Below, in pieces: positions 1 through 64,000 of a stretch of DNA of 64,000 nt (its first letter is position 1; every line of letters starts with the position of its first letter). The stretch covers positions 3,571,307 through 3,635,306 of the forward strand of contig NZ_KK073875.1 of NCBI RefSeq assembly GCF_000585395.1, in the 5' to 3' direction. The notes beneath the pieces are model-generated. The model had not been told where the DNA came from and ran no database searches. It was given only the letters and a program-made list of their open reading frames with translations. The stretch comes from Saccharibacillus sacchari DSM 19268. GTDB lineage: Bacteria > Bacillota > Bacilli > Paenibacillales > Paenibacillaceae. The translations under genes and the position numbers were made by a program.

Positions 1-1
1 G

Positions 2-172
2 GACTGGCTGAAGCACGATGAACATAATATCTACAGCTACGTCATTTTGGACGATGAATGGCAAATGGGCGAGTTGAATGATCGGTTCCTCCGCTGTCCG
101 AGTTATTCGGGGATCACGAGCGAGATTGCGGGGCGGGCGATACGGCTGTTGCATACAAGCATTCGTTCTTGA
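2..172 (+). CDS. C-terminal fragment of a HAD-like protein
   Basis: This is the 3' end of a gene that begins upstream of the window; 56 codons remain before TGA at 170-172. The fragment contains YVILDDE, followed by a short helix-rich tail ending in AGRAIRLL. A YVILDD-type strand near the C terminus resembles the last acidic motif of small HAD-fold proteins (the HAD domain of Swiss Army Knife RNA-repair proteins). That family assignment is an inference from the motif and cannot be confirmed without the N terminus. The stop codon lies about 15 bp before the next gene's start, so the two are probably co-transcribed. Confidence 0.5.
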   Translation, partial: DWLKHDEHNIYSYVILDDEWQMGELNDRFLRCPSYSGITSEIAGRAIRLLHTSIRS

Positions 173-187
173 AAAGGAGGGATGGGC

Positions 188-841
188 ATGAATATTGCAC
201 AAATGCTGAACAAGTTGGAGGTTTCGCTGCCCGGGGAGGTCGTGAATCGATTGGAGCGGCATGCCGAAGTTCAACGTCAGCAAGAGTTTTTCCTGCGCAT
301 GCTGAAGCCGGAAGAAGTTCGCGAAATGCTGGACGCGCTGAGCGATTTTGAAGTGTTCGAATCGATCCTGCCGCTGTGGACGGACGATAATTCCAATTAT
401 ATCGCGCTCTATGTCGACGGATCGCTCAAGTACCGGATTTGCTACCTCAACCACGAAGAAACGGATAACTCGCCGGCTTTCCGTTCGGTCGAGAATTTTA
501 TTCGCGAATTGGAAAAGGACAGGCAGCAGGATTGGGAGGATCTGAACAAAGACTATCCAAGCCTGGCTGCTCAAGCGGATCTCGAAGATCTGTCGATCAT
601 TCAAGAACTCGTCAAGCAGTCGGAAAGACAACAGATGGATGAGGATCTGCGCCGCCAATGTCTGTTCAGTATGATGGCTTTGATCCCGCAAGATCTATTG
701 CCGACGATCCTGCCTTTTGTAGAAGATGAAGATCCTTATGTACGCGAACGCGCACTGGCGACTTTCAAACGTCATGGCATGAGCGTAGGGAAGTTAAAAA
801 GAGAATTGCATGTCAGAGGCGAAACGGGAATGGGGAAGTAA
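188..841 (+). CDS. SUKH-like protein with C-terminal HEAT-like helices
   Basis: The predicted protein has 217 residues. I start at ATG 188 because AGGAGG at 175-180 is 7 bp upstream; the in-frame ATG at 182 would be only 1 bp from it. Residues about 60-115 (LPLWTDDNSNYIAL ... YLNHEE ... SVENFI) have the strand pattern of SMI1/KNR4 (SUKH) proteins, which are often immunity proteins of contact-dependent toxins. The C terminus (QCLFSMMALIPQDLLPTIL, then DEDPYVRERALATFK) resembles a HEAT/PBS repeat. No toxin gene is adjacent in this window. The function is unknown; the SUKH call is by eye. Confidence 0.55.
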   Translation: MNIAQMLNKLEVSLPGEVVNRLERHAEVQRQQEFFLRMLKPEEVREMLDALSDFEVFESILPLWTDDNSNYIALYVDGSLKYRICYLNHEETDNSPAFRSVENFIRELEKDRQQDWEDLNKDYPSLAAQADLEDLSIIQELVKQSERQQMDEDLRRQCLFSMMALIPQDLLPTILPFVEDEDPYVRERALATFKRHGMSVGKLKRELHVRGETGMGK

Positions 842-842
842 G

Positions 843-1031
843 ATGGAATTGAGTTTGAAATGGGGAGTACAATTCATTGTCATGTTGATTGTACTTGTCG
901 TTTCTCGAATCGTGATGAAAAAGATGGAAAGAAGCAAAGAAGAAATCAAGCTGGTGTCGATTGTAGCCGTACTCATGACCTTGATTCCGATTCTTGTAGG
1001 CGATATTGCATGGCCGTTAATTTGGGATTGA
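843..1031 (+). CDS. Small membrane protein, two TM segments
   Basis: This 62-residue protein begins one base after the stop codon of the preceding gene. It has a hydrophobic helix at residues about 8-21 (VQFIVMLIVLVVS), a charged linker (KKMERSKEEIK) and a second helix at about 33-52. The purine-rich GGGGAAG just before the start is a weak ribosome-binding site, so translation probably depends on coupling. An in-frame start at 810 would add 11 residues and overlap the upstream gene. I recognise no family; a small integral membrane protein of unknown role is all that can be said. Confidence 0.6.
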   Translation: MELSLKWGVQFIVMLIVLVVSRIVMKKMERSKEEIKLVSIVAVLMTLIPILVGDIAWPLIWD

Positions 1032-1067
1032 TTACCCGATGTCGAATACACCGAAGGAGGACAGCTT

Positions 1068-2156
1068 ATGACAGATCCTTTATATACGGACCTTTGCGAA
1101 CTGCTCGGCATTCGGCGCCCTGTCATCTTGGCAGGCATGGCGGGAATCGCGAATATGGCTCCGCTGGTGTCTGCCGTGTCGGAAGCAGGCGGCTTGGGTA
1201 CGTTGGGTGCCGCCTATCTGGAGCCTGAGCAAATGCGCCAAGTTATCCGCGAAATCAAAAAACAGACCTCTGCTCCTTTTGCGGTTAATTTGTTTGCCCG
1301 TGTCGAACCGGATGATCTTACTCGTTTTGACGAGGTCAATCCGGCATTGAACGAGGTTCGGGACTCTCTCGGCCTTGCGCATCCTTCACATATGGATATT
1401 CGCACGCCCGACTTGTTCGAAGGACAATTTGCCGTGCTTTTGGAGGAAAAGGTGCCCATCGTCAGTCTGGCCTTCGGCTTGCTGAACGAGTCTTACACAA
1501 GTCGAGCCAAGCAAGCCGGCATGAAAATAATTGCCACGGCCACGACGGTAGAGGAAGCGATTCAGGCTGAACAAGCGGGATGCGACGCGATCGTGGCTCA
1601 AGGCAGCGAAGCGGGCGGCCATCGGGGAACGTTCGATACCACAATTCGGCGCATGGGAGCGAATATCGGCGCGATGGCGCTTGTTCCGCAAATCGCCGAC
1701 AGCGTAAGAATTCCGGTCATCGCGGCAGGCGGCATCATGGACGGCAGAGGTCTCGCGGCTTCGCTGATGCTGGGAGCGTCAGGCGTGCAGATGGGAACTC
1801 GTTTCCTGACCTCCCAAGAGTCCGGCGCGCATCCCGCTTATAAGCAGGCTTTGCTGAACAGCACGGAGGAAAGCACGGTCTTGACCGATGCTTTTTCGGG
1901 TCGTCCGGCCAGGGGAGTCGACAATGCTTTTATCCGCTTATGGCAAAACAGCCCCGTTGCTCCGCTTCCTTTTCCTGCGCAAAATACGCTGACCCGAGAA
2001 ATTCGCAACGCTGCCGCTCGCCAGAATAACGCGGAGTACATGGCTTTATGGGCAGGTCAGGGAACCCGATTGCTTACCGAGGGCCAGAAGGCAGGCGAGA
2101 TCGTGGAGCAAGTGATGCGTGAGGCATCAGAAAAATTATCTGCGCATCGAAAATGA
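1068..2156 (+). CDS. Nitronate monooxygenase-like FMN oxidoreductase
   Basis: A 362-residue TIM-barrel flavoprotein of the 2-nitropropane dioxygenase/FabK family, with GAAGGAGG upstream of ATG 1068. Family landmarks are visible: PVILAGMAGIANMAPLVSAVSEAGGLGTLGA at the N terminus (cofactor loop and first barrel strands), DAIVAQGSEAGGH (residues about 172-184, phosphate contact and the conserved His) and PVIAAGGIMDGRGLAASLMLGASGVQMGTRF near residues 216-246, the FMN phosphate-binding turn. Members oxidise alkyl nitronates with O2 or act as NAD(P)H-dependent enoyl reductases. Length and motifs favour nitronate monooxygenase, but the substrate cannot be deduced. Cytoplasmic. Confidence 0.88.
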   Translation: MTDPLYTDLCELLGIRRPVILAGMAGIANMAPLVSAVSEAGGLGTLGAAYLEPEQMRQVIREIKKQTSAPFAVNLFARVEPDDLTRFDEVNPALNEVRDSLGLAHPSHMDIRTPDLFEGQFAVLLEEKVPIVSLAFGLLNESYTSRAKQAGMKIIATATTVEEAIQAEQAGCDAIVAQGSEAGGHRGTFDTTIRRMGANIGAMALVPQIADSVRIPVIAAGGIMDGRGLAASLMLGASGVQMGTRFLTSQESGAHPAYKQALLNSTEESTVLTDAFSGRPARGVDNAFIRLWQNSPVAPLPFPAQNTLTREIRNAAARQNNAEYMALWAGQGTRLLTEGQKAGEIVEQVMREASEKLSAHRK

Positions 2157-2178
2157 AAAATAAACAGGAAGTGATGGT

Positions 2179-3105
2179 ATGCAGCGTATTCAAGCCACTC
2201 GTACTTTGCAAGGCACCACAGTAGCAGGCCTCATCCATAACGGCGGACAATACTTTTACGTGCAAGTCGAAATTTACGAGGACGGGACCTTTGATTGCTG
2301 GGAACGCGTCGACTTGGCCGGGGTGCAAGAAAAAATTCATTCCGGTTGGTTAGTGTCTTCCGTTCCGGCAGGCCAGACGTTATCCATTCATGGACTGGGC
2401 GCTTATCGGCTCAAACAGGCAGAATGGCTCTATGATGCGAAGCGTTATGTTCAACATTTGCTAGAAAAAGTGAAAGAACTTAATCCGCATATGTTGAATG
2501 TATATACGATGCCCGAAGACACAGACGATAACGCTTTTATCTCTAAAAGAAGTCCTTTCTCCGCCGGGAAGCCGATTCGGGACATCGGAACAGGATTGCG
2601 CAAGCCGGTAGAAGGCAAAGGGTTCCATTTGTTGAAGCGTACAGACGCGAAGGTTAGCCTGGTCGAGTTAGTCCTCTATGCAAACGGCTCGGCAGTGCTC
2701 TACGAAGGGGCGGAAGAGCATGAGTATTCTCCATGGGAAAAAGTGTTGGAGCACATCGACCAAGGCATCCTGTGCACCCAACTGAAGCCGCAGTCTGAAG
2801 TTCATATTCCCGACCTAGGCACTATAACCGTCGAAGAAACGCTGTACGACGTAGACGTCTCCGAGAAACGCCAAGAATTAATCGACGAAATGAACGCCTT
2901 GCAAGGAAAAGAAACCTCGCTGGAAGCTTGCCGACAAGCCTATATCGATTACCTGATCGACCCCAATAAATGGGCGAGACAGCGACTAAAAGAAGCCTAC
3001 GAAAAAGTGCCGGAGCATCTGCGCATGTACTTGGGCAGCATGGACGATAAGGATAGCGATTATGTACGGATCATTGATCGCCCCCATGAAAAAAGAGAAG
3101 TATAA
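2179..3105 (+). CDS. Conserved-looking hypothetical protein
   Basis: The product has 308 residues and no signal peptide or membrane segment. It begins at ATG 2179 after CAGGAAGTGATGG, 22 bp behind the flavin oxidoreductase stop. It looks like two related strand-rich halves: residues about 12-60 (VAGLIHNGGQYFYVQVEIYEDGTFDCWERVDL) and about 160-210 (VSLVELVLYANGSAVLYEGAEEHEYSPWEKVL), each followed by a stretch ending in a glycine-containing turn and helix. This suggests an internal duplication. A helical tail (EMNALQGKETSLEACRQ, then DPNKWARQRLKEAYEKVP) ends the protein. I do not recognise the family. A strong terminator follows. Confidence 0.7.
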   Translation: MQRIQATRTLQGTTVAGLIHNGGQYFYVQVEIYEDGTFDCWERVDLAGVQEKIHSGWLVSSVPAGQTLSIHGLGAYRLKQAEWLYDAKRYVQHLLEKVKELNPHMLNVYTMPEDTDDNAFISKRSPFSAGKPIRDIGTGLRKPVEGKGFHLLKRTDAKVSLVELVLYANGSAVLYEGAEEHEYSPWEKVLEHIDQGILCTQLKPQSEVHIPDLGTITVEETLYDVDVSEKRQELIDEMNALQGKETSLEACRQAYIDYLIDPNKWARQRLKEAYEKVPEHLRMYLGSMDDKDSDYVRIIDRPHEKREV

Positions 3106-3126
3106 TCGCAAATGATTAAAGTCCAT

Positions 3127-3164
3127 GCAAGAAAAGAAAGCGCCTTTGAGCGCTTTTTTTCTTG
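3127..3164. terminator. Rho-independent terminator after the 2179-3105 gene
   Basis: A long A-rich/T-rich hairpin: GCAAGAAAAGAAAGCGC (3127-3143) pairs with GCGCTTTTTTTCTTGC (3149-3164) around a short loop. The run of T in the 3' arm makes it a forward terminator. It separates the upstream hypothetical gene from the methyltransferase. Confidence 0.8.
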
Positions 3165-3250
3165 CCATCCATTTACTAATCGACTATTATGGATATATGA
3201 TATCTCTAATAACCCAATCAACACTCCGGAAAGGTCATGGTGAACGCATA

Positions 3251-4138
3251 ATGAAGCCTTTTTTCAACCCGACGATTTGGCAGCAAGAATGGAAAGAATA
3301 CGGAGACGGCGCCGCGATTCGAATGAAACGTTCCGGCATCGATCCGGCAACGGCATTCAACGGCAAAGCGCATAAGTTCAACGAGCAGTCCTTTAACGAA
3401 GAAGGCCGCAGACGCAGCGCACGGATCGTGAACTGGCTGTCGAGCCGCGGCGTGAAATTCGAAGGGACGTCCATACTGGACATAGGCGCGGCTTCAGGCG
3501 TATTCACGGTTCCTTTTGCCGAGCGCGGAGCTAGGGTCACGGCTTTCGAATCGTCACCTCCGCAGGTCGAATTGCTGAAGGAGAACACGGCGCGTTTTAC
3601 GGAAAACAAAGTCGAGATCGTCTCCGGCGAATTCGAGCAGATCGATATCGAGGCAAAAGGCTGGAACGAAGCGTTCGACCTGGTCTTCGTGTCGATGTGT
3701 CCGGTCGTGCATGATTGGGACAGCGTGGAACGCATTTTGAGCTGTGCGCGCCGATTCGCGTATATCAGCATGCCGGTCAGCTCCGCGGAAAGCAGCCTGG
3801 TGAACGAAGTCGTGCCGTTGATCACCGGAGAAAAATTCCAACCGAAGATTACGGAGATGGCTTTTCTGCTGCATCTGCTCTGCTTGAACGGGTACGCTTA
3901 CGAGACGTTGGTCACCCGTGAGCTGAAAACGACCGAGTTCACGCCCGAAGAAGCGTTAGAGCATACGATGATATGGCTGAGCCATCATAATCTGCCTGCG
4001 GACGAGCGGAGCCGAAGCATCGTAAAGCAGCATATCCGGCAAAATTACCCGGCAGATCTGATTCAAATTCATGAAGGCGGGCGATTCGGCAAGGTGCTGA
4101 TTCGTTTGCAAGAGCAGAATATGTACGTGGAAGAATAA
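3251..4138 (+). CDS. Class I SAM-dependent methyltransferase
   Basis: The protein has 295 residues. The open frame extends upstream into the terminator hairpin, so I start at ATG 3251 (MKPFFNP). GGAAAGG lies about 16 bp upstream, a rather long spacing. SAM-binding motif I is at ILDIGAASGVFTVPFAERGA (residues about 76-95), followed by the acidic motif II strand VTAFESSP and a motif IV-like segment DLVFVSMCPVVHDWD. The C-terminal third is helical and ends in FGKVLIRL. The substrate is unknown. The gene is a single transcription unit between two terminators. Confidence 0.82.
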   Translation: MKPFFNPTIWQQEWKEYGDGAAIRMKRSGIDPATAFNGKAHKFNEQSFNEEGRRRSARIVNWLSSRGVKFEGTSILDIGAASGVFTVPFAERGARVTAFESSPPQVELLKENTARFTENKVEIVSGEFEQIDIEAKGWNEAFDLVFVSMCPVVHDWDSVERILSCARRFAYISMPVSSAESSLVNEVVPLITGEKFQPKITEMAFLLHLLCLNGYAYETLVTRELKTTEFTPEEALEHTMIWLSHHNLPADERSRSIVKQHIRQNYPADLIQIHEGGRFGKVLIRLQEQNMYVEE

Positions 4139-4154
4139 CCTCATTTTGACCGAG

Positions 4155-4195
4155 CCGGCACGGATGTTCAATCGAACGTCAGTGCCGGATTTTTT
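4155..4195 (+). terminator. Terminator with a repeated 3' half (copy R1)
   Basis: CCGGCAC (4155-4161) pairs with GTGCCGG (4182-4188), followed by ATTTTTT. The segment 4163-4199 is repeated almost exactly at 5502-5538 (about five differences in 37 bp). Confidence 0.75.
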
Positions 4196-4272
4196 GTGCG
4201 TAAATTTTTGCTCGGACACAACGATCAAGCGCCTCGATGCGTTCAATAGATAAGAAGTCAGGAGGGAAGAAC

Positions 4273-4539
4273 ATGGGAGTGCTGCTCGCGATTATCCTGC
4301 TTGTCGTCAACATTCCGGTGTACCGGTTTGTGTTCAAGCTGTGGTTTGCCGACGAAGAAGATTTCAACAAGTCTGTCCGCTACTCATTTACGCCCGATCT
4401 ATTTTCTTTGTTCAAAGGGAAATATATCGAAGATCGGATTGCGTCGGCCAAGCTGTCTTTTTATATTTTCGTCTGCCTGGCGATCGTCGGGATTGAATTC
4501 GGAATCGTATACGGACTGATTACATGGATAATGGGGTAA
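4273..4539 (+). CDS. Small membrane protein
   Basis: An 88-residue protein with GGAGGGAAGAAC directly before ATG 4273; a longer in-frame start at 4237 lacks a good ribosome-binding site. It has a hydrophobic N-terminal helix (LLAIILLVVNIPVYRFVF), a polar middle containing FADEEDFNKSVRYSF, and a C-terminal helix (FYIFVCLAIVGIEFGIVYGLI). Two transmembrane passes with the polar segment between them are likely. I recognise no family. It sits between two copies of a similar GC-rich terminator-like sequence (R1 before it, and a partial copy at about 4546-4586 after it). Confidence 0.6.
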   Translation: MGVLLAIILLVVNIPVYRFVFKLWFADEEDFNKSVRYSFTPDLFSLFKGKYIEDRIASAKLSFYIFVCLAIVGIEFGIVYGLITWIMG

Positions 4540-4616
4540 ATGATGAAAAGGCCGGACCGCTGATCCCTATTCGCCGTGATCCCGACTAAACTGTGTCAAA
4601 AAGGAGTTCTTATGTG

Positions 4617-5147
4617 ATGTATGCTTCCCGATTAATTTACAAAGAAGCTCAGAAGAAATTGGCAGAAATGACGGACGGAGTAGAAACGAAGGCTTCCGCA
4701 AAGTTGTCTTTCCTTTTTGGGGAAGTCGTTGACAACCATGAAGCTTTCCTCAAGAAAAAAAATTTGAATTCAAAAAACGCCCAAAAGCAAATTACGGAAG
4801 ATTGCGATAAATTATCTAATCAGCAAAACACGGAAAAAGAAATCAAAAAACTTAAAAAATATCGTTCCAAACTCGAGCGAAAAACAGAGCGGCTGGAAAG
4901 TTTTGCAGGCACGTCCGGATTCAAAAAAAAGCTGGAGAAAAAAAGCGAGAAAATCATGCTTCACTCCAAATGCGTGTACGTAATTGCCAAAGAGATTAAT
5001 ATTCGTCTCGAAGAGCAAGCGGAGGAGAAGATGATTGAATACGCGACGTTCATGCCATGGTGCCTTCAAACTGATCGATTCTTCGTACAAGCATTCGATC
5101 AAATCGAGCAGTCTGCTCAAAGACTTGGCCGGAGAACATTTTTTTGA
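4617..5147 (+). CDS. Lysine-rich helical protein, possibly the N-terminal part of a split HD protein
   Basis: The frame encodes 176 residues from ATG 4617 (GTG 4614 is also possible; AAGGAG is at 4601-4606). The region from residue about 45 to 120 is extremely Lys/Glu-rich and helical (KKKNLNSKNAQKQ ... EKEIKKLKKYRSKLERK), followed by HSKCVYVIAKEINIRLEEQAEEK. After about position 5040 the predicted sequence loses family-like character, while the overlapping +1 frame (5035-5445) carries an HD-like domain. Either this is one gene broken by a frameshift near 5040-5070 or it is two overlapping genes. No known family was recognised for the N-terminal part. Confidence 0.5.
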   Translation: MYASRLIYKEAQKKLAEMTDGVETKASAKLSFLFGEVVDNHEAFLKKKNLNSKNAQKQITEDCDKLSNQQNTEKEIKKLKKYRSKLERKTERLESFAGTSGFKKKLEKKSEKIMLHSKCVYVIAKEINIRLEEQAEEKMIEYATFMPWCLQTDRFFVQAFDQIEQSAQRLGRRTFF

Positions 5148-5445
5148 ACGCACATTAACAGACAACGAATTAAGCCGAGTCGCAAGAGCTATTACGCTAC
5201 ATAACAAAAGAGAAAAAATGTATCAGGGAGCCCGATATACCGAAGAAGAGCGATTGGCCTGCATTCTGCACGACGCGGATAAAATATCAAAGATTTTCAA
5301 AAAAAGTTCATGGCATAAAAAAGGCGAATACCTTAAAGTGGAAAAATACGAGAAAATCCAGAAAAAGATTCGCAAAAAGCTTTTGTTTATTGAATCCGAG
5401 AAGCTGCTGGAAGAATACCGGGGACTGATTATATCCAGAAAATGA
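5035..5445 (+). CDS. HD-domain-like protein (overlapping frame)
   Basis: The frame encodes 136 residues from TTG 5035, preceded by GGAGGAG at 5021-5027 with 8 bp spacing, a good ribosome-binding site although inside the previous frame. Residues about 55-80 read ARAITLHNKREKMYQGARYTEEERLACILHDADKISKI. The LHN ... LHDADK pattern matches the His and His-Asp metal ligands of HD-superfamily phosphohydrolases. The C terminus is strongly basic (KYEKIQKKIRKKLLF). If this is the natural C-terminal half of the 4617 gene, the full protein would be about 270 residues. The HD call comes from the motif alone. Confidence 0.5.
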   Translation: MNTRRSCHGAFKLIDSSYKHSIKSSSLLKDLAGEHFFERTLTDNELSRVARAITLHNKREKMYQGARYTEEERLACILHDADKISKIFKKSSWHKKGEYLKVEKYEKIQKKIRKKLLFIESEKLLEEYRGLIISRK

Positions 5446-5466
5446 AGGTCCGAACATGCGAGTTGC

Positions 5467-5538
5467 GAAAAGGCCGGATCGTCAGCAATTGATCCCGGAT
5501 AGATGTTGCAGCGAACGTCTGTGCCGGATTTTTTGTGC
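5467..5538 (+). terminator. Double hairpin terminator, copy R2
   Basis: Two stem-loops lie downstream of the HD-like frame: GGCCGGATC (5472-5480) pairs imperfectly with GATCCCGG (5491-5498), and CCGGAT near 5495 can pair instead with the GTGCCGG at 5521-5527 before TTTTTT. Positions 5502-5538 repeat 4163-4199. The alternative pairings resemble a terminator with an upstream competitor stem, but no function is evident. Confidence 0.55.
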
Positions 5539-5597
5539 CTCAAAAGAAGAAGCGGTATACTGAGAAGCATGAGACCTTACGAAAAGAGAAGGAATGA

Positions 5598-6080
5598 ATG
5601 AGAAATCAGGCAAAGTCGCTCATGAGTTTGGGAATGGGAGAAATAGCGGCCGGCATCATTTTGGGCTGGGCTTTTTTCATGCTAGGCACTTATTGGGACT
5701 TGGGTCCTGCCGGAGTTTCCGGTCTGTCCTTCCTGGTTTTTCTGTTGATGCAGGGCGGTACGTACTGGTTGATTCGGTACCGAAGTTTGAAGAAAAATAC
5801 CGTAGTCCATCAAAAAATTATCGTACTTTTTGCATGGTTTCGCAAAATCAATCGGCTGCTCGGCGTCGTCACGTTGATCGTGATCGTCTGTTTTTTCAAA
5901 AATTCGGTGGATCTGATATTCGGAACGCTATTGTACCTGTTTGCTCTACTTGAATACGTCAATTATTACGAATTCAGGCTGAGCTACGGCGTATCGGGAT
6001 TCAATGTGTTCGAGCTGCGAAGGCATGGACTGAAAAGGTCCAGTTTGAACCGTCTGCTCCGCAGTCGGAGGGGCTTATAA
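5598..6080 (+). CDS. Integral membrane protein, about four TM helices
   Basis: A 160-residue protein with GAGAAGG upstream of ATG 5598. Four hydrophobic stretches are visible: IAAGIILGWAFFMLGTYW, VSGLSFLVFLLMQGGTYWLI, LLGVVTLIVIVCFF and LIFGTLLYLFALLEYVNYY. They are joined by a basic loop (RYRSLKKNT) and followed by a basic cytoplasmic tail (RRHGLKRSSLNRLLRSRRGL). No catalytic motif or known family was recognised. It is followed after 60 bp by the 6141 gene on the same strand, possibly as one transcript. Confidence 0.65.
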   Translation: MRNQAKSLMSLGMGEIAAGIILGWAFFMLGTYWDLGPAGVSGLSFLVFLLMQGGTYWLIRYRSLKKNTVVHQKIIVLFAWFRKINRLLGVVTLIVIVCFFKNSVDLIFGTLLYLFALLEYVNYYEFRLSYGVSGFNVFELRRHGLKRSSLNRLLRSRRGL

Positions 6081-6140
6081 AGCATCTGTTCTTGTTTGTC
6101 TTATGCGGCTGGTTGCTGCTTAACGAAAAGGAGGCCAATC

Positions 6141-7118
6141 GTGGCGAAGGGGATCGAACGTGAATCTTTTTTATTGAGCGACGCCCTGTCCATCCTTTCA
6201 ACCTGCAAAAAAGAAACGGGCGACATCTGGCAGGCTCATTTTGGTGCGGCTGCAATTGGAAGCTATTTTTTTGTGAAAAGCAATCCGTTGGATACGGACT
6301 TGCAGCAGCGGATTTTTGTCCAAGCGGAAGAAATGGTTTGTTCCGTATTGAAGAACGACCGCAGCTCCGGCCTGAATAGACACGGACCGATCATGGACTC
6401 TTTCGAAGCCGAAGCGATCATTTTAGCAGCATTGGGGCGCACGATCGACGGTCTGCACTGGGTAGGTCATAACGTGATTTACAGTGCGGCAAGCTTATCG
6501 GCGATCCGGGAGCTGCGCGGTTGGGGGACGGAAGAACAGATCGCGGGCATCGTCGATTTGATCGATTCGTTCGAAAAAACGATTCCCGGACGTTCCTGGA
6601 TCGGCTTTAACGCGTCGGAAGTGAAACGTTTCTCTATTATGCCTGAAGATCATTTCCCGATGATCCGTACGCCCGCAGGGCTATCGACTTTCGTCTTGGA
6701 AGAACTGTCGTCGTTTCCGGTCATTTACCGCGCCGAAGCGCATCATGACCTGATCGGCCATCTGCTGACTTTTTCGCATGCGCTCAACGTTCTTCACGAT
6801 CTGGGTTATGCGGATTTTTTCCAGCGCGGCATCGTTCCTTTATTGAAGTTGGCAAAAGCGCTGCGTGCCAGTCGTTCGGTTCCGTCCATGGAGACGATTA
6901 AGTTGGTTTCTCCGGTCGATCGCTTGCCTTTGCAACCCGCGAAACGCAGCGAATATTTGCCGGTAGAGAACGAATTTTGGAATACGGATTATGAGAAAAT
7001 AAACTGGGATTTCGGACATGTTTTCAAATTCACGCATAGTTTCTACGATCATTTGGAACGCGCGAAGTCTCAGAAACCGTCTTACATAGAAGCTTTTCGT
7101 TATATCATCGCTCATTAA
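6141..7118 (+). CDS. Uncharacterised helical protein
   Basis: The start is GTG 6141, 6 bp after AAAAGGAGG; an earlier in-frame start would overlap this ribosome-binding site. The 325-residue product is soluble and mostly helical. Histidine-rich, conserved-looking segments are GLHWVGHNVIYSAASLSAIRELRGWG, RAEAHHDLIGHLLTFSHALNVLHDLGYADFF and NWDFGHVFKFTHSFYDHLE, suggesting paired helices with buried histidines, perhaps metal- or cofactor-binding. Questin-oxidase-like (DUF4243) proteins have a similar helical, His-rich look, but I would not assign that. It ends 19 bp before the HAD-GrpB gene, so they may form an operon. Confidence 0.65.
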   Translation: MAKGIERESFLLSDALSILSTCKKETGDIWQAHFGAAAIGSYFFVKSNPLDTDLQQRIFVQAEEMVCSVLKNDRSSGLNRHGPIMDSFEAEAIILAALGRTIDGLHWVGHNVIYSAASLSAIRELRGWGTEEQIAGIVDLIDSFEKTIPGRSWIGFNASEVKRFSIMPEDHFPMIRTPAGLSTFVLEELSSFPVIYRAEAHHDLIGHLLTFSHALNVLHDLGYADFFQRGIVPLLKLAKALRASRSVPSMETIKLVSPVDRLPLQPAKRSEYLPVENEFWNTDYEKINWDFGHVFKFTHSFYDHLERAKSQKPSYIEAFRYIIAH

Positions 7119-7137
7119 ACCGAAAGAAGTGAAGCGT

Positions 7138-8238
7138 ATGAATGATCAAACATTACAAGCCGTTTTTCTGGATCGCGACGGAACATTGGGCGGCGGCGAC
7201 GAGATGATTTTGCCGGGAGAATTCGAATGTTACCCGTCCGCGTTGGAGTCGATCGCTTCGCTTCGAGCGGCAGGCAAGCGCATCTACTCGTTTACCAATC
7301 AACCTGTGATCGCGCGCGGACAAGCTCGAACGGAACAGTTTGAACAGGAATTGAAAACCTTCGGCTTCGACGGGGTATACGTGTGTCCGCATGAGCACGG
7401 AGAAGGATGCGAGTGTCGCAAACCGTCCACAGGCATGTTGCTTCGCGCCGCGAAAGAAAATGGGCTAGATTTGCAGCGGTGCGCCGTGGTCGGAGATCGC
7501 TGGACCGATATGATTGCCGCCAAAGAAGCAGGCTGTCTCGGCATTCTGGTTCGGACCGGAGCGGGACAAGCCGAACTTGATCGGTATGAACGGGGCGATT
7601 TTTCGGAACGTTGGCAAGAAGCGTATCCTCTGTACGTCGCGGAAGATTTGAACGAAGCTGTTCGCTGGTTATTGGAAAAAGACAGGGAAGAGCGCGGCGC
7701 GATCCTCACCGATCCCGACTGGCCGGTATGGGCAACGGAAGTTATCGAAATCAAGCCTGCCGATCCGATCTGGTTAGAAAAAGGAACGCAAGAAGCCGAA
7801 CATGTGAAAAAGCTGTTGTCCGTTCACCGGATTAGCGAAGTCGAGCATATCGGAAGCACTTCAATCCCCGGTCTTCCCGCGAAACCGATCCTCGATCTGA
7901 TGGCCCGAATTCCGTCGTACGACGAACTGGACGCCGTAATCGCAGCATTGGCCGCGCATGATTGGCACTATGTACCGCCGGAGTTGGACGGAATCCCTTC
8001 CCGGCGCTTTTTCGTCAAAGTAAAAAACGACAAGCGCCAATGCCACCTTCATCTGATGCTGCCAAACGAAGAAAAGTGGGATAAACAGCTTCGGTTTCGG
8101 AACATTTTACGGGAACGTCCCGAGCTGATCCAAGAGTATGCCGAGCTGAAAACCAAGTTGGCCGAGCATTACAAAGACGACCGGGAAGCCTACACGCGTG
8201 CGAAAACGGAATTCGTGCAGCGGGTGTTGAACGAATAA
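7138..8238 (+). CDS. HAD-IIIA phosphatase fused to a GrpB nucleotidyltransferase-like domain
   Basis: I start at ATG 7138 (366 residues); GTG 7129 is an alternative. Residues 1-165 are a HAD-IIIA phosphatase of the GmhB/HisB-N type: FLDRDGTLGG (nucleophile and acid Asp), SFTNQP (motif II), an inserted zinc-type loop CPHEHGEGCECRKPSTGM, and VVGDRWTDMIAAKEAGCLGILVRTG (motifs III/IV). Residues about 190-366 are a GrpB/UPF0157 domain: VEHIGSTSIPGLPAKPILDLMARI, with the GS-x9-D-x-D-like core of the nucleotidyltransferase fold, then CHLHLM and LRFRNILRERPELIQEY. The two activities are normally separate proteins. Substrates are unknown. Confidence 0.85.
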   Translation: MNDQTLQAVFLDRDGTLGGGDEMILPGEFECYPSALESIASLRAAGKRIYSFTNQPVIARGQARTEQFEQELKTFGFDGVYVCPHEHGEGCECRKPSTGMLLRAAKENGLDLQRCAVVGDRWTDMIAAKEAGCLGILVRTGAGQAELDRYERGDFSERWQEAYPLYVAEDLNEAVRWLLEKDREERGAILTDPDWPVWATEVIEIKPADPIWLEKGTQEAEHVKKLLSVHRISEVEHIGSTSIPGLPAKPILDLMARIPSYDELDAVIAALAAHDWHYVPPELDGIPSRRFFVKVKNDKRQCHLHLMLPNEEKWDKQLRFRNILRERPELIQEYAELKTKLAEHYKDDREAYTRAKTEFVQRVLNE

Positions 8239-8257
8239 TGAGAGAATAGGAGTCCTA

Positions 8258-8824
8258 ATGATGAAGTTTGATCGCACGATCATTATTTTCGACCTGGAAG
8301 CGACTTGCAAGGAAAACGATCGAACCTTTGACAATGAAATCATCGAGATTGGAGCGGTAAAAGTTTCCTCGACGCTTGAGATTACGGATGAGTTTACCAC
8401 GTTCGTGCAGCCAGTCGCCAATCGGAAGCTGACGTCGTTTTGCACGGAATTGACGACGATCACCCAAGCAGAAGTCGATCAGGCACCGCGTTTCCCTGAA
8501 GCTTTTCAAACGTTTCGCGATTGGATCGGGCAAGAACCGTTCCTCCTACTGTCCTGGGGAGCTTACGATCGCAAACAAATCGAGAAAGACTGCACGCGTT
8601 GGCGGCTGGATGCGGACTGGGTCTCCCGGCATCATCTCAATCTGAAGCAACTCCATGCGGAGCAGGTGCTCGGCGGCAAAAAGCAGGTCGGCATGAGCAA
8701 AGCTTTGAGTTTTGCGGGACTGGAATTGAACGGCACGCATCATCGCGGTATCGACGACGCTCGCAACATTGCGGCTGTTTTCATTCATTATCGAGAAAAA
8801 TGGGACTTGGAGGGGTTGGTGTAA
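8258..8824 (+). CDS. DEDDh 3'-5' exonuclease, KapD/ERI-1 type
   Basis: A 188-residue exonuclease domain with AGGAG at 8248-8252 before ATG 8258 (ATG 8261 is also possible). The five catalytic residues are visible: FDLEATC (Asp and Glu of motif I), EIIEIGAVKV, SWGAYDRKQIEKDC (motif II Asp) and HHRGIDDARNIAAVF (motif III His and Asp). This arrangement matches RNase T/KapD-like DEDDh enzymes that trim RNA or DNA 3' ends; KapD in Bacillus is an inhibitor of the sporulation phosphorelay pathway. The gene is followed without a gap by the GNAT gene at 8825. Confidence 0.88.
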   Translation: MMKFDRTIIIFDLEATCKENDRTFDNEIIEIGAVKVSSTLEITDEFTTFVQPVANRKLTSFCTELTTITQAEVDQAPRFPEAFQTFRDWIGQEPFLLLSWGAYDRKQIEKDCTRWRLDADWVSRHHLNLKQLHAEQVLGGKKQVGMSKALSFAGLELNGTHHRGIDDARNIAAVFIHYREKWDLEGLV

Positions 8825-9625
8825 ATGATCGCCGCGATCGAACGTTCCGAAATCGACTATATGACGGACCGCATGTTGGCGATTCAATCCCGTTCCGGTA
8901 ATCCGGAAGGCATTGAGATCCGCAGCTTTGACGATGCTGTTGCTTTTACCAGCAAGACGATGCCGTGGCCTGCTTTCAATACGGTCAAAGGAGTTACCGA
9001 TGCCAACCTCGAACATTTAGAAGAGATCCTGGATTTTTATCGGAGCAAAGGATCGAAAGTCCAATTGGAAATTGTCCCGTCTCGGGTAGGACCAGACTTC
9101 CTGAGAAGAATGGCGGAGTTGGGTCTGCATCAATCCGGGTTTCACTGTTCGTTGGTAATGACTCCCGAGCAAAGAATGACGGCGGTGTTGGAGCAGGGTT
9201 CGAATGTCGAGCGGATTGTGATTCGCAAGCTGGAAGCGGACGAATTCGAATTGTACGCGACCCTGCACTGCCGGGGAACCGGGCTGCCCGACAACGGGAT
9301 TCCGCACGTCAGAAGCAACAACGAAGTGCTGCATGATCGCGAAGGTTGGAATTTTTTCGTGGCGGAGTTAGACGGAGTACCTGCGGCGACTGCTGTTCTT
9401 TTTGAAAAGGATACGCTTGCCTCGCTGACCTTCGCCGCTACGCTCCCGGAATTTCGCAGACAAGGCTTGCAGCGCAAACTGCTGGAGCATCGCGTTACCG
9501 AAGCTTTTTCCCGTCTGAATAAGCTGGTCGTCGGTCAATGTGCCTTTTTATCGCAAAGTCACCGCAATATGGAGCAGATCGGCATGAAATTGGGCTATAT
9601 CCGTACCGCTTGGACGGCATTATAG
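8825..9625 (+). CDS. GNAT family N-acetyltransferase, two-domain
   Basis: The protein has 266 residues. ATG 8825 follows the exonuclease stop directly and has GGAGGGG about 8 bp upstream. The N-terminal half (residues 1-120) looks like a degenerate GNAT fold (LEHLEEILDFYRSKGSKVQLEIVPSR). The C-terminal half carries the acetyl-CoA pyrophosphate loop at ATLPEFRRQGLQRKLLEHRV (R/Q-x-x-G-x-G/L motif), followed by the beta-5 region VVGQCAFLSQSHRNMEQIGMKLGY. Members acetylate small-molecule or peptide amines; the substrate is unknown. Translation is likely coupled to the upstream exonuclease. Confidence 0.85.
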   Translation: MIAAIERSEIDYMTDRMLAIQSRSGNPEGIEIRSFDDAVAFTSKTMPWPAFNTVKGVTDANLEHLEEILDFYRSKGSKVQLEIVPSRVGPDFLRRMAELGLHQSGFHCSLVMTPEQRMTAVLEQGSNVERIVIRKLEADEFELYATLHCRGTGLPDNGIPHVRSNNEVLHDREGWNFFVAELDGVPAATAVLFEKDTLASLTFAATLPEFRRQGLQRKLLEHRVTEAFSRLNKLVVGQCAFLSQSHRNMEQIGMKLGYIRTAWTAL

Positions 9626-9650
9626 AGGAAGCTACAGGAGGCAGCGCGCC

Positions 9651-10049
9651 ATGACTATTGTGTACCATGATTACAAAGGTATTTCGCCCGGAGACATCTC
9701 AAGCGTTTTTCAAAAGTCCGGAATCAAGCGTCCTTATGAGGATTTGGAGCGATTGGCTCGTATGGTCGAAGGCGCAGATATCGTGATTACGGCCTGGGAC
9801 GGCGGTAAAATCGTCGGGATCGCCCGAGCGTTGACGGATTATGCGTACTGCTGCTATTTGTCGGATCTGGCCGTCGATATGGATTATCAGCAGAGCGGAA
9901 TCGGACGAAGGCTGATCGAGGAAGTTCAAGCCCGAATCGGCGAGGAATGCTCGTTGCTGCTGTTATCTGCTCCCGGTGCCGTGGATTATTACCCGAAAGT
10001 CGGTTTTGATCGCACAGACAAAGCTTTCGTTATCGCAAGGAAAAAGTAA
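9651..10049 (+). CDS. Small GNAT family N-acetyltransferase
   Basis: A compact 132-residue GNAT domain with CAGGAGG upstream of ATG 9651. The core strand CCYLSDLAVDMDYQQSGIGRRLIEEVQARIG contains the acetyl-CoA loop (QSGIGRRL), and the protein ends with the typical AVDYYPKVGFDRTDKAFVI segment of YhbS/ElaA-like small acetyltransferases. The substrate is unknown. It lies 25 bp downstream of another GNAT gene, the second in a run of such enzymes. Confidence 0.87.
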   Translation: MTIVYHDYKGISPGDISSVFQKSGIKRPYEDLERLARMVEGADIVITAWDGGKIVGIARALTDYAYCCYLSDLAVDMDYQQSGIGRRLIEEVQARIGEECSLLLLSAPGAVDYYPKVGFDRTDKAFVIARKK

Positions 10050-10102
10050 GCGAATGCCTTGCCAACTCTTAATCAGATAAAAACGAACAGGAGCGTGTCC
10101 CC

Positions 10103-10741
10103 ATGAATGAGAGTAGTCAGAACTTGATCGGCCTTCTTCCTGAACTTGAGCCATGTCGGAACCTATTCCGGGCGGCAGCCATGTTGGATGCGATCCTGTC
10201 ACCCGAGTGGGAGTATCGGTACTATTCCTACAATAGTGCTTGGGATGCGGCAGAGGAAATGGCGTCGATGCGAGATGGAGAAGGCAGTCATTATTTTGCG
10301 TTATTCACGCCGAGCGGATTGTATATCAAGGGCTTCGACAGTGAACGGGTAAAGTCAGGCGAGGCCGTGTTGGGTGTAGCCGAGGTTCCGGATGATGTGA
10401 CGGCGTTCCTGCAAGAGCCTGCTTTTATCAGCGATGAGACCACTTTTTGCATCTGGCGTTTGGTTGGAAAAGAATGGTCGGCGGATAAGTTCTACAGTGC
10501 GCAAGATGTGCAATTATTGCGTTTGTTGACGGGCGGCGCATCCTACTATTCGAAATGGGCATCTGATTACTACGAGACCGAGCTTGATCCGCAGGCGGTG
10601 CAACGCATCTTCGATTTGGAACCGTTAACACCGGAGTTGTTGGCTCTATTCAATCCGCAATTGAGTCAGGCGCAGGTCGAAGAAGATCGGATTGAGATTG
10701 GCTATCCGCGAGCGGGTAGTCAGGTAGGAAGTGACGAATGA
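10103..10741 (+). CDS. Uncharacterised acidic protein
   Basis: The product has 212 residues, with AGGAG upstream of ATG 10103. It is acidic and aromatic-rich, with segments WEYRYYSYNSAWDAAEEMASMRDGEGSHYFALFTPSGLYIKGFDSE, FCIWRLVGKEWSADKF and a C-terminal region on Leu-Thr-Pro-Glu turns (LEPLTPELLALFNPQL). No signal peptide, membrane segment or catalytic motif was seen. The stop overlaps the start of the HAD gene by ATGA (10738-10741), so the two are translationally coupled and may act together. I do not recognise the family. Confidence 0.7.
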   Translation: MNESSQNLIGLLPELEPCRNLFRAAAMLDAILSPEWEYRYYSYNSAWDAAEEMASMRDGEGSHYFALFTPSGLYIKGFDSERVKSGEAVLGVAEVPDDVTAFLQEPAFISDETTFCIWRLVGKEWSADKFYSAQDVQLLRLLTGGASYYSKWASDYYETELDPQAVQRIFDLEPLTPELLALFNPQLSQAQVEEDRIEIGYPRAGSQVGSDE

Positions 10742-11397
10742 TCCGCGGTGTTTTGTTCGACTTGGACGGCACGCTGCTTGATCGGGAGCGTTCGCTGCGT
10801 GATTTTCTGGATCGGCAGTATGAACGTTTTCCGGTCATGCACAGCGTTTCCAAGGCTCAGTTTGTCGAGCGCTTTTTGCAATTGGACGAGAATGGTTATG
10901 TGTGGAAAGACCAAGTGTACACCCGTCTGATCGAGCAATTCGGGTGGTCTTGCGATATGCAAGAATTGCTGAACGATTATCTGCATGCATTTCGCGATCA
11001 TTGCGTCGGCTTTCCGCATTTGACCGAGATGCTGGATGAGCTAAGAGGCATGGGAGTGAAGCAGGGAATCGTTTCTAACGGCGTTGACGCTTTTCAGCGC
11101 CGTAATATCTCAGGACTCGGGATTACGGATCATTTCGACGCGATTCTGGTATCCGAGTCAGAGGGGCTGCGGAAGCCTGATCCCGCCATTTTCATGAGAG
11201 CGCTACACCGTCTGAATCTGTCGCCGGAAGAAACGATGTTCGTCGGCGATCATCCGGTTAATGACGTGGAAGCTAGTGTGCGGACGGGATTATTAGGTGT
11301 TTGGAAAAAGAATACCATTTATGCGATACCTGAATGTTCTTGCTTGGTGTTAGACGACTTGATGCAGATTCCGGCTTGGGTGAGGGAACGAGATTAA
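10738..11397 (+). CDS. HAD superfamily hydrolase, YjjG/pyrimidine nucleotidase-like
   Basis: A 219-residue HAD phosphatase starting in the ATGA overlap with the preceding gene. Motif I is FDLDGTLLD (residues 7-15), the cap domain runs over about residues 16-95, motif II is GIVSNG, motif III Lys is within GLRKPDP, and motif IV is MFVGDHPVNDVEAS. The layout fits subfamily IA enzymes such as YjjG/YfnB that dephosphorylate nucleotides or sugar phosphates. The substrate cannot be deduced from sequence. The gene ends 18 bp before the next GNAT gene. Confidence 0.88.
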   Translation: MIRGVLFDLDGTLLDRERSLRDFLDRQYERFPVMHSVSKAQFVERFLQLDENGYVWKDQVYTRLIEQFGWSCDMQELLNDYLHAFRDHCVGFPHLTEMLDELRGMGVKQGIVSNGVDAFQRRNISGLGITDHFDAILVSESEGLRKPDPAIFMRALHRLNLSPEETMFVGDHPVNDVEASVRTGLLGVWKKNTIYAIPECSCLVLDDLMQIPAWVRERD

Positions 11398-11415
11398 AAG
11401 AAAAGAGGTTTTGAA

Positions 11416-11925
11416 ATGAACGTTGAGTTGCGCCTGCTTACGGAAGCAGATGCGAATGTGATTCAATCGGCTTTTGCAGAGCAAGGATGGAATAAACCGG
11501 CCGAGCTATATCTACGTTATGTCCAAGAGCAGCAGCAAGGAGCTAGAGTGACAATGGTCGCCGAAGCAGACGGGCGGTTTGCCGGTTACGGAAGCGTGGT
11601 GTGGGCATCGGATTATGCTGCGTTTCGTGAAGCTGGCGTGCCGGAAATTAATGATCTGAACGTACTGGTCAAGTATCGGAGACAGGGAGTTGCTTCAAGA
11701 TTGATGGACGAGGCCGAACGAATCATTGCGGAGCGTTCTTCCGTAGCGGGAATTGGCGTAGGGTTGTTTTCCGATTACGGCAATGCGCAAATTCTTTATG
11801 TAAAACGAGGTTACGTACCGGACGGCCGAGGCATTTACGTGGAACCCGGATATGCGAAGTATGGCGATACGATCACGGTGGACGATGACTTGGTGTTGTA
11901 TCTGACGAAAAGCTTGTGCGAATAG
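11416..11925 (+). CDS. GNAT family N-acetyltransferase
   Basis: A 169-residue protein with AAAAGAGG upstream of ATG 11416. The acetyl-CoA site is NVLVKYRRQGVASRLMDEAERI (R-x-x-G-V-A), and the typical end of the fold is IGVGLFSDYGNAQILYVKRGYVPDG. It resembles RimI-type or YwqE-neighbour GNATs, but the substrate is unknown. It ends the transcription unit of the HAD and 10103 genes; about 150 bp follow before the Zn-ribbon gene. Confidence 0.86.
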   Translation: MNVELRLLTEADANVIQSAFAEQGWNKPAELYLRYVQEQQQGARVTMVAEADGRFAGYGSVVWASDYAAFREAGVPEINDLNVLVKYRRQGVASRLMDEAERIIAERSSVAGIGVGLFSDYGNAQILYVKRGYVPDGRGIYVEPGYAKYGDTITVDDDLVLYLTKSLCE

Positions 11926-12072
11926 GCGGTAAAGGGAGAGATCGTTATATTCATCGCAGAAGCGCAAAAAGAAAAAAATAGCTTTACCGACAAGTTAAAG
12001 TCAGAAATCTGCATAAGCTTATTCATTCCGGGTAAAAGTTAAATAAGACTAAATTTAGGAGGGATGAGAGTT

Positions 12073-12276
12073 ATGACTGAAAAAGGTTGCATCAAATGCG
12101 GAAGCACCAGCGCGGAAACGAAAGACGTAGCGATGACGGGAACGGGCTTGTCCAAAATGTTTGACATGCAGCATAACGAGTTTACCGTCGTTTATTGTAC
12201 GAGCTGCGGATATTCCGAATTTTATAACAAACAGTCTTCGGCCGGATCGAACATTCTGGACTTGTTCTTTGGTTGA
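12073..12276 (+). CDS. Zinc-ribbon nucleic-acid-binding-like small protein
   Basis: The start is ATG 12073, 9 bp after AGGAGGG (12057-12063); ATG 12064 would touch the ribosome-binding site. The 67-residue protein has two CxxC knuckles, CIKCG (residues 6-10) and CTSCG (about 46-50), that form a zinc ribbon, then a short tail SNILDLFFG. This is the pattern of DUF2082-type predicted nucleic-acid-binding Zn-ribbon proteins, which commonly end in LDxFFG. The gene stands alone upstream of a large palindromic repeat. Confidence 0.8.
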   Translation: MTEKGCIKCGSTSAETKDVAMTGTGLSKMFDMQHNEFTVVYCTSCGYSEFYNKQSSAGSNILDLFFG

Positions 12277-12300
12277 GATTCTGTTGGGAATCTTCAAGCT

Positions 12301-12564
12301 GTCGAGAAAGTCACGTTTGCGTGAGAAGTCACCAGACTCCGAGAAAAATTCGTTAGCGGATGCTTACGAAGTGGCTTTCTCCGAAAGCCTGTAGGTCGCG
12401 TGTTGAAATCGAGAAAACTGATTGAACTTTTATTTGTATTTTCCCAATTTCAAAGGCGAACTATAGCATAGGCTTCCGAAGTGCATTTCTTCGAAATGCT
12501 TCAGCTCCTTCACTGAATTTTTCCCTCCGCCTGCTGACTTCCAGCTACGTTGGACTTTCTCGAC
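12301..12564. repeat. Family-1 palindromic element, copy A
   Basis: A long imperfect palindrome of about 264 bp: GTCGAGAAAGTC (12301-12312) is an exact inverted match to GACTTTCTCGAC (12553-12564). Its left arm (about 12325-12420) matches the reverse complement of 57430-57522, and its right arm holds two shared blocks: the 39-bp hairpin module at 12465-12503 and CTGAATTTTTCCCTCCGC at 12513-12530. It fills the otherwise gene-free 12277-12600 stretch, starting about 25 bp after the Zn-ribbon gene's stop codon. Confidence 0.8.
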
Positions 12565-12624
12565 ACCTCGATTTTTGACAGGATCTTTTTAATTTATATT
12601 GTAGTGATGTAGGAGGAAATATAG

Positions 12625-13158
12625 ATGATCAAAATGTTGAAAAAGCAAAATGACACGCTCTACTACTGGGAAGTTTGGTATGACGAAGATGAGAAGATTT
12701 TTACTGTGCATTACGGCGAAGTCGGTGAGCGTGGCGAGCATTTTACGGAAAAGAAAAAACGCGGCGCGGATGTCGAAGCGCATATGGAAAAGCTGTCCCG
12801 GCAGCAATCCGAAGCTGGCTATGAGCTGCTGGACGAGGATCTGTTCAAGCCGATCGTCATTCAATACACCGTAGACGGAAGCGATATCGATGCCGATCTC
12901 GACAAGCAGGACAAAGTCGAGTCCTTGATGAATGAATGCCTCGGCTGGACGGGCAACGGTTACTGCGACGGTTCCGATTACGGCAGCGGCACGATGAATA
13001 TTTTCAACTTCACGATTGATCAAGAACTCGCCCTCCAAACCATCCGTGCCGAGTTGGAAGAACACGACCTGCTCGAAGGCAGTATCATTGCTTACATGGA
13101 AAACGACCAATACATATCCGCCTATCCAACCCGCGGCGAAGTTTTTAAGCTGATTTAG
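12625..13158 (+). CDS. WGR-like domain protein
   Basis: A 177-residue protein with TAGGAGG upstream of ATG 12625. Residues about 10-60 (YYWEVWYDEDEKIFTVHYGEVGERGEHFTEKKKRGADVEAHMEKLSRQQSEAGYELL) have the strand order of a WGR domain: a W-x-W strand, a G-E/R-x-G turn, and the following helix that ends in a GY segment. WGR domains occur in PARPs and in bacterial proteins of unknown role. The C-terminal part (residues about 90-177) is acidic, with GWTGNGYCDGSDYGSGTMNIFNF, and unrecognised. The gene lies between two family-1 repeats with a lipoprotein gene downstream. Confidence 0.65.
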   Translation: MIKMLKKQNDTLYYWEVWYDEDEKIFTVHYGEVGERGEHFTEKKKRGADVEAHMEKLSRQQSEAGYELLDEDLFKPIVIQYTVDGSDIDADLDKQDKVESLMNECLGWTGNGYCDGSDYGSGTMNIFNFTIDQELALQTIRAELEEHDLLEGSIIAYMENDQYISAYPTRGEVFKLI

Positions 13159-13183
13159 CAGATAGCCCAAGGAGGTTGTTCCT

Positions 13184-13594
13184 ATGCTTCGGCCGATTAC
13201 GTTTCAACGAATCCTGATCCTGGTTGCGGCTTGCTTGTCTTTCCTGCTCACGGCATGCACGTCAGAACCTCAAACCCGCACCGTTCCAACGTCCGCCACC
13301 GAAAACCCGACCGCAGCCGAATGGCTAAAGTCCGAACCCGACGCCAGCCTGTTCCAATACCAAGATATGATCTACGTAGCCGACTTATCTTGGGTAAACG
13401 ACCTGGAACTCACCCGCGGCGACCGCCTTACAAGCGTTCTCAGACAAAACAAAGACGCCGCTTCTTTCCAAAACGGCGACGCCAATCAATTAGAAAAGGA
13501 AACCCCTATTTACCAAACAAAAGAACAAAAGGACATCCTAATCGCATTCACCCCCAAAGGCGAAATTCGCCTTTTCAAATTAGTCGAAGGCTAA
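13184..13594 (+). CDS. Small lipoprotein
   Basis: A 136-residue protein with AAGGAGG upstream of ATG 13184. The N terminus is a lipoprotein signal (LILVAACLSFLLTAC), with the lipobox LTAC at residues 22-25; Cys25 would be lipidated and the protein anchored on the outer face of the membrane. After a Thr/Ser/Pro linker the domain contains FQYQDMIYVADLSWVNDLELTRGDRL and ends with FTPKGEIRLFKLVEG. I recognise no family. It lies 25 bp after the WGR-like gene, probably in the same transcript. Confidence 0.75.
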   Translation: MLRPITFQRILILVAACLSFLLTACTSEPQTRTVPTSATENPTAAEWLKSEPDASLFQYQDMIYVADLSWVNDLELTRGDRLTSVLRQNKDAASFQNGDANQLEKETPIYQTKEQKDILIAFTPKGEIRLFKLVEG

Positions 13595-13700
13595 TACTTG
13601 CCTCAGGGCGATACATGTTTGTGCTTTACTAAATATCTACCTAAGTTCTATATTCTCCTCATCACACAAAGCCCGGATGCACTTCCTCGGGCTAATCGGT

Positions 13701-13881
13701 CTTGAAGATCCTATTCTAGCGCAGCGGAGGGAGAAATTCAGATTAAGACGCCTTTGAACGCGGAAAGCCATAGGCTTTCTGCGTGAAACAGCGTCTTATA
13801 AAGCATTTCGAAGAAATGCGCTTCGGAAGCATATGCTGGAATTTATCCCGTAGCCGCTCTGCAACGAATAGGACCTTCAAG
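13701..13881. repeat. Family-1 palindromic element, copy B1
   Basis: An element of 181 bp bounded by inverted repeats CTTGAAGATCCTATTC (13701-13716) and GAATAGGACCTTCAAG (13866-13881), one mismatch in 16. A second inner stem is TAAGACGC/GCGTCTTA, and the tip is ACGCGGAAAGCC-ATA-GGCTTTCTGCGT. It carries GCGGAGGGAGAAATTCAG (13724-13741), found inverted in copy C, and the hairpin module in reverse orientation at about 13800-13838. The right terminal repeat contains the stop codon of the minus-strand Crp/Fnr gene. Confidence 0.85.
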
Positions 13882-14590
13882 ACCCGCCCGGCGAAAATGC
13901 AGCCGGCTTCAAAATCCCGATCTCCCATCTCCCGCGCTGCTCGATCCACCCGTTCGCCTCAAACGCGGCCAACTTCCGGCTGATCGTCTCCGGCGTAGTC
14001 CCCAGCAACGAAGCCAGATCCCGCCGCGTCATTGGAAGCTTGACGTCCCACGTCGCTTGTTCCTCGGCTTGGCGAGCCAAATATAGTTGCAACCTAGTTT
14101 CGGTATCCTCTGCCGTAAAACGCGCCGCTCGCGCTTCCGCTTGCTCCAACCGACTCGATAACTCCTGCAAAATCTTGAGAGAGATATCCGGATAGCGCAG
14201 CATCAGCTGTTCCAGATCACGCCGACCGATCCGGCAGACCTCGGTCGTTTCCGTCGCTTCGGCGAAACAATCGTGCATCGACTGATTGAACAGAGCGAAT
14301 TCACCCGTGAAGCTGCCTTCCCGCAATACTCGGACAAGCTGCTCTTTTCCGTTTTCGGCAAGACGATAGACTCGCAACGCTCCCCGATGAACCATAAAAA
14401 GCGAATCCGATACGTCCCCGGCCCGATATAATAACTCGCCTTTGCGCAGCGGAATCGATCGAATGGTCGCAGCGATATCTGTTAATTGATCCGGATGCAA
14501 GTGATTGAAGATCGGCACGCGGGCAACGCAAAGTTCATGCCCTTCGAGAGTCTCCGTTATAGGGTGATTACAACTTTGTTCGGACGACAT
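13877..14590 (-). CDS. Crp/Fnr family transcriptional regulator
   Basis: The protein has 237 residues. An N-terminal cyclic-nucleotide-binding-type beta-roll spans about residues 25-125 (LRKGELLYRAGDVSDSLFMVHRGALRVYRLAENGKEQLVRVLREGSFTGE). It is followed by the dimer helix and a winged HTH with MTRRDLASLLGTTPETISRKLAAFE near residue 190-215, the typical Fnr recognition helix. Cysteines are at 7, 21, 108 and 119; the E. coli FNR N-terminal four-Cys cluster pattern is absent, so the sensing chemistry is uncertain. It is the last gene of the HMA-ATPase-regulator operon, starting 2 bp after the ATPase stop, and probably binds the FNR-type box at 16807. Confidence 0.9.
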   Translation of the reverse strand: MSSEQSCNHPITETLEGHELCVARVPIFNHLHPDQLTDIAATIRSIPLRKGELLYRAGDVSDSLFMVHRGALRVYRLAENGKEQLVRVLREGSFTGEFALFNQSMHDCFAEATETTEVCRIGRRDLEQLMLRYPDISLKILQELSSRLEQAEARAARFTAEDTETRLQLYLARQAEEQATWDVKLPMTRRDLASLLGTTPETISRKLAAFEANGWIEQRGRWEIGILKPAAFSPGGS

Positions 14591-14592
14591 AT

Positions 14593-16515
14593 CTACATCT
14601 CCTTTACAACGTCAACTTCGGTTTTTTTCCATTGTACATGTGCAGGCGGCCTTTTGTCCTTGTTCTTGCGGTCATAGCGGGCAAGACGCATGGCATTCAG
14701 CACAACCAGCAATACGCTGGCTTCATGGACGAACATTCCGGCTGCGAGATGAATCGTACCCGCCAAAATCCCGATTAACAAAGCCGCCACCGTAACGATT
14801 GCGAGCGTTATGTTTTGCCGAATATTGCGTACGGTAGCGCGGGCGAGCGAATAAGCACGCGGAAGCGACTCCAGACGATCGGCCAGTAGTACCACATCGG
14901 CAGTTTCCATAGCCGTATTTGTTCCGCCGCCCATGGCCAGACCGATATTCGCAGCCGAGATAGCCGGGGCATCGTTGATGCCGTCTCCCGCCATCGCGAC
15001 GATTCGGCCTTGTGCTTTTAACTTTTCGATAAAAGCAGCCTTGTCTTCCGGCAACAATTCCGCATGGAATTCGTCAAGACCGAGCCTTGCGGCTACGCGC
15101 TCGGCCGTATGCCGATGGTCTCCGGTCAACATGATGAATTTTCGAACCCCCAGGCGTTTCAGTTCGTCCAGTGCAGCAGGAGCGTCACCGCGAATCGGAT
15201 CGGCAATTGAAAAGAGTCCGGCCAGCCTGCCGTCCACCGCTGCGAAAACTACGGTATGGCCTTCGCGTTCGCGTTTTTCCGCATAAGTCAGCACGGATTC
15301 GGACAACGCAACAAGTTCGGTTTGCATCAGCTTTCTGTTCCCGATGGTCAGTTGACGATCTTCGATATGAGCTTGGATGCCGAGTCCCTTATGAATATGC
15401 ACATTTGCGGGAGGGCTTCCTTTTTCGATCCCGCGCTTTTCCGCCGCTCGAACGATCGCGCGTCCCAGATGATGTTCGGAGGCGATTTCTACAGTAGCGG
15501 CAAGACGGAGCAGTTCATTTTGATCGATCCGCTCCAAAGTCTCGATCATCGTCACTTCCGGTTTGCCGAGCGTCAATGTTCCTGTTTTATCGAATACAAA
15601 AGTATCGGCTTGAGCTAAGCGATTCATGGCATCTCCGCCTTTGATCAAGACGCCTTTTTGAGCTGCGTTGCCGATCCCGGCTACGCTGGATGCGGGCGCC
15701 CCGATCACCAGTGCGCCCGGACAAGCAACCACCAGAAAAGTGATGGCCATATGCAGTTCGCGCGTCCACACATAAACCAGTAGGGCGAACGCGACGGTAG
15801 CAGGTGTATAAAAGCGCGCAAAACGATCCAGCAGCTTGGCAGTTTTCGATTTGGCTTCCTGCGCTTCTTCGATCCGTTCGATCATTTTGGCGAATAACGT
15901 ATCTGCCCCGACCTGTTCGGCCAGCATTTCCGCATAGCCGTTATCCACGAGCGTTCCGCTCAATACCTGATCCCCTACCGTTTTCCCGACAGGAGTCGAT
16001 TCCCCGGTCAACGCCGCTTCCGCAAAGTCGGCCCGGCCGAATACGATCGTTCCGTCGGCAGGCACTTTTCCGCCGCTTCGCACGATTACGCGTTCACCCG
16101 ATCGAATATCTTCCGCGGCAACCGTGAAGATACCGCCATCGCGGATCACGTCAGCTTCCAACGGGGCCGATTCGATCAGTTCTTTCAATGCCGAACGCGT
16201 CTTGCTTAAGGTACGGAATTCCAAATACTCCCCCAGCAAAAAAAGAAAAGTGACGATAGCCGATTCCCAATACTCCCCGATGATGATCGCGCCGATTATG
16301 GCGATCGTTACGAGCAGCTCGATGCTTGGGAGTCTCATTCGAGCGGCTTGAACGGCATGCAGGGCGATAGGAACGGAAGCAATCAGGGTAGCGGTCAGCA
16401 GCATGGTTGCTTGCCAGATCTTCAGATCCGCAAAGTGAAAAGCAAAAGCCGCGAGGATCAAACTGCCGGATAAACCGGTCAAACTTCTGCGCTTAGAATC
16501 GATCCAGCGAATCAT
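14593..16515 (-). CDS. P1B-type heavy-metal-translocating ATPase with a CPG motif
   Basis: The start is ATG at 16513-16515, overlapping the upstream HMA gene's stop (ATGA); the frame continues upstream but inside that gene. The 640-residue pump has paired N-terminal helices, the actuator motif LTGEST (residue about 170), a transmembrane metal motif VVACPGALVIGAP (CPG at 265-267 instead of the usual CPC), the phosphorylation site FDKTGTLT (Asp 309), and the hinge MAGDGINDAPA. The nucleotide-domain HP motif reads SEHHLGRAI. There is no N-terminal metal-binding domain; the separate HMA protein may replace it. Likely substrates are Zn, Cd, Co or Pb-type cations, unproven. Confidence 0.92.
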   Translation of the reverse strand: MIRWIDSKRRSLTGLSGSLILAAFAFHFADLKIWQATMLLTATLIASVPIALHAVQAARMRLPSIELLVTIAIIGAIIIGEYWESAIVTFLFLLGEYLEFRTLSKTRSALKELIESAPLEADVIRDGGIFTVAAEDIRSGERVIVRSGGKVPADGTIVFGRADFAEAALTGESTPVGKTVGDQVLSGTLVDNGYAEMLAEQVGADTLFAKMIERIEEAQEAKSKTAKLLDRFARFYTPATVAFALLVYVWTRELHMAITFLVVACPGALVIGAPASSVAGIGNAAQKGVLIKGGDAMNRLAQADTFVFDKTGTLTLGKPEVTMIETLERIDQNELLRLAATVEIASEHHLGRAIVRAAEKRGIEKGSPPANVHIHKGLGIQAHIEDRQLTIGNRKLMQTELVALSESVLTYAEKREREGHTVVFAAVDGRLAGLFSIADPIRGDAPAALDELKRLGVRKFIMLTGDHRHTAERVAARLGLDEFHAELLPEDKAAFIEKLKAQGRIVAMAGDGINDAPAISAANIGLAMGGGTNTAMETADVVLLADRLESLPRAYSLARATVRNIRQNITLAIVTVAALLIGILAGTIHLAAGMFVHEASVLLVVLNAMRLARYDRKNKDKRPPAHVQWKKTEVDVVKEM

Positions 16516-16751
16516 GCAGATCCCGCTCCTTCGCGTACCGTTTGCACCGGATAGCCTAATTTTTCGATGCGTTTCCGCAGCTCTGCCGCGGTAATTTGCA
16601 GAAGATCGAAAGAAACTTTGACTTTGCCTGCGTGGAACAAAACGGATGCGGAGTGCACGCCATGTGTTCGAACGAGCATTTTTTCGATTTTTTGGATACA
16701 GGACGGACAACTTAAAGGTTGCAGTTGAAATGTAGCTTGATGATCCATCAT
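16512..16751 (-). CDS. HMA-domain metal-binding protein (metallochaperone-like)
   Basis: A 79-residue stand-alone heavy-metal-associated domain. The metal site is LSCPSCIQKIEKML (C-x-x-C at residues 15-18), within a beta-alpha-beta-beta-alpha-beta pattern (HSASVLFHAGKVKVSF ... ELRKRIEKLGYPV). GGGAGG lies upstream on the minus strand; ATG 16751 and ATG 16748 are both usable. It is the first gene of the operon, overlaps the ATPase by 4 bp, and likely delivers metal to the pump, which lacks its own N-terminal HMA domain. Confidence 0.88.
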   Translation of the reverse strand: MMDHQATFQLQPLSCPSCIQKIEKMLVRTHGVHSASVLFHAGKVKVSFDLLQITAAELRKRIEKLGYPVQTVREGAGSA

Positions 16752-16777
16752 TGATTCCTCCCAGTCGGTTATGGTTC

Positions 16778-16820
16778 TATTCTAAGCACTTTTGAAAAAA
16801 GAAAAATTGATCAATATCAA
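16778..16820 (-). promoter_or_regulatory. FNR-type operator and -10 for the HMA-ATPase-Fnr operon
   Basis: A perfect FNR-type palindrome TTGATCAATATCAA lies at 16807-16820 (consensus TTGAT-N4-ATCAA). On the minus strand TAGAAT (16783 to 16778) is a good -10. The operator centre is about 42 bp upstream of the inferred start point (about 16771), the classic class II activator position. The operon encodes a Crp/Fnr protein, so autoregulation is likely. Confidence 0.8.
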
Positions 16821-16994
16821 GTTTGTATTTTTTGTTGGGAATCTTTGTTTTGCTGTGAAACGAAGATGGATATTATTCCTTTGTCCGAGTATTCTGTTTA
16901 TAATGAGGGGCATAAGATCATGCCGTCCATTTAAGATAGAAAGGGGAGGACAAGATGAGAGGAACTACACATCCCGGAGCAAAGGTGAATGCAG

Positions 16995-19472
16995 ATGGAA
17001 CAGACTAGACAACGGCACGGGCTGCGCGGCAGACTGCGTGCGGCAGGTATGCCGAAAACGCGAACAGGGCGCTATTATCGCCGGAGTCTGATTTTAATTC
17101 TGCTGATCGTCAGCATACCGGGCTTGGTGACGGGAATCGTAATGCATCAGTTGGTAGTCACGCGGATGGAGCAGGAATTCAATCGCATGCATCAAAGCCA
17201 GATCGAGACGAGGGCACGCAATGTGGACGATCAGTTGACCTATCTGGAAATGAGCTTATCGCATTGGGCTTTCGAGCCGAGATTCGGAGAAGCGCTGCGC
17301 ACGAAAGACTTCGTGTATGATTTCAAAGGTACCGCAGAAATCGTGACTACGCTGTATGTGCTGGAAGGCTCGCATCCGTTGATTCGCTCTGCGCAGCTTT
17401 ATCTGGATGAACCGAAGTCTATTCTATTCAATCGCGAATATACCGAGCTTACGGATCGGCAGCAGATTAGCCAATATGCGAAGTATCTGAACAGAAGCGG
17501 TCATGTGTATTGGACGGACACGGATACCGCGGAACCGTCTGGCGAAACGATCTCTTCGGATCATGATCCTTTGCTGAATGAAGCCGGTGCGCGTGGAAAC
17601 GAGTCGGAAGATATATCGGACGGTGATGTCCAAAGCGCTCCCGTACTTGTGCATAAGATCCCTGGCGATAGCACCGACCCGTTCGGAACGCTGATTATTA
17701 CGTTGGATCAAGGGAAAGTGTCTTCTCTATTGAAAACGCTTACTCCTTATGATGAAGGAACGACGTTCCTGATGAATGCCGGAGGCCGCACGCTGGCATC
17801 CGGTTCTTTGGAGCTTGCTCCCACGGAGATCACTTTTGAACGACGGCTCAAGCAAGCGATAGCTGATCGCAAAGGGGAGACGGCTTCTTTTCTGCTGCGT
17901 TACGGCAGCGAAACGTATTCCGTATCTTATGGACCGATGAGTCGGGTAGATTCGGACTGGACGTACGTTTCCGCTGCGCCGATGTCTTCGGTCACGGCTC
18001 CACTCAAGCAAGTTTCCACGTTTATTGTATTGCTTAGCGGTGCTGGACTTCTGCTCGGGTTGGTCTTGTCCTGGTATGCTTCGCGTCGGATCTATTCGCC
18101 TGTTGCGCGTATGCTAGGCTTGTTGGTTCCTTCGCGTAGCGACAATCATTCGGCTCCCCATCTTTCGCAGCGTGCGACTCGTCTGGATGAATTCGAACTT
18201 TTGGAAAGTCAGTGGCAGGAGCTGACCACGCAGCGCCTGTCCGCTCACCGCCAGTTGGAGGAACAGTTGCCGCAGCTGCGAGAAAGCTTCATGCTGCAAC
18301 TGATCCGGGGCCATCTGTACGCCTACGACGAAACAGGATTAAGACGGAAAATGCAGGGATTGGGCTTTCATACGGAAGAACGCCAATTTTTGCTGCTGGA
18401 AATGGCGTTTACCGGACATGCACGCATGGAAGGTCGATTCGGTAGCCAAGACACGGGACTTATGACGTTTGCGGCTGCCAATATGATCGAAGAAATGGCG
18501 CGTGAGTATCCGGATTTCGAGCAGATCGGCGTAGCGAATTTTCACGATCTGTCTGCTGCTTTACTGATTGTCGCTCCCCAAGCTGCCGATCTGAAAAGTC
18601 ATGCCCTTCTATGGGGCGAAGAGCTGCTGGAGGCGATCGGGCGCGTATTGAAAATGAACGTGACGCTGGTGATCGGTCGGTCGGTTACGGCGGTGAAGGA
18701 GCTCCCGGGGATTTTTGCGGAAATGGAACGGCTTGTTGCTTACCGCAGCATCGAACCCGGGAGTCAATTGCTTGATTTGGAGGATCAGAGCTGCTTCTAT
18801 CGAACGCGGGAAGCCGCTTATCCGCTGGGACTGGAAAACGAGTTGATTCAGGCGATCCGGCGCGGACGTTCCGCGGAAGCGGAGCACGGATTGGAACGTT
18901 TTATGGCCGAAGCGACGCGTACGGGCGGAACCGAATTCCAGCTTCAGCAGATCATGCTCCAATTGCTCGGCAGTATTCAACATACGATGCTTCAGACCGG
19001 GGCGGCGCCGTATCGGCTATTCGGAGACGGGAACCGCTACGAGAAATTGTCTTCAATCCGCGAGCCGGAAGAAATGAAAAAGTGGATGATGCAGCAGGTG
19101 ATTAGCCCTTATGCCGAAGAGATTCAATCAAGGGAAGAGGAACCGATGCGTCGAGTCGTGGACTCGGTCATAGAAGAGATTCGACGGAATTACAAATTGG
19201 ATATCTCGCTCGAAAGTTGTGCCGAATCCCGGCAAGTGACGCCGTATGCGCTGAGCAAGGCGTTCAAGCAGGAAGCCGGAGTGAACTTCATCGATTATTT
19301 GACGCGGGTTCGCATGGATGAAGCCAAAAGACTGCTGCGCGAAACGACGATGAAAATCAACGATATCGCCATCGAGGTGGGGTATCAGCCGAGCTACTTC
19401 AATCGTATTTTCAAAAAAAGAGAAGAAACAACGCCGAGCCAGTATCGGGAACGGTGGTCGTACGAGCCTTAG
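16995..19472 (+). CDS. Membrane-anchored AraC-family sensor-regulator (YesN/LplR-like)
   Basis: I start at ATG 16995 (825 residues), 8 bp after AAAGGTGA; ATG 16989 is too close to it. Transmembrane helix 1 is SLILILLIVSIPGLVTGIVM, followed by an extracellular sensor of about 290 residues and a second helix (TFIVLLSGAGLLLGLVLSWYAS, residues about 340-362). The cytoplasmic middle has no receiver signature. The C-terminal 100 residues are a double-HTH AraC domain (LDISLESCAESRQVTPYALSKAFKQEAG ... INDIAIEVGYQPSYFNRIFKKREETTPSQYR). Such one-component regulators sense carbohydrate outside the cell and activate the adjacent transport and hydrolase genes. Confidence 0.9.
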   Translation: MEQTRQRHGLRGRLRAAGMPKTRTGRYYRRSLILILLIVSIPGLVTGIVMHQLVVTRMEQEFNRMHQSQIETRARNVDDQLTYLEMSLSHWAFEPRFGEALRTKDFVYDFKGTAEIVTTLYVLEGSHPLIRSAQLYLDEPKSILFNREYTELTDRQQISQYAKYLNRSGHVYWTDTDTAEPSGETISSDHDPLLNEAGARGNESEDISDGDVQSAPVLVHKIPGDSTDPFGTLIITLDQGKVSSLLKTLTPYDEGTTFLMNAGGRTLASGSLELAPTEITFERRLKQAIADRKGETASFLLRYGSETYSVSYGPMSRVDSDWTYVSAAPMSSVTAPLKQVSTFIVLLSGAGLLLGLVLSWYASRRIYSPVARMLGLLVPSRSDNHSAPHLSQRATRLDEFELLESQWQELTTQRLSAHRQLEEQLPQLRESFMLQLIRGHLYAYDETGLRRKMQGLGFHTEERQFLLLEMAFTGHARMEGRFGSQDTGLMTFAAANMIEEMAREYPDFEQIGVANFHDLSAALLIVAPQAADLKSHALLWGEELLEAIGRVLKMNVTLVIGRSVTAVKELPGIFAEMERLVAYRSIEPGSQLLDLEDQSCFYRTREAAYPLGLENELIQAIRRGRSAEAEHGLERFMAEATRTGGTEFQLQQIMLQLLGSIQHTMLQTGAAPYRLFGDGNRYEKLSSIREPEEMKKWMMQQVISPYAEEIQSREEEPMRRVVDSVIEEIRRNYKLDISLESCAESRQVTPYALSKAFKQEAGVNFIDYLTRVRMDEAKRLLRETTMKINDIAIEVGYQPSYFNRIFKKREETTPSQYRERWSYEP

Positions 19473-19633
19473 AATAGGACGGGCCTGCAAAAATGTTCAA
19501 GTTTATCGTTAAAAAGATTGGACATTTTTGCGCGAAAACACGTCGAATCCTTACTGCATAAGGCTTTACTGGACGATGCAAAAAATGAAGATTGCCGGAA
19601 AATCCCCTCCCCGGTAAGTTGGAAACAAGCAAA

Positions 19634-19647
19634 TGATAGCGCTTACA
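19634..19647 (+). promoter_or_regulatory. Candidate CcpA cre site upstream of the sugar-importer operon
   Basis: TGATAGCGCTTACA matches the catabolite-responsive element TGWAARCGYTWNCW with one mismatch. It lies 24 bp before the first permease's start codon, in the 198-bp gap after the AraC regulator, and would give glucose repression. No convincing -35/-10 pair was identified in this gap. Confidence 0.55.
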
Positions 19648-19670
19648 AAAATGAAGGAGGGGAGAGACCG

Positions 19671-20645
19671 ATGAACGGAAGAAATCGTTCCGCCGCGGCA
19701 CTTCAAGCAGATGGATCAGTCATGAGCGGCAAAAAGAAAGAGGCGCGATGGAAAAAAGAACTTAGGCGCAACAAATGGTTGTACGTTCTGGTTGCGCCGG
19801 GATTTCTCTATTTTGCGGTATTCAAGCTGCTGCCGATGTGGGGAATTGTGATCGCGTTTCAAGATTATCAGCCTTTTCTGGGGATACGGGGTTCGGATTG
19901 GGTCGGCTTTGATAACTTCACGACCTTTTTCTCCAATCCGGATTTTTTCCGGCTGATGCGCAATACGCTGGTGTTGGCGATTTATGATTTGGTATTCTTT
20001 TTCCCCGCACCGATCTTGATCGCTTTGCTGCTCAACGAAGTTCGGTTCCGTTGGTTCAAACGAACCGTGCAGACGCTGGTGTACGTGCCGCACTTTGTCT
20101 CGATGGTCATTATCGCCAGTATCACCTATGTCTTTCTCACTCCGCAGGGCGGCGTATTGTACGAGATGATCGCTTGGATCACCGGGCGGCCGGTCGACGT
20201 GTTAGCGAATCCCGATACGTTCCGGCCGCTGATTATCGGGCAGATGATGTGGAAAGAAATGGGCTGGGGGACGATCATTTTCCTGGCGGCGCTTGCCGGG
20301 GTCGATACGGAGCAGTATGAAGCGGCTGTCGTGGACGGAGCGGGACGGATGCGCCGGATGTGGCATGTGACGCTGCCGGCGATTCGCGCGACGATCGTCA
20401 TCCTGTTGATTTTGCGATTGGGGAATTTTCTCGATACCGGGTTTGAGCAGATTTATTTGATGACGAACTCGTTGAACCGGGATGTGGCTGATGTGTTCGA
20501 CACGTACGTGTATACGGTCGGGATTACGCAAGGGGCGTTTAGTTACAGTACGGCGGTAGGCTTATTCAAATCGCTGGTGGGAATTGTGTTGGTGTTGGGG
20601 AGCAATCATATCGCGAAAAGATTCGGACACTCGGGAATTTACTGA
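19671..20645 (+). CDS. ABC transporter permease, LplB/YteP type
   Basis: I start at ATG 19671 (324 residues), preceded by AAGGAGGGG; the longer frame from 19518 lacks this. After a basic N terminus there are six predicted membrane helices, starting with WLYVLVAPGFLYFAVFKLLPMWGIVIAFQDY. The EAA loop that contacts the ATPase is EQYEAAVVDGAGRMRRMWHVTLPAI (E-A-x3-D-G-A-x9-P). This is the first permease of a CUT1-family importer for oligosaccharides, like YteP for rhamnogalacturonan in Bacillus. No ATPase gene is nearby; a shared MsmX-type ATPase is expected elsewhere. Confidence 0.92.
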   Translation: MNGRNRSAAALQADGSVMSGKKKEARWKKELRRNKWLYVLVAPGFLYFAVFKLLPMWGIVIAFQDYQPFLGIRGSDWVGFDNFTTFFSNPDFFRLMRNTLVLAIYDLVFFFPAPILIALLLNEVRFRWFKRTVQTLVYVPHFVSMVIIASITYVFLTPQGGVLYEMIAWITGRPVDVLANPDTFRPLIIGQMMWKEMGWGTIIFLAALAGVDTEQYEAAVVDGAGRMRRMWHVTLPAIRATIVILLILRLGNFLDTGFEQIYLMTNSLNRDVADVFDTYVYTVGITQGAFSYSTAVGLFKSLVGIVLVLGSNHIAKRFGHSGIY

Positions 20646-20649
20646 CTGC

Positions 20650-20857
20650 CTTGAAGATCCTGTTCGTGGGGGGAAGCTCGGGCGCTGCGGGAGAAATTGC
20701 CAGCATAGGCTTCCGAAGTGCATTTCTTCGAAATGCTTCACAAGACGCTGTCTCACTCGGAAAATGGATTGAATTTAAATAAGGAATTTTCCGAGTTCAA
20801 AGGCGTCTTTCACTGAATTTCTACCTCCGCGTGGCGCTTGCCCGGAAAAGGATCTTC
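20650..20857. repeat. Family-1 palindromic element, copy B2, inside an operon
   Basis: Bounded by TTGAAGATCCTGTTC (20651-20665) and GAAAAGGATCTTCAA (about 20845-20858), one mismatch. An inner stem is ACTCGGAAAAT/ATTTTCCGAGT. It carries the 39-bp hairpin module at 20702-20740, identical to 12465-12503, and CTGAATTTCTACCTCCGC at 20813-20830. It begins 5 bp after the stop of the first permease gene and separates it from the second, so the transcript would contain a long hairpin. Confidence 0.85.
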
Positions 20858-20946
20858 AACAGTACGTAAATTCGCTCGTTATGTAAGGGGAAGAAAGAAA
20901 GGGAAGAAAAGCAAACAAGAAAGCAGGCAAAAAGGAGGGGAAGCTC

Positions 20947-21834
20947 GTGAACAGTAAGCTGTTCAATACGCCCGGGGGGCGGGTGTTTGATGTATTTAAT
21001 GTGGTGGTGTTGGGGTTGTTGGGGATTTTGACGGTGCTGCCGTTCCTGTATATCGTGGGCAATTCGTTCGCGACGGAGGCGGAGATTACGGGGAGGAGTT
21101 TTTTCCTGATTCCTCGGGAGTTTTCGCTGAGTGCGTATGAGTATATCTTTTCGTCTTCGACCATTTTTCGGAGTATCGGGGTTTCGATTTTCGTGACGGT
21201 GGCGGGGACGTTTATCAATTTGTTTTTTACGATGACGATGGCTTATCCGTTGTCGCGCAGCGATTTTTGGGGACGGAGCACGTTGATGAACATCGTCATT
21301 TTCTCGATGCTGTTCAGCGGGGGGATGATTCCGACGTATTTGGTGGTGCGGAGTCTGGGGTTGATCGACTCGTATTGGGCGCTCATGCTGCCGGGGGCGA
21401 TCAGCGCGTTTAACCTCATCGTCGTCAAAAACTTTTTCCAGCAGATGCCTGCCGGATTGGAGGAAGCGGCGCGGATCGACGGGTGTACGGATCTGGGCGT
21501 GCTATGGAGGATCGTGCTGCCGTTGTCGAAGCCGGTGATCGCGACGTTTGCTCTTTTTTACGCGGTGGGGCATTGGAATAATTTCTTCTCGGCGCTGCTG
21601 TATATCAACGATAGCGACAAATGGCCGCTTCAGATCATGCTGAGGCAGATCGTATTGTTGTCGCAAGGGACGGTCGGCGATATGGCGAACATGGACCCGA
21701 ATTTCGTGCAGCCGCCGGAGCAGTCGATCAAGATGGCCGTTATTGTCGTCGGTACGATTCCGATTTTGCTGGTGTATCCGTTTTTGCAAAAGCATTTTGC
21801 GAAGGGCGTCATGTTGGGCTCGATCAAAGGCTAA
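20947..21834 (+). CDS. ABC transporter permease, LplC/YtcP type
   Basis: The start is GTG 20947 after AAAAAGGAGGGGAAG. The 295-residue protein has six membrane helices beginning with VFNVVVLGLLGILTVLPFLYIVGNSF. The EAA loop is GLEEAARIDGCTDLGVLWRIVLPLSKPVI, and the protein ends with HFAKGVMLGSIKG, the conserved tail of this permease class. It is the second permease of the oligosaccharide importer. The 5' part of the gene is unusually rich in GGG and TTT codons. A family-1 repeat lies in the 300-bp gap upstream. Confidence 0.92.
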   Translation: MNSKLFNTPGGRVFDVFNVVVLGLLGILTVLPFLYIVGNSFATEAEITGRSFFLIPREFSLSAYEYIFSSSTIFRSIGVSIFVTVAGTFINLFFTMTMAYPLSRSDFWGRSTLMNIVIFSMLFSGGMIPTYLVVRSLGLIDSYWALMLPGAISAFNLIVVKNFFQQMPAGLEEAARIDGCTDLGVLWRIVLPLSKPVIATFALFYAVGHWNNFFSALLYINDSDKWPLQIMLRQIVLLSQGTVGDMANMDPNFVQPPEQSIKMAVIVVGTIPILLVYPFLQKHFAKGVMLGSIKG

Positions 21835-21852
21835 AGCCGAGGAGGAGAACAA

Positions 21853-23388
21853 ATGCATATGGGACAACGTAAACATTGGAAAAAAGCAGTACAGGTGGCG
21901 GGCGCTTCGCTGCTGACGGTGGCGATGCTGGCAGGGTGTTCGAACTCGAATTCAGGTACGGAAGCGGGCGGCGACACGGCAGAAGCAGCGGGAGCGGACA
22001 AAGGAAAGCTGTCGATCATGCTGCCGAACTTCGAAGCGGAAAACCCGCCGGAGAACAGCCCCGTTATTTTGAAACTGGAAGAACTGACGAACACGGACGT
22101 GGATCTGCAATGGGTGCCGAGCAGCTCGTATGACGACAAATTCAATATCACGCTCGCTTCGGGCAAACTGCCGGACCTGATGGTCGTGTTGGGCAAATCG
22201 CCGAGTTTTATCAATGCCGCGCGGGCCGGGGCGTTCTGGGAACTGGACGCGTACCTCGCCGATTATCCGAATTTGAACGCCATGAACGAGATCGTGCGCA
22301 ACAACGCCTCGATCGACGGCAAAACGTACGGCATTTACCGGGCGCGCGAATTGGGTCGTAACGGAGTCACCATACGCAAGGATTGGCTGGAAAATCTGGG
22401 GCTGGATGATCCGAAAACGCTGGATGAATTCTACGAAGTGCTGCGCGCGTTCACGTTCGACGATCCGGACGGCAACGGCAAAGACGATACGTACGGATTG
22501 GTCGCCAGCAAATTCAACGGCCCGTGGGATAATATGCAAATTTGGTTCGGCGCGCCGAACAAATGGGAAGAAAACGCGGAAGGCAAGCTCGTTCCGGCAC
22601 ACGAAACGGAGGCGTACATGGAGGCGCTGCGTTTCTTCCGTAAGCTGTACGAGGAAGGTCTGGTCAACAAAGACTTTGCCGTCATGGACGCGACCAAGCT
22701 GCCCGATCCGTTCGTCAACGGTCAAGCCGGCGTCATGATCGACGTCGCGGACAACGCGCAGCGCATGGATCAGAAGATTTTGGAAAAAGACCCGAATGCC
22801 ACGGACCGCGTCGACGTGTTGCAAGCGATGGAAGGCCCGGACGGACTGCGCGATATGCCGACTTCCGGCTACTCCGGTCTAATTGCCGTTTCGAAAAGCA
22901 GCGTAAAAACGGAAGACGAGTTGAAAAAGGTACTGAGCTTCCTTGACCAGTTGAACGAAGCCGAACTGCAAGATTTGCTTTATAACGGCATCGAAGGACA
23001 ACAGTACGAGAAAAAAGGCGAGTATATCGTACCGACGACAGACAAACTGCTGCTTCGCGACCTGACAGGTCTCAACCAGATCTTGATGTTCGTGCCGGAA
23101 AACCGTTACCTGCCGATCGAAACGACCCCGGTGCGCGAAAAAGTAGCCGAAGTGCAGATCGCCAATCGCGACATTGTCATTCCCAATCCGGGCGAGCCGC
23201 TGATCTCGGACGTGTACGCGAAAAAAGGTCCGCAGCTCGACAATATCATTAACGACGCGCGCACCAAGTTCATTGTCGGACAAATGGACGAAGCCGGATT
23301 CCAACAGGCGATCCAATTATGGAAAACGAGCGGAGGCGATGAGTATGTGCAAGAGATTAATGAGCTGTACGCCGCGTTAAAAGAATGA
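21853..23388 (+). CDS. Sugar-binding lipoprotein of the ABC importer (LplA/YtcQ type)
   Basis: A 511-residue extracellular solute-binding protein with GAGGAGGAG upstream of ATG 21853. The signal peptide VAGASLLTVAMLAGC ends in lipobox LAGC, so the mature N-terminal Cys is lipidated. The fold fits cluster B/D binding proteins for large oligosaccharides (FNITLASGKLPDLMVVLGKSP, then GVTIRKDWLENLGLDDPKTLDEFYEVL, then DGNGKDDTYGL). It lies 18 bp after the permease and 36 bp before the GH106-like gene. By context it captures rhamnogalacturonan oligosaccharides. Confidence 0.92.
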   Translation: MHMGQRKHWKKAVQVAGASLLTVAMLAGCSNSNSGTEAGGDTAEAAGADKGKLSIMLPNFEAENPPENSPVILKLEELTNTDVDLQWVPSSSYDDKFNITLASGKLPDLMVVLGKSPSFINAARAGAFWELDAYLADYPNLNAMNEIVRNNASIDGKTYGIYRARELGRNGVTIRKDWLENLGLDDPKTLDEFYEVLRAFTFDDPDGNGKDDTYGLVASKFNGPWDNMQIWFGAPNKWEENAEGKLVPAHETEAYMEALRFFRKLYEEGLVNKDFAVMDATKLPDPFVNGQAGVMIDVADNAQRMDQKILEKDPNATDRVDVLQAMEGPDGLRDMPTSGYSGLIAVSKSSVKTEDELKKVLSFLDQLNEAELQDLLYNGIEGQQYEKKGEYIVPTTDKLLLRDLTGLNQILMFVPENRYLPIETTPVREKVAEVQIANRDIVIPNPGEPLISDVYAKKGPQLDNIINDARTKFIVGQMDEAGFQQAIQLWKTSGGDEYVQEINELYAALKE

Positions 23389-23424
23389 GAGGACAAAACG
23401 TGAGATTCAGGGAGGGAAACGGTT

Positions 23425-26400
23425 TTGTGGAATGAGACGTTTTTTCGGGAGCCCGGAGCGGAATATCGAATTCACCCTTTTTGGTTCTGGAACGGCGAGA
23501 TGGAGCCTGACCAGATCGTCCATCAGATCGAAGAGATGCATGAAAAGGGAGTCGGAGGCTTCTTTGTTTGCCCGCGCCAAGGACTGAAGATTTCGTATTT
23601 ATCAAGCGTTTGGTTCGACCGGGTTCGTCTGGCCGTGCGCGAAGCCGAAGCGCGCGGCATGCAGGTGTGGTTGTACGACGAATATCCGTATCCGAGCGGC
23701 ATGGCCGGAGGCGAGGTGCTGCTGGATTATCCCGAAGCCAATCAGCGTCCGCTTGGGCATCGCAGCATCAAGGTGAAGTCCGGCGAACCGGCCAAGCTTG
23801 AGCTTCCCTGGGGACGGATTCTGTATGCGAAGGCGATGCCGATAGACGGAGAAGGCCGCGCGTTATGGGAAAAAGCTGTTGAGCTCCGAAGCTATATCGG
23901 TAATGTGCAAAACGAACAGGTGTATCAGGAAACGGGACTGACCAGCTATAATCGCAAACGCTTTTTCACTTACGGAACAGCGTTTCGGCTGGATTGGACC
24001 GCGCCTGCGGGGGAAGAGTCGGAGTGGGAGATTACCGTGTTTCAGGAGGAGGAGATCGGCGACTTCAAATACTACGGAGGATTCGTCGATCCCTGTCACC
24101 GGGAAGCGATGAGCCGGTTTATCGAGTTGACGCATGAGCGGTACAAGGCGGAGATAGGCGAAACGTTCGGACAAACGGTCAAAGGGATTTTCACGGACGA
24201 AATCGCGCCGCTCGGTCATCTGCCGTGGTCGCCGCGCCTGCCGGAATTTTTCGAACGGCGCTGCGGGTACGAATTGAAGGAAGCGCTTCCCGCTTTACTG
24301 GATTATCGCTACCCGGATGCCGCGCGAATACGCTACGACTACTTCCAAAGCCTGCATCTGCTGCTGGGCGAGTCGTATCACAAGCAGGTAGGCGATTGGT
24401 GCGAACAGGCGGGCATCCAGTACGCGTCGGAAGTGCCGGGCGTACGCATGACGGCGCAGCGGTTCAGCCATATGCCGGGCGGCGATTCCGCGCATGAGAA
24501 AACGGGCCGCTCGCTGGACTGGATACTGGATCGCTACGGCGGCCGCATGCGCGACAATCCGAAGATGGTCAGCTCGCTGGCCCGGCAGCTGGATCGCCCG
24601 CGCAATCTGTCCGAGTGCTTCCACAGCGTCGGCTGGTCGATGACGCTTCAGGACGCCAAATGGATGGTCGACCGAATGGCCGCGATGGGTACCAACTTTT
24701 ACAACTTCCATGCCTTTTTCTACACGATCGGCGGCCTGACCAAGCATGATGCGCCGCCTTCGCAGTTTTTGCAAAATCCGTACTGGGCGCATTTTCGGCA
24801 GCTCGGCGATTATGTCGGACGTGTCAGCTATCTGATGAGCGAGGGAGAAGCGCATATTCCCGTGGCGCTGCTTGATCCGACGACGACGTTTTGGAGCTTG
24901 ATGGGCAATCCGCTGCACGGTTTTGCTTACGGCGGGGAGAGTGAAGAGGAGCGTGAGAAGCTGGAACGATTGATTGCCGATTGGAAAGCGATCAGCTCGC
25001 AGCTGCTCAAGTCGCGCCGCGATTACGATCACCTCGATCCCGAACTGCTGGCGGAAGCCGATGTATCGGACGGAGTCATCGCGATCGGAAAAGCCCGCTA
25101 CGAAGTGTTGGTGCTGCCGCCGCTGTTGAATTTGGAAGCGGCGGCATGGGAAAAAGTGCAGCAGTTTGCGGACGCGGGCGGAACGGTCATCAGCGTCGGG
25201 CTTCTGCCTGCGCAGAACATTCAACCGGGAAGCCCGACGGGAGAGCAAGCGGCAGATTTTTTCGGCGTGAGTGGGCAAACAGAGTCGGTTTATTGGGAAA
25301 ACGGGGCGGCGCTGGAGCCGAAGTTGAAACTTGACGCAACCTCGGGGCACATTGAAAAAAGCTTTACCAAACAAGGCGTCGGGCGTTCGGCCTTTATTCC
25401 TGCATACGGTTCTACGGGCGGACAGAACGCTGCGAGTCATCTGATTGAACTATTGGACGTCGTGCTTCCGGAGCCTGTCCGCTGGGAATCGGAAACGCCG
25501 TGCGAGTCCGTATTGATGCAGCTTCGTCAGCTGCCTGGCGACGGCGACGGATCTGCCCGTTTTGCCGTATTTCTTTCCAATCAGGAAGATCGGCAGGAGG
25601 AAGCCCGACTTGCGGTGGTCCCGAAGCTGCTTTGGCCGGAAACGACCTTCGGTACCGATTCTTGTCTTCAGGTCGAACAGTTGGATTTGGAAACGGGAAA
25701 AGTGATTACGCTCGCGACTCTACGGGAAGAAAAGGGATTAAAGGAAGAAAAGGAATCGTTTTGTTCGCTGCCGCTTCCTCTTGCACCCTATGAAGCCAAA
25801 ACTTTACGTTTATCGATCGGCAGCACGTCAACAAGCGTAGACGCAGACTCGACTCGGCAGCCGTCTATAGACCTTTTTGCGGCTAAGATCAGACCTTCAA
25901 TAGAAGGCCCGTGGCAGATCCGTACCATCCGGCCCAATGTGCTTCGAATCGGGGAATTCCGTTTGCAAGCGGGGGATGTCGAAGGTGTTTTTTTGGATAA
26001 AGAAGGCGCTTCAGTCAAGCCGTTTATCGACGAGGTAGCGGATTCTAAGGGTCGCAGCCGTGTTCCGCTTGCATTCGGGCAGGAATTCGGCACGCCGAAA
26101 CGCGCTTCCGTTCATTATCCGATCGAAGCCGTCTATAGCGCCGTTTTCGAAGCCGATCCGCAAATCGTGCAAACAGACATGGTCTTATTCATGGATACGG
26201 ACGCTATTTCGGGAACATGGGCGATGGAGCTGAACGGTTACCGTTTGCGCAAAGAAAATTTCAGCGTGCTTGAGGTAAACGATCACCGGAATATCGCCTG
26301 CGATGTACAAGGATACATGCGAGCGGGAGAAAATAAGCTGGTCATCCATGTGCGGATCGAACGCGACGAAGACGGCCTGGTTGATCCGCTGTATATTCGG

Positions 26401-26838
26401 GGAGCCTTCGGCGTAGCGCTTCAAGCTTCGGCTCCGCCGAAACTTACGCCTGAACCGGATTCGGCAAAAAGGATCTCGCCCGAACCGCTGCCAGCTTATC
26501 CTTACTATGCAGGCGAGATGCGATATCGTCGAATGTTCGATCCGGAAGAATGCAGTGAAGGGATCGAACGGGGTTCGGACCGTCAAACTGAACGTCAATT
26601 CGAATTGGAACTGGACGGCTGGAAGATTCAGGATGTAGCCGAAGTGCTCGTTAACGGGCAAAGTCTCGGGGTACGCTGTTGGTCGCCGTATCGTTGGGCA
26701 GGGATGTTGAGCGATCTACGACCGGGTATGAACGAATTGGAGGTTCGGATCACCAACACGTTGATCGGTCAATTGGAAGGGACGTATTTTGATGCGGACG
26801 AACATGTGCTGCGTGACGTTCGCCCCGCGGCTCCCTAA
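23425..26838 (+). CDS. Glycoside hydrolase, GH106 alpha-L-rhamnosidase-like
   Basis: A 1137-residue intracellular-looking enzyme (no signal peptide). TTG 23425 follows GGAGGG by 8 bp. The N terminus (HPFWFWNGEMEPDQIVHQIEEMHEKGVGGFFVCPRQGL, then GMQVWLYDEYPYPSGMAGGEVL) is characteristic of GH106-type barrels, and GIFTDEIAPLG and QYASEVPGV carry plausible acidic catalytic residues. Residues about 800-1137 form beta-rich accessory domains, including a galactose-binding-like jelly roll near the C terminus (WKIQDVAEVLVNGQSLGVRCWSPYRW). Proposed role: removal of rhamnose from imported rhamnogalacturonan fragments. The family call is by motif; substrate inferred. Confidence 0.75.
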   Translation: MWNETFFREPGAEYRIHPFWFWNGEMEPDQIVHQIEEMHEKGVGGFFVCPRQGLKISYLSSVWFDRVRLAVREAEARGMQVWLYDEYPYPSGMAGGEVLLDYPEANQRPLGHRSIKVKSGEPAKLELPWGRILYAKAMPIDGEGRALWEKAVELRSYIGNVQNEQVYQETGLTSYNRKRFFTYGTAFRLDWTAPAGEESEWEITVFQEEEIGDFKYYGGFVDPCHREAMSRFIELTHERYKAEIGETFGQTVKGIFTDEIAPLGHLPWSPRLPEFFERRCGYELKEALPALLDYRYPDAARIRYDYFQSLHLLLGESYHKQVGDWCEQAGIQYASEVPGVRMTAQRFSHMPGGDSAHEKTGRSLDWILDRYGGRMRDNPKMVSSLARQLDRPRNLSECFHSVGWSMTLQDAKWMVDRMAAMGTNFYNFHAFFYTIGGLTKHDAPPSQFLQNPYWAHFRQLGDYVGRVSYLMSEGEAHIPVALLDPTTTFWSLMGNPLHGFAYGGESEEEREKLERLIADWKAISSQLLKSRRDYDHLDPELLAEADVSDGVIAIGKARYEVLVLPPLLNLEAAAWEKVQQFADAGGTVISVGLLPAQNIQPGSPTGEQAADFFGVSGQTESVYWENGAALEPKLKLDATSGHIEKSFTKQGVGRSAFIPAYGSTGGQNAASHLIELLDVVLPEPVRWESETPCESVLMQLRQLPGDGDGSARFAVFLSNQEDRQEEARLAVVPKLLWPETTFGTDSCLQVEQLDLETGKVITLATLREEKGLKEEKESFCSLPLPLAPYEAKTLRLSIGSTSTSVDADSTRQPSIDLFAAKIRPSIEGPWQIRTIRPNVLRIGEFRLQAGDVEGVFLDKEGASVKPFIDEVADSKGRSRVPLAFGQEFGTPKRASVHYPIEAVYSAVFEADPQIVQTDMVLFMDTDAISGTWAMELNGYRLRKENFSVLEVNDHRNIACDVQGYMRAGENKLVIHVRIERDEDGLVDPLYIRGAFGVALQASAPPKLTPEPDSAKRISPEPLPAYPYYAGEMRYRRMFDPEECSEGIERGSDRQTERQFELELDGWKIQDVAEVLVNGQSLGVRCWSPYRWAGMLSDLRPGMNELEVRITNTLIGQLEGTYFDADEHVLRDVRPAAP

Positions 26839-26885
26839 GCGGACCTGCCTGCGTACCAAGCGGAAAACGAAAGGAGCTGACGATC

Positions 26886-29165
26886 ATGACTTATTTTCAT
26901 AAACACGACGCAATCGCCGAACGGGTAAACGGTTCTATTCCTGCGGTACTGAACGCGATCGCCCAGCGATATATCGGGGAGCATCCGCAGCACGGCGTTC
27001 AGCTTCGGATTCATCGCCAAGACGGATTCCGCCGCACCGGCGATTACCGATACGAGATGGACTTGGATCGCCGTTGGCCGAATGCTAAAGCGGGTCAGTA
27101 TGTGAACGTATGGGGCAAACTATGGAGCGAACAAGATACTTTATTGAATACCAGCTTGAATTGCCAAAGTCCCGTCACGATCTACGCCAACGGAGACGAA
27201 GTGTTTAAGTCCGAGCTGCTTCAGGAATTGTTCCCCGAGCGGCGAACCGCGATTCCTTTGCCGGTTCGACGGGGCTGGAACGATATCGTGCTGCGCTTTG
27301 CGAAAACGGAAGTCGGATTCGGCGGTACGTACGGAACGGGATCGTTCAAAAACTTCCCGTTACATTTTTTGACGCCGGGACCGGATCGCGAAGGAGAAGA
27401 AGGTTGGTTGTATTCCGAACCTTTTGATGAAGAAGAAGGATTGAGGCTGCCGGATCGCGATATGCACGAAGCGGACACCGGGTTGTCCTGGTTCCCGCGC
27501 CGGCAATGGAGCGAAGCGGAATCGAAAGCCGGGAATTTCGGACGTATTTTTGGCGAAAAACAAACGTCAGGTATCGTCTACGCTTGGTCGCGCTTGGAAA
27601 GACTGCGTCCGAGTGCCGAACCGATCATATTGGAAGGCCGGCATGACGGAACATTGACGTTGTATGCGAACGGTATTCAAGTTTATGCGTCACCTGACAG
27701 CGGTACGTTCCGGATTGAATTGCAAAATATTCAAAGCGGAATTGATCTGATTGCTTGTAGCCGAACCGCCGCTGCGGAAGCAGAACCGAACCATACAGAT
27801 CTCGCTGTGGCAAATGTATCCGCTATAATATGGGGCTTCCGCTTGTATGATCCGCAGGTCGGCGCTTGGCGTCTGCGTTTGCCGTACCACGTTGCCGGAT
27901 ATGCCGGAAAATGGCTGTATGCCGGCGTGTTCCCGAAGGGACGCGAGCCTGATCCGAGCCGAATGATCGCCACGAGCCGCGTGTTCGACGACGGGGGTTC
28001 CGGCACTTATTGGCAGGCCGACCTGCCGGGAGGAGCCATTCGTCCGTTTTTGGAAAACACGCATTACGGCAAATGGAACTATCCGCTCGGCGTTACGCTG
28101 TTGGGGCTGCTTCGCGTCGGACGGGAGCTGAATCGCCCGGCGTACATCCATTACACGCTGGATCATATCGGACTCAGCAGCTCGTTGGATCGTTATGCGC
28201 TGTGGGATCGTCAGACCTACGGAGCGGCAGGCGTCAACAATCAATTGTCGGCGATCGACAGCCTGGACGACTGCGGTTCGTTCGGTGCCACGATGCTCGA
28301 AGCGATGGAACACGGCGATGTCCCGGACGGACGCGCCGTAGCCGATCGCATCGCCCGTTATATGACCGAAGATCAGGAACGTTTGCCGGACGGCGCTTTT
28401 TACCGGGTACGGGGCAGCGGAGAAACGAGGCAGGAGACGATGTGGTGCGACGATCTGTATATGAGCACGCCGTTTCTGATGCGCTATGGCCGCTTGACGG
28501 GCGAACATGCTCACTGGGACGACGCGATCAACCAGTTTCTGCGTTTCCGCGACTATCTGTTTCTGCCGGAGCAGGGAATCATGTCCCATGTATACGACTT
28601 CGTTCGCGGCCGTGCCACCGGGATTCCGTGGGGACGGGGCAACGGTTGGGTGCTGTTTTCGCTGACCGAGCTGCTGAATATCTTGCCTGAAGAGCATGAA
28701 CGTCGAGAGGAGCTGTTAGCCTTTTACCGGGATCTGTGTCGAGGTTTTCTGGCGCTGCAAGGCGAAAACGGATTATGGCATCAAGTGTTGGATCGAACCG
28801 ATTCTTATGAAGAGACGTCCTGTACCTCCATGTTCGTGTATGCTTTCGCGCGCGGCATCCGGTTGGGCTGGCTCGAAGAGCCGGAAGCTTATCTGGACTC
28901 GGTTCGAAAAGCCTGGAAAGGCATGACGCGGATCTCGATCGATTGGAAAGGCAATATTTACGGCGTATGCCGCGGTTCCGGTTATTCGTTCACGGCACTC
29001 TATTACCGGGACGATCTGGGGTGGAATTTGAACGATACGCACGGGATCGGGATCGTGTTGTTGGCGGGAACGGAGCTGCTGCGGCTAAATCGCGAGTTGT
29101 CGGATTTACCGGATGCTAAAAAAGAGAGCGCTCATCGCGGAATCGGTACGGCTGCTCAAGTTTAA
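26886..29165 (+). CDS. GH105 unsaturated rhamnogalacturonyl hydrolase-like with a large N-terminal extension
   Basis: A 759-residue protein with AAAGGAGC before ATG 26886. The C-terminal portion (residues about 390-740) is an alpha/alpha barrel with GH88/GH105 signatures: NNQLSAIDSLDDCGSFGATMLEA, ETMWCDDLYMSTPFLMRYGRLTG (the WxDD catalytic Asp region) and GIPWGRGNGWVLFSLTELL. GH105 enzymes such as YteR remove the unsaturated galacturonate that lyases leave. About 390 N-terminal residues form strand-rich domains not present in YteR-type enzymes. It is the last gene of the operon and is followed by a terminator. Confidence 0.85.
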   Translation: MTYFHKHDAIAERVNGSIPAVLNAIAQRYIGEHPQHGVQLRIHRQDGFRRTGDYRYEMDLDRRWPNAKAGQYVNVWGKLWSEQDTLLNTSLNCQSPVTIYANGDEVFKSELLQELFPERRTAIPLPVRRGWNDIVLRFAKTEVGFGGTYGTGSFKNFPLHFLTPGPDREGEEGWLYSEPFDEEEGLRLPDRDMHEADTGLSWFPRRQWSEAESKAGNFGRIFGEKQTSGIVYAWSRLERLRPSAEPIILEGRHDGTLTLYANGIQVYASPDSGTFRIELQNIQSGIDLIACSRTAAAEAEPNHTDLAVANVSAIIWGFRLYDPQVGAWRLRLPYHVAGYAGKWLYAGVFPKGREPDPSRMIATSRVFDDGGSGTYWQADLPGGAIRPFLENTHYGKWNYPLGVTLLGLLRVGRELNRPAYIHYTLDHIGLSSSLDRYALWDRQTYGAAGVNNQLSAIDSLDDCGSFGATMLEAMEHGDVPDGRAVADRIARYMTEDQERLPDGAFYRVRGSGETRQETMWCDDLYMSTPFLMRYGRLTGEHAHWDDAINQFLRFRDYLFLPEQGIMSHVYDFVRGRATGIPWGRGNGWVLFSLTELLNILPEEHERREELLAFYRDLCRGFLALQGENGLWHQVLDRTDSYEETSCTSMFVYAFARGIRLGWLEEPEAYLDSVRKAWKGMTRISIDWKGNIYGVCRGSGYSFTALYYRDDLGWNLNDTHGIGIVLLAGTELLRLNRELSDLPDAKKESAHRGIGTAAQV

Positions 29166-29207
29166 TCGTCTGATTGAGCTTTACAAGGTTTGATTTCTAA
29201 CGAATAG

Positions 29208-29243
29208 AAAGCGGCTGCCGGGTATTACGGTCAGCCGCTTTTC
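29208..29243 (+). terminator. Terminator of the rhamnogalacturonan operon
   Basis: AAGCGGCTG (29209-29217) pairs with CAGCCGCTT (29232-29240), followed by TT. The stem is bidirectional in base composition but no minus-strand gene converges here. Confidence 0.75.
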
Positions 29244-29355
29244 GGCGTGACTCATCGAGTAAGCTGGCGTGAGAAGCATAAGGTATACTAGGAAACAGGA
29301 TGGATGCGCGTATTCGGAATAATCGGCGTGATTTCGAAAGGAGTAGGTGAAGCTA

Positions 29356-29925
29356 TTGAACATTTCGTCCCTGATCGAACGGCTGCGAAGCTTCGATATC
29401 CGACTTGACCGCGGTTTGACGACCGAAGAGCTGCTGCGAGTGGAACAGACATATGCGATTCGTTTTCCGCCCGATCTGCGCGAGTTGTTGCAGCAGGCGC
29501 TTCCCTATGGCGAATCTTTTCCCGACTGGCGAAATTTTTCCGCGCGCAACGTCAAATCTATTCGGGAAAGCTTGAACTGGCCGCTGGAAGGGTTATTGTT
29601 CGATGTCGAGAATAATCGTTTCTGGCCGGAACGCTGGGGGCCGAGACCGCAGCAGTTGGCGGAAGCCAAAACCGCAGCCGCGAAACATTTTGAACATGTG
29701 CCGAAGCTTATTCCCGTCAGAGGTCACCGATACCTGCCGACAACGCCGTATGAAGCGGGGAATCCGGTTTTTTCGGTGTACCAGACTGATGTCATTCCTT
29801 ACGGGGAGAATTTGGCGGACTACTTCGAAATCGAGTACCGCCATAAACTTTATGAAGAGATGAATTTCGAACGAATCAAGCCGATCGATTTTTGGGGAGA
29901 ACTCGGATGGTCGGACGAGGTATAG
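29356..29925 (+). CDS. SMI1/KNR4 (SUKH) family protein
   Basis: TTG 29356 is placed 5 bp after AGGTGA; GTG 29347 is an alternative adding three residues. The roughly 189-residue product has the SUKH opening RGLTTEELLRVEQTYAIRFPPDLRELLQQALPYGESFPDWRNF, the RESLNWPLEGLLFDVENNRFW strand pair, then LIPVRGHRYLPTTPYEAGNPVFSVYQTDVIPYGENLADYFEIEY, all typical of SMI1/KNR4 proteins. Many members are immunity proteins against secreted toxins, but no toxin is adjacent. It lies just upstream of a GNAT gene. Confidence 0.85.
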   Translation: MNISSLIERLRSFDIRLDRGLTTEELLRVEQTYAIRFPPDLRELLQQALPYGESFPDWRNFSARNVKSIRESLNWPLEGLLFDVENNRFWPERWGPRPQQLAEAKTAAAKHFEHVPKLIPVRGHRYLPTTPYEAGNPVFSVYQTDVIPYGENLADYFEIEYRHKLYEEMNFERIKPIDFWGELGWSDEV

Positions 29926-29957
29926 GGATAAGCGATCTGGAAAAAGGAGAAGCGAAC

Positions 29958-30431
29958 ATGAAGATTACGTTGAGTTTGGCCGGCGTTGAAGACGCGAATG
30001 CTATCCATGCGATGCAGATTCGTTCTTTTGCCCCGCTGTTGGAAAAGTATCAGGATACAGGCACTAGCCCCGCATTGCAGTCCGTCGAACATATTCGCGA
30101 ACGGATTGAACAGCCTGCGACGGACTACTATATCATTCGCTGCGACGCTGAGACCGTAGGCGCGATTCGGATCGTACGCAAAGAACAGTTTAACCGGGTC
30201 AGTCCCGTGTTCGTTTTGCCGGAGTACCAAGGTCGCGGTATTGCGAGAGCGACGTTCGCGGTAGTCGAAGCTCGTTACCCGGATGTTCGGCGATGGGAAC
30301 TGGACACGGTTTTGCAGGAGAAAGGAAATTGTTATCTCTACGAGTCGCTCGGCTATCGGCGTTACGGAGAAGAGAAGACGATCAATGAGCGCATGACGCT
30401 GGTTTTTTACGAAAAAGAAATCGTGCGCTGA
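29958..30431 (+). CDS. GNAT family N-acetyltransferase
   Basis: ATG 29958 follows AAAAAGGAG with good spacing; the longer frame from 29892 lacks a site. The 157-residue protein contains the acetyl-CoA loop within PVFVLPEYQGRGIARATFAVVEARYP (Q-G-R-G-I-A) and the terminal segment CYLYESLGYRRYGEEKTINERMTLVFYEK. It resembles RimI/PhnO-type acetyltransferases; the substrate is unknown. The spacing of 32 bp from the SUKH gene suggests one transcript. Confidence 0.87.
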   Translation: MKITLSLAGVEDANAIHAMQIRSFAPLLEKYQDTGTSPALQSVEHIRERIEQPATDYYIIRCDAETVGAIRIVRKEQFNRVSPVFVLPEYQGRGIARATFAVVEARYPDVRRWELDTVLQEKGNCYLYESLGYRRYGEEKTINERMTLVFYEKEIVR

Positions 30432-30464
30432 GAAACGCTGCAACAAAACAAGGAGGTGAGCGGC

Positions 30465-31274
30465 ATGAACGGAGAACTACATCAACTGCTGCTTCTGGCG
30501 GCGAACGCCAATCGATACCTACATATGAACGAATATCGACCGTTTGACGGCTTCGGCGATCGTAACGTGTTCAATCTTGCTTTTTATGACGAAGACGGAC
30601 AGCCCATACCAACTATGCCCGCGGCAGATCCCGTAAAAAGCTGGATGAAGCACTTGGAGAAAAGACGCTGCCGAGGCGTACTGGTGATTCAGACCGGCAC
30701 ACCCGGAAACGAACGGGAAAGCAGCGGTTTTATCGGCGGAGGACGCAGATGGATACTGGTTGCGCGGCTCGACGGATTCGACGAGCATTGGTCCGCGCAC
30801 TGGCAACTGGGCCAGCGCGCTCCGGCTACACGTTGGGATATTGCTTACCGATGCCGTCGAACAACTTCTTCTATGGCAATCGACCCGAATACATATAACC
30901 TCGAAGCGTCTAAGCGTCGACTGGAGCAGGCGTTGACGAATATCGGAGGACTGGCGCATGAGATCGGGGAAGAGCATTGGAAAATAAACTTTTTCGACGC
31001 CGCATTAGGCATTCTGGAAGGGAAAGTTTCGTTCAAACGAAAGCTGCCGGAAAGATATTCGGAACAAGCCCAACGCGTATTCGCAGCCGTGTATCGGTGC
31101 TGGGTGTTCGGCGGTATGGGCTCCTGGAACGACGTTCCGCCTTACTCCGCGCATGAACACGACAAGTCCGCCGAGTTCGACGCGTATTCGGGTGCTTTGT
31201 ACAATGCGATGCAGAATGCGCTCGAAGCGGCAGTGAACGAAGCAGCAGTTATCCCGTACGGGGAATCCCAATGA
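30465..31274 (+). CDS. Uncharacterised protein coupled to a kinase-like gene
   Basis: ATG 30465 is 7 bp after AAGGAGG; the in-frame GTG 30456 overlaps that site. The 269-residue soluble protein has segments YEDGQ-type FDGFGDRNVFNLAFYDEDGQ, SSGFIGGGRRWILVARLDGFDEHWSAHWQLG and VYRCWVFGGMGSWNDVPPYSAHEHDKSAEFDAYSGALYNAMQNALEAAVNE. I do not recognise the family. Its stop codon overlaps the start of the aminoglycoside-phosphotransferase-like gene (ATGA at 31271-31274), so the two products are probably made together. Confidence 0.72.
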   Translation: MNGELHQLLLLAANANRYLHMNEYRPFDGFGDRNVFNLAFYDEDGQPIPTMPAADPVKSWMKHLEKRRCRGVLVIQTGTPGNERESSGFIGGGRRWILVARLDGFDEHWSAHWQLGQRAPATRWDIAYRCRRTTSSMAIDPNTYNLEASKRRLEQALTNIGGLAHEIGEEHWKINFFDAALGILEGKVSFKRKLPERYSEQAQRVFAAVYRCWVFGGMGSWNDVPPYSAHEHDKSAEFDAYSGALYNAMQNALEAAVNEAAVIPYGESQ

Positions 31275-32560
31275 CGCATTCGACGCGAAAAATAACTGTA
31301 CAGGATCAGGAATATCGATATGCGTTACGCAACCGTTACGAGAACGGAAAGAATTTCGTATCGCTGAAAATATTCGAAGCGCAGAACCGGGACGGCGGGT
31401 GCGAGTTTCGGTTTCGTACATGGGACGATGCGGTCGCGGGAAGCCCGTTAATGGTAGGCGTCGACCTGATTCGCAAAAAGGACGGAACAACCGAACGTTG
31501 GAATCTGCATCATCCGGCTCGGGTACGCGACCTGCTGCTGTATGCGTTGGGACAAGGATGGCACGGTCGGCATGCACAGATCTTCAGCGACGGCGTTGCC
31601 GTTTTGAACAGATTAGGTTGGGAGGCGGAACTTTTGAAACCGGAATTCCGAGAAAGCGAAACACGCGAAAGGGAAGTGGGCCGGCTGATCGCCGCAACAT
31701 TCGGGAGCGAACCGGACACTTTGGAGCGAATGACGTTCGGCCATCGGAACCTCGTATATCGGGCGGACGTCGGAGGTCGGTCGTTTATCGTCAGAACTAA
31801 TTCAGATCGATCCGTCATGCGCCGCACGGCCGACAATATGACCGATCTGCGCGAGTTGGGCATTCCGGTTCCGCGGATTGTAGCCTATGACATTGAAGGT
31901 ACGGCCTATCCGTTTTCCTATATGATCCTGGAGGAGATTCCCGGTCGTGATCTGCGTTACGAGCTGCCTGACATGACGGAAACGCAAATGACGGATGTGG
32001 CGGAGAAAGTGGTTTCGTTTCAGCGCAGCGTCCGACTGATTCCGCGCGGTGAAGGCTACGGATGGAGAGCGATCGGTGAAAAAGGTCTCTTCGACTCCTG
32101 GCAGCAGTTGATCGCTCTGGATCGGGAAGATAATTTCCGTCAAAGCGGCGAGATCGTCGGCACTGAGCTGATGGGCAAGCTGGATCGAAGGCTGGAGCTG
32201 CTGCACCCTTATTTTGCGGAGGTCGAGCCGATCTGCTTTCTTGACGATCTGACCATTAAAAACGTGATTGTGGAAAAAGGAGATTTTCGCGGCGTAGTCG
32301 ATTTCGACGTCGTGTGCTACGGCGATCCGCTTTATTTTATCGCGCTGACGCAAACGGCGATTTTATGCGATGTCGGCGAGGAGCGGCTTTTTTACGCGGA
32401 AGAGTTGTGCAGGGCAATGGAGCTGGATGAGCGGCAGCGGCGGATCGTGGACGTGTATTCGGCTTTGTTCGTAGGTTCGTTTTTGGAATATGGCCGGGAA
32501 AACGGAGACGAAGCGGCGGAGCAGCGGTTATTGTCGTATATGGGGAAATGGCTTGAGTAG
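31271..32560 (+). CDS. Aminoglycoside phosphotransferase-like kinase with an N-terminal extension
   Basis: The protein has 429 residues. Residues 1-115 form an unrecognised N-terminal domain (VQDQEYRYALRNRYENGKNFVSLKIFE ... ARVRDLLLYALGQG). Residues about 125-420 are an APH/ChoK-like kinase: a glycine-loop region RMTFGHRNLVYRADVGGRSFIVRTN, the hinge YMILEEIPGRDLRYEL, and the catalytic loop CFLDDLTIKNVIVEKGDFRGVVDFDVVCYGDPLY. The catalytic Asp and Asn (D-x4-N) and the metal Asp (VDFD) are present, but the usual HGD His is replaced by Leu. It may phosphorylate a small molecule or be a divergent kinase. Confidence 0.8.
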   Translation: MTHSTRKITVQDQEYRYALRNRYENGKNFVSLKIFEAQNRDGGCEFRFRTWDDAVAGSPLMVGVDLIRKKDGTTERWNLHHPARVRDLLLYALGQGWHGRHAQIFSDGVAVLNRLGWEAELLKPEFRESETREREVGRLIAATFGSEPDTLERMTFGHRNLVYRADVGGRSFIVRTNSDRSVMRRTADNMTDLRELGIPVPRIVAYDIEGTAYPFSYMILEEIPGRDLRYELPDMTETQMTDVAEKVVSFQRSVRLIPRGEGYGWRAIGEKGLFDSWQQLIALDREDNFRQSGEIVGTELMGKLDRRLELLHPYFAEVEPICFLDDLTIKNVIVEKGDFRGVVDFDVVCYGDPLYFIALTQTAILCDVGEERLFYAEELCRAMELDERQRRIVDVYSALFVGSFLEYGRENGDEAAEQRLLSYMGKWLE

Positions 32561-32586
32561 CCGAGATTGATGGTGAAGATTCATCA

Positions 32587-32773
32587 TTGTTGACGTTTTG
32601 CACACATTTTCCTTCAAAATCGCCAACTTTCAAAAAAATGCTGACGTCACGTCAACAAATTTCGTCTATCGCGCCGACTTTGAGCGCATATAGGAAAAAT
32701 TGTTGATCAAACGTCAGCATTTATTGAATTCGGCTTAAAAATTGCTCGATTTGTTGACATTATGCACACATTC
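32587..32773. repeat. Cluster of four related repeats of about 22-24 bp
   Basis: Four related sequences lie in the 230-bp gap between convergent genes: + strand at 32587-32610, minus strand at about 32636-32661, + at 32699-32722 and + at 32750-32773. All begin TTGTTGA and have CATT near their end; the first and last share GCACACATT, the middle two share ACGTCAGCATT. The middle pair is an inverted repeat. No gene or clear terminator is present. Confidence 0.75.
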
Positions 32774-32790
32774 ATATGAACTTTTTTCTT

Positions 32791-33531
32791 CTATAGCAAT
32801 AGTGTAGGAAATTCACCGAGTGTTTCGTATTTGCAAATATAGGTACCGCTTGTTATAGCGCGCAGCAAACGTTTTTCGACCAAGCTTTGCAGGATGGCGC
32901 TGCATTTGCGATGGCTGAAGCCGTATTTGATTCTGACATCTTTGGGACGAATGGTTTTCCCCAGACTCCAAGCCGCTCGCAGCACTTCTTTTTCTTCCGG
33001 GGAAAGCTCGGATCGAACTGTACGATTGGCGGCTTCCATAATCATGGGTCCCAGGCTCAATTGGAGTAGCATTCGGCACACCTCCGGGCGTTTTTGAATA
33101 TCGTCGAAGGAGAAGTGCAGCATTTTCCAACCCATTCCGGTCAGGAAAGAATCTCGATTAAGCGCATAGCTGAATTTCTCGCGATCCATGTCTTTGATAT
33201 GGCTTTGGAACCCGTCGCATTCGATCCCGATTCGTCCGCCGTTCTCGTGCAGAAAAGCAAAGTCCAAAAATTGCGAGCGTCGGTTCCAATCATAAATCTC
33301 ATACTCCGGGTGCAGATGTTCAAAGTTTCCCACCAGCGGCCACCAAACATGTTGCAGAAAAAGTTTCTCCGCGTATTGATGCCCTCGCTCTAGGCGCCCT
33401 CGGCGTTCACCGGATCGGGCTTCTAAGTGACGCCGCACATATAAAGTATGCGCAGCTTCGAATTCGGTCGTAAGGATAGGTTGCTCGGCACGTTTTGTGG
33501 CAGATGATGAATCAAGAGTTTGGCGTGACAT
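32791..33531 (-). CDS. DUF559/PDDEXK-like nuclease with a C-terminal winged-helix-like tail
   Basis: I start at the ATG ending at 33531 (MSRQTLD), 8-9 bp after AAGGAGG on the minus strand; two further upstream starts are poorly placed. The roughly 246-residue product has a basic helix (HTLYVRRHLEARSGERRGRLERGHQYAEKLFL), then FLDFAFLHENGGRIGIECDGFQSHIKDMDREKF, a Vsr/DUF559-like strand pair with the acidic pair D...ECDG. This is followed by TGMGWKMLHFSFDDIQ. The C terminus (KTIRPKDVRIKYGFSHRKCSAILQSLVEKRLLRAITSG) resembles a winged helix. A terminator hairpin lies in its leader. Confidence 0.72.
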   Translation of the reverse strand: MSRQTLDSSSATKRAEQPILTTEFEAAHTLYVRRHLEARSGERRGRLERGHQYAEKLFLQHVWWPLVGNFEHLHPEYEIYDWNRRSQFLDFAFLHENGGRIGIECDGFQSHIKDMDREKFSYALNRDSFLTGMGWKMLHFSFDDIQKRPEVCRMLLQLSLGPMIMEAANRTVRSELSPEEKEVLRAAWSLGKTIRPKDVRIKYGFSHRKCSAILQSLVEKRLLRAITSGTYICKYETLGEFPTLLL

Positions 33532-33559
33532 TTGCATATTCCTCCTTAAAATCAAACGC

Positions 33560-33598
33560 AAAAAAACGTCCTCCCGGCAGGTAGCCGTGGAGGACGTT
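33560..33598 (-). terminator. Terminator in the leader of the DUF559-like gene (possible attenuator)
   Basis: On the minus strand AACGTCCTCC (33598-33589) pairs perfectly with GGAGGACGTT (33574-33565), with CGGC/GCCG in the loop, and is followed by a run of seven to eight T ending at 33560. It sits between the gene's expected promoter region and its ribosome-binding site, 30 bp upstream of the start codon. Confidence 0.75.
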
Positions 33599-33791
33599 CT
33601 TCGTCGCTTGTTCGTATATCGTTGCTTGAATTGTATCATGCGAAGGCTCTATCAGCTAGTTTTTCCCGCTATGGAAATTATGTCGCTGTTCAATCGCAAT
33701 TTCAAATCCTTAGCGCTTTTTCATTTCAGATTCATTTAAGCCAGCTCTCTTATCATAAGCTCATCACAGAACACGAAGAGGTGAGCTTCCC

Positions 33792-34781
33792 ATGATGAGA
33801 GCAGACAAATCGATTCCGATCCAATCCAAAAAGAAGCGTAGATGGCCGATCATTGTACTGGTAATCGTACTTGTGCTTGGAACCATCCTATACAGCTTGG
33901 CGAACCGATATTTGATCCCGCACGTTGAAGTCGCCGTGGTAGATAACACGTTGAACTCAAGCAGTGGAGATAGCGGAAGTTCCGGCACGACGGACGTCGT
34001 CACAGCCGCAGCCGAAGCGAACGCCACGTCCGACGATTGGAGCTACAGCAGCGACGATGTGGATATCAACATTGAAAAAGTCGTAACCGGTACAGGCGAA
34101 GACCAGATCACCTATTACGTCGCCGATGTGGTACTCCAAGACGCAACTGACCTGAAAACAGCGCTCGCGGGCAACAGCTTCGGAACCAACATCACCGATA
34201 CCACATCGAACATTGCTTCAAGCGCAGGCGCGATTCTGGCAATCAACGGCGACTACTACGGCTTCCGCGACGACGGGGTTATCATTCGCAACGGCACGCT
34301 GTACCGCGACGTACCGACCCGCGACGGCGTGGCATTGATGGACGACGGCACGATGCAGACCTATGACGAGACGATCACTTCCTCCTCCGAATTGCTGGAA
34401 TCCGGCGTGCTCAACACTCTATCGTTCGGTCCGATCCTCGTGCAAAACGGCGCAATCGCCGGAGACTTCAGCAGCGTCAGCATCGACAAAAACTTCGGCA
34501 ACCGCTCGATCCAGGACGCCAACCCGCGCACCGCGATCGGCATGATCTCCGCCAACCATTACGTGTTCGTCGTCGTCGACGGCCGTTCGAGCGAAAGCCG
34601 AGGGATGACGCTAGACGAGCTGGCGAGCGTCATGCAGGGGCTCGGTGCGACCGAAGCGTACAACCTCGACGGAGGCGGTTCCTCGACCATGTATTTCATG
34701 GGCCGGGTCGTCAACAATCCGCAGGGCGAGAACAAAGAACGCGGCGTCAGCGACATCCTGTATGTCAGCGAGGGGGAATAA
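33792..34781 (+). CDS. Membrane-anchored phosphodiester glycosidase family protein (NAGPA/DUF2233)
   Basis: A 329-residue protein with AAGAGGTGAG upstream of ATG 33792 (or 33795). A basic N terminus (KKKRRW) is followed by one membrane helix (PIIVLVIVLVLGTILYSLANRYL), so the rest faces outward. A Ser/Gly/Asp-rich linker precedes the catalytic domain: GAILAINGDYYGFRDDGVIIRNGTLYRD and NPRTAIGMISANHYVFVVVDGRSSESRGMTLDELASVMQGLGATEAYNLDGGGSSTMYF, the signature of GlcNAc-1-phosphodiester alpha-N-acetylglucosaminidases. It probably edits cell-surface polymers. It is paired with the glycosyltransferase 3 bp downstream. Confidence 0.9.
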   Translation: MMRADKSIPIQSKKKRRWPIIVLVIVLVLGTILYSLANRYLIPHVEVAVVDNTLNSSSGDSGSSGTTDVVTAAAEANATSDDWSYSSDDVDINIEKVVTGTGEDQITYYVADVVLQDATDLKTALAGNSFGTNITDTTSNIASSAGAILAINGDYYGFRDDGVIIRNGTLYRDVPTRDGVALMDDGTMQTYDETITSSSELLESGVLNTLSFGPILVQNGAIAGDFSSVSIDKNFGNRSIQDANPRTAIGMISANHYVFVVVDGRSSESRGMTLDELASVMQGLGATEAYNLDGGGSSTMYFMGRVVNNPQGENKERGVSDILYVSEGE

Positions 34782-34784
34782 GCC

Positions 34785-35798
34785 ATGACTATTCTGATTC
34801 CCTCCTACGAACCCGACGTCCGTTTGCTCAATCTGATCGTCAAGCTGCAAGAATACGGTCTCGGTAATATCGTCATCGTAGACGACGGCAGCGGTCCGGC
34901 TTACCGAGGCATTTTCGATTCGGCAAAAGCTTACGGCTGCACGGTGCTGACGCATACGCATAATCTCGGCAAAGGCTGCGCGCTCAAAACCGGTTTCCGC
35001 CATATCCGCGAATGGGATTCGCAAGAAGCCGTGATCTGCGCCGATAGCGACGGGCAGCATCTGCCGTACGATATTAAGCGTGTCGTCGATGCCATTCAGT
35101 TACATCCTTCGGCAGGCATGGTACTCGGCAGTCGCAAGTTCACGGGCACCGTGCCGCTGCGCAGCCGCTTCGGCAACAGCGTAACCCGAGGCGTGTTCGC
35201 GGTCGCGACCGGCAGCAAAGTGTACGATACCCAGACCGGACTGCGCGGATTTCAGCACCATATGCTGGATTGGTTGTGCGAGATTCCGGGCGACCGTTTC
35301 GAGTACGAGATGAATATGCTGCTGGTGGCACGGCGCGAAGGCTATGCGATCCGCGAAGTGTTTATCGAGACGGTGTACCTGGAAGAAAACAAATCGTCGC
35401 ATTTCCGCCCCTTGGTCGATTCGATGCGGATTTACCTGCCGATTCTGGCGTTCAGCGCATCGTCCGCGGCTTCGGCGTTGATCGACTTCACGCTGCTGTT
35501 CCTTTTCCAATATATGACGCATAATCTGTTCTTCTCCGTCGTGGCCGCAAGGCTATGCAGCTCGATCTTTAACTACTCGATGAACCGGAAATACGTCTTC
35601 GGCGGCAAAAACGCGGCGAAGGTTCGCAAGTCGATGCCGAAGTATTTCTCGTTAGTGGTATTGGTACTGCTGCTCAATTACGGATTGTTATACTTCTACA
35701 ACGAACAGTTGATTTTGCCGCTCGTGGTCGCGAAGATTTTGACGGAGGTATCGATCTTCGTGTTTAGTTTCTGGGCGCAGCGGCGGTTCGTGTATTGA
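34785..35798 (+). CDS. Glycosyltransferase family 2 fused to a GtrA-like membrane domain
   Basis: The protein has 337 residues. Residues 1-215 are a GT-A fold: ILIPSYEPD, IVIVDDGSGP (UDP binding), HNLGKGCALKTGF and CADSDGQH (DxD-type metal site). Residues about 220-337 form a four-helix GtrA-like domain (FSASSAASALIDFTLLFLFQY, NYSMNRKYVFGGK, VLVLLLNYGLLYFYNE, SIFVFSFWAQRRFVY). The combination, as in undecaprenyl-phosphate sugar synthase plus flippase pairs, suggests lipid-linked sugar transfer for surface glycosylation. It starts 3 bp after the phosphodiester glycosidase stop, and a terminator follows. Confidence 0.9.
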   Translation: MTILIPSYEPDVRLLNLIVKLQEYGLGNIVIVDDGSGPAYRGIFDSAKAYGCTVLTHTHNLGKGCALKTGFRHIREWDSQEAVICADSDGQHLPYDIKRVVDAIQLHPSAGMVLGSRKFTGTVPLRSRFGNSVTRGVFAVATGSKVYDTQTGLRGFQHHMLDWLCEIPGDRFEYEMNMLLVARREGYAIREVFIETVYLEENKSSHFRPLVDSMRIYLPILAFSASSAASALIDFTLLFLFQYMTHNLFFSVVAARLCSSIFNYSMNRKYVFGGKNAAKVRKSMPKYFSLVVLVLLLNYGLLYFYNEQLILPLVVAKILTEVSIFVFSFWAQRRFVY

Positions 35799-35812
35799 GG
35801 TTGATTGAAACC

Positions 35813-35847
35813 AAAGCTTCTCCGGCTGCCCGTCGGAGGAGCTTTTT
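35813..35847 (+). terminator. Terminator after the glycosyltransferase
   Basis: AAAGCTTCTCCG (35813-35824) pairs with CGGAGGAGCTTTT (35834-35846) with one mismatch, followed by T residues. Confidence 0.8.
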
Positions 35848-35940
35848 GCGTGATTCGTCGATTTAACAAACGATTTCGTTGTTGAAACGTTTATAATAAG
35901 GAACAAGATATTTATCGGCAAAAGAATGGAGGACAGATCA

Positions 35941-36396
35941 ATGAGCGAAAAAAGAAAAATGTGGATATGGCTGCTCATTCCGTTTCTGTACGGAGCGTTA
36001 TCTTTCGTATTAGCATGGATTATTCCTCCGCTTGTGGCACAGATCGTATTCGGCGCTTTTTGGCTATGGGTCGGCATGCGATTCGCGCGTTTGAGCGGCA
36101 GTTCGATCAAAAACTTCGTTTGGGGAAACAGCTTGTGGTTGATCTCGTTTTTGCTATTGATATGGCAATTCGTGCTGGTGGAAGACGAGAACCGGAATAT
36201 GGCGATTGCCGCCGTCAGTCAAAACTATATGCTGTCTTTCGTTCTGTCGGGCGCTTGGATATATCGGTTATTCGATACAACCGTCATTCAGACTACGCCT
36301 ATCATGATTCTGGCTTATATCGTCATGTTTGCGGTATTCGCGATCGGATTCGTATGGGGAAAGATCAAAAAAACAACGCAAGTCCAACATGTTTGA
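35941..36396 (+). CDS. Integral membrane protein, four TM helices
   Basis: ATG 35941 follows TGGAGGAC with good spacing. The 151-residue protein has four hydrophobic segments (WIWLLIPFLYGALSFVLAWII, IVFGAFWLWVGM, NSLWLISFLLLIWQFVLV, and ILAYIVMFAVFAIGFVWG) and a short basic C terminus (KKTTQVQHV). TATAAT at 35892-35897 could be its -10. I do not recognise the family and see no catalytic motif. Confidence 0.65.
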   Translation: MSEKRKMWIWLLIPFLYGALSFVLAWIIPPLVAQIVFGAFWLWVGMRFARLSGSSIKNFVWGNSLWLISFLLLIWQFVLVEDENRNMAIAAVSQNYMLSFVLSGAWIYRLFDTTVIQTTPIMILAYIVMFAVFAIGFVWGKIKKTTQVQHV

Positions 36397-36494
36397 CGGT
36401 TGATTTGAGCAGGATGAGCGGTAGCACGGCGAATAGTTTCGATAGACTGAACTGAAAGCAGTATCGGCATTGCGGAATAAGAGAGGAGAATCCG

Positions 36495-37307
36495 ATGAAC
36501 GATTTGATTACTTACTACAGCGCCTTCGACGAATGGGGCAGATTGCAGCGGGAACCGCTCGAATTCACGATTAACCTTCACCATATCCTTACGCACCTGC
36601 CGACCGTCGGCCGAGTGCTCGACAACGGAGCCGGACCCGGTCAATATTCAATGGCTTTAGCCGGAAAAGGTTATCGCATGACGTTGATCGATCTGACGCC
36701 GAGATTGGTCGAGATCGCGGAAGCCAAAGCAAACGAACTTGGCCGGTCTGACAGCTTCGACGGTTTTCATACCCGAGACGCCCGCGATCTGGAAGGTATT
36801 CCGAACGAGCATTTCGACGCAGCCTTAATGCTTGGCCCCATGTATCATTTGCAGCAGGAAAAAGATCGCGTCCGCGCTATTCAAGAACTGTATCGCGTGA
36901 CGAAGCCCGGCGCGACCGTGTTTGTGGCCTTCATGCCTCGAACCGCTTTTTTGCGCACATCGCTGGCTCAGCCGAATAACTGGAAACCCAATCATACTGC
37001 CGCAGGGCTGGACCGATTGATGACTACAGGCGCTTTTGACCATGCCGATGAAGGACGATTCACGGGCGCTTATTATTTCGACGTAAATGAGATTGCTCCT
37101 TTCATGCACGAACAAGGCTTCGAAAACGTCAAAATCATCGCATCCAGCAGTATTGCAGGCACGATGACAACCGAGCAATGGAACTATTGGCGTCAGCGCG
37201 GCGAGGAAGAGTTCAACCGAGTCGTGCAGCAGCTCGTCGACGTATCGGACGATCCGCATATTTTAGGCATGTCCCCGCATGTGCTCTATATCGGAACGCG
37301 AAAATAA
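36495..37307 (+). CDS. Class I SAM-dependent methyltransferase
   Basis: A 270-residue protein with AGAGAGGAG upstream of ATG 36495. Motif I is VGRVLDNGAGPGQYSMALAGKGYRMTLIDLTP (residues about 36-67, with the acidic end of strand 2), motif II/III around FHTRDARDLEGIPNEHFDAALMLGPMYHL, and post-motif ELYRVTKPGATVFVAFM. This is the layout of UbiE/Methyltransf_11-like enzymes acting on small molecules. The substrate is unknown. It is a single gene ending at the terminator at 37355. Confidence 0.85.
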   Translation: MNDLITYYSAFDEWGRLQREPLEFTINLHHILTHLPTVGRVLDNGAGPGQYSMALAGKGYRMTLIDLTPRLVEIAEAKANELGRSDSFDGFHTRDARDLEGIPNEHFDAALMLGPMYHLQQEKDRVRAIQELYRVTKPGATVFVAFMPRTAFLRTSLAQPNNWKPNHTAAGLDRLMTTGAFDHADEGRFTGAYYFDVNEIAPFMHEQGFENVKIIASSSIAGTMTTEQWNYWRQRGEEEFNRVVQQLVDVSDDPHILGMSPHVLYIGTRK

Positions 37308-37354
37308 AACCAATGCAACGACCGTGCAGGCAAGAATCTTTGGAAAGCGAGACC

Positions 37355-37380
37355 AACCCGGAAATATGTTCCGGGTTTTT
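37355..37380 (+). terminator. Terminator after the methyltransferase
   Basis: AACCCGGAA (37355-37363) pairs perfectly with TTCCGGGTT (37369-37377) around ATATG, followed by TTT. Confidence 0.88.
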
Positions 37381-37440
37381 GTTATGGAGTCGGGTCGATT
37401 CAAGCAGGATTCCCCATGCAAAACGAGAAATACATACTAT

Positions 37441-37454
37441 TGATAACGCTACCA
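37441..37454 (+). promoter_or_regulatory. Candidate cre site upstream of the heparinase-like gene
   Basis: TGATAACGCTACCA matches the CcpA site TGWAARCGYTWNCW with one mismatch and lies 24 bp before the start codon. It suggests carbon-catabolite control of the polysaccharide lyase. Confidence 0.5.
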
Positions 37455-37477
37455 AATAACGATCAAGGAGGATCATC

Positions 37478-39478
37478 ATGATTGCCTACCATCGTTTGAG
37501 AGAAGCTATATTGCGGGTGGAACGTCGACCGAATGATTTGGCCGGAGCCGTCATTACGCCGGAAAAGCTGGAGCAGATCCGTTCTTCGGAACATCTGCGG
37601 GAACTGCTGGACGAGATTCGAGCGGAGGCGAAGCTTGGCGTAACCGAGCCGCTGCCGTCACTGGATTTCGATATATTCAAAACGTTTCATGAAGAGGGAA
37701 CGCGTCTGGAATATGAACAACCGTATTTTCGTCGTCGCGCACGCTTGTTGTCTCTTTCCCTTGCTTTGCTGATCGACGGGGACTATGAGTATCGGACCGC
37801 TTTGCAGCGAACGGTTTGGGAGATTTGCGGGGAGTACAGCTGGGCGATCTCCGCACATTTGCCTTATGGCGTAAATGAAGCGGGAGAGGAACGCCTACCG
37901 CCCGATACCCTTGTCGACTTGTTCGCCGCCGAGACTGCGCATGCTTTGGCGGAAATGTTGACGCTGGTCGGCGATCAGCTGCATCCGTGGATTGTGCAGC
38001 GGGTTCGCAGCGAGATTGAGCGCCGCGTGTTCGAGCCGTCTTTCCGTAATGAGCGACCGTTCTTCTGGTTCTCTGCCGATCACAACTGGTCAGCCGTGTG
38101 TGCAGGAGCAGTCGGAATGGCGGCGATGTTGTTGATCGACGATCGGGAGCGATCGGCCTGGGCGCAAGCCAAGATCGCCGACGCGATGGACAGCTTCCTG
38201 TCCGGTTACGGCGACGACGGCTGCTGCATGGAAGGCGCCGGTTATTGGACATACGGCTTCGGCTACTACGTCTATTGGGCGGAAATGCTGCATGCCTACA
38301 CAGACGGTCAACTGGATTTGCTGCAAAATGGAAAGGTACGCCGAATTGCCGAATACGCAGGCAGTGTAGCCCTCACGTTGCCCGACTGTGTGAACTACTC
38401 GGATTGTTCGTCGGAGATTCGGTTGCACCCGGGATTGATCAGCCGCCTGCAAAGCCGGATCGGAATCAGCGCGCCGATCGTCGTCAAGCCCCCTTCGTTC
38501 CATGACGATCATTGTTACCGCTGGCCGCATCAGGTGCGTAATCTGCTTTGGTCAGAAGAGCAAATGGTCGAGGAAGGGCCGCCGTCCGGAACGATTCGTT
38601 TCCCGGATGCGGGTTGGGTCATTGACAAGCGGAGTACATCGGCTGGCTTATTTGCTTTTTCGGCTAAGGGCGGAACCAATGATGAACCGCATAATCATAA
38701 CGATCTGGGGCATTTTATCGTTCATGCGGCGGGCGAGACGTTGCTTGCGGATCTGGGTCCGGGCATGTACACGCAAGAATACTTCAGCACTGCCAGATAT
38801 GAACATTTGCATACTTCGTCGCTCGGACATTCGGTTCCGGTCGTGAACAGCTGCGCGCAAGAGAGCGGGAAAAGGCACCGGGCCGAGATTATCCGCAGCG
38901 TAAGCAACGGCGATCGCCTGCATTTTGATCTGGACCTGACGCAAGCGTACGGAAAAGAAGCAGGTTTGTCGTCGTATATTCGGCACTTTACTTGGACATG
39001 CCAGGGCGGTGTGCCTTCTGCTGTATTGGAAGTTCGAGACGTGTTCGAATTCGTCGTGGAAAAGGCAGACCCGGAATCCCGATTGGCCGAGGTACGTTTA
39101 GCGGCAGCCGACGAAGCTCGCTTGGAAGAAGACGGCAACCCGCTGATCGAGGACGAATCGGCTCCATTGACGGAAGAAGGCTCCGGGCACCGGGTAACGG
39201 AACATTTTATCAGCTTATATCGTCCGGAAACCGAGCTGGGTTCGATCATCTGGCAAGGCGAGCGGGGCCGGGCTGAATTGCAATACAATCCATCATGCTT
39301 CGAAGTGGTCGTGGAAGAGTTGGATACGCATCGGCATTTGGGAGAAAAAGAGCGGGTTTATCGTACGGCGCTTGTCGCGACCTCGTTGAAACGCAGATTC
39401 GTTGCCGAATGGACATTGCGCTGTTCGGTCAAACAGGAGAAGCATCACCCTGAGAGCGAAGCGGCATCTTCAATGTAG
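37478..39478 (+). CDS. Heparinase II/III-like polysaccharide lyase
   Basis: A 666-residue protein with CAAGGAGG before ATG 37478 and no signal peptide. The N-terminal 320 residues form an alpha/alpha toroid (SADHNWSAVCAGAVGMAAMLLI, then DDGCCMEGAGYWTYGFGYYVYWAEML, a typical tunnel-lining segment). The beta-sheet domain begins with AKGGTNDEPHNHNDLGHFIVHAAGETLLADLGPG, the Heparinase II/III motif whose His residues are catalytic. Enzymes of this type (PL12/PL15/PL21) cleave uronic acid-containing polymers or disaccharides. The substrate is unknown; the cre site nearby fits a catabolic role. Confidence 0.88.
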   Translation: MIAYHRLREAILRVERRPNDLAGAVITPEKLEQIRSSEHLRELLDEIRAEAKLGVTEPLPSLDFDIFKTFHEEGTRLEYEQPYFRRRARLLSLSLALLIDGDYEYRTALQRTVWEICGEYSWAISAHLPYGVNEAGEERLPPDTLVDLFAAETAHALAEMLTLVGDQLHPWIVQRVRSEIERRVFEPSFRNERPFFWFSADHNWSAVCAGAVGMAAMLLIDDRERSAWAQAKIADAMDSFLSGYGDDGCCMEGAGYWTYGFGYYVYWAEMLHAYTDGQLDLLQNGKVRRIAEYAGSVALTLPDCVNYSDCSSEIRLHPGLISRLQSRIGISAPIVVKPPSFHDDHCYRWPHQVRNLLWSEEQMVEEGPPSGTIRFPDAGWVIDKRSTSAGLFAFSAKGGTNDEPHNHNDLGHFIVHAAGETLLADLGPGMYTQEYFSTARYEHLHTSSLGHSVPVVNSCAQESGKRHRAEIIRSVSNGDRLHFDLDLTQAYGKEAGLSSYIRHFTWTCQGGVPSAVLEVRDVFEFVVEKADPESRLAEVRLAAADEARLEEDGNPLIEDESAPLTEEGSGHRVTEHFISLYRPETELGSIIWQGERGRAELQYNPSCFEVVVEELDTHRHLGEKERVYRTALVATSLKRRFVAEWTLRCSVKQEKHHPESEAASSM

Positions 39479-39517
39479 CAGGGGATTTGCGCGAACGATT
39501 GGATAGGAGGAACGATA

Positions 39518-39889
39518 TTGAGAACCCGAATCGTATGGACGGTAATCGGTTGTGCAAGTCTGGCGTTCGTTTTGGGAGCTTGCGAGAACGGGATGGTTCA
39601 ATCTCGGGAGGTCGAAGTCCGGGCTTCAACGAACGCAATATCTGATGCTTCGCTCCCGGATAGCGGATTAAGCTGGTCAACCTTCGACGAATATCCATAC
39701 GAGGATATCGGTTCGGGGTTATATATTCGAATCTACGAGATCGGCGGAGGCGAGCAGTTGCGGGTAAGCGGCACAAGCATGAAGCTGAATCCGATGGGCG
39801 TTGCATGGATACGCCGCGACGGAACGGAGACGACGATCAAAGGTCAGGAAGAGTGGGATCGCCTGCGGGAGCAGATCGCGATGAACTGA
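39518..39889 (+). CDS. Small lipoprotein
   Basis: TTG 39518 follows TAGGAGG by 7-8 bp. The 123-residue product has a lipoprotein signal (VWTVIGCASLAFVLGAC, lipobox LGAC at residues 19-22). The remainder is short and acidic with YIRIYEIGGGEQLRVSGTSMKLNPMGVAWIRRDGTETTIKGQEEW. No known family was recognised. It begins 39 bp after the lyase stop and may share its transcript. A family-2 palindrome starts 2 bp after its stop codon. Confidence 0.75.
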   Translation: MRTRIVWTVIGCASLAFVLGACENGMVQSREVEVRASTNAISDASLPDSGLSWSTFDEYPYEDIGSGLYIRIYEIGGGEQLRVSGTSMKLNPMGVAWIRRDGTETTIKGQEEWDRLREQIAMN

Positions 39890-39891
39890 TT

Positions 39892-40001
39892 CTAGTAGCT
39901 TGTCTCATAATGATTGCAGGTTTATGTTCGTCTGAAACGTGCATGGTTCTAGTGCGTTTCAGACGGGCGAAACCATTCATCAATCTGAGACAAGCTTCTA
40001 G
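39892..40001. repeat. Family-2 CTAG-bounded palindrome, copy E1
   Basis: A 110-bp inverted repeat: CTAGTAGCTTGTCTCA (39892-39907) against TGAGACAAGCTTCTAG (39986-40001), one mismatch. An inner stem CGTCTGAAACG/CGTTTCAGACG is perfect, and the loop contains TTCTAGTG. The same bounding and loop motifs occur in copy E2 at 42201. Confidence 0.82.
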
Positions 40002-40060
40002 TCGCGTTCTTTTTTATATAGGCATAGCTTCACGCTAACAAAAATTTCATTATCGAATTT

Positions 40061-40090
40061 TTGAGAACGGGGGGCTTTAAATGGTATAAT
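40061..40090 (+). promoter_or_regulatory. Sigma-A-type promoter of the Hfq gene
   Basis: TTGAGA (40061-40066) and TATAAT (40085-40090) are separated by 18 bp, a near-consensus sigma-A promoter about 65 bp upstream of the start codon. Confidence 0.75.
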
Positions 40091-40155
40091 GGCTGGGAGC
40101 CGATCCGAACAAGCACGGAGAAACTCATCCCAATACATTAGAGAGAGGGATCACA

Positions 40156-40377
40156 ATGGCTAACGGACAAAACGCAGGTTTTCAACAAGACGATCGGCTT
40201 CAGCAGCTGAGCGAGAACGGAATCGATTGCACGGTCATTACCGTAAACGGAGCACGCATTCAAGGCAAGATCGAAGCGTTTGACCGTTTCGTGATTGTTG
40301 TTCGTACGCCGGCTAGCAAGCAAAGCCTGATTTACAAGCACGCCGTTTCGACGATTGTCGAAGGCATGGGTAAATAA
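40156..40377 (+). CDS. hfq: Hfq RNA chaperone, orphan copy
   Basis: A 73-residue Sm-like protein; GAGGGA precedes ATG 40156. The N-terminal helix is QQDDRLQQLSENG. Sm1 is CTVITVNGARIQGKIEAFDRFVIVVRT, matching the VNG-x3-G-x3-FD-F core of Hfq, and Sm2 is SLIYKHAVSTIVEG, matching the YKHAIST signature that binds uridines at the proximal face. It forms hexamers that help sRNA-mRNA pairing. Unlike the usual miaA-hfq order, it stands alone between a palindrome and a reductase gene. Its N-terminal region differs from standard Firmicute Hfq, so it may be a second paralogue. Confidence 0.88.
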   Translation: MANGQNAGFQQDDRLQQLSENGIDCTVITVNGARIQGKIEAFDRFVIVVRTPASKQSLIYKHAVSTIVEGMGK

Positions 40378-40390
40378 CGAGTGATCGCAA

Positions 40391-40437
40391 AAAAGGCCCG
40401 ATGAAGCGGAGCGCAACCTCCGTTTCTCGGGCCTTTT
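40391..40437. terminator. Bidirectional terminator after hfq
   Basis: AAAAGGCCCGA (40391-40401) pairs with TCGGGCCTTTT (40427-40437), with an inner CGGAG/CTCCG stem. The A and T runs make it active in both directions. Confidence 0.88.
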
Positions 40438-40542
40438 ACGTGCATGTCATAAAATGGGCAGGATCGACGACCGGAGATTCGGGTAATGAGTAGCAGAAGA
40501 GAGAGCAACACTAATCGCACACAGAGAGCGGGGAACTTTTCG

Positions 40543-41910
40543 ATGACATCATCATCCCAAACCAACTTTGATCTAATCGTACTCGGAACCGGCAGCGCAG
40601 GACAGAATGTTGCAATCTCATGCCGAGAAAAAGGCTGGAGCGTCGCCATCATCGATCCGCTTCCGTTCGGAGGAACTTGTTCGCAGCGGGGCTGCGATCC
40701 CAAGCGGGTGCTGGCCGGAGCGGCCGAACTGATCGGACGTAACCGGAATTTAACTAACAAAGGCATCGCTAGCGAGAACGCCATCGAGTGGTCGGATCTG
40801 ATGGACTTCAAAACGACCTTCGTCGAAGGCATTCCGGAATCGACCGAGGAGAAGTTCGAACAAGCAGGCATTCGCTATTTCCACGGCACGGCTTCGTTTA
40901 CGGACACGAACAAAATCCAGATTGGCGAGCAGGAGCTGACCGGAGGCAAAATTTTGATCGCGACAGGCGCCAAACCCGCTACGCTCGGTATCGAAGGCGA
41001 AGAGTTGCTGATGAACAGCGCGGGATTCCTCGATCTTCAAAAGTTGCCGGACAAGATCGCTTTTATCGGCGGCGGCTACATCTCGTTCGAGTTCGCGCAT
41101 ATCGCGGCCGAAGCCGGAGCGGAAGTGCATCTGATTCACAACAACGACAAACCGCTCAAAAACTTCGATCCCGATCTGGTAGAGGCTTTGGTGGACAGCA
41201 TGAGAAACCTCGGTATTATCTTCCATCTGAATACGAAAACGGAGAAAATCACGCAGTCGGGAGACGCATTTGTATTGGAAGCGAAGGAAGAAGGCAAGCC
41301 GCTTCGATTGGAAATCGGAGCCGTGATCCACGGAGCCGGACGGGTGCCGAATATCGACGAGCTGGACCTGGAAAAAGGAAACGTCGACGCGGATAAAAAA
41401 GGCGTGACCGTCAATGATCAACTGCGCAGCGTCAGCAATCCCGACGTCTACGCCGCAGGCGACGTATCCGGTTCGCCCGGACTTTCGCTGACGCCGATTG
41501 CCGGGCTCGAAGCCCGAGCGGTGACAGCGAATCTATTAAATGAAGGAAATAAGACGCCGAACTACACGGCTACGCCGTCCGTCGTGTTCACCTATCCGAT
41601 GCTGGCTTCCGTCGGCATGACCGAAGCCGAAGCGAAGGACAGCGGCAAAGACATCAAAGTCAATCTCGTCGATATGTCCGGCTGGTACACCTATAAGCGA
41701 ATGGGCGAGAAGCCGAGCATGGCAAAAGTTATTTTGGACAAGTCCGACGGTTCGATTCTCGGCGCGCATGTGCTGAACAGCAATGCCGAGCATTTGATCA
41801 ATTACTTCACGATCGCGATGCGGCACGGCCTGACGGCGGAGCAGCTGAGCGATACGCTGTTTGCTTATCCGTCAGACGGCAGCGATGTGCAGTATTTATT
41901 AGAATTATAA
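40543..41910 (+). CDS. FAD-dependent pyridine nucleotide-disulfide-type oxidoreductase
   Basis: ATG 40543 follows GCGGGGAAC; ATG 40486 is an alternative adding 19 residues. The 455-residue flavoprotein has FDLIVLGTGSAGQNVAISCREKG (FAD Rossmann), the redox motif GGTCSQRGCDPKR (C-x4-C; compare GGTCVNVGCVPSK), IATGAKPATLGI, the NAD(P) Rossmann IAFIGGGYISFEFAHIAAEAGAEVHLI, the second FAD motif DVYAAGDV, and the dimer domain. The C-terminal H-P-T/S-x-x-E segment of glutathione or mercuric reductases reads FAYPSDGSDV, without the catalytic His. Probably a mercuric reductase-like disulfide oxidoreductase of unknown substrate. Confidence 0.88.
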   Translation: MTSSSQTNFDLIVLGTGSAGQNVAISCREKGWSVAIIDPLPFGGTCSQRGCDPKRVLAGAAELIGRNRNLTNKGIASENAIEWSDLMDFKTTFVEGIPESTEEKFEQAGIRYFHGTASFTDTNKIQIGEQELTGGKILIATGAKPATLGIEGEELLMNSAGFLDLQKLPDKIAFIGGGYISFEFAHIAAEAGAEVHLIHNNDKPLKNFDPDLVEALVDSMRNLGIIFHLNTKTEKITQSGDAFVLEAKEEGKPLRLEIGAVIHGAGRVPNIDELDLEKGNVDADKKGVTVNDQLRSVSNPDVYAAGDVSGSPGLSLTPIAGLEARAVTANLLNEGNKTPNYTATPSVVFTYPMLASVGMTEAEAKDSGKDIKVNLVDMSGWYTYKRMGEKPSMAKVILDKSDGSILGAHVLNSNAEHLINYFTIAMRHGLTAEQLSDTLFAYPSDGSDVQYLLEL

Positions 41911-42200
41911 AAAAACATTACATGGCATGAACCAGATCTAAGCGAAATCTATTTACTAAGATGAACCAGGAGAACAATAACGAACTTCTCCCATGCTTTT
42001 AATTTCCCTGTTTATTGTTCACTTATATGGTGTTCGCGCTATGGCGTATCTTCAAACCTCGACGGAAGCAGATCTTGCTGAATTTTCGTGCTCAATAAGA
42101 AACCTTTTTGAAGTTTTGTTGGGGCACGTCAAAAGAAAGTGACGCAGGACAGCGAGAAAAGGCAGTAAGAGATGCGCGTTGGCAGGTTTGAAGACACACC
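41911..42200. other. Gene-free stretch with nested inverted repeats
   Basis: No gene is visible. GAACAATAA (41972-41980) is inverted at 42012-42020; TCTTCAAACCT (42049-42059) is inverted at 42184-42194; CGTGC (42087-42091) and GCACG (42124-42128) lie between. This may be a structured RNA or an old hairpin repeat; it abuts the family-2 palindrome E2. Confidence 0.5.
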
Positions 42201-42311
42201 CTAGTACTTTGTATCAGATGAAGATACGGTTACGTTTGGCCGAAACGCACTAGACCCACGTGCGTTTCGGCCAAACGTAAACCTAGTACTTAAAATGATA
42301 CCAGGTACTAG
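42201..42311. repeat. Family-2 CTAG-bounded palindrome, copy E2
   Basis: A 111-bp element: CTAGTACTTTGTATCA (42201-42216) against TGATACCAGGTACTAG (42296-42311), two mismatches. The inner stem, 42230-42250 against 42260-42280, is a perfect 21-bp palindrome arm around TAGACCCAC. Its loop motif GTCTAGTGCGTTTC (minus strand) matches copy E1. Confidence 0.85.
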
Positions 42312-42637
42312 TAATATGAAGTGATAAAAAAGAACGTTGTATCAAACCAAACAACTATCCTGACAATCATAGGATGTACTCACAAAGTGAAAAATATTAA
42401 TGCTATGTCACGGCGTTAGGGAAATGATCAAGAATTCGCTATATGCAATTACAAAGTTGAATTATTAGGCAGCAGATATAAGTTGTTATTAAATATTATA
42501 CAGTTCGCGTATAACATATAGAAAACGATCATGTGCTTCCATGCAAAACAACTATCAAGAAACCAACTTCTAAAAAGTGTTAGATGTGTTTTTGGCTTTC
42601 CATTAAGGGATAGCTTTTTGGTTTATAATTTTTGGGG

Positions 42638-42826
42638 ATGTATAAAATAGAAAGAGAAGAGCTATTTTTCATTTGTGAGCGTACATTTCATTTTTATGGA
42701 ATAAATAATTTAAATGATAATTTTTTAGTATACTCACACATCATTATTTGCAAACAATCAATTAAAACGTACATCATTTACTTATTTAACTGTAAGAGTA
42801 ACTTGAATTATTTATTGGGCATATGA
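42638..42826 (+). CDS. Possible very small AT-rich ORF
   Basis: A 62-codon frame from ATG 42638 with TTGGGG just upstream, rich in Tyr, Asn and Ile (LNDNFLVYSHIIICKQSIKTYIIYLFNC). In DNA this AT-rich an open frame of this length may be chance. There is no family resemblance. It ends 34 bp before the FRG gene's start and could be a leader. The surrounding 42312-42860 stretch holds nothing else I can identify. Confidence 0.2.
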   Translation: MYKIEREELFFICERTFHFYGINNLNDNFLVYSHIIICKQSIKTYIIYLFNCKSNLNYLLGI

Positions 42827-42860
42827 GATAGTTAGATTAAAACTATCTTGGAGGTAATAA

Positions 42861-43595
42861 ATGGGCTTTTCAAAAGAGTTTCATGAATTACTAGATGAAG
42901 TGCATGATTTTGCAACTTATCATGGAAACACTTCAATATTTTTCAGAGGACAATGTGATGATTGGCCATTACATTCAGGACTTTTTCGAATGAATAATGG
43001 AAAAAAATTATCTGAATTAAAAAGTGATGAAGAATCAATGTATAGAATGTTTTTAAACCAAGGGCATACTTTATTGAGGGGAGAGAAAAATTGGGAGTTA
43101 TTATTTATCATGCAACATCATGGGGTACGAACTAGATTATTAGATTGGTCTCCTTCTTTGTTAACTGCATTATTCTTTGCTATTCAGAATACCGATGCAT
43201 CTAATCCAGTTTTGTGGATGCTAAATGCTACTAAATTAAATGGTTTAAGCACTGGTTCTTCAGCATTGATTTCTCTTCCATTTGAAGGTAACACTTATGA
43301 AGAAGTTCTTTCATCTCCAGAACCTTGCTTATCTGTTATGGCGTTGTTGCCTACGAGGAATACTGCACGACAAATTATTCAACAAGGAATGTTTACATTG
43401 CAAGGCGACAATATGTTACCTTTGGAAGACGAATTTGGAGGAAGTTTAGTTCATGAGATGATTTTGAAAAAAATTAAAATTTCAGAGTCTATAATTAATG
43501 ACATAAGTGAATTTTTAAGAATGAATGCGGTGGATCACTTTACAATGTACCCTGATTTAGACGGTTTAAGCAAAAGAGTAAATACTTATTTATAG
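42861..43595 (+). CDS. FRG-domain protein in an AT-rich island
   Basis: A 244-residue protein with TTGGAGG before ATG 42861. The FRG domain is clear: SIFFRGQCDDWPLHSGLFR (residues 25-43), then LLFIMQHHGVRTRLLDWSPSLLTALFFAIQN (residues about 78-108, the QHxG-x-T-R-L-L-D-W signature), followed by VLWMLNATKLN. FRG proteins occur in mobile and defence-associated regions; their activity is not firmly known to me. Base composition is strongly AT-rich compared with all neighbours, indicating recent transfer. Flanked by a palindrome upstream and a decayed IS3-family element downstream. Confidence 0.88.
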   Translation: MGFSKEFHELLDEVHDFATYHGNTSIFFRGQCDDWPLHSGLFRMNNGKKLSELKSDEESMYRMFLNQGHTLLRGEKNWELLFIMQHHGVRTRLLDWSPSLLTALFFAIQNTDASNPVLWMLNATKLNGLSTGSSALISLPFEGNTYEEVLSSPEPCLSVMALLPTRNTARQIIQQGMFTLQGDNMLPLEDEFGGSLVHEMILKKIKISESIINDISEFLRMNAVDHFTMYPDLDGLSKRVNTYL

Positions 43596-43657
43596 ATAAC
43601 TAAACTGTACCCTACAAGATGGACACTTTGAAAAAAGTCATCTTGTAGGGTCTTTTT

Positions 43658-44121
43658 GTGTACAACAAAGAAAAAGATGAGCGGTGGTTGAAACGAATAG
43701 CTAAACAATTATTCACAACCCAGCAACAAAAAGAGCTTCAAAACAATCCCCATGTGAAACAGGTCAGTGACAAAGCCATTACCTACACGGATACGTTTAA
43801 AGAACATTTCATCCAAGCTTACGAGCAAGGCAAACTGTCCTTTGAGATTTTTCAAGAGGCGGGTTTTGACGTCGAGATTTTAGAAAAAAACGCATTCAAA
43901 TGGCTTCTCAGCGCTGGCGTGCGGCTTGCAAGCAAAAGGGAATCCTCGGTCTTGCGGACGGAAGAAAGCAGGGCTCTGGACGTCCGCTGGCACGTGAACT
44001 CAGCTCCGAAGAGAAGATCGCCAAGTTGGAAGCCAAACTGGAATGGCTCGAAGTGGAGAATGAATTCCTAAAAAAGCTCGACGGGCTCGAAAGGCAAGCG
44101 AAGAAGCCGAAATCCAAGTAG
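43658..44121 (+). pseudogene. IS3-family orfA, frameshifted
   Basis: The N-terminal part is read from GTG 43658 to about 43885 (AITYTDTFKEHFIQAYEQGKLSFEIFQEAGFDVEIL, a start of a helix-turn-helix). The reading frame then changes at a run of seven A near 43882-43888 and continues in another frame from about 43890 to 44121 (MASQRWRAACKQKGILGLADGRKQGSGRP ... EEKIAKLEAKLEWLEVENEFLKKLDGLERQA, the leucine zipper of OrfA). The intact protein would be about 150 residues. OrfA and OrfB would be joined by -1 frameshifting at 44070-44076. Confidence 0.78.
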
Positions 44122-45025
44122 GTACCCGGCAGAAATTCGACTGGATTCAGCAGATCACGAATCAGCTCAAATTCAAACGTAAAGTCCAGTAGTTGTGCCA
44201 TCTCGCCGGGGTTTCGCGTTCTGGGTATTACGCGTACCTTAGCGAGATGGCCGTTTTCAACCGGCAGAACCAGCAGGAGAAAGACGAACACGCCTACAAA
44301 ATCCTGCTGAGCGCTTACCGGTATAAGAAGAGGACGAAAGGTGCTCGCCAGATTCAAATGATGCTGCAGCTTCATTTTGGCCTCACCTACAACCTCAAAC
44401 GGATTCGTCGACTCATGAACAAATTCAACCTCGTCTGCCCGGTAAGACGAGCCAATCCATGCGCCGAATCGCTAAAGTGACGCAGGAGCACCGCACGTGT
44501 CCCAATACTTTAGATCGGAAATTCAAACCTGGAGTCGCGGGCCAAGTTCTGTTGACGGATATTACCTATCTCCGTTATGGAGCGAGTCGCCGGGCGTATT
44601 TGTCCACGATTAAAGATGCCCAAACGAATGAAATTCTGGTCTACAAGGTCTCCGATTCACTGAGGCTGGATTTGGTGCTAGATACGCTCAAACAACTGAA
44701 AAAGTATCGCCATCTCACACGCAAAGCGTTCATCCATTCGGACCAAGGCTTTCACTGCACGCATCCGAAATTCCAAAAACTCGTGAAGAAAATGAAGCTT
44801 GGACAATCCATGTCGCGAAGAGGAAACTGTTGGGACAATGCCCCGCAGGAATCGTTCTTTGGTCATTTGAAAGACGAAACGGACTTCAAAGCCTGCCAAA
44901 CGCTCCAACAAGTCAAGCAAGAGGTCAAGCGTTACATGACGTATTACAATCGGGAACGCGGGCAATGGAACTTAAAGAAGCTGCCGCCTGAACGATACAG
45001 GCAACAGCTTCTTCACGCGTCCTAA
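44076..45025 (+). pseudogene. IS3-family orfB transposase (DDE), broken
   Basis: An integrase-like transposase carrying two lesions: a TAG stop at 44190-44192 (KFKRKVQ, stop, LCHLAGVSRSGYYAYL) and a frameshift near 44450-44465, where VCPVRRANP must join RRIAKVTQEHRTCPNTLDRKF. The DDE core is preserved in the last frame: LLTDITYL (first Asp), FIHSDQGFHCTHPKFQKL (second Asp) and RRGNCWDNAPQESFFGHLKDE (catalytic Glu), ending YYNRERGQWNLKKLPPERYRQQLL. This subgroup is IS150-like. It cannot make an active enzyme without suppression. Confidence 0.85.
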
Positions 45026-45209
45026 CTTTTTTTCCAACTGTCCTTTACAAAGGGGACAGTTTAATCGGATCGCAGTTTTTGCTTCGGAACATCATGTGAA
45101 ATACTTCCCAAAAGGGAAACGGAGCATGCCTGTTCGTACGGTGTCAGAAAAAATAAAAAAGCTAGGATAAAAGAAGGGAGCAAAAAACTATCGAATAAGG
45201 GATGATCGC

Positions 45210-47075
45210 ATGAAGAAAAGGGTATCCAAGGTGCAGCAGCCGTTTATATGGTTTTCCGTGATTTTGCTTGTAAAAAGTTTGGTTGTTTGGTCGGCGATCT
45301 TTACGGAAGAACAAAGTTGGGGAGTGATGATCACCGAACTTCCTTTTTTTGTCGTCATATTCGTTGCGATTGAATGGTTTGCGTCTAAGCGTAAAGTCTT
45401 CTATTACATGCTGGCGAATTTAATGATCACGATTATTTATTTTTCCGTATTGATGTATTACAAGTATTACGGAGTCGTGGCAACCTATCGGGCATTAGGT
45501 CAGGTAGGCAAACTCTCTCATGTTGAAGAAAGCACCTTTTCACTATTAACTCCGTATTATTTGTTTCTTTTTGCCGATATTCTAATTTTCTTCTTTCTTT
45601 TTCTGCTGCCCAAGTCGCGTTCGGAAATAAAAACGAAACGTTCGGTAAGCATGAATCGAAAAACGCTATCTTTGATTTTGTCGCTTGCGCTGGTCGTCTG
45701 TCTGTTCCAGGTGTGGCCTAATCGCGCGAGCATGAATGAGGTGAAGAAAGCTGAAAGCATGGGAATCCTTAATTACGAATTGTATAAAATCATTGAAGAT
45801 GCGACAGCAAAAAAAGAATTGATCGCGTCGGATCGGATTTCACAGCCAATCGTAGACGGTTTGACGGGAACGGATCGCGCAATGGCTTCTACATCGGAAT
45901 TAAGCGGTGTCGATAAAAGCAAGAATCTGCTCATCATCCAGATGGAGTCGCTGCAAAATTTCGTGATCGGGCTGAAAGTGGACGGACGCGAAGTTACGCC
46001 CAATCTCAATCGGTTGATTCAAGACAGTACTTATTTTCCGAATTTTTATACGAATGCAGGCGCGGGCACGACTTCGGATGCGGAGTTTGTCGTCAACACT
46101 TCATTTTATGCACCGTCGGACGGCGCCGCGACTTCTTCGGCGTACATGAATAAAAATCTGCCGGGGCTGCCGCGTTTATTGCACGAAAAAGGCTATGATA
46201 AAGCAACATTCCATACGAATACCGTTAAATTTTGGAACCGGGATCGGTTGTATCCGGCATTGGGATTCGACCGTTATTACGATCAGGCATTTTACGGAAG
46301 CGACGATTATATCGCGTTCGGTGCTTCGGATGAACGTTTGTACGATAAAACGCTGCTTGAATTAAAGCGTATGAACGAAAACGAACAGCCTTTTTACGCA
46401 ATGGTGATTTCGATGAGCGCGCATCATCCTTATCATCTTCCGAGCGATAAATATCGGATGGAGCTTCCCGAAGCTTACGCGGATACTTTGCTCGGCGATT
46501 ATCTTCAAGCTCAAAGTTATGCGGATTTTGCATTGGGCAAATTCATTGACGGATTAAAAACCAGCGGGGTATGGGAAGACAGTTTGGTCGTTTTATACGG
46601 CGATCATCAAGGGTTGCCTTTGTATAGTTTGACCGGAAGGGAAAAGGAACAACTTCATGAGCTAATCGGACATGAATACGGGTATACGGACATGTTCAAT
46701 ATTCCGTTAGTTCTCCGATCGCCGAGCGGCAAGCTTCCTGACGAATCGGCTCAGCTCGGTGCGCAAATCGATATCCTTCCCACCGTTGCTCGTTTGCTCG
46801 ACGTCTCTCTCGACGATGATTTGCATTTTGGGCAAGACTTGCTCCAGGAACATTCGTCCTTGATTCCTTTGGTTCATTATTTGCCGGTAGGTTCTTATCT
46901 CGAAGATCAATCGATCTATGTGACAGGGAATCAGTACACGGACGGCGAACGATATTTGCTGCAAGATAACGCGATGACGCAGCCGGAAGCGTCGGAGCGG
47001 AAATTCCGGCAAGCGCTGCAACTCCATCGTCTCTCCGACAGTTATCTGCTCCAGCTGCCGGATCGCATTGAGTAA
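45210..47075 (+). CDS. LTA synthase-family sulfatase-fold transferase
   Basis: A 621-residue polytopic protein. GGGATGATCGC precedes ATG 45210. Five membrane helices occupy residues 1-190 (WFSVILLVKSLVVWSAIF; LPFFVVIFVAIEWF; FYYMLANLMITIIYFSVLMYY; YYLFLFADILIFFFLFLLP; LSLILSLALVVCLFQVW). The extracellular domain has the metal and nucleophile sites of LtaS: LLIIQMESLQNF (Glu), NAGAGTTSDAEF (Thr nucleophile), AHHPYHLPSDKY and LYGDHQGLPLYS (Asp-His). It transfers glycerolphosphate or related groups to lipoteichoic acid or surface polymers. The minus-strand neighbour converges. Confidence 0.9.
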   Translation: MKKRVSKVQQPFIWFSVILLVKSLVVWSAIFTEEQSWGVMITELPFFVVIFVAIEWFASKRKVFYYMLANLMITIIYFSVLMYYKYYGVVATYRALGQVGKLSHVEESTFSLLTPYYLFLFADILIFFFLFLLPKSRSEIKTKRSVSMNRKTLSLILSLALVVCLFQVWPNRASMNEVKKAESMGILNYELYKIIEDATAKKELIASDRISQPIVDGLTGTDRAMASTSELSGVDKSKNLLIIQMESLQNFVIGLKVDGREVTPNLNRLIQDSTYFPNFYTNAGAGTTSDAEFVVNTSFYAPSDGAATSSAYMNKNLPGLPRLLHEKGYDKATFHTNTVKFWNRDRLYPALGFDRYYDQAFYGSDDYIAFGASDERLYDKTLLELKRMNENEQPFYAMVISMSAHHPYHLPSDKYRMELPEAYADTLLGDYLQAQSYADFALGKFIDGLKTSGVWEDSLVVLYGDHQGLPLYSLTGREKEQLHELIGHEYGYTDMFNIPLVLRSPSGKLPDESAQLGAQIDILPTVARLLDVSLDDDLHFGQDLLQEHSSLIPLVHYLPVGSYLEDQSIYVTGNQYTDGERYLLQDNAMTQPEASERKFRQALQLHRLSDSYLLQLPDRIE

Positions 47076-47085
47076 ATGAAGCCGT

Positions 47086-48720
47086 TCAATCCGGCATATG
47101 CCGGGTTTTTCGAATATAATCGCGGACAATCAGCGTCACTTCGATCATTCCGGCCAAGACAAGATAGATCCCTACGTAAAAGATATACTGGACTTCTTCA
47201 TGGTACATATTCACCCAACATACCAAGCCGAACAGGCCGCACAAGACGGCATTGACTAAAGGAAAAAGACGTTTGCGGGAGGCTTGTTCCGATTTTACGT
47301 ATACGGCAAAGCTCAGATAGGCATGAAACAAAAATCCGACTCCGATCAGGAAATTGGTGGATACCGTAAAAGCAAAAGTTTTGCCGCTGACCATAAGGAG
47401 CAGTGCGACAAGCGCCGTCGTCAATTGCAGCACAGTTATACTTTTTCCCAACGCGGTTTTCGTGTTGTAGCGCTTTAGATTTTTATACGTTTTGATTCCG
47501 AAAAAAATAAGAACGGCGAGCAGAAAAAGCACGCCGAATACTTTATACGTGACGCTCGGGAGCTGCATGAAAAAAAGCCCGAACAAAACAAATGCAATGC
47601 CTTTCGCTAAAGCCGTCGATTTGAGGGCATCGATCCAATCCATCTGCTTCAAGCCGGTTGTCACAGAATGAACAAGGCCCGATATGGTTTTTTTGGTTTT
47701 GCTATCGGAGTTGCGCAAAGCGATCAAAATCGATTCAAAGCCGTCTATGCCTTTCCCCGCCACATCGATAATCAACTTGGTCCCGCCGACACTGAGCGCA
47801 TCGAAAAAATCCCGGGTAAACGTCATTCGATGTTCCAAATCAACGTTTTGAATCCAACTATCGATCATGCCGTTAATGAATATGCAGCGTTTGGTCAAGC
47901 CGTTTTTGGAAACGAATGTGCTGCCTTCAACCTCCCAAGTCAAAGGAAGATGCTGCATCGGACCTTCAACCCGGCTTCCGATGATTTTGAGGGTCGAATC
48001 CGGAGGAGCAAACAACATGCCGATTACGCTAAATTCAGGTACGATTCGGATAAGCTTGTTTTGAATGCGACCCAAATATTCGGCACAAGGGAGATCCCGG
48101 CAAAATCCGGGTCCGTCGTTATTATAGACGTTCAGTATGCGGGAACCGGCCGTCTCGCTGCACATCATGGACGCGTACATCGCCAGGTTGCCGCCTTTGG
48201 AATGACCTCCTACTCGATAGAGACGATCCGGGCGTACGACGGCTTCCAGATAATCGAGTGCCTGCTGCTGCGCAGCCGCCGTTTGAAAACTTAAAGAAAA
48301 ATCTTCTCTCCATCCCAGAATCGAATTGTCGGTTCCCCGATAGGAGACGTAATAAGCGTCATCTCCCAATTCAATAAGCAGCGCTGCGAATTGCGCAACT
48401 TCGACTTCGTCCATATGTTCGACGAAGCAAGACAACTTGGCATGTTTGAACCGTTCGGAAGCCGCCATCGCTGCCAACAAACCCTCGTCGATAATATCCA
48501 ATCGTCTGGAACGTTGAAAAGAAGGATTGGATAACCGTTCGCTCATTAAACGCCAAGCTTCGCTAACGGTAACGAAACGATTCTCTTCGGGAGACGGAAC
48601 AATGCCTTCAAAATCAAAATAAGAAATGGATGACAAAATAAGATTATCCACTTCGTTAAAAGGTCTTTCTTTTAAACTTAAATCTCCGCGCCATTTCAAG
48701 TAAGTCAGAACATTTCCCAT
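47086..48720 (-). CDS. DUF2974 (Mbeg1-like) alpha/beta-hydrolase with a C-terminal membrane domain
   Basis: The protein has 544 residues. Residues about 1-300 form an alpha/beta-hydrolase domain (NEVDNLILSSISYFDFEGIV, YYVSYRGTDNSILGWREDFSLSF) with the nucleophile elbow VGGHSKGGNLAMYAS (Ser within G-H-S-K-G), as in Mbeg1-like DUF2974 proteins. From about residue 365 there are six or more hydrophobic helices (GIAFVLFGLFFMQL, VFGVLFLLAVLIFFG, LQLTTALVALLLMVSG, LVNAVLCGLFGLVCWV and others). This is a fusion of a soluble lipase-like domain with a membrane unit. The substrate is unknown. Convergent with the LtaS-like gene. Confidence 0.82.
   Translation of the reverse strand: MGNVLTYLKWRGDLSLKERPFNEVDNLILSSISYFDFEGIVPSPEENRFVTVSEAWRLMSERLSNPSFQRSRRLDIIDEGLLAAMAASERFKHAKLSCFVEHMDEVEVAQFAALLIELGDDAYYVSYRGTDNSILGWREDFSLSFQTAAAQQQALDYLEAVVRPDRLYRVGGHSKGGNLAMYASMMCSETAGSRILNVYNNDGPGFCRDLPCAEYLGRIQNKLIRIVPEFSVIGMLFAPPDSTLKIIGSRVEGPMQHLPLTWEVEGSTFVSKNGLTKRCIFINGMIDSWIQNVDLEHRMTFTRDFFDALSVGGTKLIIDVAGKGIDGFESILIALRNSDSKTKKTISGLVHSVTTGLKQMDWIDALKSTALAKGIAFVLFGLFFMQLPSVTYKVFGVLFLLAVLIFFGIKTYKNLKRYNTKTALGKSITVLQLTTALVALLLMVSGKTFAFTVSTNFLIGVGFLFHAYLSFAVYVKSEQASRKRLFPLVNAVLCGLFGLVCWVNMYHEEVQYIFYVGIYLVLAGMIEVTLIVRDYIRKTRHMPD
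47090..47110. terminator. Shared terminator between convergent genes
   Basis: CCGGCATATGCCGG (47091-47104) is a perfect short palindrome followed by GTTTTT on the plus strand. It lies within the last codons of the minus-strand gene and just downstream of the LtaS-like gene. Confidence 0.65.
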
Positions 48721-48811
48721 GTCATATACCCCGTAAGTTTAGATATCTTTATCGTGTTGACCAGGAACTATTATATTCGCGTTTAAGAAACTCAATCTAA
48801 ACTTTTGGATA

Positions 48812-48841
48812 TAAAAAAACACTCCGGCAATCACCGGAGTG
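48812..48841 (-). terminator. Terminator overlapping the stop of the 48831 gene
   Basis: CACTCCGG (48820-48827) pairs with CCGGAGTG (48834-48841); on the minus strand a run of seven T follows at 48813-48819. The stop codon lies in the stem-loop. Confidence 0.85.
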
Positions 48842-49115
48842 CAAGTTCCTCTTCGGGAACGGAAGTGTAAGTCTGCCAAGGAACAGATGCTGCGCCCAGC
48901 TCATCCAGATACGCCACATATTGCGAATCTCCGCAATACTTCGGAACGCCGTCCGCATCCTGCGACATCAGAACGATCGGCATGTTCGGAAAATAAGGCT
49001 CGTACTTCGCCGCGGCTTCCTCGCACGTCCCGGAAAATCCGAGCACATGCAGCTTCACCGCAACCACCGCAAACTTCTCGCCTTGCCGCTCCATCACTGC
49101 GCCGTCAAAACTCAT
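48831..49115 (-). CDS. Small uncharacterised protein
   Basis: ATG at 49113-49115 follows TTGGAGG on the minus strand. The 94-residue protein is compact and soluble (MSFDGAVMERQGEKF, then FAVVAVKLHVLG, then SQDADGVPKYCGDSQYVAYLDELGAASVPW). A similar short basic/acidic strand-helix layout occurs in several small cytoplasmic proteins, but I do not recognise a family. It terminates in a strong hairpin and is transcribed alone. Confidence 0.65.
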   Translation of the reverse strand: MSFDGAVMERQGEKFAVVAVKLHVLGFSGTCEEAAAKYEPYFPNMPIVLMSQDADGVPKYCGDSQYVAYLDELGAASVPWQTYTSVPEEELALR

Positions 49116-49207
49116 CTTATTCGCCTCCAATTAAAATAGGTTACCTGTCTATTAAAACAGATTTGAGATTTTATGTTGTGAACCATATCACAAACTATGA
49201 TTTAAAT

Positions 49208-49221
49208 TGCAAACGTTTTAA
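49208..49221 (+). promoter_or_regulatory. Weak cre-like site upstream of the acyl-CoA synthetase
   Basis: TGCAAACGTTTTAA resembles a CcpA site but has two mismatches in conserved positions. Acetyl-CoA synthetase genes of Bacillus are CcpA-controlled, so the position is plausible; evidence is weak. Confidence 0.3.
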
Positions 49222-49266
49222 TTCGGAATGTAATCGCTCTCGGCTTCCGCAGATGACACCTGTCAC

Positions 49267-49296
49267 TTAACACCTGGTCCTAATACATGCTATAAT
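49267..49296 (+). promoter_or_regulatory. Sigma-A-type promoter of the acyl-CoA synthetase gene
   Basis: TTAACA (49267-49272) and TATAAT (49291-49296) are separated by 18 bp, 85 bp upstream of the start codon. Confidence 0.7.
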
Positions 49297-49380
49297 AAAA
49301 CCCATTCACTCCTAAGAGCGGACAGCCGCTTATCAGTGTTGGCTTCACGACTATGTTTTTCAAAAAAGGAGAAGGATCGG

Positions 49381-50973
49381 ATGAACTACAACGAATGGGT
49401 AGCCCCTGAACGTTATAACATGACGGAAGAAATGGAGCGCCACGCCCCGGACAAGATCGCGCTCAAATGGCTCGGCGAAGCCGAAGAGAAAGCGGAAATC
49501 ACGTACGGCGAACTGCTGAAGCAGGCGAACCGTCTGGCCGGAGGGCTTGCGCAGCAAGGGCTGCAAAAAGGCGATAAGGTGCTGGTTACGGTACCGCGCC
49601 GCATTATCGCTTACGTTACCTACTTGGCTTGTTTGAAGCTCGGCTTGGTCATCATTCCGTCTTCGGAAATGCTGCGCGCCAAGGATCTCTCGTACCGCCT
49701 GCGCCACTCGGAAGCGCGCGCGGTGATCTCTTGGCCGTCGGTGACGGGCGAAGTGGATCGGATCGAAGAAGAGTTGCCTGAATTGAAGTATCGCATTCTG
49801 GCAACGGAAGCCGGAGACCTGTCGACGCAGGAAGGTTGGTTGAACCTGAATGCTTTGATGGAAGGCCAAGCCGATACGTTCGAGTCCGTGGAGACGTCGC
49901 GCGACGATATGGCGATCCTGGCGTATACATCGGGAACGACCGGCAATCCGAAGGCTGTCGTGCATACGCACGGCTGGGGATTCGCGCATCTGCGCATCAC
50001 TGCTTCGTGGCTGGATATCAAGGAGACGGATACGGTCTGGGCAACGGCAGCTCCGGGCTGGCAAAAATGGATCTGGAGTCCGTTCCTGTCCGTGCTCGGA
50101 AGCGGAGCGACCGGGTTCTTCTACAGCGGTTCGTTCGAGCCGAAGCGTTATTTGCACCTGCTTCAAGACTATAAAGTCGGCGTGCTGTGCTGTACCCCGA
50201 CCGAATATCGTTTGATGGCGAAAACGCACGGACTGGACGAGTACGACCTGACCAACCTTCGCAGCGCCGTATCGGCGGGCGAACCGCTGAACCAGGAAGT
50301 CATCAACGTATTCCGCAAGCATCATAATTTGACCATTCGCGACGGCTACGGCCAGACCGAGAGCACGCTGCTCATCGGCAATCTGGTCGGTTCGGAGATT
50401 CGTCTCGGCGCAATGGGCAAATCGATGGCGGAAGGACTGGCGCTGGTCGTCGACGACGAAGGCGTTCCTGTCGCTCCGGGCGAAGTCGGCAATATCGCCG
50501 TGCACAGCGAACTTCCGGCCCTGTTCCGCGAATACTTCAAAGACCCGGATCGCAAAATGCAGTCCATGCGCGGCGAATACTTTATCACCGGCGACCGCGC
50601 GAGTCTGGACGAAGAAGGGTACTTCTGGTTCGAAGGCCGCGGCGACGATATTATCATCAGCTCGGGCTACACGATCGGACCGTTCGAGGTGGAAGAAGCC
50701 TTGATGAAGCATGCGGCGGTCAAAGAATGCGCGGCGGTTGCAAGCCCCGACGAGATTCGCGGCAGCATCGTCAAAGCGTTCGTCGTTCTGCGCGAAGACG
50801 CGGAAGGCACGCCGGAACTGGTCAAGGAATTGCAAACCCACGTCAAAGAATGGACCGCTCCTTACAAATACCCGCGCAAGATCGAATTCGTGACGGATTT
50901 GCCGAAGACCGCTTCGGGCAAGATCCGCCGGATCGAGCTGCGCGAGCAGGAGAAGCGGAACGCTTCGAATTGA
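49381..50973 (+). CDS. AMP-forming acyl-CoA synthetase (acetyl-CoA synthetase-like)
   Basis: ATG 49381 follows AAAAAAGGAG; the frame continues upstream without a site. The 530-residue adenylating enzyme has motif I LAYTSGTTGNPKAVVHTH (ATP-binding P-loop), motif A5-like DGYGQTEST, motif A7/A8 GEYFITGDRASLDEEGYFWFEGRGDDIIISSGYTIGPFEVEEAL, and the catalytic Lys in TASGKIRRIELR near the C terminus. The size and APGWQKWIWSPFLSVLGSGA segment fit the AcsA/YtcI medium-chain or acetyl-CoA synthetase group. It activates a carboxylic acid, perhaps acetate, to its CoA thioester. A terminator follows. Confidence 0.92.
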   Translation: MNYNEWVAPERYNMTEEMERHAPDKIALKWLGEAEEKAEITYGELLKQANRLAGGLAQQGLQKGDKVLVTVPRRIIAYVTYLACLKLGLVIIPSSEMLRAKDLSYRLRHSEARAVISWPSVTGEVDRIEEELPELKYRILATEAGDLSTQEGWLNLNALMEGQADTFESVETSRDDMAILAYTSGTTGNPKAVVHTHGWGFAHLRITASWLDIKETDTVWATAAPGWQKWIWSPFLSVLGSGATGFFYSGSFEPKRYLHLLQDYKVGVLCCTPTEYRLMAKTHGLDEYDLTNLRSAVSAGEPLNQEVINVFRKHHNLTIRDGYGQTESTLLIGNLVGSEIRLGAMGKSMAEGLALVVDDEGVPVAPGEVGNIAVHSELPALFREYFKDPDRKMQSMRGEYFITGDRASLDEEGYFWFEGRGDDIIISSGYTIGPFEVEEALMKHAAVKECAAVASPDEIRGSIVKAFVVLREDAEGTPELVKELQTHVKEWTAPYKYPRKIEFVTDLPKTASGKIRRIELREQEKRNASN

Positions 50974-50991
50974 TGTTCCCGATTGTATAGC

Positions 50992-51032
50992 AAAACGGCT
51001 CCGGCGTCTGACGATGCCGGAGCCGTTTTTTT
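50992..51032 (+). terminator. Terminator after the acyl-CoA synthetase
   Basis: AAAACGGCTCCGGC (50992-51005) pairs perfectly with GCCGGAGCCGTTTT (51016-51029), followed by TTT. Confidence 0.93.
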
Positions 51033-51171
51033 GCATGCTATTTAGAAGATGAAGATATTTCGATATTTTTAAGCGATATCTATGTACATTTTTCTTCGTA
51101 ACGCTGATATTATTATATTCGGTCGGCATAAGCCGAAAAAGAGAGAACTTGGTTGGGAGACTAGAGAGAGC

Positions 51172-52089
51172 ATGAAAAAATCAATCGCAATTCCGCTGAC
51201 GATCTCGATTATCGCGATTTCGTTTTCGGCCATATTCGTAAAATGGTCGGACGCGCCGTCTTCGATCATCAGCATGTACCGCATGTGGTTTGCCTGCATT
51301 CTGATGCTGCCGATCGTCTGGGTCAAGCGGGGAGAGTTCAAAAAGCTCAGCCGGAAAGAAGTCTTTCTGCTGATCTTTTCCGGATTGTTTCTGGCGATGC
51401 ATTTCGCGTTATGGTTTGAATCGCTCAAGCTGACCACGGTCGCGAGTTCCACGATCATTTTGGCGCTTCAGCCGCTCGTCTCGCTGCTGGTCGGATTCCT
51501 GTTGTTCAAAGAACGCACCACGCGTGCCTCGATCGCGGCGCTTGCCGTGGCGACGTTCGGAGTCGGCTTGATCGGATGGGGCGATATCGGGCTGAGCGCG
51601 CAGGCGATCCGCGGCGATATTTTGTCGTTCTTATGCGTGATCGCGGTAGTGGGTTACTTGTTTATCGGACAGAATGCGGTGAAAAAAGTATCGCATTGGA
51701 TCTACAGCTTCAGCGTATTCTTTTCGGCGGCTGTTTTTCTGACGATCTTCAATGTCGCGACGACGCAGGAGTTTTTCGCTTATCCGGCCAAAGAATGGGG
51801 CGTGTTCGCGCTGCTCGCGGTCGTGCCGACGCTGTCGCATATCATTAACAACTGGCTGCTGAATTACGTGAACGCGACGACGATTTCCATGAGCATTCTG
51901 GGCGAGCCGGTCGGCGCTTCGCTGCTGGCGGTATGGCTGCTCGGCGAGCATATGACCGCGATTCAACTCGTGGGCGGCGTGCTGGTATTGGCGGGCATGT
52001 CTATGTTCCTGATCCGTCAGTCGAGCGCGGCGCGTCCGGCATTGGAACAATCTTCGGACGTGCCAGCACGGACAGCGGAAACCCCATAA
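51172..52089 (+). CDS. EamA/DMT-family transporter
   Basis: I start at ATG 51172 (305 residues); the ribosome-binding site (GAGAGAG) is weak, and the longer frame starts poorly. Ten predicted membrane helices come in two EamA halves: AIPLTISIIAISFSAIFVKWS ... LTTVASSTIILALQPLVSLLVGFLLFKER, and LSFLCVIAVVGYLFIGQNA ... ATTISMSILGEPVGASLLAVWLLGEHMTAIQLVGGVLVLAGMSMFL. These proteins export or exchange small metabolites such as amino acids or nucleotide derivatives. The last 89 bp overlap the convergent GNAT gene on the other strand. Confidence 0.92.
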   Translation: MKKSIAIPLTISIIAISFSAIFVKWSDAPSSIISMYRMWFACILMLPIVWVKRGEFKKLSRKEVFLLIFSGLFLAMHFALWFESLKLTTVASSTIILALQPLVSLLVGFLLFKERTTRASIAALAVATFGVGLIGWGDIGLSAQAIRGDILSFLCVIAVVGYLFIGQNAVKKVSHWIYSFSVFFSAAVFLTIFNVATTQEFFAYPAKEWGVFALLAVVPTLSHIINNWLLNYVNATTISMSILGEPVGASLLAVWLLGEHMTAIQLVGGVLVLAGMSMFLIRQSSAARPALEQSSDVPARTAETP

Positions 52090-52594
52090 ATCGGCTGTAG
52101 AGCCGCAAGTATTCTGCGCGTCCGACCGGTCCTCCGATTACGAGCGCTTCGTACCAAACGCCGAATTCCTTCATTAGAAACCCGGAGCCGGCATAGCCGT
52201 TTCGTACGTAAAATTCGCGTCGGCGCAGACGTTCGGCCGCGTTCGGCGAATCTTTTTCCGCGGCTTCGATATTGAGCACGATCCGGCTGTCGGCGTACGT
52301 CAGGCGAAGCTGCTCCAAAATCCGGCTGCCGTAGCCGTTCGACCGGAGCGCCGGATCGATCGCCAGATACATGACGAATGCCAGATCCCGATCGCGGGAC
52401 AAGGACAAATAGGTGAATCCGATGAACGTATCGTTTTCGTAATAAGCGGTAAAATCGACGAAGGACTTCCGTGCTTTCCTGAGAAGGATGGACATGGGGG
52501 CTCTTTCGTTTGCGGGGAAAGCTTCTTCGTATAACGTCTTGATTATAGGAAGAACGGAAGACTGCTTGGTGATCGCTTCGGTTCGTAAATGCAT
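52001..52594 (-). CDS. GNAT family N-acetyltransferase
   Basis: ATG at 52592-52594 follows AAAAAGGAG on the minus strand, so the longer upstream frame is rejected. The 197-residue protein has a GNAT core: IGFTYLSLSRDRDLAFVMYLAIDPALRSNGYGSRILEQLRLTY, with the acetyl-CoA loop RSNGYGSRIL, then VLNIEAAEKDSPNAAERLRRREFYVRNGYAGSGF. The C-terminal 45 residues (PVGRAEYLRLYSRFMGFP) extend beyond the usual fold and lie opposite the EamA gene's 3' end. The substrate is unknown. Confidence 0.88.
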   Translation of the reverse strand: MHLRTEAITKQSSVLPIIKTLYEEAFPANERAPMSILLRKARKSFVDFTAYYENDTFIGFTYLSLSRDRDLAFVMYLAIDPALRSNGYGSRILEQLRLTYADSRIVLNIEAAEKDSPNAAERLRRREFYVRNGYAGSGFLMKEFGVWYEALVIGGPVGRAEYLRLYSRFMGFPLSVLARPKIVPMPDAPRSTDGSGT

Positions 52595-52713
52595 GGGAAG
52601 GCTCCTTTTTTTGAATAGGATCTGTTCTTCAAGTGTAAAGCTCTGGAATCCCGGCCGCAAATCCTTTATAGTAAAAATGCTTTTACATAATTGCAGATCG
52701 AGGAGGCGATGCC

Positions 52714-53049
52714 ATGAATACCGAAAGCACGAACATCGAAATCCGGATCGACGAGCGAATGTTCGAGGTGACCGGATTGCGGGAATTCGCGGTCGAAGGA
52801 CCGGATGGTCGCAAGCGGCGGGCGTTCGCCTTCGATTTTAAGGTGACGCATGAAGAATACCACGACGTGGCGACGCTGTTGTACAACGGAACGTTTCGCC
52901 TGCGCATCCCGCAGCTTGAATTCGACGGCGAGACGGACATGCATAACTATTCGACGTCGCTTGATAATTTGTATGAAAAAGATACAGTCGGCGATTATCA
53001 TCTCGAATTGGCCGAGCGCCCTAACGATCAAAAAGGAGGCAATTCATGA
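52714..53049 (+). CDS. DUF3219 (YkvR-like) protein
   Basis: GGAGG precedes ATG 52714 by about 8 bp. The 111-residue protein is strand-rich: FDFKVTHEEYHDVATLLYNGTFRLRIPQLEFDGETDMHNYSTSLDNLYEKDTVGDYHLELAE. This matches the DUF3219 family (B. subtilis YkvR), especially the YHDVA-TLLY and NYSTSL-NLYE motifs. Function is unknown. It overlaps the DinB-like gene by ATGA (53046-53049), so the two are co-translated. Confidence 0.85.
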   Translation: MNTESTNIEIRIDERMFEVTGLREFAVEGPDGRKRRAFAFDFKVTHEEYHDVATLLYNGTFRLRIPQLEFDGETDMHNYSTSLDNLYEKDTVGDYHLELAERPNDQKGGNS

Positions 53050-53513
53050 CGGAACGCGAGATTTTTCTGGAACAGCTTCAAGTGTGCCGCAGCAAAAACG
53101 GGTGGTTCACTTCGATGGCCGCCGCGATCAAAGGATTGACGCAGAAACAGGCCGATTGGAAAAGCAACGGGGAAATGAACAGCGTACACGAGACCGTGCG
53201 CCATTTGGACTTTTACAATAGACGATACTTGAATCGGTTTCTCGGTCAGGACGTTCCGGCTTTCGAAGGCGACAACGACGATACGTTCGAACCTTTGGAC
53301 GGCGCGGAAGGCACATGGGCCGAAGCGCTGGAAGCCTACGACGCTACGATGGAAAGCTGGATCGACGCGGTGGAACAGGCCGAAGACGGCATTTTGGAAA
53401 AATGGGCCGGCGATCTGACTCATTTGACGATGCACAATGCTTACCATATCGGACAAATCGTCTTCATCCGCAAGCAGCAAGGTTCGTGGGACAAGAAGTA
53501 CGGCGTCAGCTAA
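53046..53513 (+). CDS. DinB-family four-helix protein
   Basis: The start is in the ATGA overlap with the DUF3219 gene. The 155-residue protein has the DinB four-helix pattern: FLEQLQVCRSKNGWFTSMAAAIKGLTQKQADWKS, then SVHETVRHLDFYNRRYLNRFLG (first metal His region) and LTMHNAYHIGQIVFIRKQQGSW (the HxxxHxGQI metal signature of DinB). Members bind Zn or Ni and some are thiol-dependent transferases of bacillithiol. Its substrate is unknown. Confidence 0.88.
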   Translation: MTEREIFLEQLQVCRSKNGWFTSMAAAIKGLTQKQADWKSNGEMNSVHETVRHLDFYNRRYLNRFLGQDVPAFEGDNDDTFEPLDGAEGTWAEALEAYDATMESWIDAVEQAEDGILEKWAGDLTHLTMHNAYHIGQIVFIRKQQGSWDKKYGVS

Positions 53514-53572
53514 ATGCGCATCAACGCCATGAATAACCGGGAGCATGGGCCTCGGAAAGCGGGGGAAAGGAA

Positions 53573-54505
53573 TTGACTTTACAGCAGCTCAGGTATGCAA
53601 TCGAGGTGGCGGGCTGCGGCTCGATCAACGAGGCGGCCAAACGCCTGTTCATCTCGCAGCCGAGTCTGTCCAATGCGATAAAAGATCTGGAGCAGGAACT
53701 CGGCATTACCATTTTTGACCGAACCAATCGGGGAATCACCTTGTCGGCGGACGGCGTCGAGTTTATGGCGCATGCCCGGCAGATCGTCGAACAGGCGGAA
53801 CTGCTGGAAGGACGCTATAAAAACAAACGCCGCACGGCGGTGCATTTTTCCGTGTCGACGCAGCATTACGCTTTCGCATCCGAAGCATTCGCTGCGTTGA
53901 TGGAAGGCAGCGACGAAGAGGAGTATGCGTTCTCGCTTCGGGAAACGCAGACTTCGGACATCATCGAAGACGTGCGGACGCTGCGGAGCGATCTCGGTAT
54001 CCTTTACCTGTGCGACCGCAATGCTCGGGTCATGAACAAGATGTTCAGCGACGGAAGCCTTAAATTTACGCCTTTATTTAATACGCAGCCGCATATCTTT
54101 GTCGGCGTTTCGCATCCGCTCGCGCGTCGCGGGATGGTTACGGTGGAGGATCTTCAGCCGTATCCGTACGTTACGTTCGATCAGGGAGAGAGTAGCTCGC
54201 TGCATTTTGCGGAAGAGATGTTGAATTTGCCGGAGGCGGCGCGCAGTATCAAGATCAACGACCGCGCCACGTTGACCAGCCTGCTTGCGAGCACGCATAG
54301 TTACACGGTCGGAAGCGGCATTTTGCCTGCGGAGCTTGACGGGTCGGTGCTCAAATCGGTTCCCGTCGAGACGGGCGAGCTGTTCACGATCGGTTGGATT
54401 GCGCACAAAGACCGGCGTCCGAGCCGGGTAGCGGCTTCGTATGTCGAGTTGCTCAACGATCTGGTGGCACGGCGGTATTTTGCGGCCAACCAGTTCTTAT
54501 TCTAG
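53573..54505 (+). CDS. LysR-family transcriptional regulator
   Basis: TTG 53573 follows GGGGGAAAGG. The 310-residue regulator has the LysR winged HTH at the N terminus (MTLQQLRYAIEVAGCGSINEAAKRLFISQPSLSNAIKDLEQELGITIFDRTNRGITLSADG) followed by a periplasmic-binding-protein-like effector domain from about residue 90 to 300. It is encoded immediately upstream (41 bp) and in the same direction as the first MetE-like gene, so it probably controls sulfur or methionine metabolism, as CysL/YtlI-type regulators do. The effector is unknown. Confidence 0.92.
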   Translation: MTLQQLRYAIEVAGCGSINEAAKRLFISQPSLSNAIKDLEQELGITIFDRTNRGITLSADGVEFMAHARQIVEQAELLEGRYKNKRRTAVHFSVSTQHYAFASEAFAALMEGSDEEEYAFSLRETQTSDIIEDVRTLRSDLGILYLCDRNARVMNKMFSDGSLKFTPLFNTQPHIFVGVSHPLARRGMVTVEDLQPYPYVTFDQGESSSLHFAEEMLNLPEAARSIKINDRATLTSLLASTHSYTVGSGILPAELDGSVLKSVPVETGELFTIGWIAHKDRRPSRVAASYVELLNDLVARRYFAANQFLF

Positions 54506-54546
54506 TAGGATCTGCATTATTTTATTCAAGAATTCGGGAGGAACGT

Positions 54547-55671
54547 ATGCAAAGTCCAGTGATTGGCACAACCAGAACAAAACCGCCTTTTCGCTGCGAT
54601 CTCGTCGGCAGCTTCCTGCGGCCGCCGGAGCTGATCGAAGCCCGGAAGCTGCATCGGGAAGGAGCGCTTACGGACGAGGGGTTAACGGAGCTTGAGACGG
54701 CAGAGATCATTAAGCTTATACAGCGTCAAAAAGAAGCCGGGCTTCCCGTCGTCACCGACGGCGAGTTCCGGCGCTCATGGTGGCATCTCGATTTCTTTTT
54801 CGGCGTTGAAGGCACCGAAAAGATTGATCTGAACGCGGCCGCAGGACGTACGGATGCCAAGCAGCGGGCGGAAACGTTCCGCGTCGCGAATAAAATTTCG
54901 TTCGGCGACCACCCCATGCTGCGTCATTTCGAGTCCTTGCGCGATCTTGCGGCGGGAAGCGGCATGATGCCCAAAATGACCATTCCTTCGCCGGCGTTGT
55001 TCCATTTCGTTCAACGGTACAACGGCGGGAATGCTTATGCGGGAGACGAAGAGCTGTTCGCGGATATCGTGCACGTGTACCGGGATGCGATCCAGGCCTT
55101 TTACGATGCGGGTTGTCGATACTTGCAGCTTGACGATACCTCTTGGGGAACGTTGTGCAGCTTGCTGCATCGCACGCAGCTGCGCAGCCAGGGTACGGAC
55201 CCGGATCAGCTCGCGGCCGATTACGTGCGGCTCATTAACGAGTCGATCGCGGAGCGTCCGGACGATATGGTCATTGCACTGCATGTCTGCCGGGGGAATT
55301 TCCATTCGACGTGGTTCGCTTCGGGCGGTTACGAACCTGTGGCGGAAGCATTGTTCGGCGGCTGCAAAGTGGATGCCTTTTTCCTGGAGTACGATAACGA
55401 ACGCGCAGGAGGCTTCGAACCGCTTCGCTTTATCCGTGACCAATTCGTCGTACTGGGATTGGTGACCACCAAGCACGGAGGACTGGAAAGCAAAGAAGCG
55501 TTGAAAGCACGGATTGCGGAAGCCGCTTCGTTCGTGTCGATCGATCAGCTTTGCTTGAGCACGCAGTGCGGCTTCGCTTCGACCGAGGAAGGCAATCTGT
55601 TGACAGAAGACGAGCAATGGGAAAAAATTCGCCTTGTTGCGGAGACGGCTGCGGAAGTGTGGCCGGGCTAA
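54547..55671 (+). CDS. MetE-like B12-independent methionine synthase family protein (YxjG/YxjH type), copy 1
   Basis: ATG 54547 follows GGGAGG; earlier starts lie inside the LysR gene. The 374-residue protein corresponds to the C-terminal half of MetE: FRCDLVGSFLRPPELIEARKL, VVTDGEFRRSWWHLDFFFG, LQLDDTSWG, and the zinc ligands in ALHVCRGNFHSTW (His-x-Cys) and STQCGFASTEEG (Cys). It lacks the N-terminal folate-binding duplicate barrel, as in YxjG/YxjH, whose methyl donor is uncertain. A similar gene lies 251 bp downstream. Regulated probably by the adjacent LysR protein. Confidence 0.9.
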   Translation: MQSPVIGTTRTKPPFRCDLVGSFLRPPELIEARKLHREGALTDEGLTELETAEIIKLIQRQKEAGLPVVTDGEFRRSWWHLDFFFGVEGTEKIDLNAAAGRTDAKQRAETFRVANKISFGDHPMLRHFESLRDLAAGSGMMPKMTIPSPALFHFVQRYNGGNAYAGDEELFADIVHVYRDAIQAFYDAGCRYLQLDDTSWGTLCSLLHRTQLRSQGTDPDQLAADYVRLINESIAERPDDMVIALHVCRGNFHSTWFASGGYEPVAEALFGGCKVDAFFLEYDNERAGGFEPLRFIRDQFVVLGLVTTKHGGLESKEALKARIAEAASFVSIDQLCLSTQCGFASTEEGNLLTEDEQWEKIRLVAETAAEVWPG

Positions 55672-55710
55672 GCCTGCGTTCGTGCACCAATTTGTGTATA
55701 AATCCGACTG

Positions 55711-55754
55711 CTATACCCCGTTATACGAATCGCGTATAACGGGGTATAGCTTTT
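55711..55754 (+). terminator. Perfect 17-bp terminator between the MetE-like genes
   Basis: CTATACCCCGTTATACG (55711-55727) pairs perfectly with CGTATAACGGGGTATAG (55733-55749) around AATCG, followed by CTTTTT. It isolates the first MetE-like gene from the second. Confidence 0.95.
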
Positions 55755-55921
55755 TGGCGTTACGCGGGCTTTTTTTGAAAATGGTATAGTAGTCTTTAAT
55801 ATTATTGTTGGAGTTAGCGAGCAAGTCGAGACTTTGCGGTTAAAGGTTTGCTGAATCAGACACGCCGTACACTTGCCTAAACATGAAAATATATTCCGGA
55901 TTCCCGAGGAGGAACTTATCC

Positions 55922-57067
55922 ATGAGCACGATTTTCGAGCAAGCCGTTCAACGAGACACCGTACCTTTCCGTCACGACATCGTAGGCAGCTTCTTGCGTC
56001 CGCAAGCGATCAAGGATGCGCGAATCAAGTTCGCCGCAGGCGAGATCGATGCAGCCGCTCTTCGCAAGATCGAAGACGAAGAGATTATCAAGCTGGTCGA
56101 AAAGCAAAAAGAAGTCGGTCTCAAAGGCGTAACGGACGGCGAATTCCGTCGCTCGTGGTGGCACCTCGACTTCTTCTGGGGCCTCGGCGGCGTCAGCAAG
56201 AAAGCGTCGGATACAGGGTATCTGTTCCATGGCGTGGAATCCCGTGCGGAAACCGCCCTGCTGATCGGCAAAGTCGGCGAAGGCGCGAAGCATCCGATGG
56301 TCGAAGACTTTAAGTTCCTGAACAGCGTAGCCGGCGACGACGCCGTGGCACGCCAAACGATCCCGGCTCCGGCGCAGCTGCTGTTCGAACTGTTCCGCGG
56401 CGACAACATCAAGACGGTCGACGAGTTTTACCCGAACCGTCAAGATCTGTATACGGATGTCGCAACGGCTTACCGCGATGCGATCTTGGCCTTCTACGAA
56501 GCCGGATGCCGCAACATCCAACTCGACGACTGCACATGGGGCGCGCTGAGCGACCGTCAATTCCGCGCAATGCAGGACGAAGCGGGCGTAGACATCAACG
56601 AGATGGCAAAAGGATTCCTGTTCGTCAACAACTTGGCGATCGAGAACCTGCCTGCTGATCTCGTCGTGACGACGCATGTATGCCGCGGCAACTTCAAATC
56701 GACCTATGCCGGCGAAGGCGGCGGCTATGATCCGATCGCGGAAATCCTGTTCGCGGGCTCTAACGTGTCGGCGTTCTACCTGGAATACGACAGCGAGCGC
56801 GCAGGCGGATTCGAGCCGCTGAAATACGTGAAGGACCAACAAGTCGTGCTCGGTCTGTTCAGCTCGAAATTCGGCGAGCTGGAAGACAAAGAGCAGATCC
56901 TCAAGCGGATCGAGGAAGCGGCTCAGTACGTGGACATCAACCAATTGTGCGTCAGCCCGCAGTGCGGCTTCGCTTCGACGGAAGAAGGCAACGTGTTGAC
57001 GGAAGAGCAGCAGTGGGCGAAGCTGAAGTTCGTGAAGGAAGTCGCCGAGGAAGTATGGGGAGCGTAA
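55922..57067 (+). CDS. MetE-like B12-independent methionine synthase family protein (YxjG/YxjH type), copy 2
   Basis: ATG 55922 follows GAGGAGGAAC. The 381-residue protein is a paralogue of the preceding gene: FRHDIVGSFLRPQAIKDARIKF, GVTDGEFRRSWWHLDFFWGLGG, IQLDDCTWGALS, with ligand segments VVTTHVCRGNFKSTY and SPQCGFASTEEGNVL. Codon use is strongly biased (many GGC, GAC and AAC codons), suggesting high expression. TATAGT at 55785-55790 could be a -10, leaving a leader of about 120 nt. No S-box riboswitch was recognised in it. A family-1 palindrome begins 2 bp after the stop. Confidence 0.92.
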   Translation: MSTIFEQAVQRDTVPFRHDIVGSFLRPQAIKDARIKFAAGEIDAAALRKIEDEEIIKLVEKQKEVGLKGVTDGEFRRSWWHLDFFWGLGGVSKKASDTGYLFHGVESRAETALLIGKVGEGAKHPMVEDFKFLNSVAGDDAVARQTIPAPAQLLFELFRGDNIKTVDEFYPNRQDLYTDVATAYRDAILAFYEAGCRNIQLDDCTWGALSDRQFRAMQDEAGVDINEMAKGFLFVNNLAIENLPADLVVTTHVCRGNFKSTYAGEGGGYDPIAEILFAGSNVSAFYLEYDSERAGGFEPLKYVKDQQVVLGLFSSKFGELEDKEQILKRIEEAAQYVDINQLCVSPQCGFASTEEGNVLTEEQQWAKLKFVKEVAEEVWGA

Positions 57068-57068
57068 A

Positions 57069-57237
57069 ACCCCTGTTCGTTGGGGAAGCTTAGGGGCGCT
57101 GCGGGAGAAATTCGTTCAAGTCGCTGTCTCAGCAGGACTTTTCAATTTGAATATGTATTCAAACTGAAAAGTCCTGCTTCAAAGGCGCCTTTCACTGAAT
57201 TTCTCCCTCCGCTTGAAGCTTCCGTTAATGACAGGGC
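57069..57237. repeat. Family-1 palindromic element, copy C
   Basis: About 169 bp: CCCCTGTT near 57070 and ACAGGG (57231) at the ends, GGAAGCTT (57084-57091) against AAGCTTCC (57216-57223), and a nearly perfect 23-bp tip stem starting AGCAGGACTTTTCA (57138) and ending TGAAAAGTCCTGCT. It carries CTGAATTTCTCCCTCCGC at 57195-57212. It follows the MetE-like gene's stop by 2 bp, and a run of T after 57238 suggests it also acts as terminator. Confidence 0.83.
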
Positions 57238-57287
57238 TTTTTTTAGGGAGTAAAAAAGCAAAATTAAAAAGAATAGAAAACGAAAAA

Positions 57288-57315
57288 AGTCTCGGTTCTT
57301 GGAACCGAGGCTTTT
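57288..57315 (+). terminator. Terminator-like hairpin left of copy D
   Basis: CTCGGTTC (57291-57298) pairs perfectly with GAACCGAG (57302-57309), followed by GCTTTT. Confidence 0.75.
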
Positions 57316-57342
57316 AAGTTATCGAAAACAAGCGACGTAACT

Positions 57343-57522
57343 GGAAGCGAGAAGACGGAGAGGGAAGTTCAGTGAAGGAATGAAATGTTCGCCTTTGAAA
57401 TCGGGAAAATACCACTAAAAATTTTAATTTTTCCCGATTTCAACACGCGACCTACAGTCTTTCGGAGAAAGGCACATCGGAAGCATTCGCTAACGAACTT
57501 CCCTCGGAGTCTTCTCGCTTCC
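57343..57522. repeat. Family-1 palindromic element, copy D
   Basis: Outer arms GGAAGCGAGAAGAC (57343-57356) and GTCTTCTCGCTTCC (57509-57522) are a perfect inverted pair, as are the inner arms TTGAAATCGGGAAAA (57395-57409) and TTTTCCCGATTTCAA (57429-57443). Read as reverse complement it aligns along its whole length with copy A. It stands in tandem with copy C, and the 637-bp gap 57068-57704 holds no gene. Confidence 0.87.
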
Positions 57523-57554
57523 CCCACCTACGCAGCTTTTTCGAAAAACGCAAA

Positions 57555-57585
57555 AGTTTCGGTTCTTACAGCCGGGACTTTTTTT
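57555..57585 (+). terminator. Terminator-like hairpin right of copy D
   Basis: AGTTTCGGTT (57555-57564) pairs with GCCGGGACT (57571-57579), using G-T pairs, followed by TTTTTT. It resembles the 57288 hairpin. Confidence 0.6.
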
Positions 57586-57704
57586 ATGGGGAGAAAAAGA
57601 GTAGAATAGGGAACCAAATAGACCGACAGCATGGGCGTCATGAGAATCGAGATGAGCGGATTCAAGTCCAAGGAGCTGCAAGGAAAAGGAGCGAAGAGAA
57701 TTCC

Positions 57705-58112
57705 ATGAATGTTCATGTTCCCGATAATGCCCGGCGCGATCTGGCGCTGGTTGGCTGCCCGCAGTGCATGTTTCGGTTCGAAACGCCGAACTACCGCTTG
57801 GGTATGCGTCATAGATGTCCCGAATGCGAAGCGGCGATCAAGCCCAAGTATGTACGCAGGGCACAGGATTCCGGTTATTCGCTGAGCTTTCATACGTTCT
57901 TGCAACTGCTGACGATGCGCCCGTACCGCGACGATATTGTTCCGTTGATCGGGGCTTGGTTTGGCTATGAGGCGGAATACGAGGGACGATCGTTGACGAT
58001 ACGCAATGCGGCCGGACGGGCGGTGGACGTGGAGCAAATGCATGAGATGATTCAGACGAGCAGTCGGTGGCAGGAGATTTTGTATCGGAAAGCCGGGAAG
58101 TTTTTTAGATGA
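57705..58112 (+). CDS. Zinc-ribbon protein of unknown function
   Basis: ATG 57705 is preceded by AAAAGGAG at a long spacing of about 15 bp. The 135-residue protein carries a zinc ribbon, VGCPQCMFRFETPNYRLGMRHRCPECEAAIKPKY (residues about 16-49), followed by a helical region LSFHTFLQLLTMRPYRDDIVPLIGAWFGYEAEYEGRSLTIRN and a terminal helix. It is probably a nucleic-acid- or protein-binding factor, family not recognised. A strong terminator follows. It is a single gene downstream of two palindromes. Confidence 0.72.
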   Translation: MNVHVPDNARRDLALVGCPQCMFRFETPNYRLGMRHRCPECEAAIKPKYVRRAQDSGYSLSFHTFLQLLTMRPYRDDIVPLIGAWFGYEAEYEGRSLTIRNAAGRAVDVEQMHEMIQTSSRWQEILYRKAGKFFR

Positions 58113-58151
58113 TCTGAAGAACTGAACCAATCCGCTTTAAAAATTCAATTC

Positions 58152-58192
58152 AGGTTGTCCGAAGCATAATGCCTTCGGACAACCTTTTTTTG
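58152..58192 (+). terminator. Terminator after the zinc-ribbon gene
   Basis: AGGTTGTCCGAAG (58152-58164) pairs perfectly with CTTCGGACAACCT (58173-58185), followed by TTTTTT. Confidence 0.95.
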
Positions 58193-58296
58193 TTGCTTAA
58201 ACTCAGTATGAATGAGTTGAATTGAATAAAAGGATTTGTTTCCTGTCTGCAACTCTCCTCGCCCTCCAAGCGTCCAGAAAGAAAGGAGGCGTCACT

Positions 58297-59163
58297 ATGC
58301 CCAAAACTATCTTATCGATCTGCATGCTTTGCTCATTTTTTCTTCTGACCGCCTGCACGCCGAACGAAACGTCATCCCGGGAGTCTGTCGAAGAACAATC
58401 TGTCCCAGCAGCCGCCCCAACCCTGAAGCCCACGGATAATGAAGTCTTCGTCAGCCGCAACCTTGGCTTCGGACAGATCAACCCTCGCATTCATCTCAAA
58501 CTCGAAGGCGAAGAATCGGTAGAAGCCTTCCGCGAAGCGGATCTAACTAAGCATCAGCTGCCGGGAGAGATGGACGTCAGGCACCCTGACTTTGACTTGG
58601 TCTTCAATAACGGAGGAGAGGTCCGGGAGCTGCATCTTTGGCTGCCGAACAATGAAGAAGATCGGGGAATGGTGACGGAGATCGACAAGATGGGAACGGG
58701 TTATCAATTGACGCCGAAATCGACGCAAGTTCTGCGGGAGCTGATCGAAGATTACCGTTACGATTACGAGCAGGCTGTAGACAATGGCGATATCGTTCAA
58801 ATTTTGGGGAAAATGTACAACTTCGATAAGTGGGAAAATTTTCTGACCGACATCGAGCAATCCCGACCTGCTTCCGTCCAACGGGTCGGTTACACCATCG
58901 AGGGCGATCCGATCTTCGATAATCTCGACTTCGACGGGCAAAGCATACATTATGTCTCCGACAACACGATGGATAAATTCGGCTTGCCGAAGAAAGAATT
59001 CGACACCTGCGAAAAAGTCGTCACCGAGCCGATTCCGGCGGAACATAACACGCCCGGAATCGTTTATCGGCTTGACGGATGTACCGGAACGAACGGCGGC
59101 CTGAACGAGAACTTTTGGTTCGCAATACCGGATGAAGCCGAAAAAGTGGAGGAAAACGATTGA
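58297..59163 (+). CDS. DUF4362-type lipoprotein
   Basis: ATG 58297 follows AAAGGAGG; an earlier in-frame start at 58222 lacks one. The 288-residue protein has the lipobox LTAC at the end of LSICMLCSFFLLTAC. The C-terminal half contains NGDIVQILGKMYNFDKWENFLTDIEQSRPASVQRVGYTIEGDPIFDNLDFDGQSIHYVSDNTMDKFG, the pattern of the DUF4362 family of Bacillus surface lipoproteins. Two cysteines (DTCEKV, DGCTG) may form a disulfide. The function is unknown. Confidence 0.8.
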   Translation: MPKTILSICMLCSFFLLTACTPNETSSRESVEEQSVPAAAPTLKPTDNEVFVSRNLGFGQINPRIHLKLEGEESVEAFREADLTKHQLPGEMDVRHPDFDLVFNNGGEVRELHLWLPNNEEDRGMVTEIDKMGTGYQLTPKSTQVLRELIEDYRYDYEQAVDNGDIVQILGKMYNFDKWENFLTDIEQSRPASVQRVGYTIEGDPIFDNLDFDGQSIHYVSDNTMDKFGLPKKEFDTCEKVVTEPIPAEHNTPGIVYRLDGCTGTNGGLNENFWFAIPDEAEKVEEND

Positions 59164-59237
59164 ATTTGCTTTCGACAGTTTGCCTAAATGAATACAAACC
59201 TGCCTTACAAGCGATATTCATAACGATTGTTCAAATT

Positions 59238-60065
59238 TCAACCATGCCTGCCCTGACTTTCTTTCCGAAACACGGACGGCGACACGCCTTTGCTCTTTTT
59301 AAACGTCCGGCTGAAATGAAACTCGTCGCCGTACCCGCAAGCTCCGGCGATCGCATGCAGCGTCAGGTCGGTGTACAGCAGATAGCGCTCGGCTTGTCGC
59401 AGGCGCAGATTGGACAGAACCTGCTTCGGCGTCTCTCCCGCGTACCGGAGAAACAGTTTGCGCAGGTGAGAGACGGATACGTGCAGCTCTTCGGCCAAGC
59501 TTTCCGCGGTCAGCGTCTCGGCATAGCGCAGCCCCATCACTTGCAGCCCCCGTTCGAACAGAACGCGGGCTTTTTCTTGTTCTTGCGAGAAGTCGCTGTG
59601 CAGTCTGGCGATCAAAGCGAGCAGCACGGCATTCGCTTCAAGCTCTCGCGCAGGCAATCCTATGCTCCATAGCTTCACCAACCGATTCAACGCCGCATCC
59701 AGTTCAACAGCCGCTTCACCCGAATAAGCCGTCGAATGCGCAAGTTCAAGCGAGGAAACAGAGGATGGCGTGGGCCAAATCTCGGATTTGCCGGATAAGC
59801 GAACAGCGTCGAACAGAATCATCACCATCTCGAGCCCTTGATCGCCGACCGCGGCCATTCGCATGTTCAAACCCGGCTTCAGATAAAAAAGATGCCCGCC
59901 CTCGATCTCGTACACCTCGCCGTCCGATTCAAACTTTCCTTTTCCCGAACGTATCCAATAAAAGCTGTGTACCGCCGTCGTGCGACGGATGTCCGTCCAG
60001 CCCGGCAGCGTGTTTTTGTTCGCTGCCCAGCCGATCCTCACCGCAAGCTCATGCAGATCGTTCAT
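59238..60065 (-). CDS. AraC-family transcriptional regulator
   Basis: ATG at 60063-60065 follows AGGAAG on the minus strand; the upstream frame reaches 60182 without a site. The 275-residue regulator has an N-terminal cupin domain (SFYWIRSGKGKFESDGEVYEIEGGHLFYLKPGLNMRM) and a C-terminal double HTH (LRYAETLTAESLAEELHVSVSHLRKLFLRYAGETPKQVL ... LHAIAGACGYGDEFHFSRTFKKSKGVSPSVFRK). It is divergent from the GH2 gene and very likely activates it in response to a sugar. Confidence 0.92.
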   Translation of the reverse strand: MNDLHELAVRIGWAANKNTLPGWTDIRRTTAVHSFYWIRSGKGKFESDGEVYEIEGGHLFYLKPGLNMRMAAVGDQGLEMVMILFDAVRLSGKSEIWPTPSSVSSLELAHSTAYSGEAAVELDAALNRLVKLWSIGLPARELEANAVLLALIARLHSDFSQEQEKARVLFERGLQVMGLRYAETLTAESLAEELHVSVSHLRKLFLRYAGETPKQVLSNLRLRQAERYLLYTDLTLHAIAGACGYGDEFHFSRTFKKSKGVSPSVFRKESQGRHG

Positions 60066-60216
60066 AATCTTCCTGCTTTCTGCCGCATTCGGCTTTTTCT
60101 TTCTCTCAGTATAGAAGCAGTATGGACGGAAGCCAAGATTGATTCGAATCATTTTTGACATGAAATAGATCGGAATAGGCATGGAGAAAACAGAATTTAT
60201 TGCATAAAGTAAGCTT

Positions 60217-60230
60217 TGTAAGCGTTACTC
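60217..60230 (+). promoter_or_regulatory. cre-like site between the AraC and GH2 genes
   Basis: TGTAAGCGTTACTC matches 12 of the first 12 positions of TGWAARCGYTWNCW but fails at the last two. It lies 53 bp upstream of the GH2 start in the divergent intergenic region. Confidence 0.4.
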
Positions 60231-60282
60231 CAATCAATAAGCAGAAAAGTGGAAAATCAAAATAGACATGGAGGGAATCGAA

Positions 60283-62016
60283 ATGATCCGTTTGTTCGAC
60301 ACGCACCAAATTCGCCAGGTCAAAGAATTGGAAGGACTGTGGGAGTTTCAACCCGTCGATGGGGTAGGGGAGATTCCGGCTGAAATGAATGATCGGTTAC
60401 CCGTACCCGGGTGTTGGGAATCGCATCCGAAGTTCGGCACGTACCAGGGCATCGGCTTGTATCGTCGAACCATTCGAACCGAACGCCGGACGCATCTGCG
60501 ACTGGAGTTCAAAGGCGTAAGTCATACGGCAGACGTTTATTTTGACGGACAAAAGGTGGCGCACCACTACAATGCCTACACGGCGTTCGAAGCGATCATT
60601 CGCGATGTACAGCCGGGCGAGCATGAAATTCGTCTCTATGCGGATAACTCCTTCAGCGAGCAATCGGCTCTGCATGTCGAGAACGATTACTATACCTACG
60701 GCGGTCCGATCCGTCCGATTGCGTTAGAGGAGATCTCGGATGTACACATCGAACGAGTCGCCTTCTTTCCGGAATTGAAGGAAGGAGTCTGGCATGGACG
60801 CTGGCAGGCCAAGGTACGCAATTTGGCGGCGGAGTCGCGGGAGGTCGAGCTGCTGCTGGGACTGGACGGGTTGAATACAATCAACGAAAAAGTGCGGATC
60901 GACCGTGAATCGGAAGTGACCGTCGAGCGAACCGAAGCTTATGCGGCAGCAATGCCATGGAACCCGGAAAATCCGAATCTATACACGCTTCGGGCTCAAC
61001 TGCGGCAAAACGAAGACGTTTTCGACGACTGGATCGACCGTGTCGGATTCCGCAGCATCGATACCGAAGGCGGGCAGCTGCGTGTGAACGGAAAGACAGT
61101 TCTGTTAAAAGGAGTAAACCGCCACGAGGATCATGCGATTGCCGGAGCCGCTTTTTCTTTCCCTGACCTGGTGCGCGACATCGAGTTGATTCAAGACCTC
61201 GGCTGCAACTCCGTACGAACGAGCCATTATCCGAACGACGAGCGTTTTCTGGATCTGTGCGATGAGCGGGGCATATTCGTCTGGGAGGAAAACCATGCGC
61301 GCGGCTTAACCGAAGAGCAGATGCGCAATCCGAATTTCAGAAAACAAAGCGAAGCCGTTACGAGGGAAATGGTGGAGCAGCACGGCAACCACCCGGCGAT
61401 TATCATCTGGGCGATCCTGAACGAATGCGCCAGCGATACGCCGTACGGTCGCGCCGTATACGAGAGCGAACTCTCGCTGATTCGAAGTCTCGATTCGACG
61501 CGCCCGAGATCGTTCGCCACGCATCACCGGAACCGCGATATCTGTTTGGACCTGGCCGATATCGTCTCGTTCAATCTATATCCGCTCTGGTACACCGACG
61601 AAGATCCCGGCGAGCTGATGCGGCAGGCGAGAGGATGGGCGGACGAACTCGGCGGCGCGGGCAAGCCGATGATCATCAGCGAATTCGGCGCGGACGCTTA
61701 CTACGGATTCCGTAGCCGCGAGCGCGTGAAAGGTTCGGAAGAGCGCCAGTGCGACATTTTGCAAGAAAACCTGAAAGCCTATCTTGCCGAGGATTCTCCG
61801 CTTTCCGGCGTATATGTCTGGCAGTTCAGCGATTGTCGCGTCACCGAAGCTACAGGCTGGCTGTTGGCAAGAGGCTGTACGCGCAACAGCAAAGGACTGG
61901 TCGACGGTTACCGCCGCCCCAAACTCGCTTACGATACCGTTCGGGCGCATTACCGTTCGGCGGCGGAGCGGGAGGCGGCGTCCGACGACTCGAGGTCTTT
62001 GACGGCGAAGGGTTGA
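60283..62016 (+). CDS. GH2 glycoside hydrolase (beta-glucuronidase/galactosidase-like)
   Basis: ATG 60283 follows GGAGGG. The 577-residue enzyme has the three-domain GH2 order: an N-terminal jelly roll (LEGLWEFQPVDG ... GIGLYRRTIRTERRTHLRLEFKGVSHTADVYFDGQKVAHH), an Ig-like domain, and a TIM barrel with LLKGVNRHEDH, VRTSHYPNDERFLDLCDERGIFVWEENHARG, the acid/base Glu in AIIIWAILNECASD and the nucleophile Glu in MIISEFGADAYYG. No signal peptide, so it acts on imported glycosides. The specificity (glucuronide or galactoside) is undetermined. Divergent to its probable AraC activator, with a terminator downstream. Confidence 0.92.
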   Translation: MIRLFDTHQIRQVKELEGLWEFQPVDGVGEIPAEMNDRLPVPGCWESHPKFGTYQGIGLYRRTIRTERRTHLRLEFKGVSHTADVYFDGQKVAHHYNAYTAFEAIIRDVQPGEHEIRLYADNSFSEQSALHVENDYYTYGGPIRPIALEEISDVHIERVAFFPELKEGVWHGRWQAKVRNLAAESREVELLLGLDGLNTINEKVRIDRESEVTVERTEAYAAAMPWNPENPNLYTLRAQLRQNEDVFDDWIDRVGFRSIDTEGGQLRVNGKTVLLKGVNRHEDHAIAGAAFSFPDLVRDIELIQDLGCNSVRTSHYPNDERFLDLCDERGIFVWEENHARGLTEEQMRNPNFRKQSEAVTREMVEQHGNHPAIIIWAILNECASDTPYGRAVYESELSLIRSLDSTRPRSFATHHRNRDICLDLADIVSFNLYPLWYTDEDPGELMRQARGWADELGGAGKPMIISEFGADAYYGFRSRERVKGSEERQCDILQENLKAYLAEDSPLSGVYVWQFSDCRVTEATGWLLARGCTRNSKGLVDGYRRPKLAYDTVRAHYRSAAEREAASDDSRSLTAKG

Positions 62017-62027
62017 CGACCAAACGC

Positions 62028-62060
62028 AAAAGGTCCCGGTTGCGAAAACCGGGACCTTTT
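62028..62060. terminator. Bidirectional terminator between convergent genes
   Basis: AAAAGGTCCCGGTT (62028-62041) pairs perfectly with AACCGGGACCTTTT (62047-62060). It serves both the GH2 gene and the minus-strand lipoprotein gene. Confidence 0.95.
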
Positions 62061-62075
62061 GCTGAAACTGCTTGA

Positions 62076-63113
62076 TTACTGAACGGAGACTTTAAAATCG
62101 AACGGCTTGAAATCCAGCGAATAGTCGTTGGTCGATCCGCCGACGATCAAGCGCAAATCGCCGTCTTCGGGATCAATCGGCCCGAAAGCCAAAATGCCCT
62201 CGCTGCGGATACCCGGAAGAAGCTGGTTTTGAGGTTCGGGATAATCCGCGCGGAAATTGGTGGCTTGCTCGAATTGCGTGCTGCCTTGCGCGATCTTGGC
62301 CGTGTGCGTGTAAAAAAGCCCTTCTCTATCCGTAGAATTTTCGACCGATAGGTACAACCGCGTTTCTTTTTCGGCAAATTCGACTTTTTCGAGCGTGACT
62401 TTGAGTCCGTGTTGATCTTGGGTTTCGCCGACTTCGACGGTTCGAAGAGACGGAGAGAACCCGGTTATGTAGTCGACGACCTCGACAGACTGGGTCTTGA
62501 TTTCGGGAAAGACCATCGGAGCGCCTGTCGTGCTAACCATTTCGGTGCTGCCTTTGACGATGCCTTTCACGCGAATGAAATCGCCTTTTTTGATCTCCTT
62601 CATAGGAGTGCGCATAGAAATCAATACGTGTTTGCCGTAGTTGTCGGGGTCGGCGTAGACCTGGATAAACATCCCCCGGTCATGTTCCAACGGATCGTAC
62701 GCCACCTGGGAAAAGAACTCCACGCGCTGTTTTTTGAAATCGTCGGGATTGGCGATCATCCGATCGAATTCTTTGTCGCTTAATACGGACGGGCTTGCGC
62801 TTTCGGAATCGTTCGGTTCGGAAGGCGAAGTCGCAGGTTCGTTAATCTTCGGCATTTCCGCTTGTGCGGATTCCGACGGTTCGGCGGCCTCGGCCGGTTC
62901 GCCGGATTCCGGGGACGTATCGGTTTCCGCGGTGTTTTCGGGTTCGGCAGTCTTTGCGGATTCCGTAGTCGGCGCGGTTTCTTCCGACGTATCGGCAGCA
63001 GCGTTCGCAGCGCCGGATGCCGAAGGACTCGTGGCCGCTTTCGTACCGCCGCAGCCGGACAACACGCCGAGCAGAAGCGCCGAGGCCGACAGCCATAAGA
63101 AAAATCGGTTCAT
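62076..63113 (-). CDS. Lipoprotein with an acidic low-complexity linker
   Basis: AAAGGAG precedes the ATG at 63111-63113. The 345-residue protein has the lipobox LSGC after SASALLLGVLSGC, then about 85 residues of Ala/Glu/Pro/Ser/Thr-rich linker. An OB-like domain follows (FDRMIANPDDFKKQRVEFF, then GMFIQVYADPDNYGKHVLISMRTPMKEIKKGDFIRVKGIVKG). The C-terminal part (VEVGETQDQHGLKVTLEKVEFAEKETRLYLSVENSTD) resembles immunoglobulin-like DUF4352 domains of lipoproteins. A surface-exposed protein of unknown role. Confidence 0.8.
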   Translation of the reverse strand: MNRFFLWLSASALLLGVLSGCGGTKAATSPSASGAANAAADTSEETAPTTESAKTAEPENTAETDTSPESGEPAEAAEPSESAQAEMPKINEPATSPSEPNDSESASPSVLSDKEFDRMIANPDDFKKQRVEFFSQVAYDPLEHDRGMFIQVYADPDNYGKHVLISMRTPMKEIKKGDFIRVKGIVKGSTEMVSTTGAPMVFPEIKTQSVEVVDYITGFSPSLRTVEVGETQDQHGLKVTLEKVEFAEKETRLYLSVENSTDREGLFYTHTAKIAQGSTQFEQATNFRADYPEPQNQLLPGIRSEGILAFGPIDPEDGDLRLIVGGSTNDYSLDFKPFDFKVSVQ

Positions 63114-63246
63114 GAATCATACTCCTTTCTGCGTACATAGACGATAAAATTTTACCAAAATCCGCAAGAGTTGACTAGGGCATGTACGCAAACTTAACGA
63201 CGTGCGGATTTTGCAGACGCGCCACAAACCAACGGTCCGGACTTCG

Positions 63247-63285
63247 AAAAGCGCGATACCGAATGGGATCGGCATCGCGCTTTTT
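63247..63285. terminator. Bidirectional terminator after the GGDEF gene
   Basis: AAAAGCGCGAT (63247-63257) pairs with ATCGCGCTTTTT (63274-63285), with inner CCGA/TCGG. It stands downstream of the minus-strand GGDEF gene. Confidence 0.88.
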
Positions 63286-63324
63286 CGGGGCATTTTTATT
63301 CGTTGCTGCAATCGGGATTCCCGA

Positions 63325-63999
63325 TCACCCTGCCGTAACATCCTCTTCATGGAACGTTACTCGATTTTTACCTGTCTTTTTCGACAGATACAAGCATTCG
63401 TCCGCCGTCTGAATCACTTCGGTTACGCTGTGGTTGCGGCGCGTATAGAAGGCGACCCCGATACTGCACCCGATCGACAACTGATTCATTTCCACGATAA
63501 ACGGATTGTTGATCAGCTTCAGCACTTCGTTGGCCAACTTTTCGGCTTCCGCATAAGCGTCGCGCAGCGGGCTGCGCATGATCAGCAAGAATTCGTCTCC
63601 GCCGAGACGCACGGTGATGCCGTCTTGGCGCGTAGTCGTTTGGAGGCGCTGCGCGACTTTTTTCAACAAGATATCGCCTACTTGGTGGCCCAGCGTATCG
63701 TTGATCTTTTTAAAACCGTCCAGATCCAGATACATGAAGGCCAGCGTCTCCGAAGAAGGGTCGAAGCCTTCGATCGTATCCTCCAGATAGCGCTCCAGCG
63801 CCATGCGATTCGGGAGTTCCGTAAGCTGATCGTGAAGCGCGGCATTTTCCATATGACCGAGCGCGTTTTCCGTGCGAAGCAAAGAATCAAGCAAACTGCG
63901 AAGAGAACGCGACAAACTGCGAATATCCTTGAATCCTCTCGTTTCCGGAATTTCCGGCGCGCCGCCTTGACGAATCCGGTCTGCGGCACGCGTTAGCTT
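63325..63999 (-). CDS. GGDEF diguanylate cyclase, C-terminal part (partial)
   Basis: The gene continues beyond the end of the window; its frame is open from the window edge. The visible part starts with a HAMP-like segment (KLTRAADRIRQGGAPEIPETRGFKDIRSLSRSLRSLL), then a GGDEF domain: DQLTELPNRMALERYL, LAFMYLDLDGFKKINDTLGHQVGDILL and the intact active site VRLGGDEFLLI. It should make cyclic di-GMP from GTP. An RxxD inhibition site five residues before GGDEF is not clear. The HAMP suggests an upstream extracellular sensor and membrane helix. Confidence 0.92.
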   Translation of the reverse strand, partial: KLTRAADRIRQGGAPEIPETRGFKDIRSLSRSLRSLLDSLLRTENALGHMENAALHDQLTELPNRMALERYLEDTIEGFDPSSETLAFMYLDLDGFKKINDTLGHQVGDILLKKVAQRLQTTTRQDGITVRLGGDEFLLIMRSPLRDAYAEAEKLANEVLKLINNPFIVEMNQLSIGCSIGVAFYTRRNHSVTEVIQTADECLYLSKKTGKNRVTFHEEDVTAG

Positions 64000-64000
64000 A

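What the first reader, a model, noticed from the sequence alone, without database searches (positions are those of the whole stretch)
12465..12503. A movable 39-bp hairpin module shared exactly by two elements and inverted in a third
12465-12503 and 20702-20740 are identical, while 13800-13838 is the same module in reverse orientation with about three differences. In copy D the equivalent place in one arm is only about 7 bp, while a diverged version of the module sits in the other arm (about 57455-57490). The module thus appears to be gained, lost or moved within a conserved scaffold, a feature of composite repeats.
Basis: seen in the sequence. Interest (0 to 1): 0.72.

Follow-up and report, generated by a model that had tools for sequence, protein, structure and literature searches.

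The report
Interchangeable hairpin cassette in bacterial repeats
A 39-letter hairpin is one swappable part of a repeat scattered, by estimate, several hundred times between the genes of a Saccharibacillus bacterium; comparing two species shows that such parts come, go and change at fixed places while the outer frame mostly stays, which makes these repeats a natural testbed for how bacterial genomes shuffle small DNA parts.

Summary
The 39-mers at 12465-12503 and 20702-20740 are identical; the third copy (13799-13837, minus strand) has three differences. 57453-57491 is not 'the other arm' of copy D but the 5' arm of a neighbouring, oppositely oriented element. The organism is a Saccharibacillus. 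Its genome holds 68 module copies (59 exact over 29 nt), all inside a palindromic scaffold of about 200-300 bp, estimated at 360-400 copies. The module sits in a 5'-arm or a 3'-arm slot, in one orientation relative to the scaffold. In 620-644 kb of synteny with S. endophyticus the module is in only one species at 7 of the 10 parsed shared sites that carry it in the 5' slot. The core hairpin is replaced too: outer arms are closest to the ortholog at 17 of 24 sites, the hairpin at 6 of 24. Two elements are inverted in place. Four empty/filled site pairs show one terminator hairpin in the empty allele and a copy on each side of the insert. Best reading: a MITE-like, terminator-targeted composite repeat whose hairpin modules are exchanged between copies, probably by gene conversion. 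Closest known kind: BOX. The enzymes are unknown.

The parts
12300..12565 (+). Composite element A: P-type outer arms, Y-type core, diverged module in the 5' arm, exact module in the 3' arm
   Evidence: profile match and feature call; ends read from the sequence
12465..12503 (+). 39-bp hairpin module M1 in the 3'-arm slot of element A
   Evidence: exact repeat; context class 3' arm
12355..12393 (+). Diverged module (M2) in the 5'-arm slot of element A
   Evidence: 72% ungapped identity to M1 (D3); same stem with compensating changes
13700..13883 (-). Composite element B: Q-type arms, X-type core, M1 in the 5' arm; the syntenic stretch of S. endophyticus is 107 bp against 3.2 kb here and has no element
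13799..13837 (-). Module M1 with three differences, 5'-arm slot of element B
20651..20859 (+). Composite element C: Q-type arms, X-type core, M1 in the 5' arm, between two genes in tandem; the S. endophyticus ortholog has the same outer arms but a Y-type core and no M1
20702..20740 (+). Module M1, 5'-arm slot of element C, identical to 12465-12503
57070..57237 (+). Composite element D1: Q-type arms, X-type core, no module (7-nt linker CGTTCAA)
57320..57546 (-). Composite element D2: P-type arms, Y-type core, diverged module in the 5' arm
57453..57491 (-). Diverged module (M2) of element D2
57285..57316 (.). Terminator-like hairpin flanking D2 on one side
   Evidence: direct-repeat score 19 against the hairpin on the other side; mismatched-pair control 99th percentile 13, maximum 17
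57552..57586 (.). Terminator-like hairpin with T-run flanking D2 on the other side, a diverged copy of the first

Best explanation
The 39-bp module is one optional part of a high-copy, protein-less, palindromic mobile repeat of the genus Saccharibacillus. SHOWN: each element is a nest of stems (outer arms of at least two types, an inner stem GAAATT/AATTTC, a core hairpin with near-constant flanking motifs, and optional side hairpins of which the module is one). Elements lie between genes, next to the 3' end of at least one gene. In four places where an empty and a filled allele can be compared and the empty allele holds a terminator-like hairpin, the filled allele has that hairpin on both sides of the element. 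At fixed sites the module, the core hairpin and the 3' linker differ between two species while the outer arms mostly stay, and two elements are flipped in place. INFERRED: the element is inserted by an unidentified enzyme with a staggered cut about as long as the terminator hairpin, so that the hairpin is doubled; interior parts are overwritten by gene conversion from other copies in the same genome, using the conserved motifs as homology; recombination between the two arms flips whole elements. The strict conservation of the module suggests a sequence-specific binding partner or repeated homogenisation.
For: 68 module copies in G000, 59 exact over 29 nt, 8 with one and 1 with three mismatches, reversed-pattern control 0; all 68 inside scaffolds: 48 5' arm X core (one truncated), 5 5' arm Y core, 14 3' arm, 1 core-less element. 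38 elements in 644 kb of G000 and 26 in the 400-kb sample. Of 24 parsed shared sites: 5'-arm module in both species 3, G000 only 6, G006 only 1, neither 14; median identity over the 22 non-inverted sites: outer arms 0.89 and 0.91, hairpin 0.66; hairpin below the outer-arm mean at 16 of 22, Wilcoxon p=0.002. Outer arms closest to the ortholog at 17 of 24, hairpin at 6 of 24. Single-cassette difference A388456/B408560. In-place inversions A188729 and A210338. Terminator doubling in four empty/filled pairs: B40523, A251805, B335500, B353654; among 41 P-type elements 10 exceed the 99th percentile of mismatched flank pairs, 0 of 2000 permutations reach the observed mean. 0 of 38 elements centred inside a gene, 13 convergent, 25 tandem, 0 divergent. 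Covariation of the X core in 27 distinct copies: 95.7% of cells paired, 16 of 26 pairs changed on both sides, 0 of 500 shuffles. The module stem covaries at two pairs among 41 distinct variants. A tandem pair of modules in the 3' slot of one element of G013.
Against: No transposase or other mobilising gene was found, though only four places were opened for it. Significant flank duplication is seen in only 10 of 41 P-type elements; inverted similarity of flanks scores at least as high, so palindromy rather than duplication could explain part of it; B498866 shows an insertion without clear duplication. At 7 of 24 sites the outer arms too are closer to another copy, so exchange is not confined to the interior. 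Some replaced hairpins have no close match among the copies held (best 0.71 and 0.80 for A97072 and A233015). No conversion tract with donor was mapped. The module alone folds no better than shuffled sequence (z -0.63).
Confidence: 0.72

Rival explanations
1. The module is itself a tiny mobile element (or is moved by a dedicated site-specific recombinase) that inserts into and leaves two attachment slots of the scaffold; homologous gene conversion is not needed.
For: Same 39-bp boundaries in two unrelated contexts; single-cassette difference A388456/B408560; near-perfect sequence identity of 59 of 68 copies and exact 25-mers in five genomes besides G000 and G006 (G001, G005, G011, G012, G013).
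Against: Never found outside a scaffold: 0 of 68 and 0 of 81. Core hairpin and 3' linker are exchanged in the same way, which a module-specific mechanism does not explain. The adjacent stem base changes with the cassette in A388456/B408560 (GTCGC to GACGC), as a conversion tract would give. No candidate enzyme seen.
Confidence: 0.13
2. A structured regulatory RNA family: each copy acts as RNA in the 3' region of mRNAs (termination, RNA stability), and stems are kept by selection.
For: Strong covariation; element C folds far better than shuffles (z -4.81); location next to 3' ends of genes.
Against: No strand preference relative to neighbouring genes (12 same, 13 opposite among 25 tandem cases); in-place inversions; G-T pairs (35) are fewer than A-C mismatches (83) on the strand with the conserved motifs (231 elements; 38 of the 83 fall on one hairpin position, so this is at most weak evidence for the other strand); no Rfam family. 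Hairpins kept symmetrical by DNA-level correction would covary too.
Confidence: 0.12
3. No exchange inside fixed elements: each lineage received independent insertions of whole elements into the same terminators (hot spots), which mimics exchange.
For: Elements favour terminators, so repeated hits are possible; outer arms are closer to another copy at 7 of 24 sites.
Against: At 17 of 24 sites the outer arms are closest to the ortholog although the hairpin is so at only 6 of 24; in A388456/B408560 everything but the cassette is nearly identical.
Confidence: 0.03

Closest known systems
BOX elements of Streptococcus pneumoniae and S. suis (PMC3049150; passages seen)
   Same: Composite interspersed repeat of end modules and optional inner modules; inner modules gained and lost between strains; in S. 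suis different end modules (A/C or E/F) surround the same inner module, like the P and Q arms here; predicted to fold as a stem structure in which the optional module hardly touches the rest.
   Different: Here the whole core hairpin is replaced by quite different self-complementary hairpins at fixed sites, the optional module has two slots and is single in all 68 copies of this genome (a tandem pair was seen once, in another Saccharibacillus genome), elements flip in place, and a terminator hairpin is doubled around several insertions. No sequence relation was tested.
bcr1 repeats of the Bacillus cereus group (the 2004 paper seen only as a reference entry)
   Same: Repeat of a Bacillales group with a conserved predicted structure (table) and mobile-element characteristics (title of the 2004 paper).
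   Different: bcr1 is listed at 167 bp and 31 copies in B. anthracis (table), against about 200-300 bp and an estimated several hundred here; swappable hairpins were not seen in the passages read. Otherwise not compared.
REP/BIME mosaics and REPINs (titles and abstract starts only)
   Same: Mosaics of palindromic units between genes in high copy.
   Different: REP units are 20-40 bp, many with GTAG or CGTC tags (PMC3733652), and REP-associated tyrosine transposases are described (PMC2817692); neither tag nor transposase was searched for here.
MITEs in general (definition read in PMC3049150)
   Same: Short, protein-less, inverted-repeat ends, high copy, polymorphic between species.
   Different: No autonomous partner found in a small search; the duplicated piece around insertions is a hairpin of about 18-24 bp that differs from site to site, not a duplication of fixed length.

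Membership tests
MITE | short element without its own protein gene | tested here: met
   about 200-300 bp; 0 of 38 elements centred inside a gene called by a codon-usage script; element sequences are taken up by stems
MITE | terminal inverted repeats | tested here: met
   outer arms pair in the folds of the five window elements and of element C; P-type end sequences listed
MITE | insertion polymorphism with an empty site | tested here: met
   B40523, A251805, B335500, B353654, B498866
MITE | target-site duplication | tested here: inconclusive
   terminator hairpin doubled in four empty/filled pairs; 10 of 41 P-type elements show significant flank repeats; length varies with the hairpin; B498866 shows none
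MITE | ends shared with an autonomous transposon of the same host | tested here: inconclusive
   20 matches to the P-type terminus; by eye 16 belong to known P elements, the other 4 were opened and no transposase was seen; more diverged termini and Q-type ends not tested
BOX element | modular: constant ends, optional inner modules that vary between strains | tested here: met
   tested between two species: module and core states differ at orthologous sites
BOX element | variable number of inner modules in tandem | tested here: inconclusive
   none in G000 (closest two of 68 copies 457 bp apart); one tandem pair with a 36-bp period in the 3' slot of an element of G013
BOX element | sequence homology to boxA/boxB/boxC | not tested
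   no BOX sequence was fetched
REP/BIME with RAYT | 20-40 bp palindrome with GTAG/CGTC tag and a REP-associated tyrosine transposase in the host | not tested
   tags and transposase genes were not searched for
known Rfam RNA family | match at the curated threshold | tested here: not met
   0 matches in the window; 3 and 1 matches below the curated score at E up to 5 for elements A and C

The most novel reading that the evidence does not exclude
A dedicated cassette-exchange system of structured DNA: one enzyme system recognises extruded hairpins, inserts the element at terminator hairpins with a hairpin-sized staggered cut (doubling the terminator, much as Cas1-Cas2 doubles a repeat; comparison recalled), and trades hairpin modules between several hundred fixed scaffolds, the 39-bp module being its recognition cassette.
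Probability: 0.15. Interest if true: 0.88.

Novelty: new variant of a known kind. Interest (0 to 1): 0.62.

Why it matters
Bacterial interspersed repeats are usually compared as whole elements. Here an estimated several hundred copies with recognisable parts sit at fixed sites in two species about 82-96% identical in the compared blocks, so gain, loss, swap and inversion of each part can be counted site by site. This makes two questions directly testable: how short palindromic DNA is exchanged between distant chromosomal sites, and whether intrinsic terminators are a landing platform for mobile DNA that keeps termination intact by doubling the terminator.

Tried and rejected
A first, automatic cut of the 'inner' region used a loose pattern that mis-set boundaries; its numbers are not used and were replaced. 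A first version of the part-by-part table mis-set four left boundaries and was replaced. In one search one site (A552500/B584701) could not be parsed and is left out; one search covers 25 pairs, searches cover 24. Of the 29 G000 elements with a G006 element in the syntenic interval, four were dropped before these counts because one partner is partly deleted, interrupted or unclear (A23099, A52295, A386903, A551883). A first count of module copies outside this genome (85) included four loci of G000 itself; the recount without them is 81.

Idea that module orientation follows replication: 46 forward and 22 reverse copies. GC skew of 20 samples gives negative, positive (2.5-3.7 Mb) and again negative blocks, which I could not fit to a simple two-replichore layout; not pursued. 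Rfam families: none. Autonomous partner with P-type ends: four unpaired ends opened, none found. RNA-strand test from G-U pairs: not in favour of the motif strand. The first DNA search of the own genome scored only 40 of 327 candidates, so its 52 matches are not a copy count. In one search the rule against overlapping opposite-strand matches dropped at least one neighbouring element (L046 3676-3889), so 26 and 31 are lower bounds.

Literature: in the open PubMed Central subset; two searches returned no paper. One search found 19 papers with Saccharibacillus, genome and repeat (12 listed, none read). No listing described such repeats in Saccharibacillus; papers outside this library were not searched.

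Full report
OBSERVATION. The two 39-mers 12465-12503 and 20702-20740 are identical. A search with the inner 29 nt finds exactly three places in the window at up to 3 mismatches, against none in 100 shuffles. The third is the minus-strand copy, best placed at 13799-13837, with three differences.

WHERE IT IS. The window lies in a genome of 6,075,237 bp in one contig. Exact copies of the 29-mer in named records all come from Saccharibacillus (68 rows, scan stopped at its limit). Eight of 16 genus genomes have it at up to 3 mismatches; so do 8 of 295 family genomes searched with a 25-mer at up to 2 mismatches, all 8 in this genus. With one module-less scaffold as query, 6 of 118 family genomes matched, all in this genus (a diverged scaffold would be missed).

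THE SCAFFOLD. Profile searches found 31 merged matches in 464 kb, 26 of them in the twenty 20-kb samples, and 38 elements in a contiguous 644 kb, which extrapolates to about 360-400 per genome. Each element is a nest of stems: outer arms (type P, around GGGAAGCGAGAAGACTSCGAGA, or type Q, around GCGCTGCGGGAGAAATT), an inner stem GAAATT/AATTTC, then a core hairpin with near-constant flanks (CGCTGTCTC...TCAAAGGCG in type X, CGCGTGTTG...CAAAGGCG in type Y). P-type ends match 179 (left) and 127 (right) times in the genome at up to 3 mismatches; the left count may include some right ends, which differ from it by about three bases. In 27 distinct X copies without the module, chosen by a fuzzy pattern, 95.7% of stem cells are paired, 16 of 26 pairs have a change on both sides (shuffles 5.2 on average, 0 of 500 as high), and every slide of the partner strand drops pairing to 58.3% or less. 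Element C folds at -86.5 kcal/mol, z -4.81.

THE MODULE. All 68 copies in this genome lie in a scaffold: 48 in the 5' arm of X cores (one truncated), 5 in the 5' arm of Y cores, 14 in the 3' arm, and 1 in an element that lacks a core (with rows). Of 81 distinct copies in 94 loci of other Saccharibacillus genomes, 78 were classed automatically and 3 by eye; none is alone. 59 of 68 copies are exact over 29 nt, 8 have one and 1 has three mismatches. Among 41 distinct 39-mers of the wider module family, two stem pairs covary (C-G, G-C, T-A; A-T, C-G, G-T) with 36 and 38 of 41 paired; four further pairs were mostly fixed by the search pattern and say nothing. Folded alone the module is not more stable than shuffles (z -0.63).

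TWO SPECIES COMPARED. 644 kb of G000 and 620 kb of G006 are collinear; blocks over 4 kb are about 82-96% identical, with 38 elements in each. Of the 38 in G000, 29 have a G006 element in the syntenic interval, 6 have none and 3 could not be placed; 7 G006 elements have no G000 counterpart. At 24 sites parsed part by part the 5'-slot module is in both species at 3, only in G000 at 6, only in G006 at 1, in neither at 14. In A388456/B408560 the two elements are otherwise almost identical, including core hairpin and side hairpin; the linker CGTTCAAGTC stands against the module plus CAAGAC. In A136481/B148617 the module stays and the core changes from X to Y; in A166684/B178999 only the hairpin changes. 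Median identities over the 22 non-inverted sites: left flank 0.91, outer arms 0.89 and 0.91, hairpin 0.66, right flank 0.83. Outer arms are closest to the ortholog at 17 of 24 sites, hairpins at 6 of 24, among 66 parsed elements. Many replaced hairpins match a copy elsewhere at 0.86-1.00, some do not (0.71, 0.80). Two elements are inverted in place (A188729, A210338). Element C of the window is one of the swaps: same outer arms in S. endophyticus, but a Y core and no module. The ortholog of element A carries an X core with the module in the 5' slot and what looks like a second repeat inside its hairpin.

INSERTION SITE. Four empty/filled pairs (B40523, A251805, B335500, B353654) show a single terminator-like hairpin in the empty allele and that hairpin, with differences, on both sides of the element in the filled allele; this was read by eye from the alignments. 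One insertion, B498866, lies within a hairpin without clear duplication; at three other sites (opposite B518162, A359506 and A367952) the other species has only outer-arm remnants. Over 41 P-type elements, flank-to-flank direct similarity exceeds the 99th percentile of mismatched pairs in 10, and no permutation of 2000 reaches the observed mean. Inverted similarity is high as well, as expected for hairpins, so the statistic alone does not prove duplication; the empty sites are the stronger evidence. No element of 38 is centred in a gene, 13 lie between convergent genes, 25 between genes in tandem, 0 between divergent genes although these hold 16.4 of 112 kb of intergenic DNA (genes called by a simple codon-usage script).

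MECHANISM. Shown: modular structure, module and core differences at fixed sites, in-place inversion, intergenic location next to a gene's 3' end, terminator on both sides of several insertions. Inferred: gene conversion between copies as the way parts are replaced, arm-to-arm recombination for flips, a hairpin-sized staggered cut at insertion. Not found: the enzyme. The elements show no preferred orientation relative to genes (12 same, 13 opposite), and G-T pairs are not favoured on the motif strand, so a strand-specific RNA role is less likely than a DNA-level one, but it is not excluded.

KNOWN KINDS. The closest is BOX in streptococci: constant end modules, optional inner modules that vary between strains, two kinds of ends around the same inner module in S. 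suis (PMC3049150, passages). bcr1, REP/BIME and MITEs share single traits. I file it as a new variant of the composite, MITE-like repeat; membership in BOX is not claimed. Searches of the open literature listed no description of it, which is weak evidence given the library's limits.

Noticed in passing
L323 about 2930-3190; G006:C10 ortholog of window element A (B50318-50685): A second palindromic repeat family with ends like GGGCGTGTACGCAAACTC / GAGTTTGCGTACACGCCC; in S. endophyticus one copy appears to sit inside the core hairpin of a composite element.
   Followed up: no
window 4152-4204 and 5491-5543: Two similar terminator-like hairpin stretches with GTGCCGG, 79% identical over 53 nt.
   Followed up: no
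window 55510-55621 and 56906-57017: 112-nt direct repeat, 78% identical, just upstream of element D1.
   Followed up: no
L322 419-1330: A composite element broken in its core, followed by a stretch with an open reading frame (559-993 minus) and a second element in opposite orientation.
   Followed up: partly
L208 about 700-800: A minimal scaffold in which a module hairpin stands in place of the core.
   Followed up: no
L326 200-600 (minus): An element of Saccharibacillus sp. JS10 (G013) with two modules in tandem in the 3' slot, 36-bp period, and a diverged module in the 5' slot.
   Followed up: partly
G006 sites opposite A359506 and A367952; G000 site opposite B518162: Alleles with only the outer arms, or remnants of them, and no interior; either deletions or the ancestral state.
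   Followed up: no
G000 whole genome: GC skew of 20 samples is positive only at 2.5-3.7 Mb and negative elsewhere, and module copies are 46 forward to 22 reverse.
   Followed up: no
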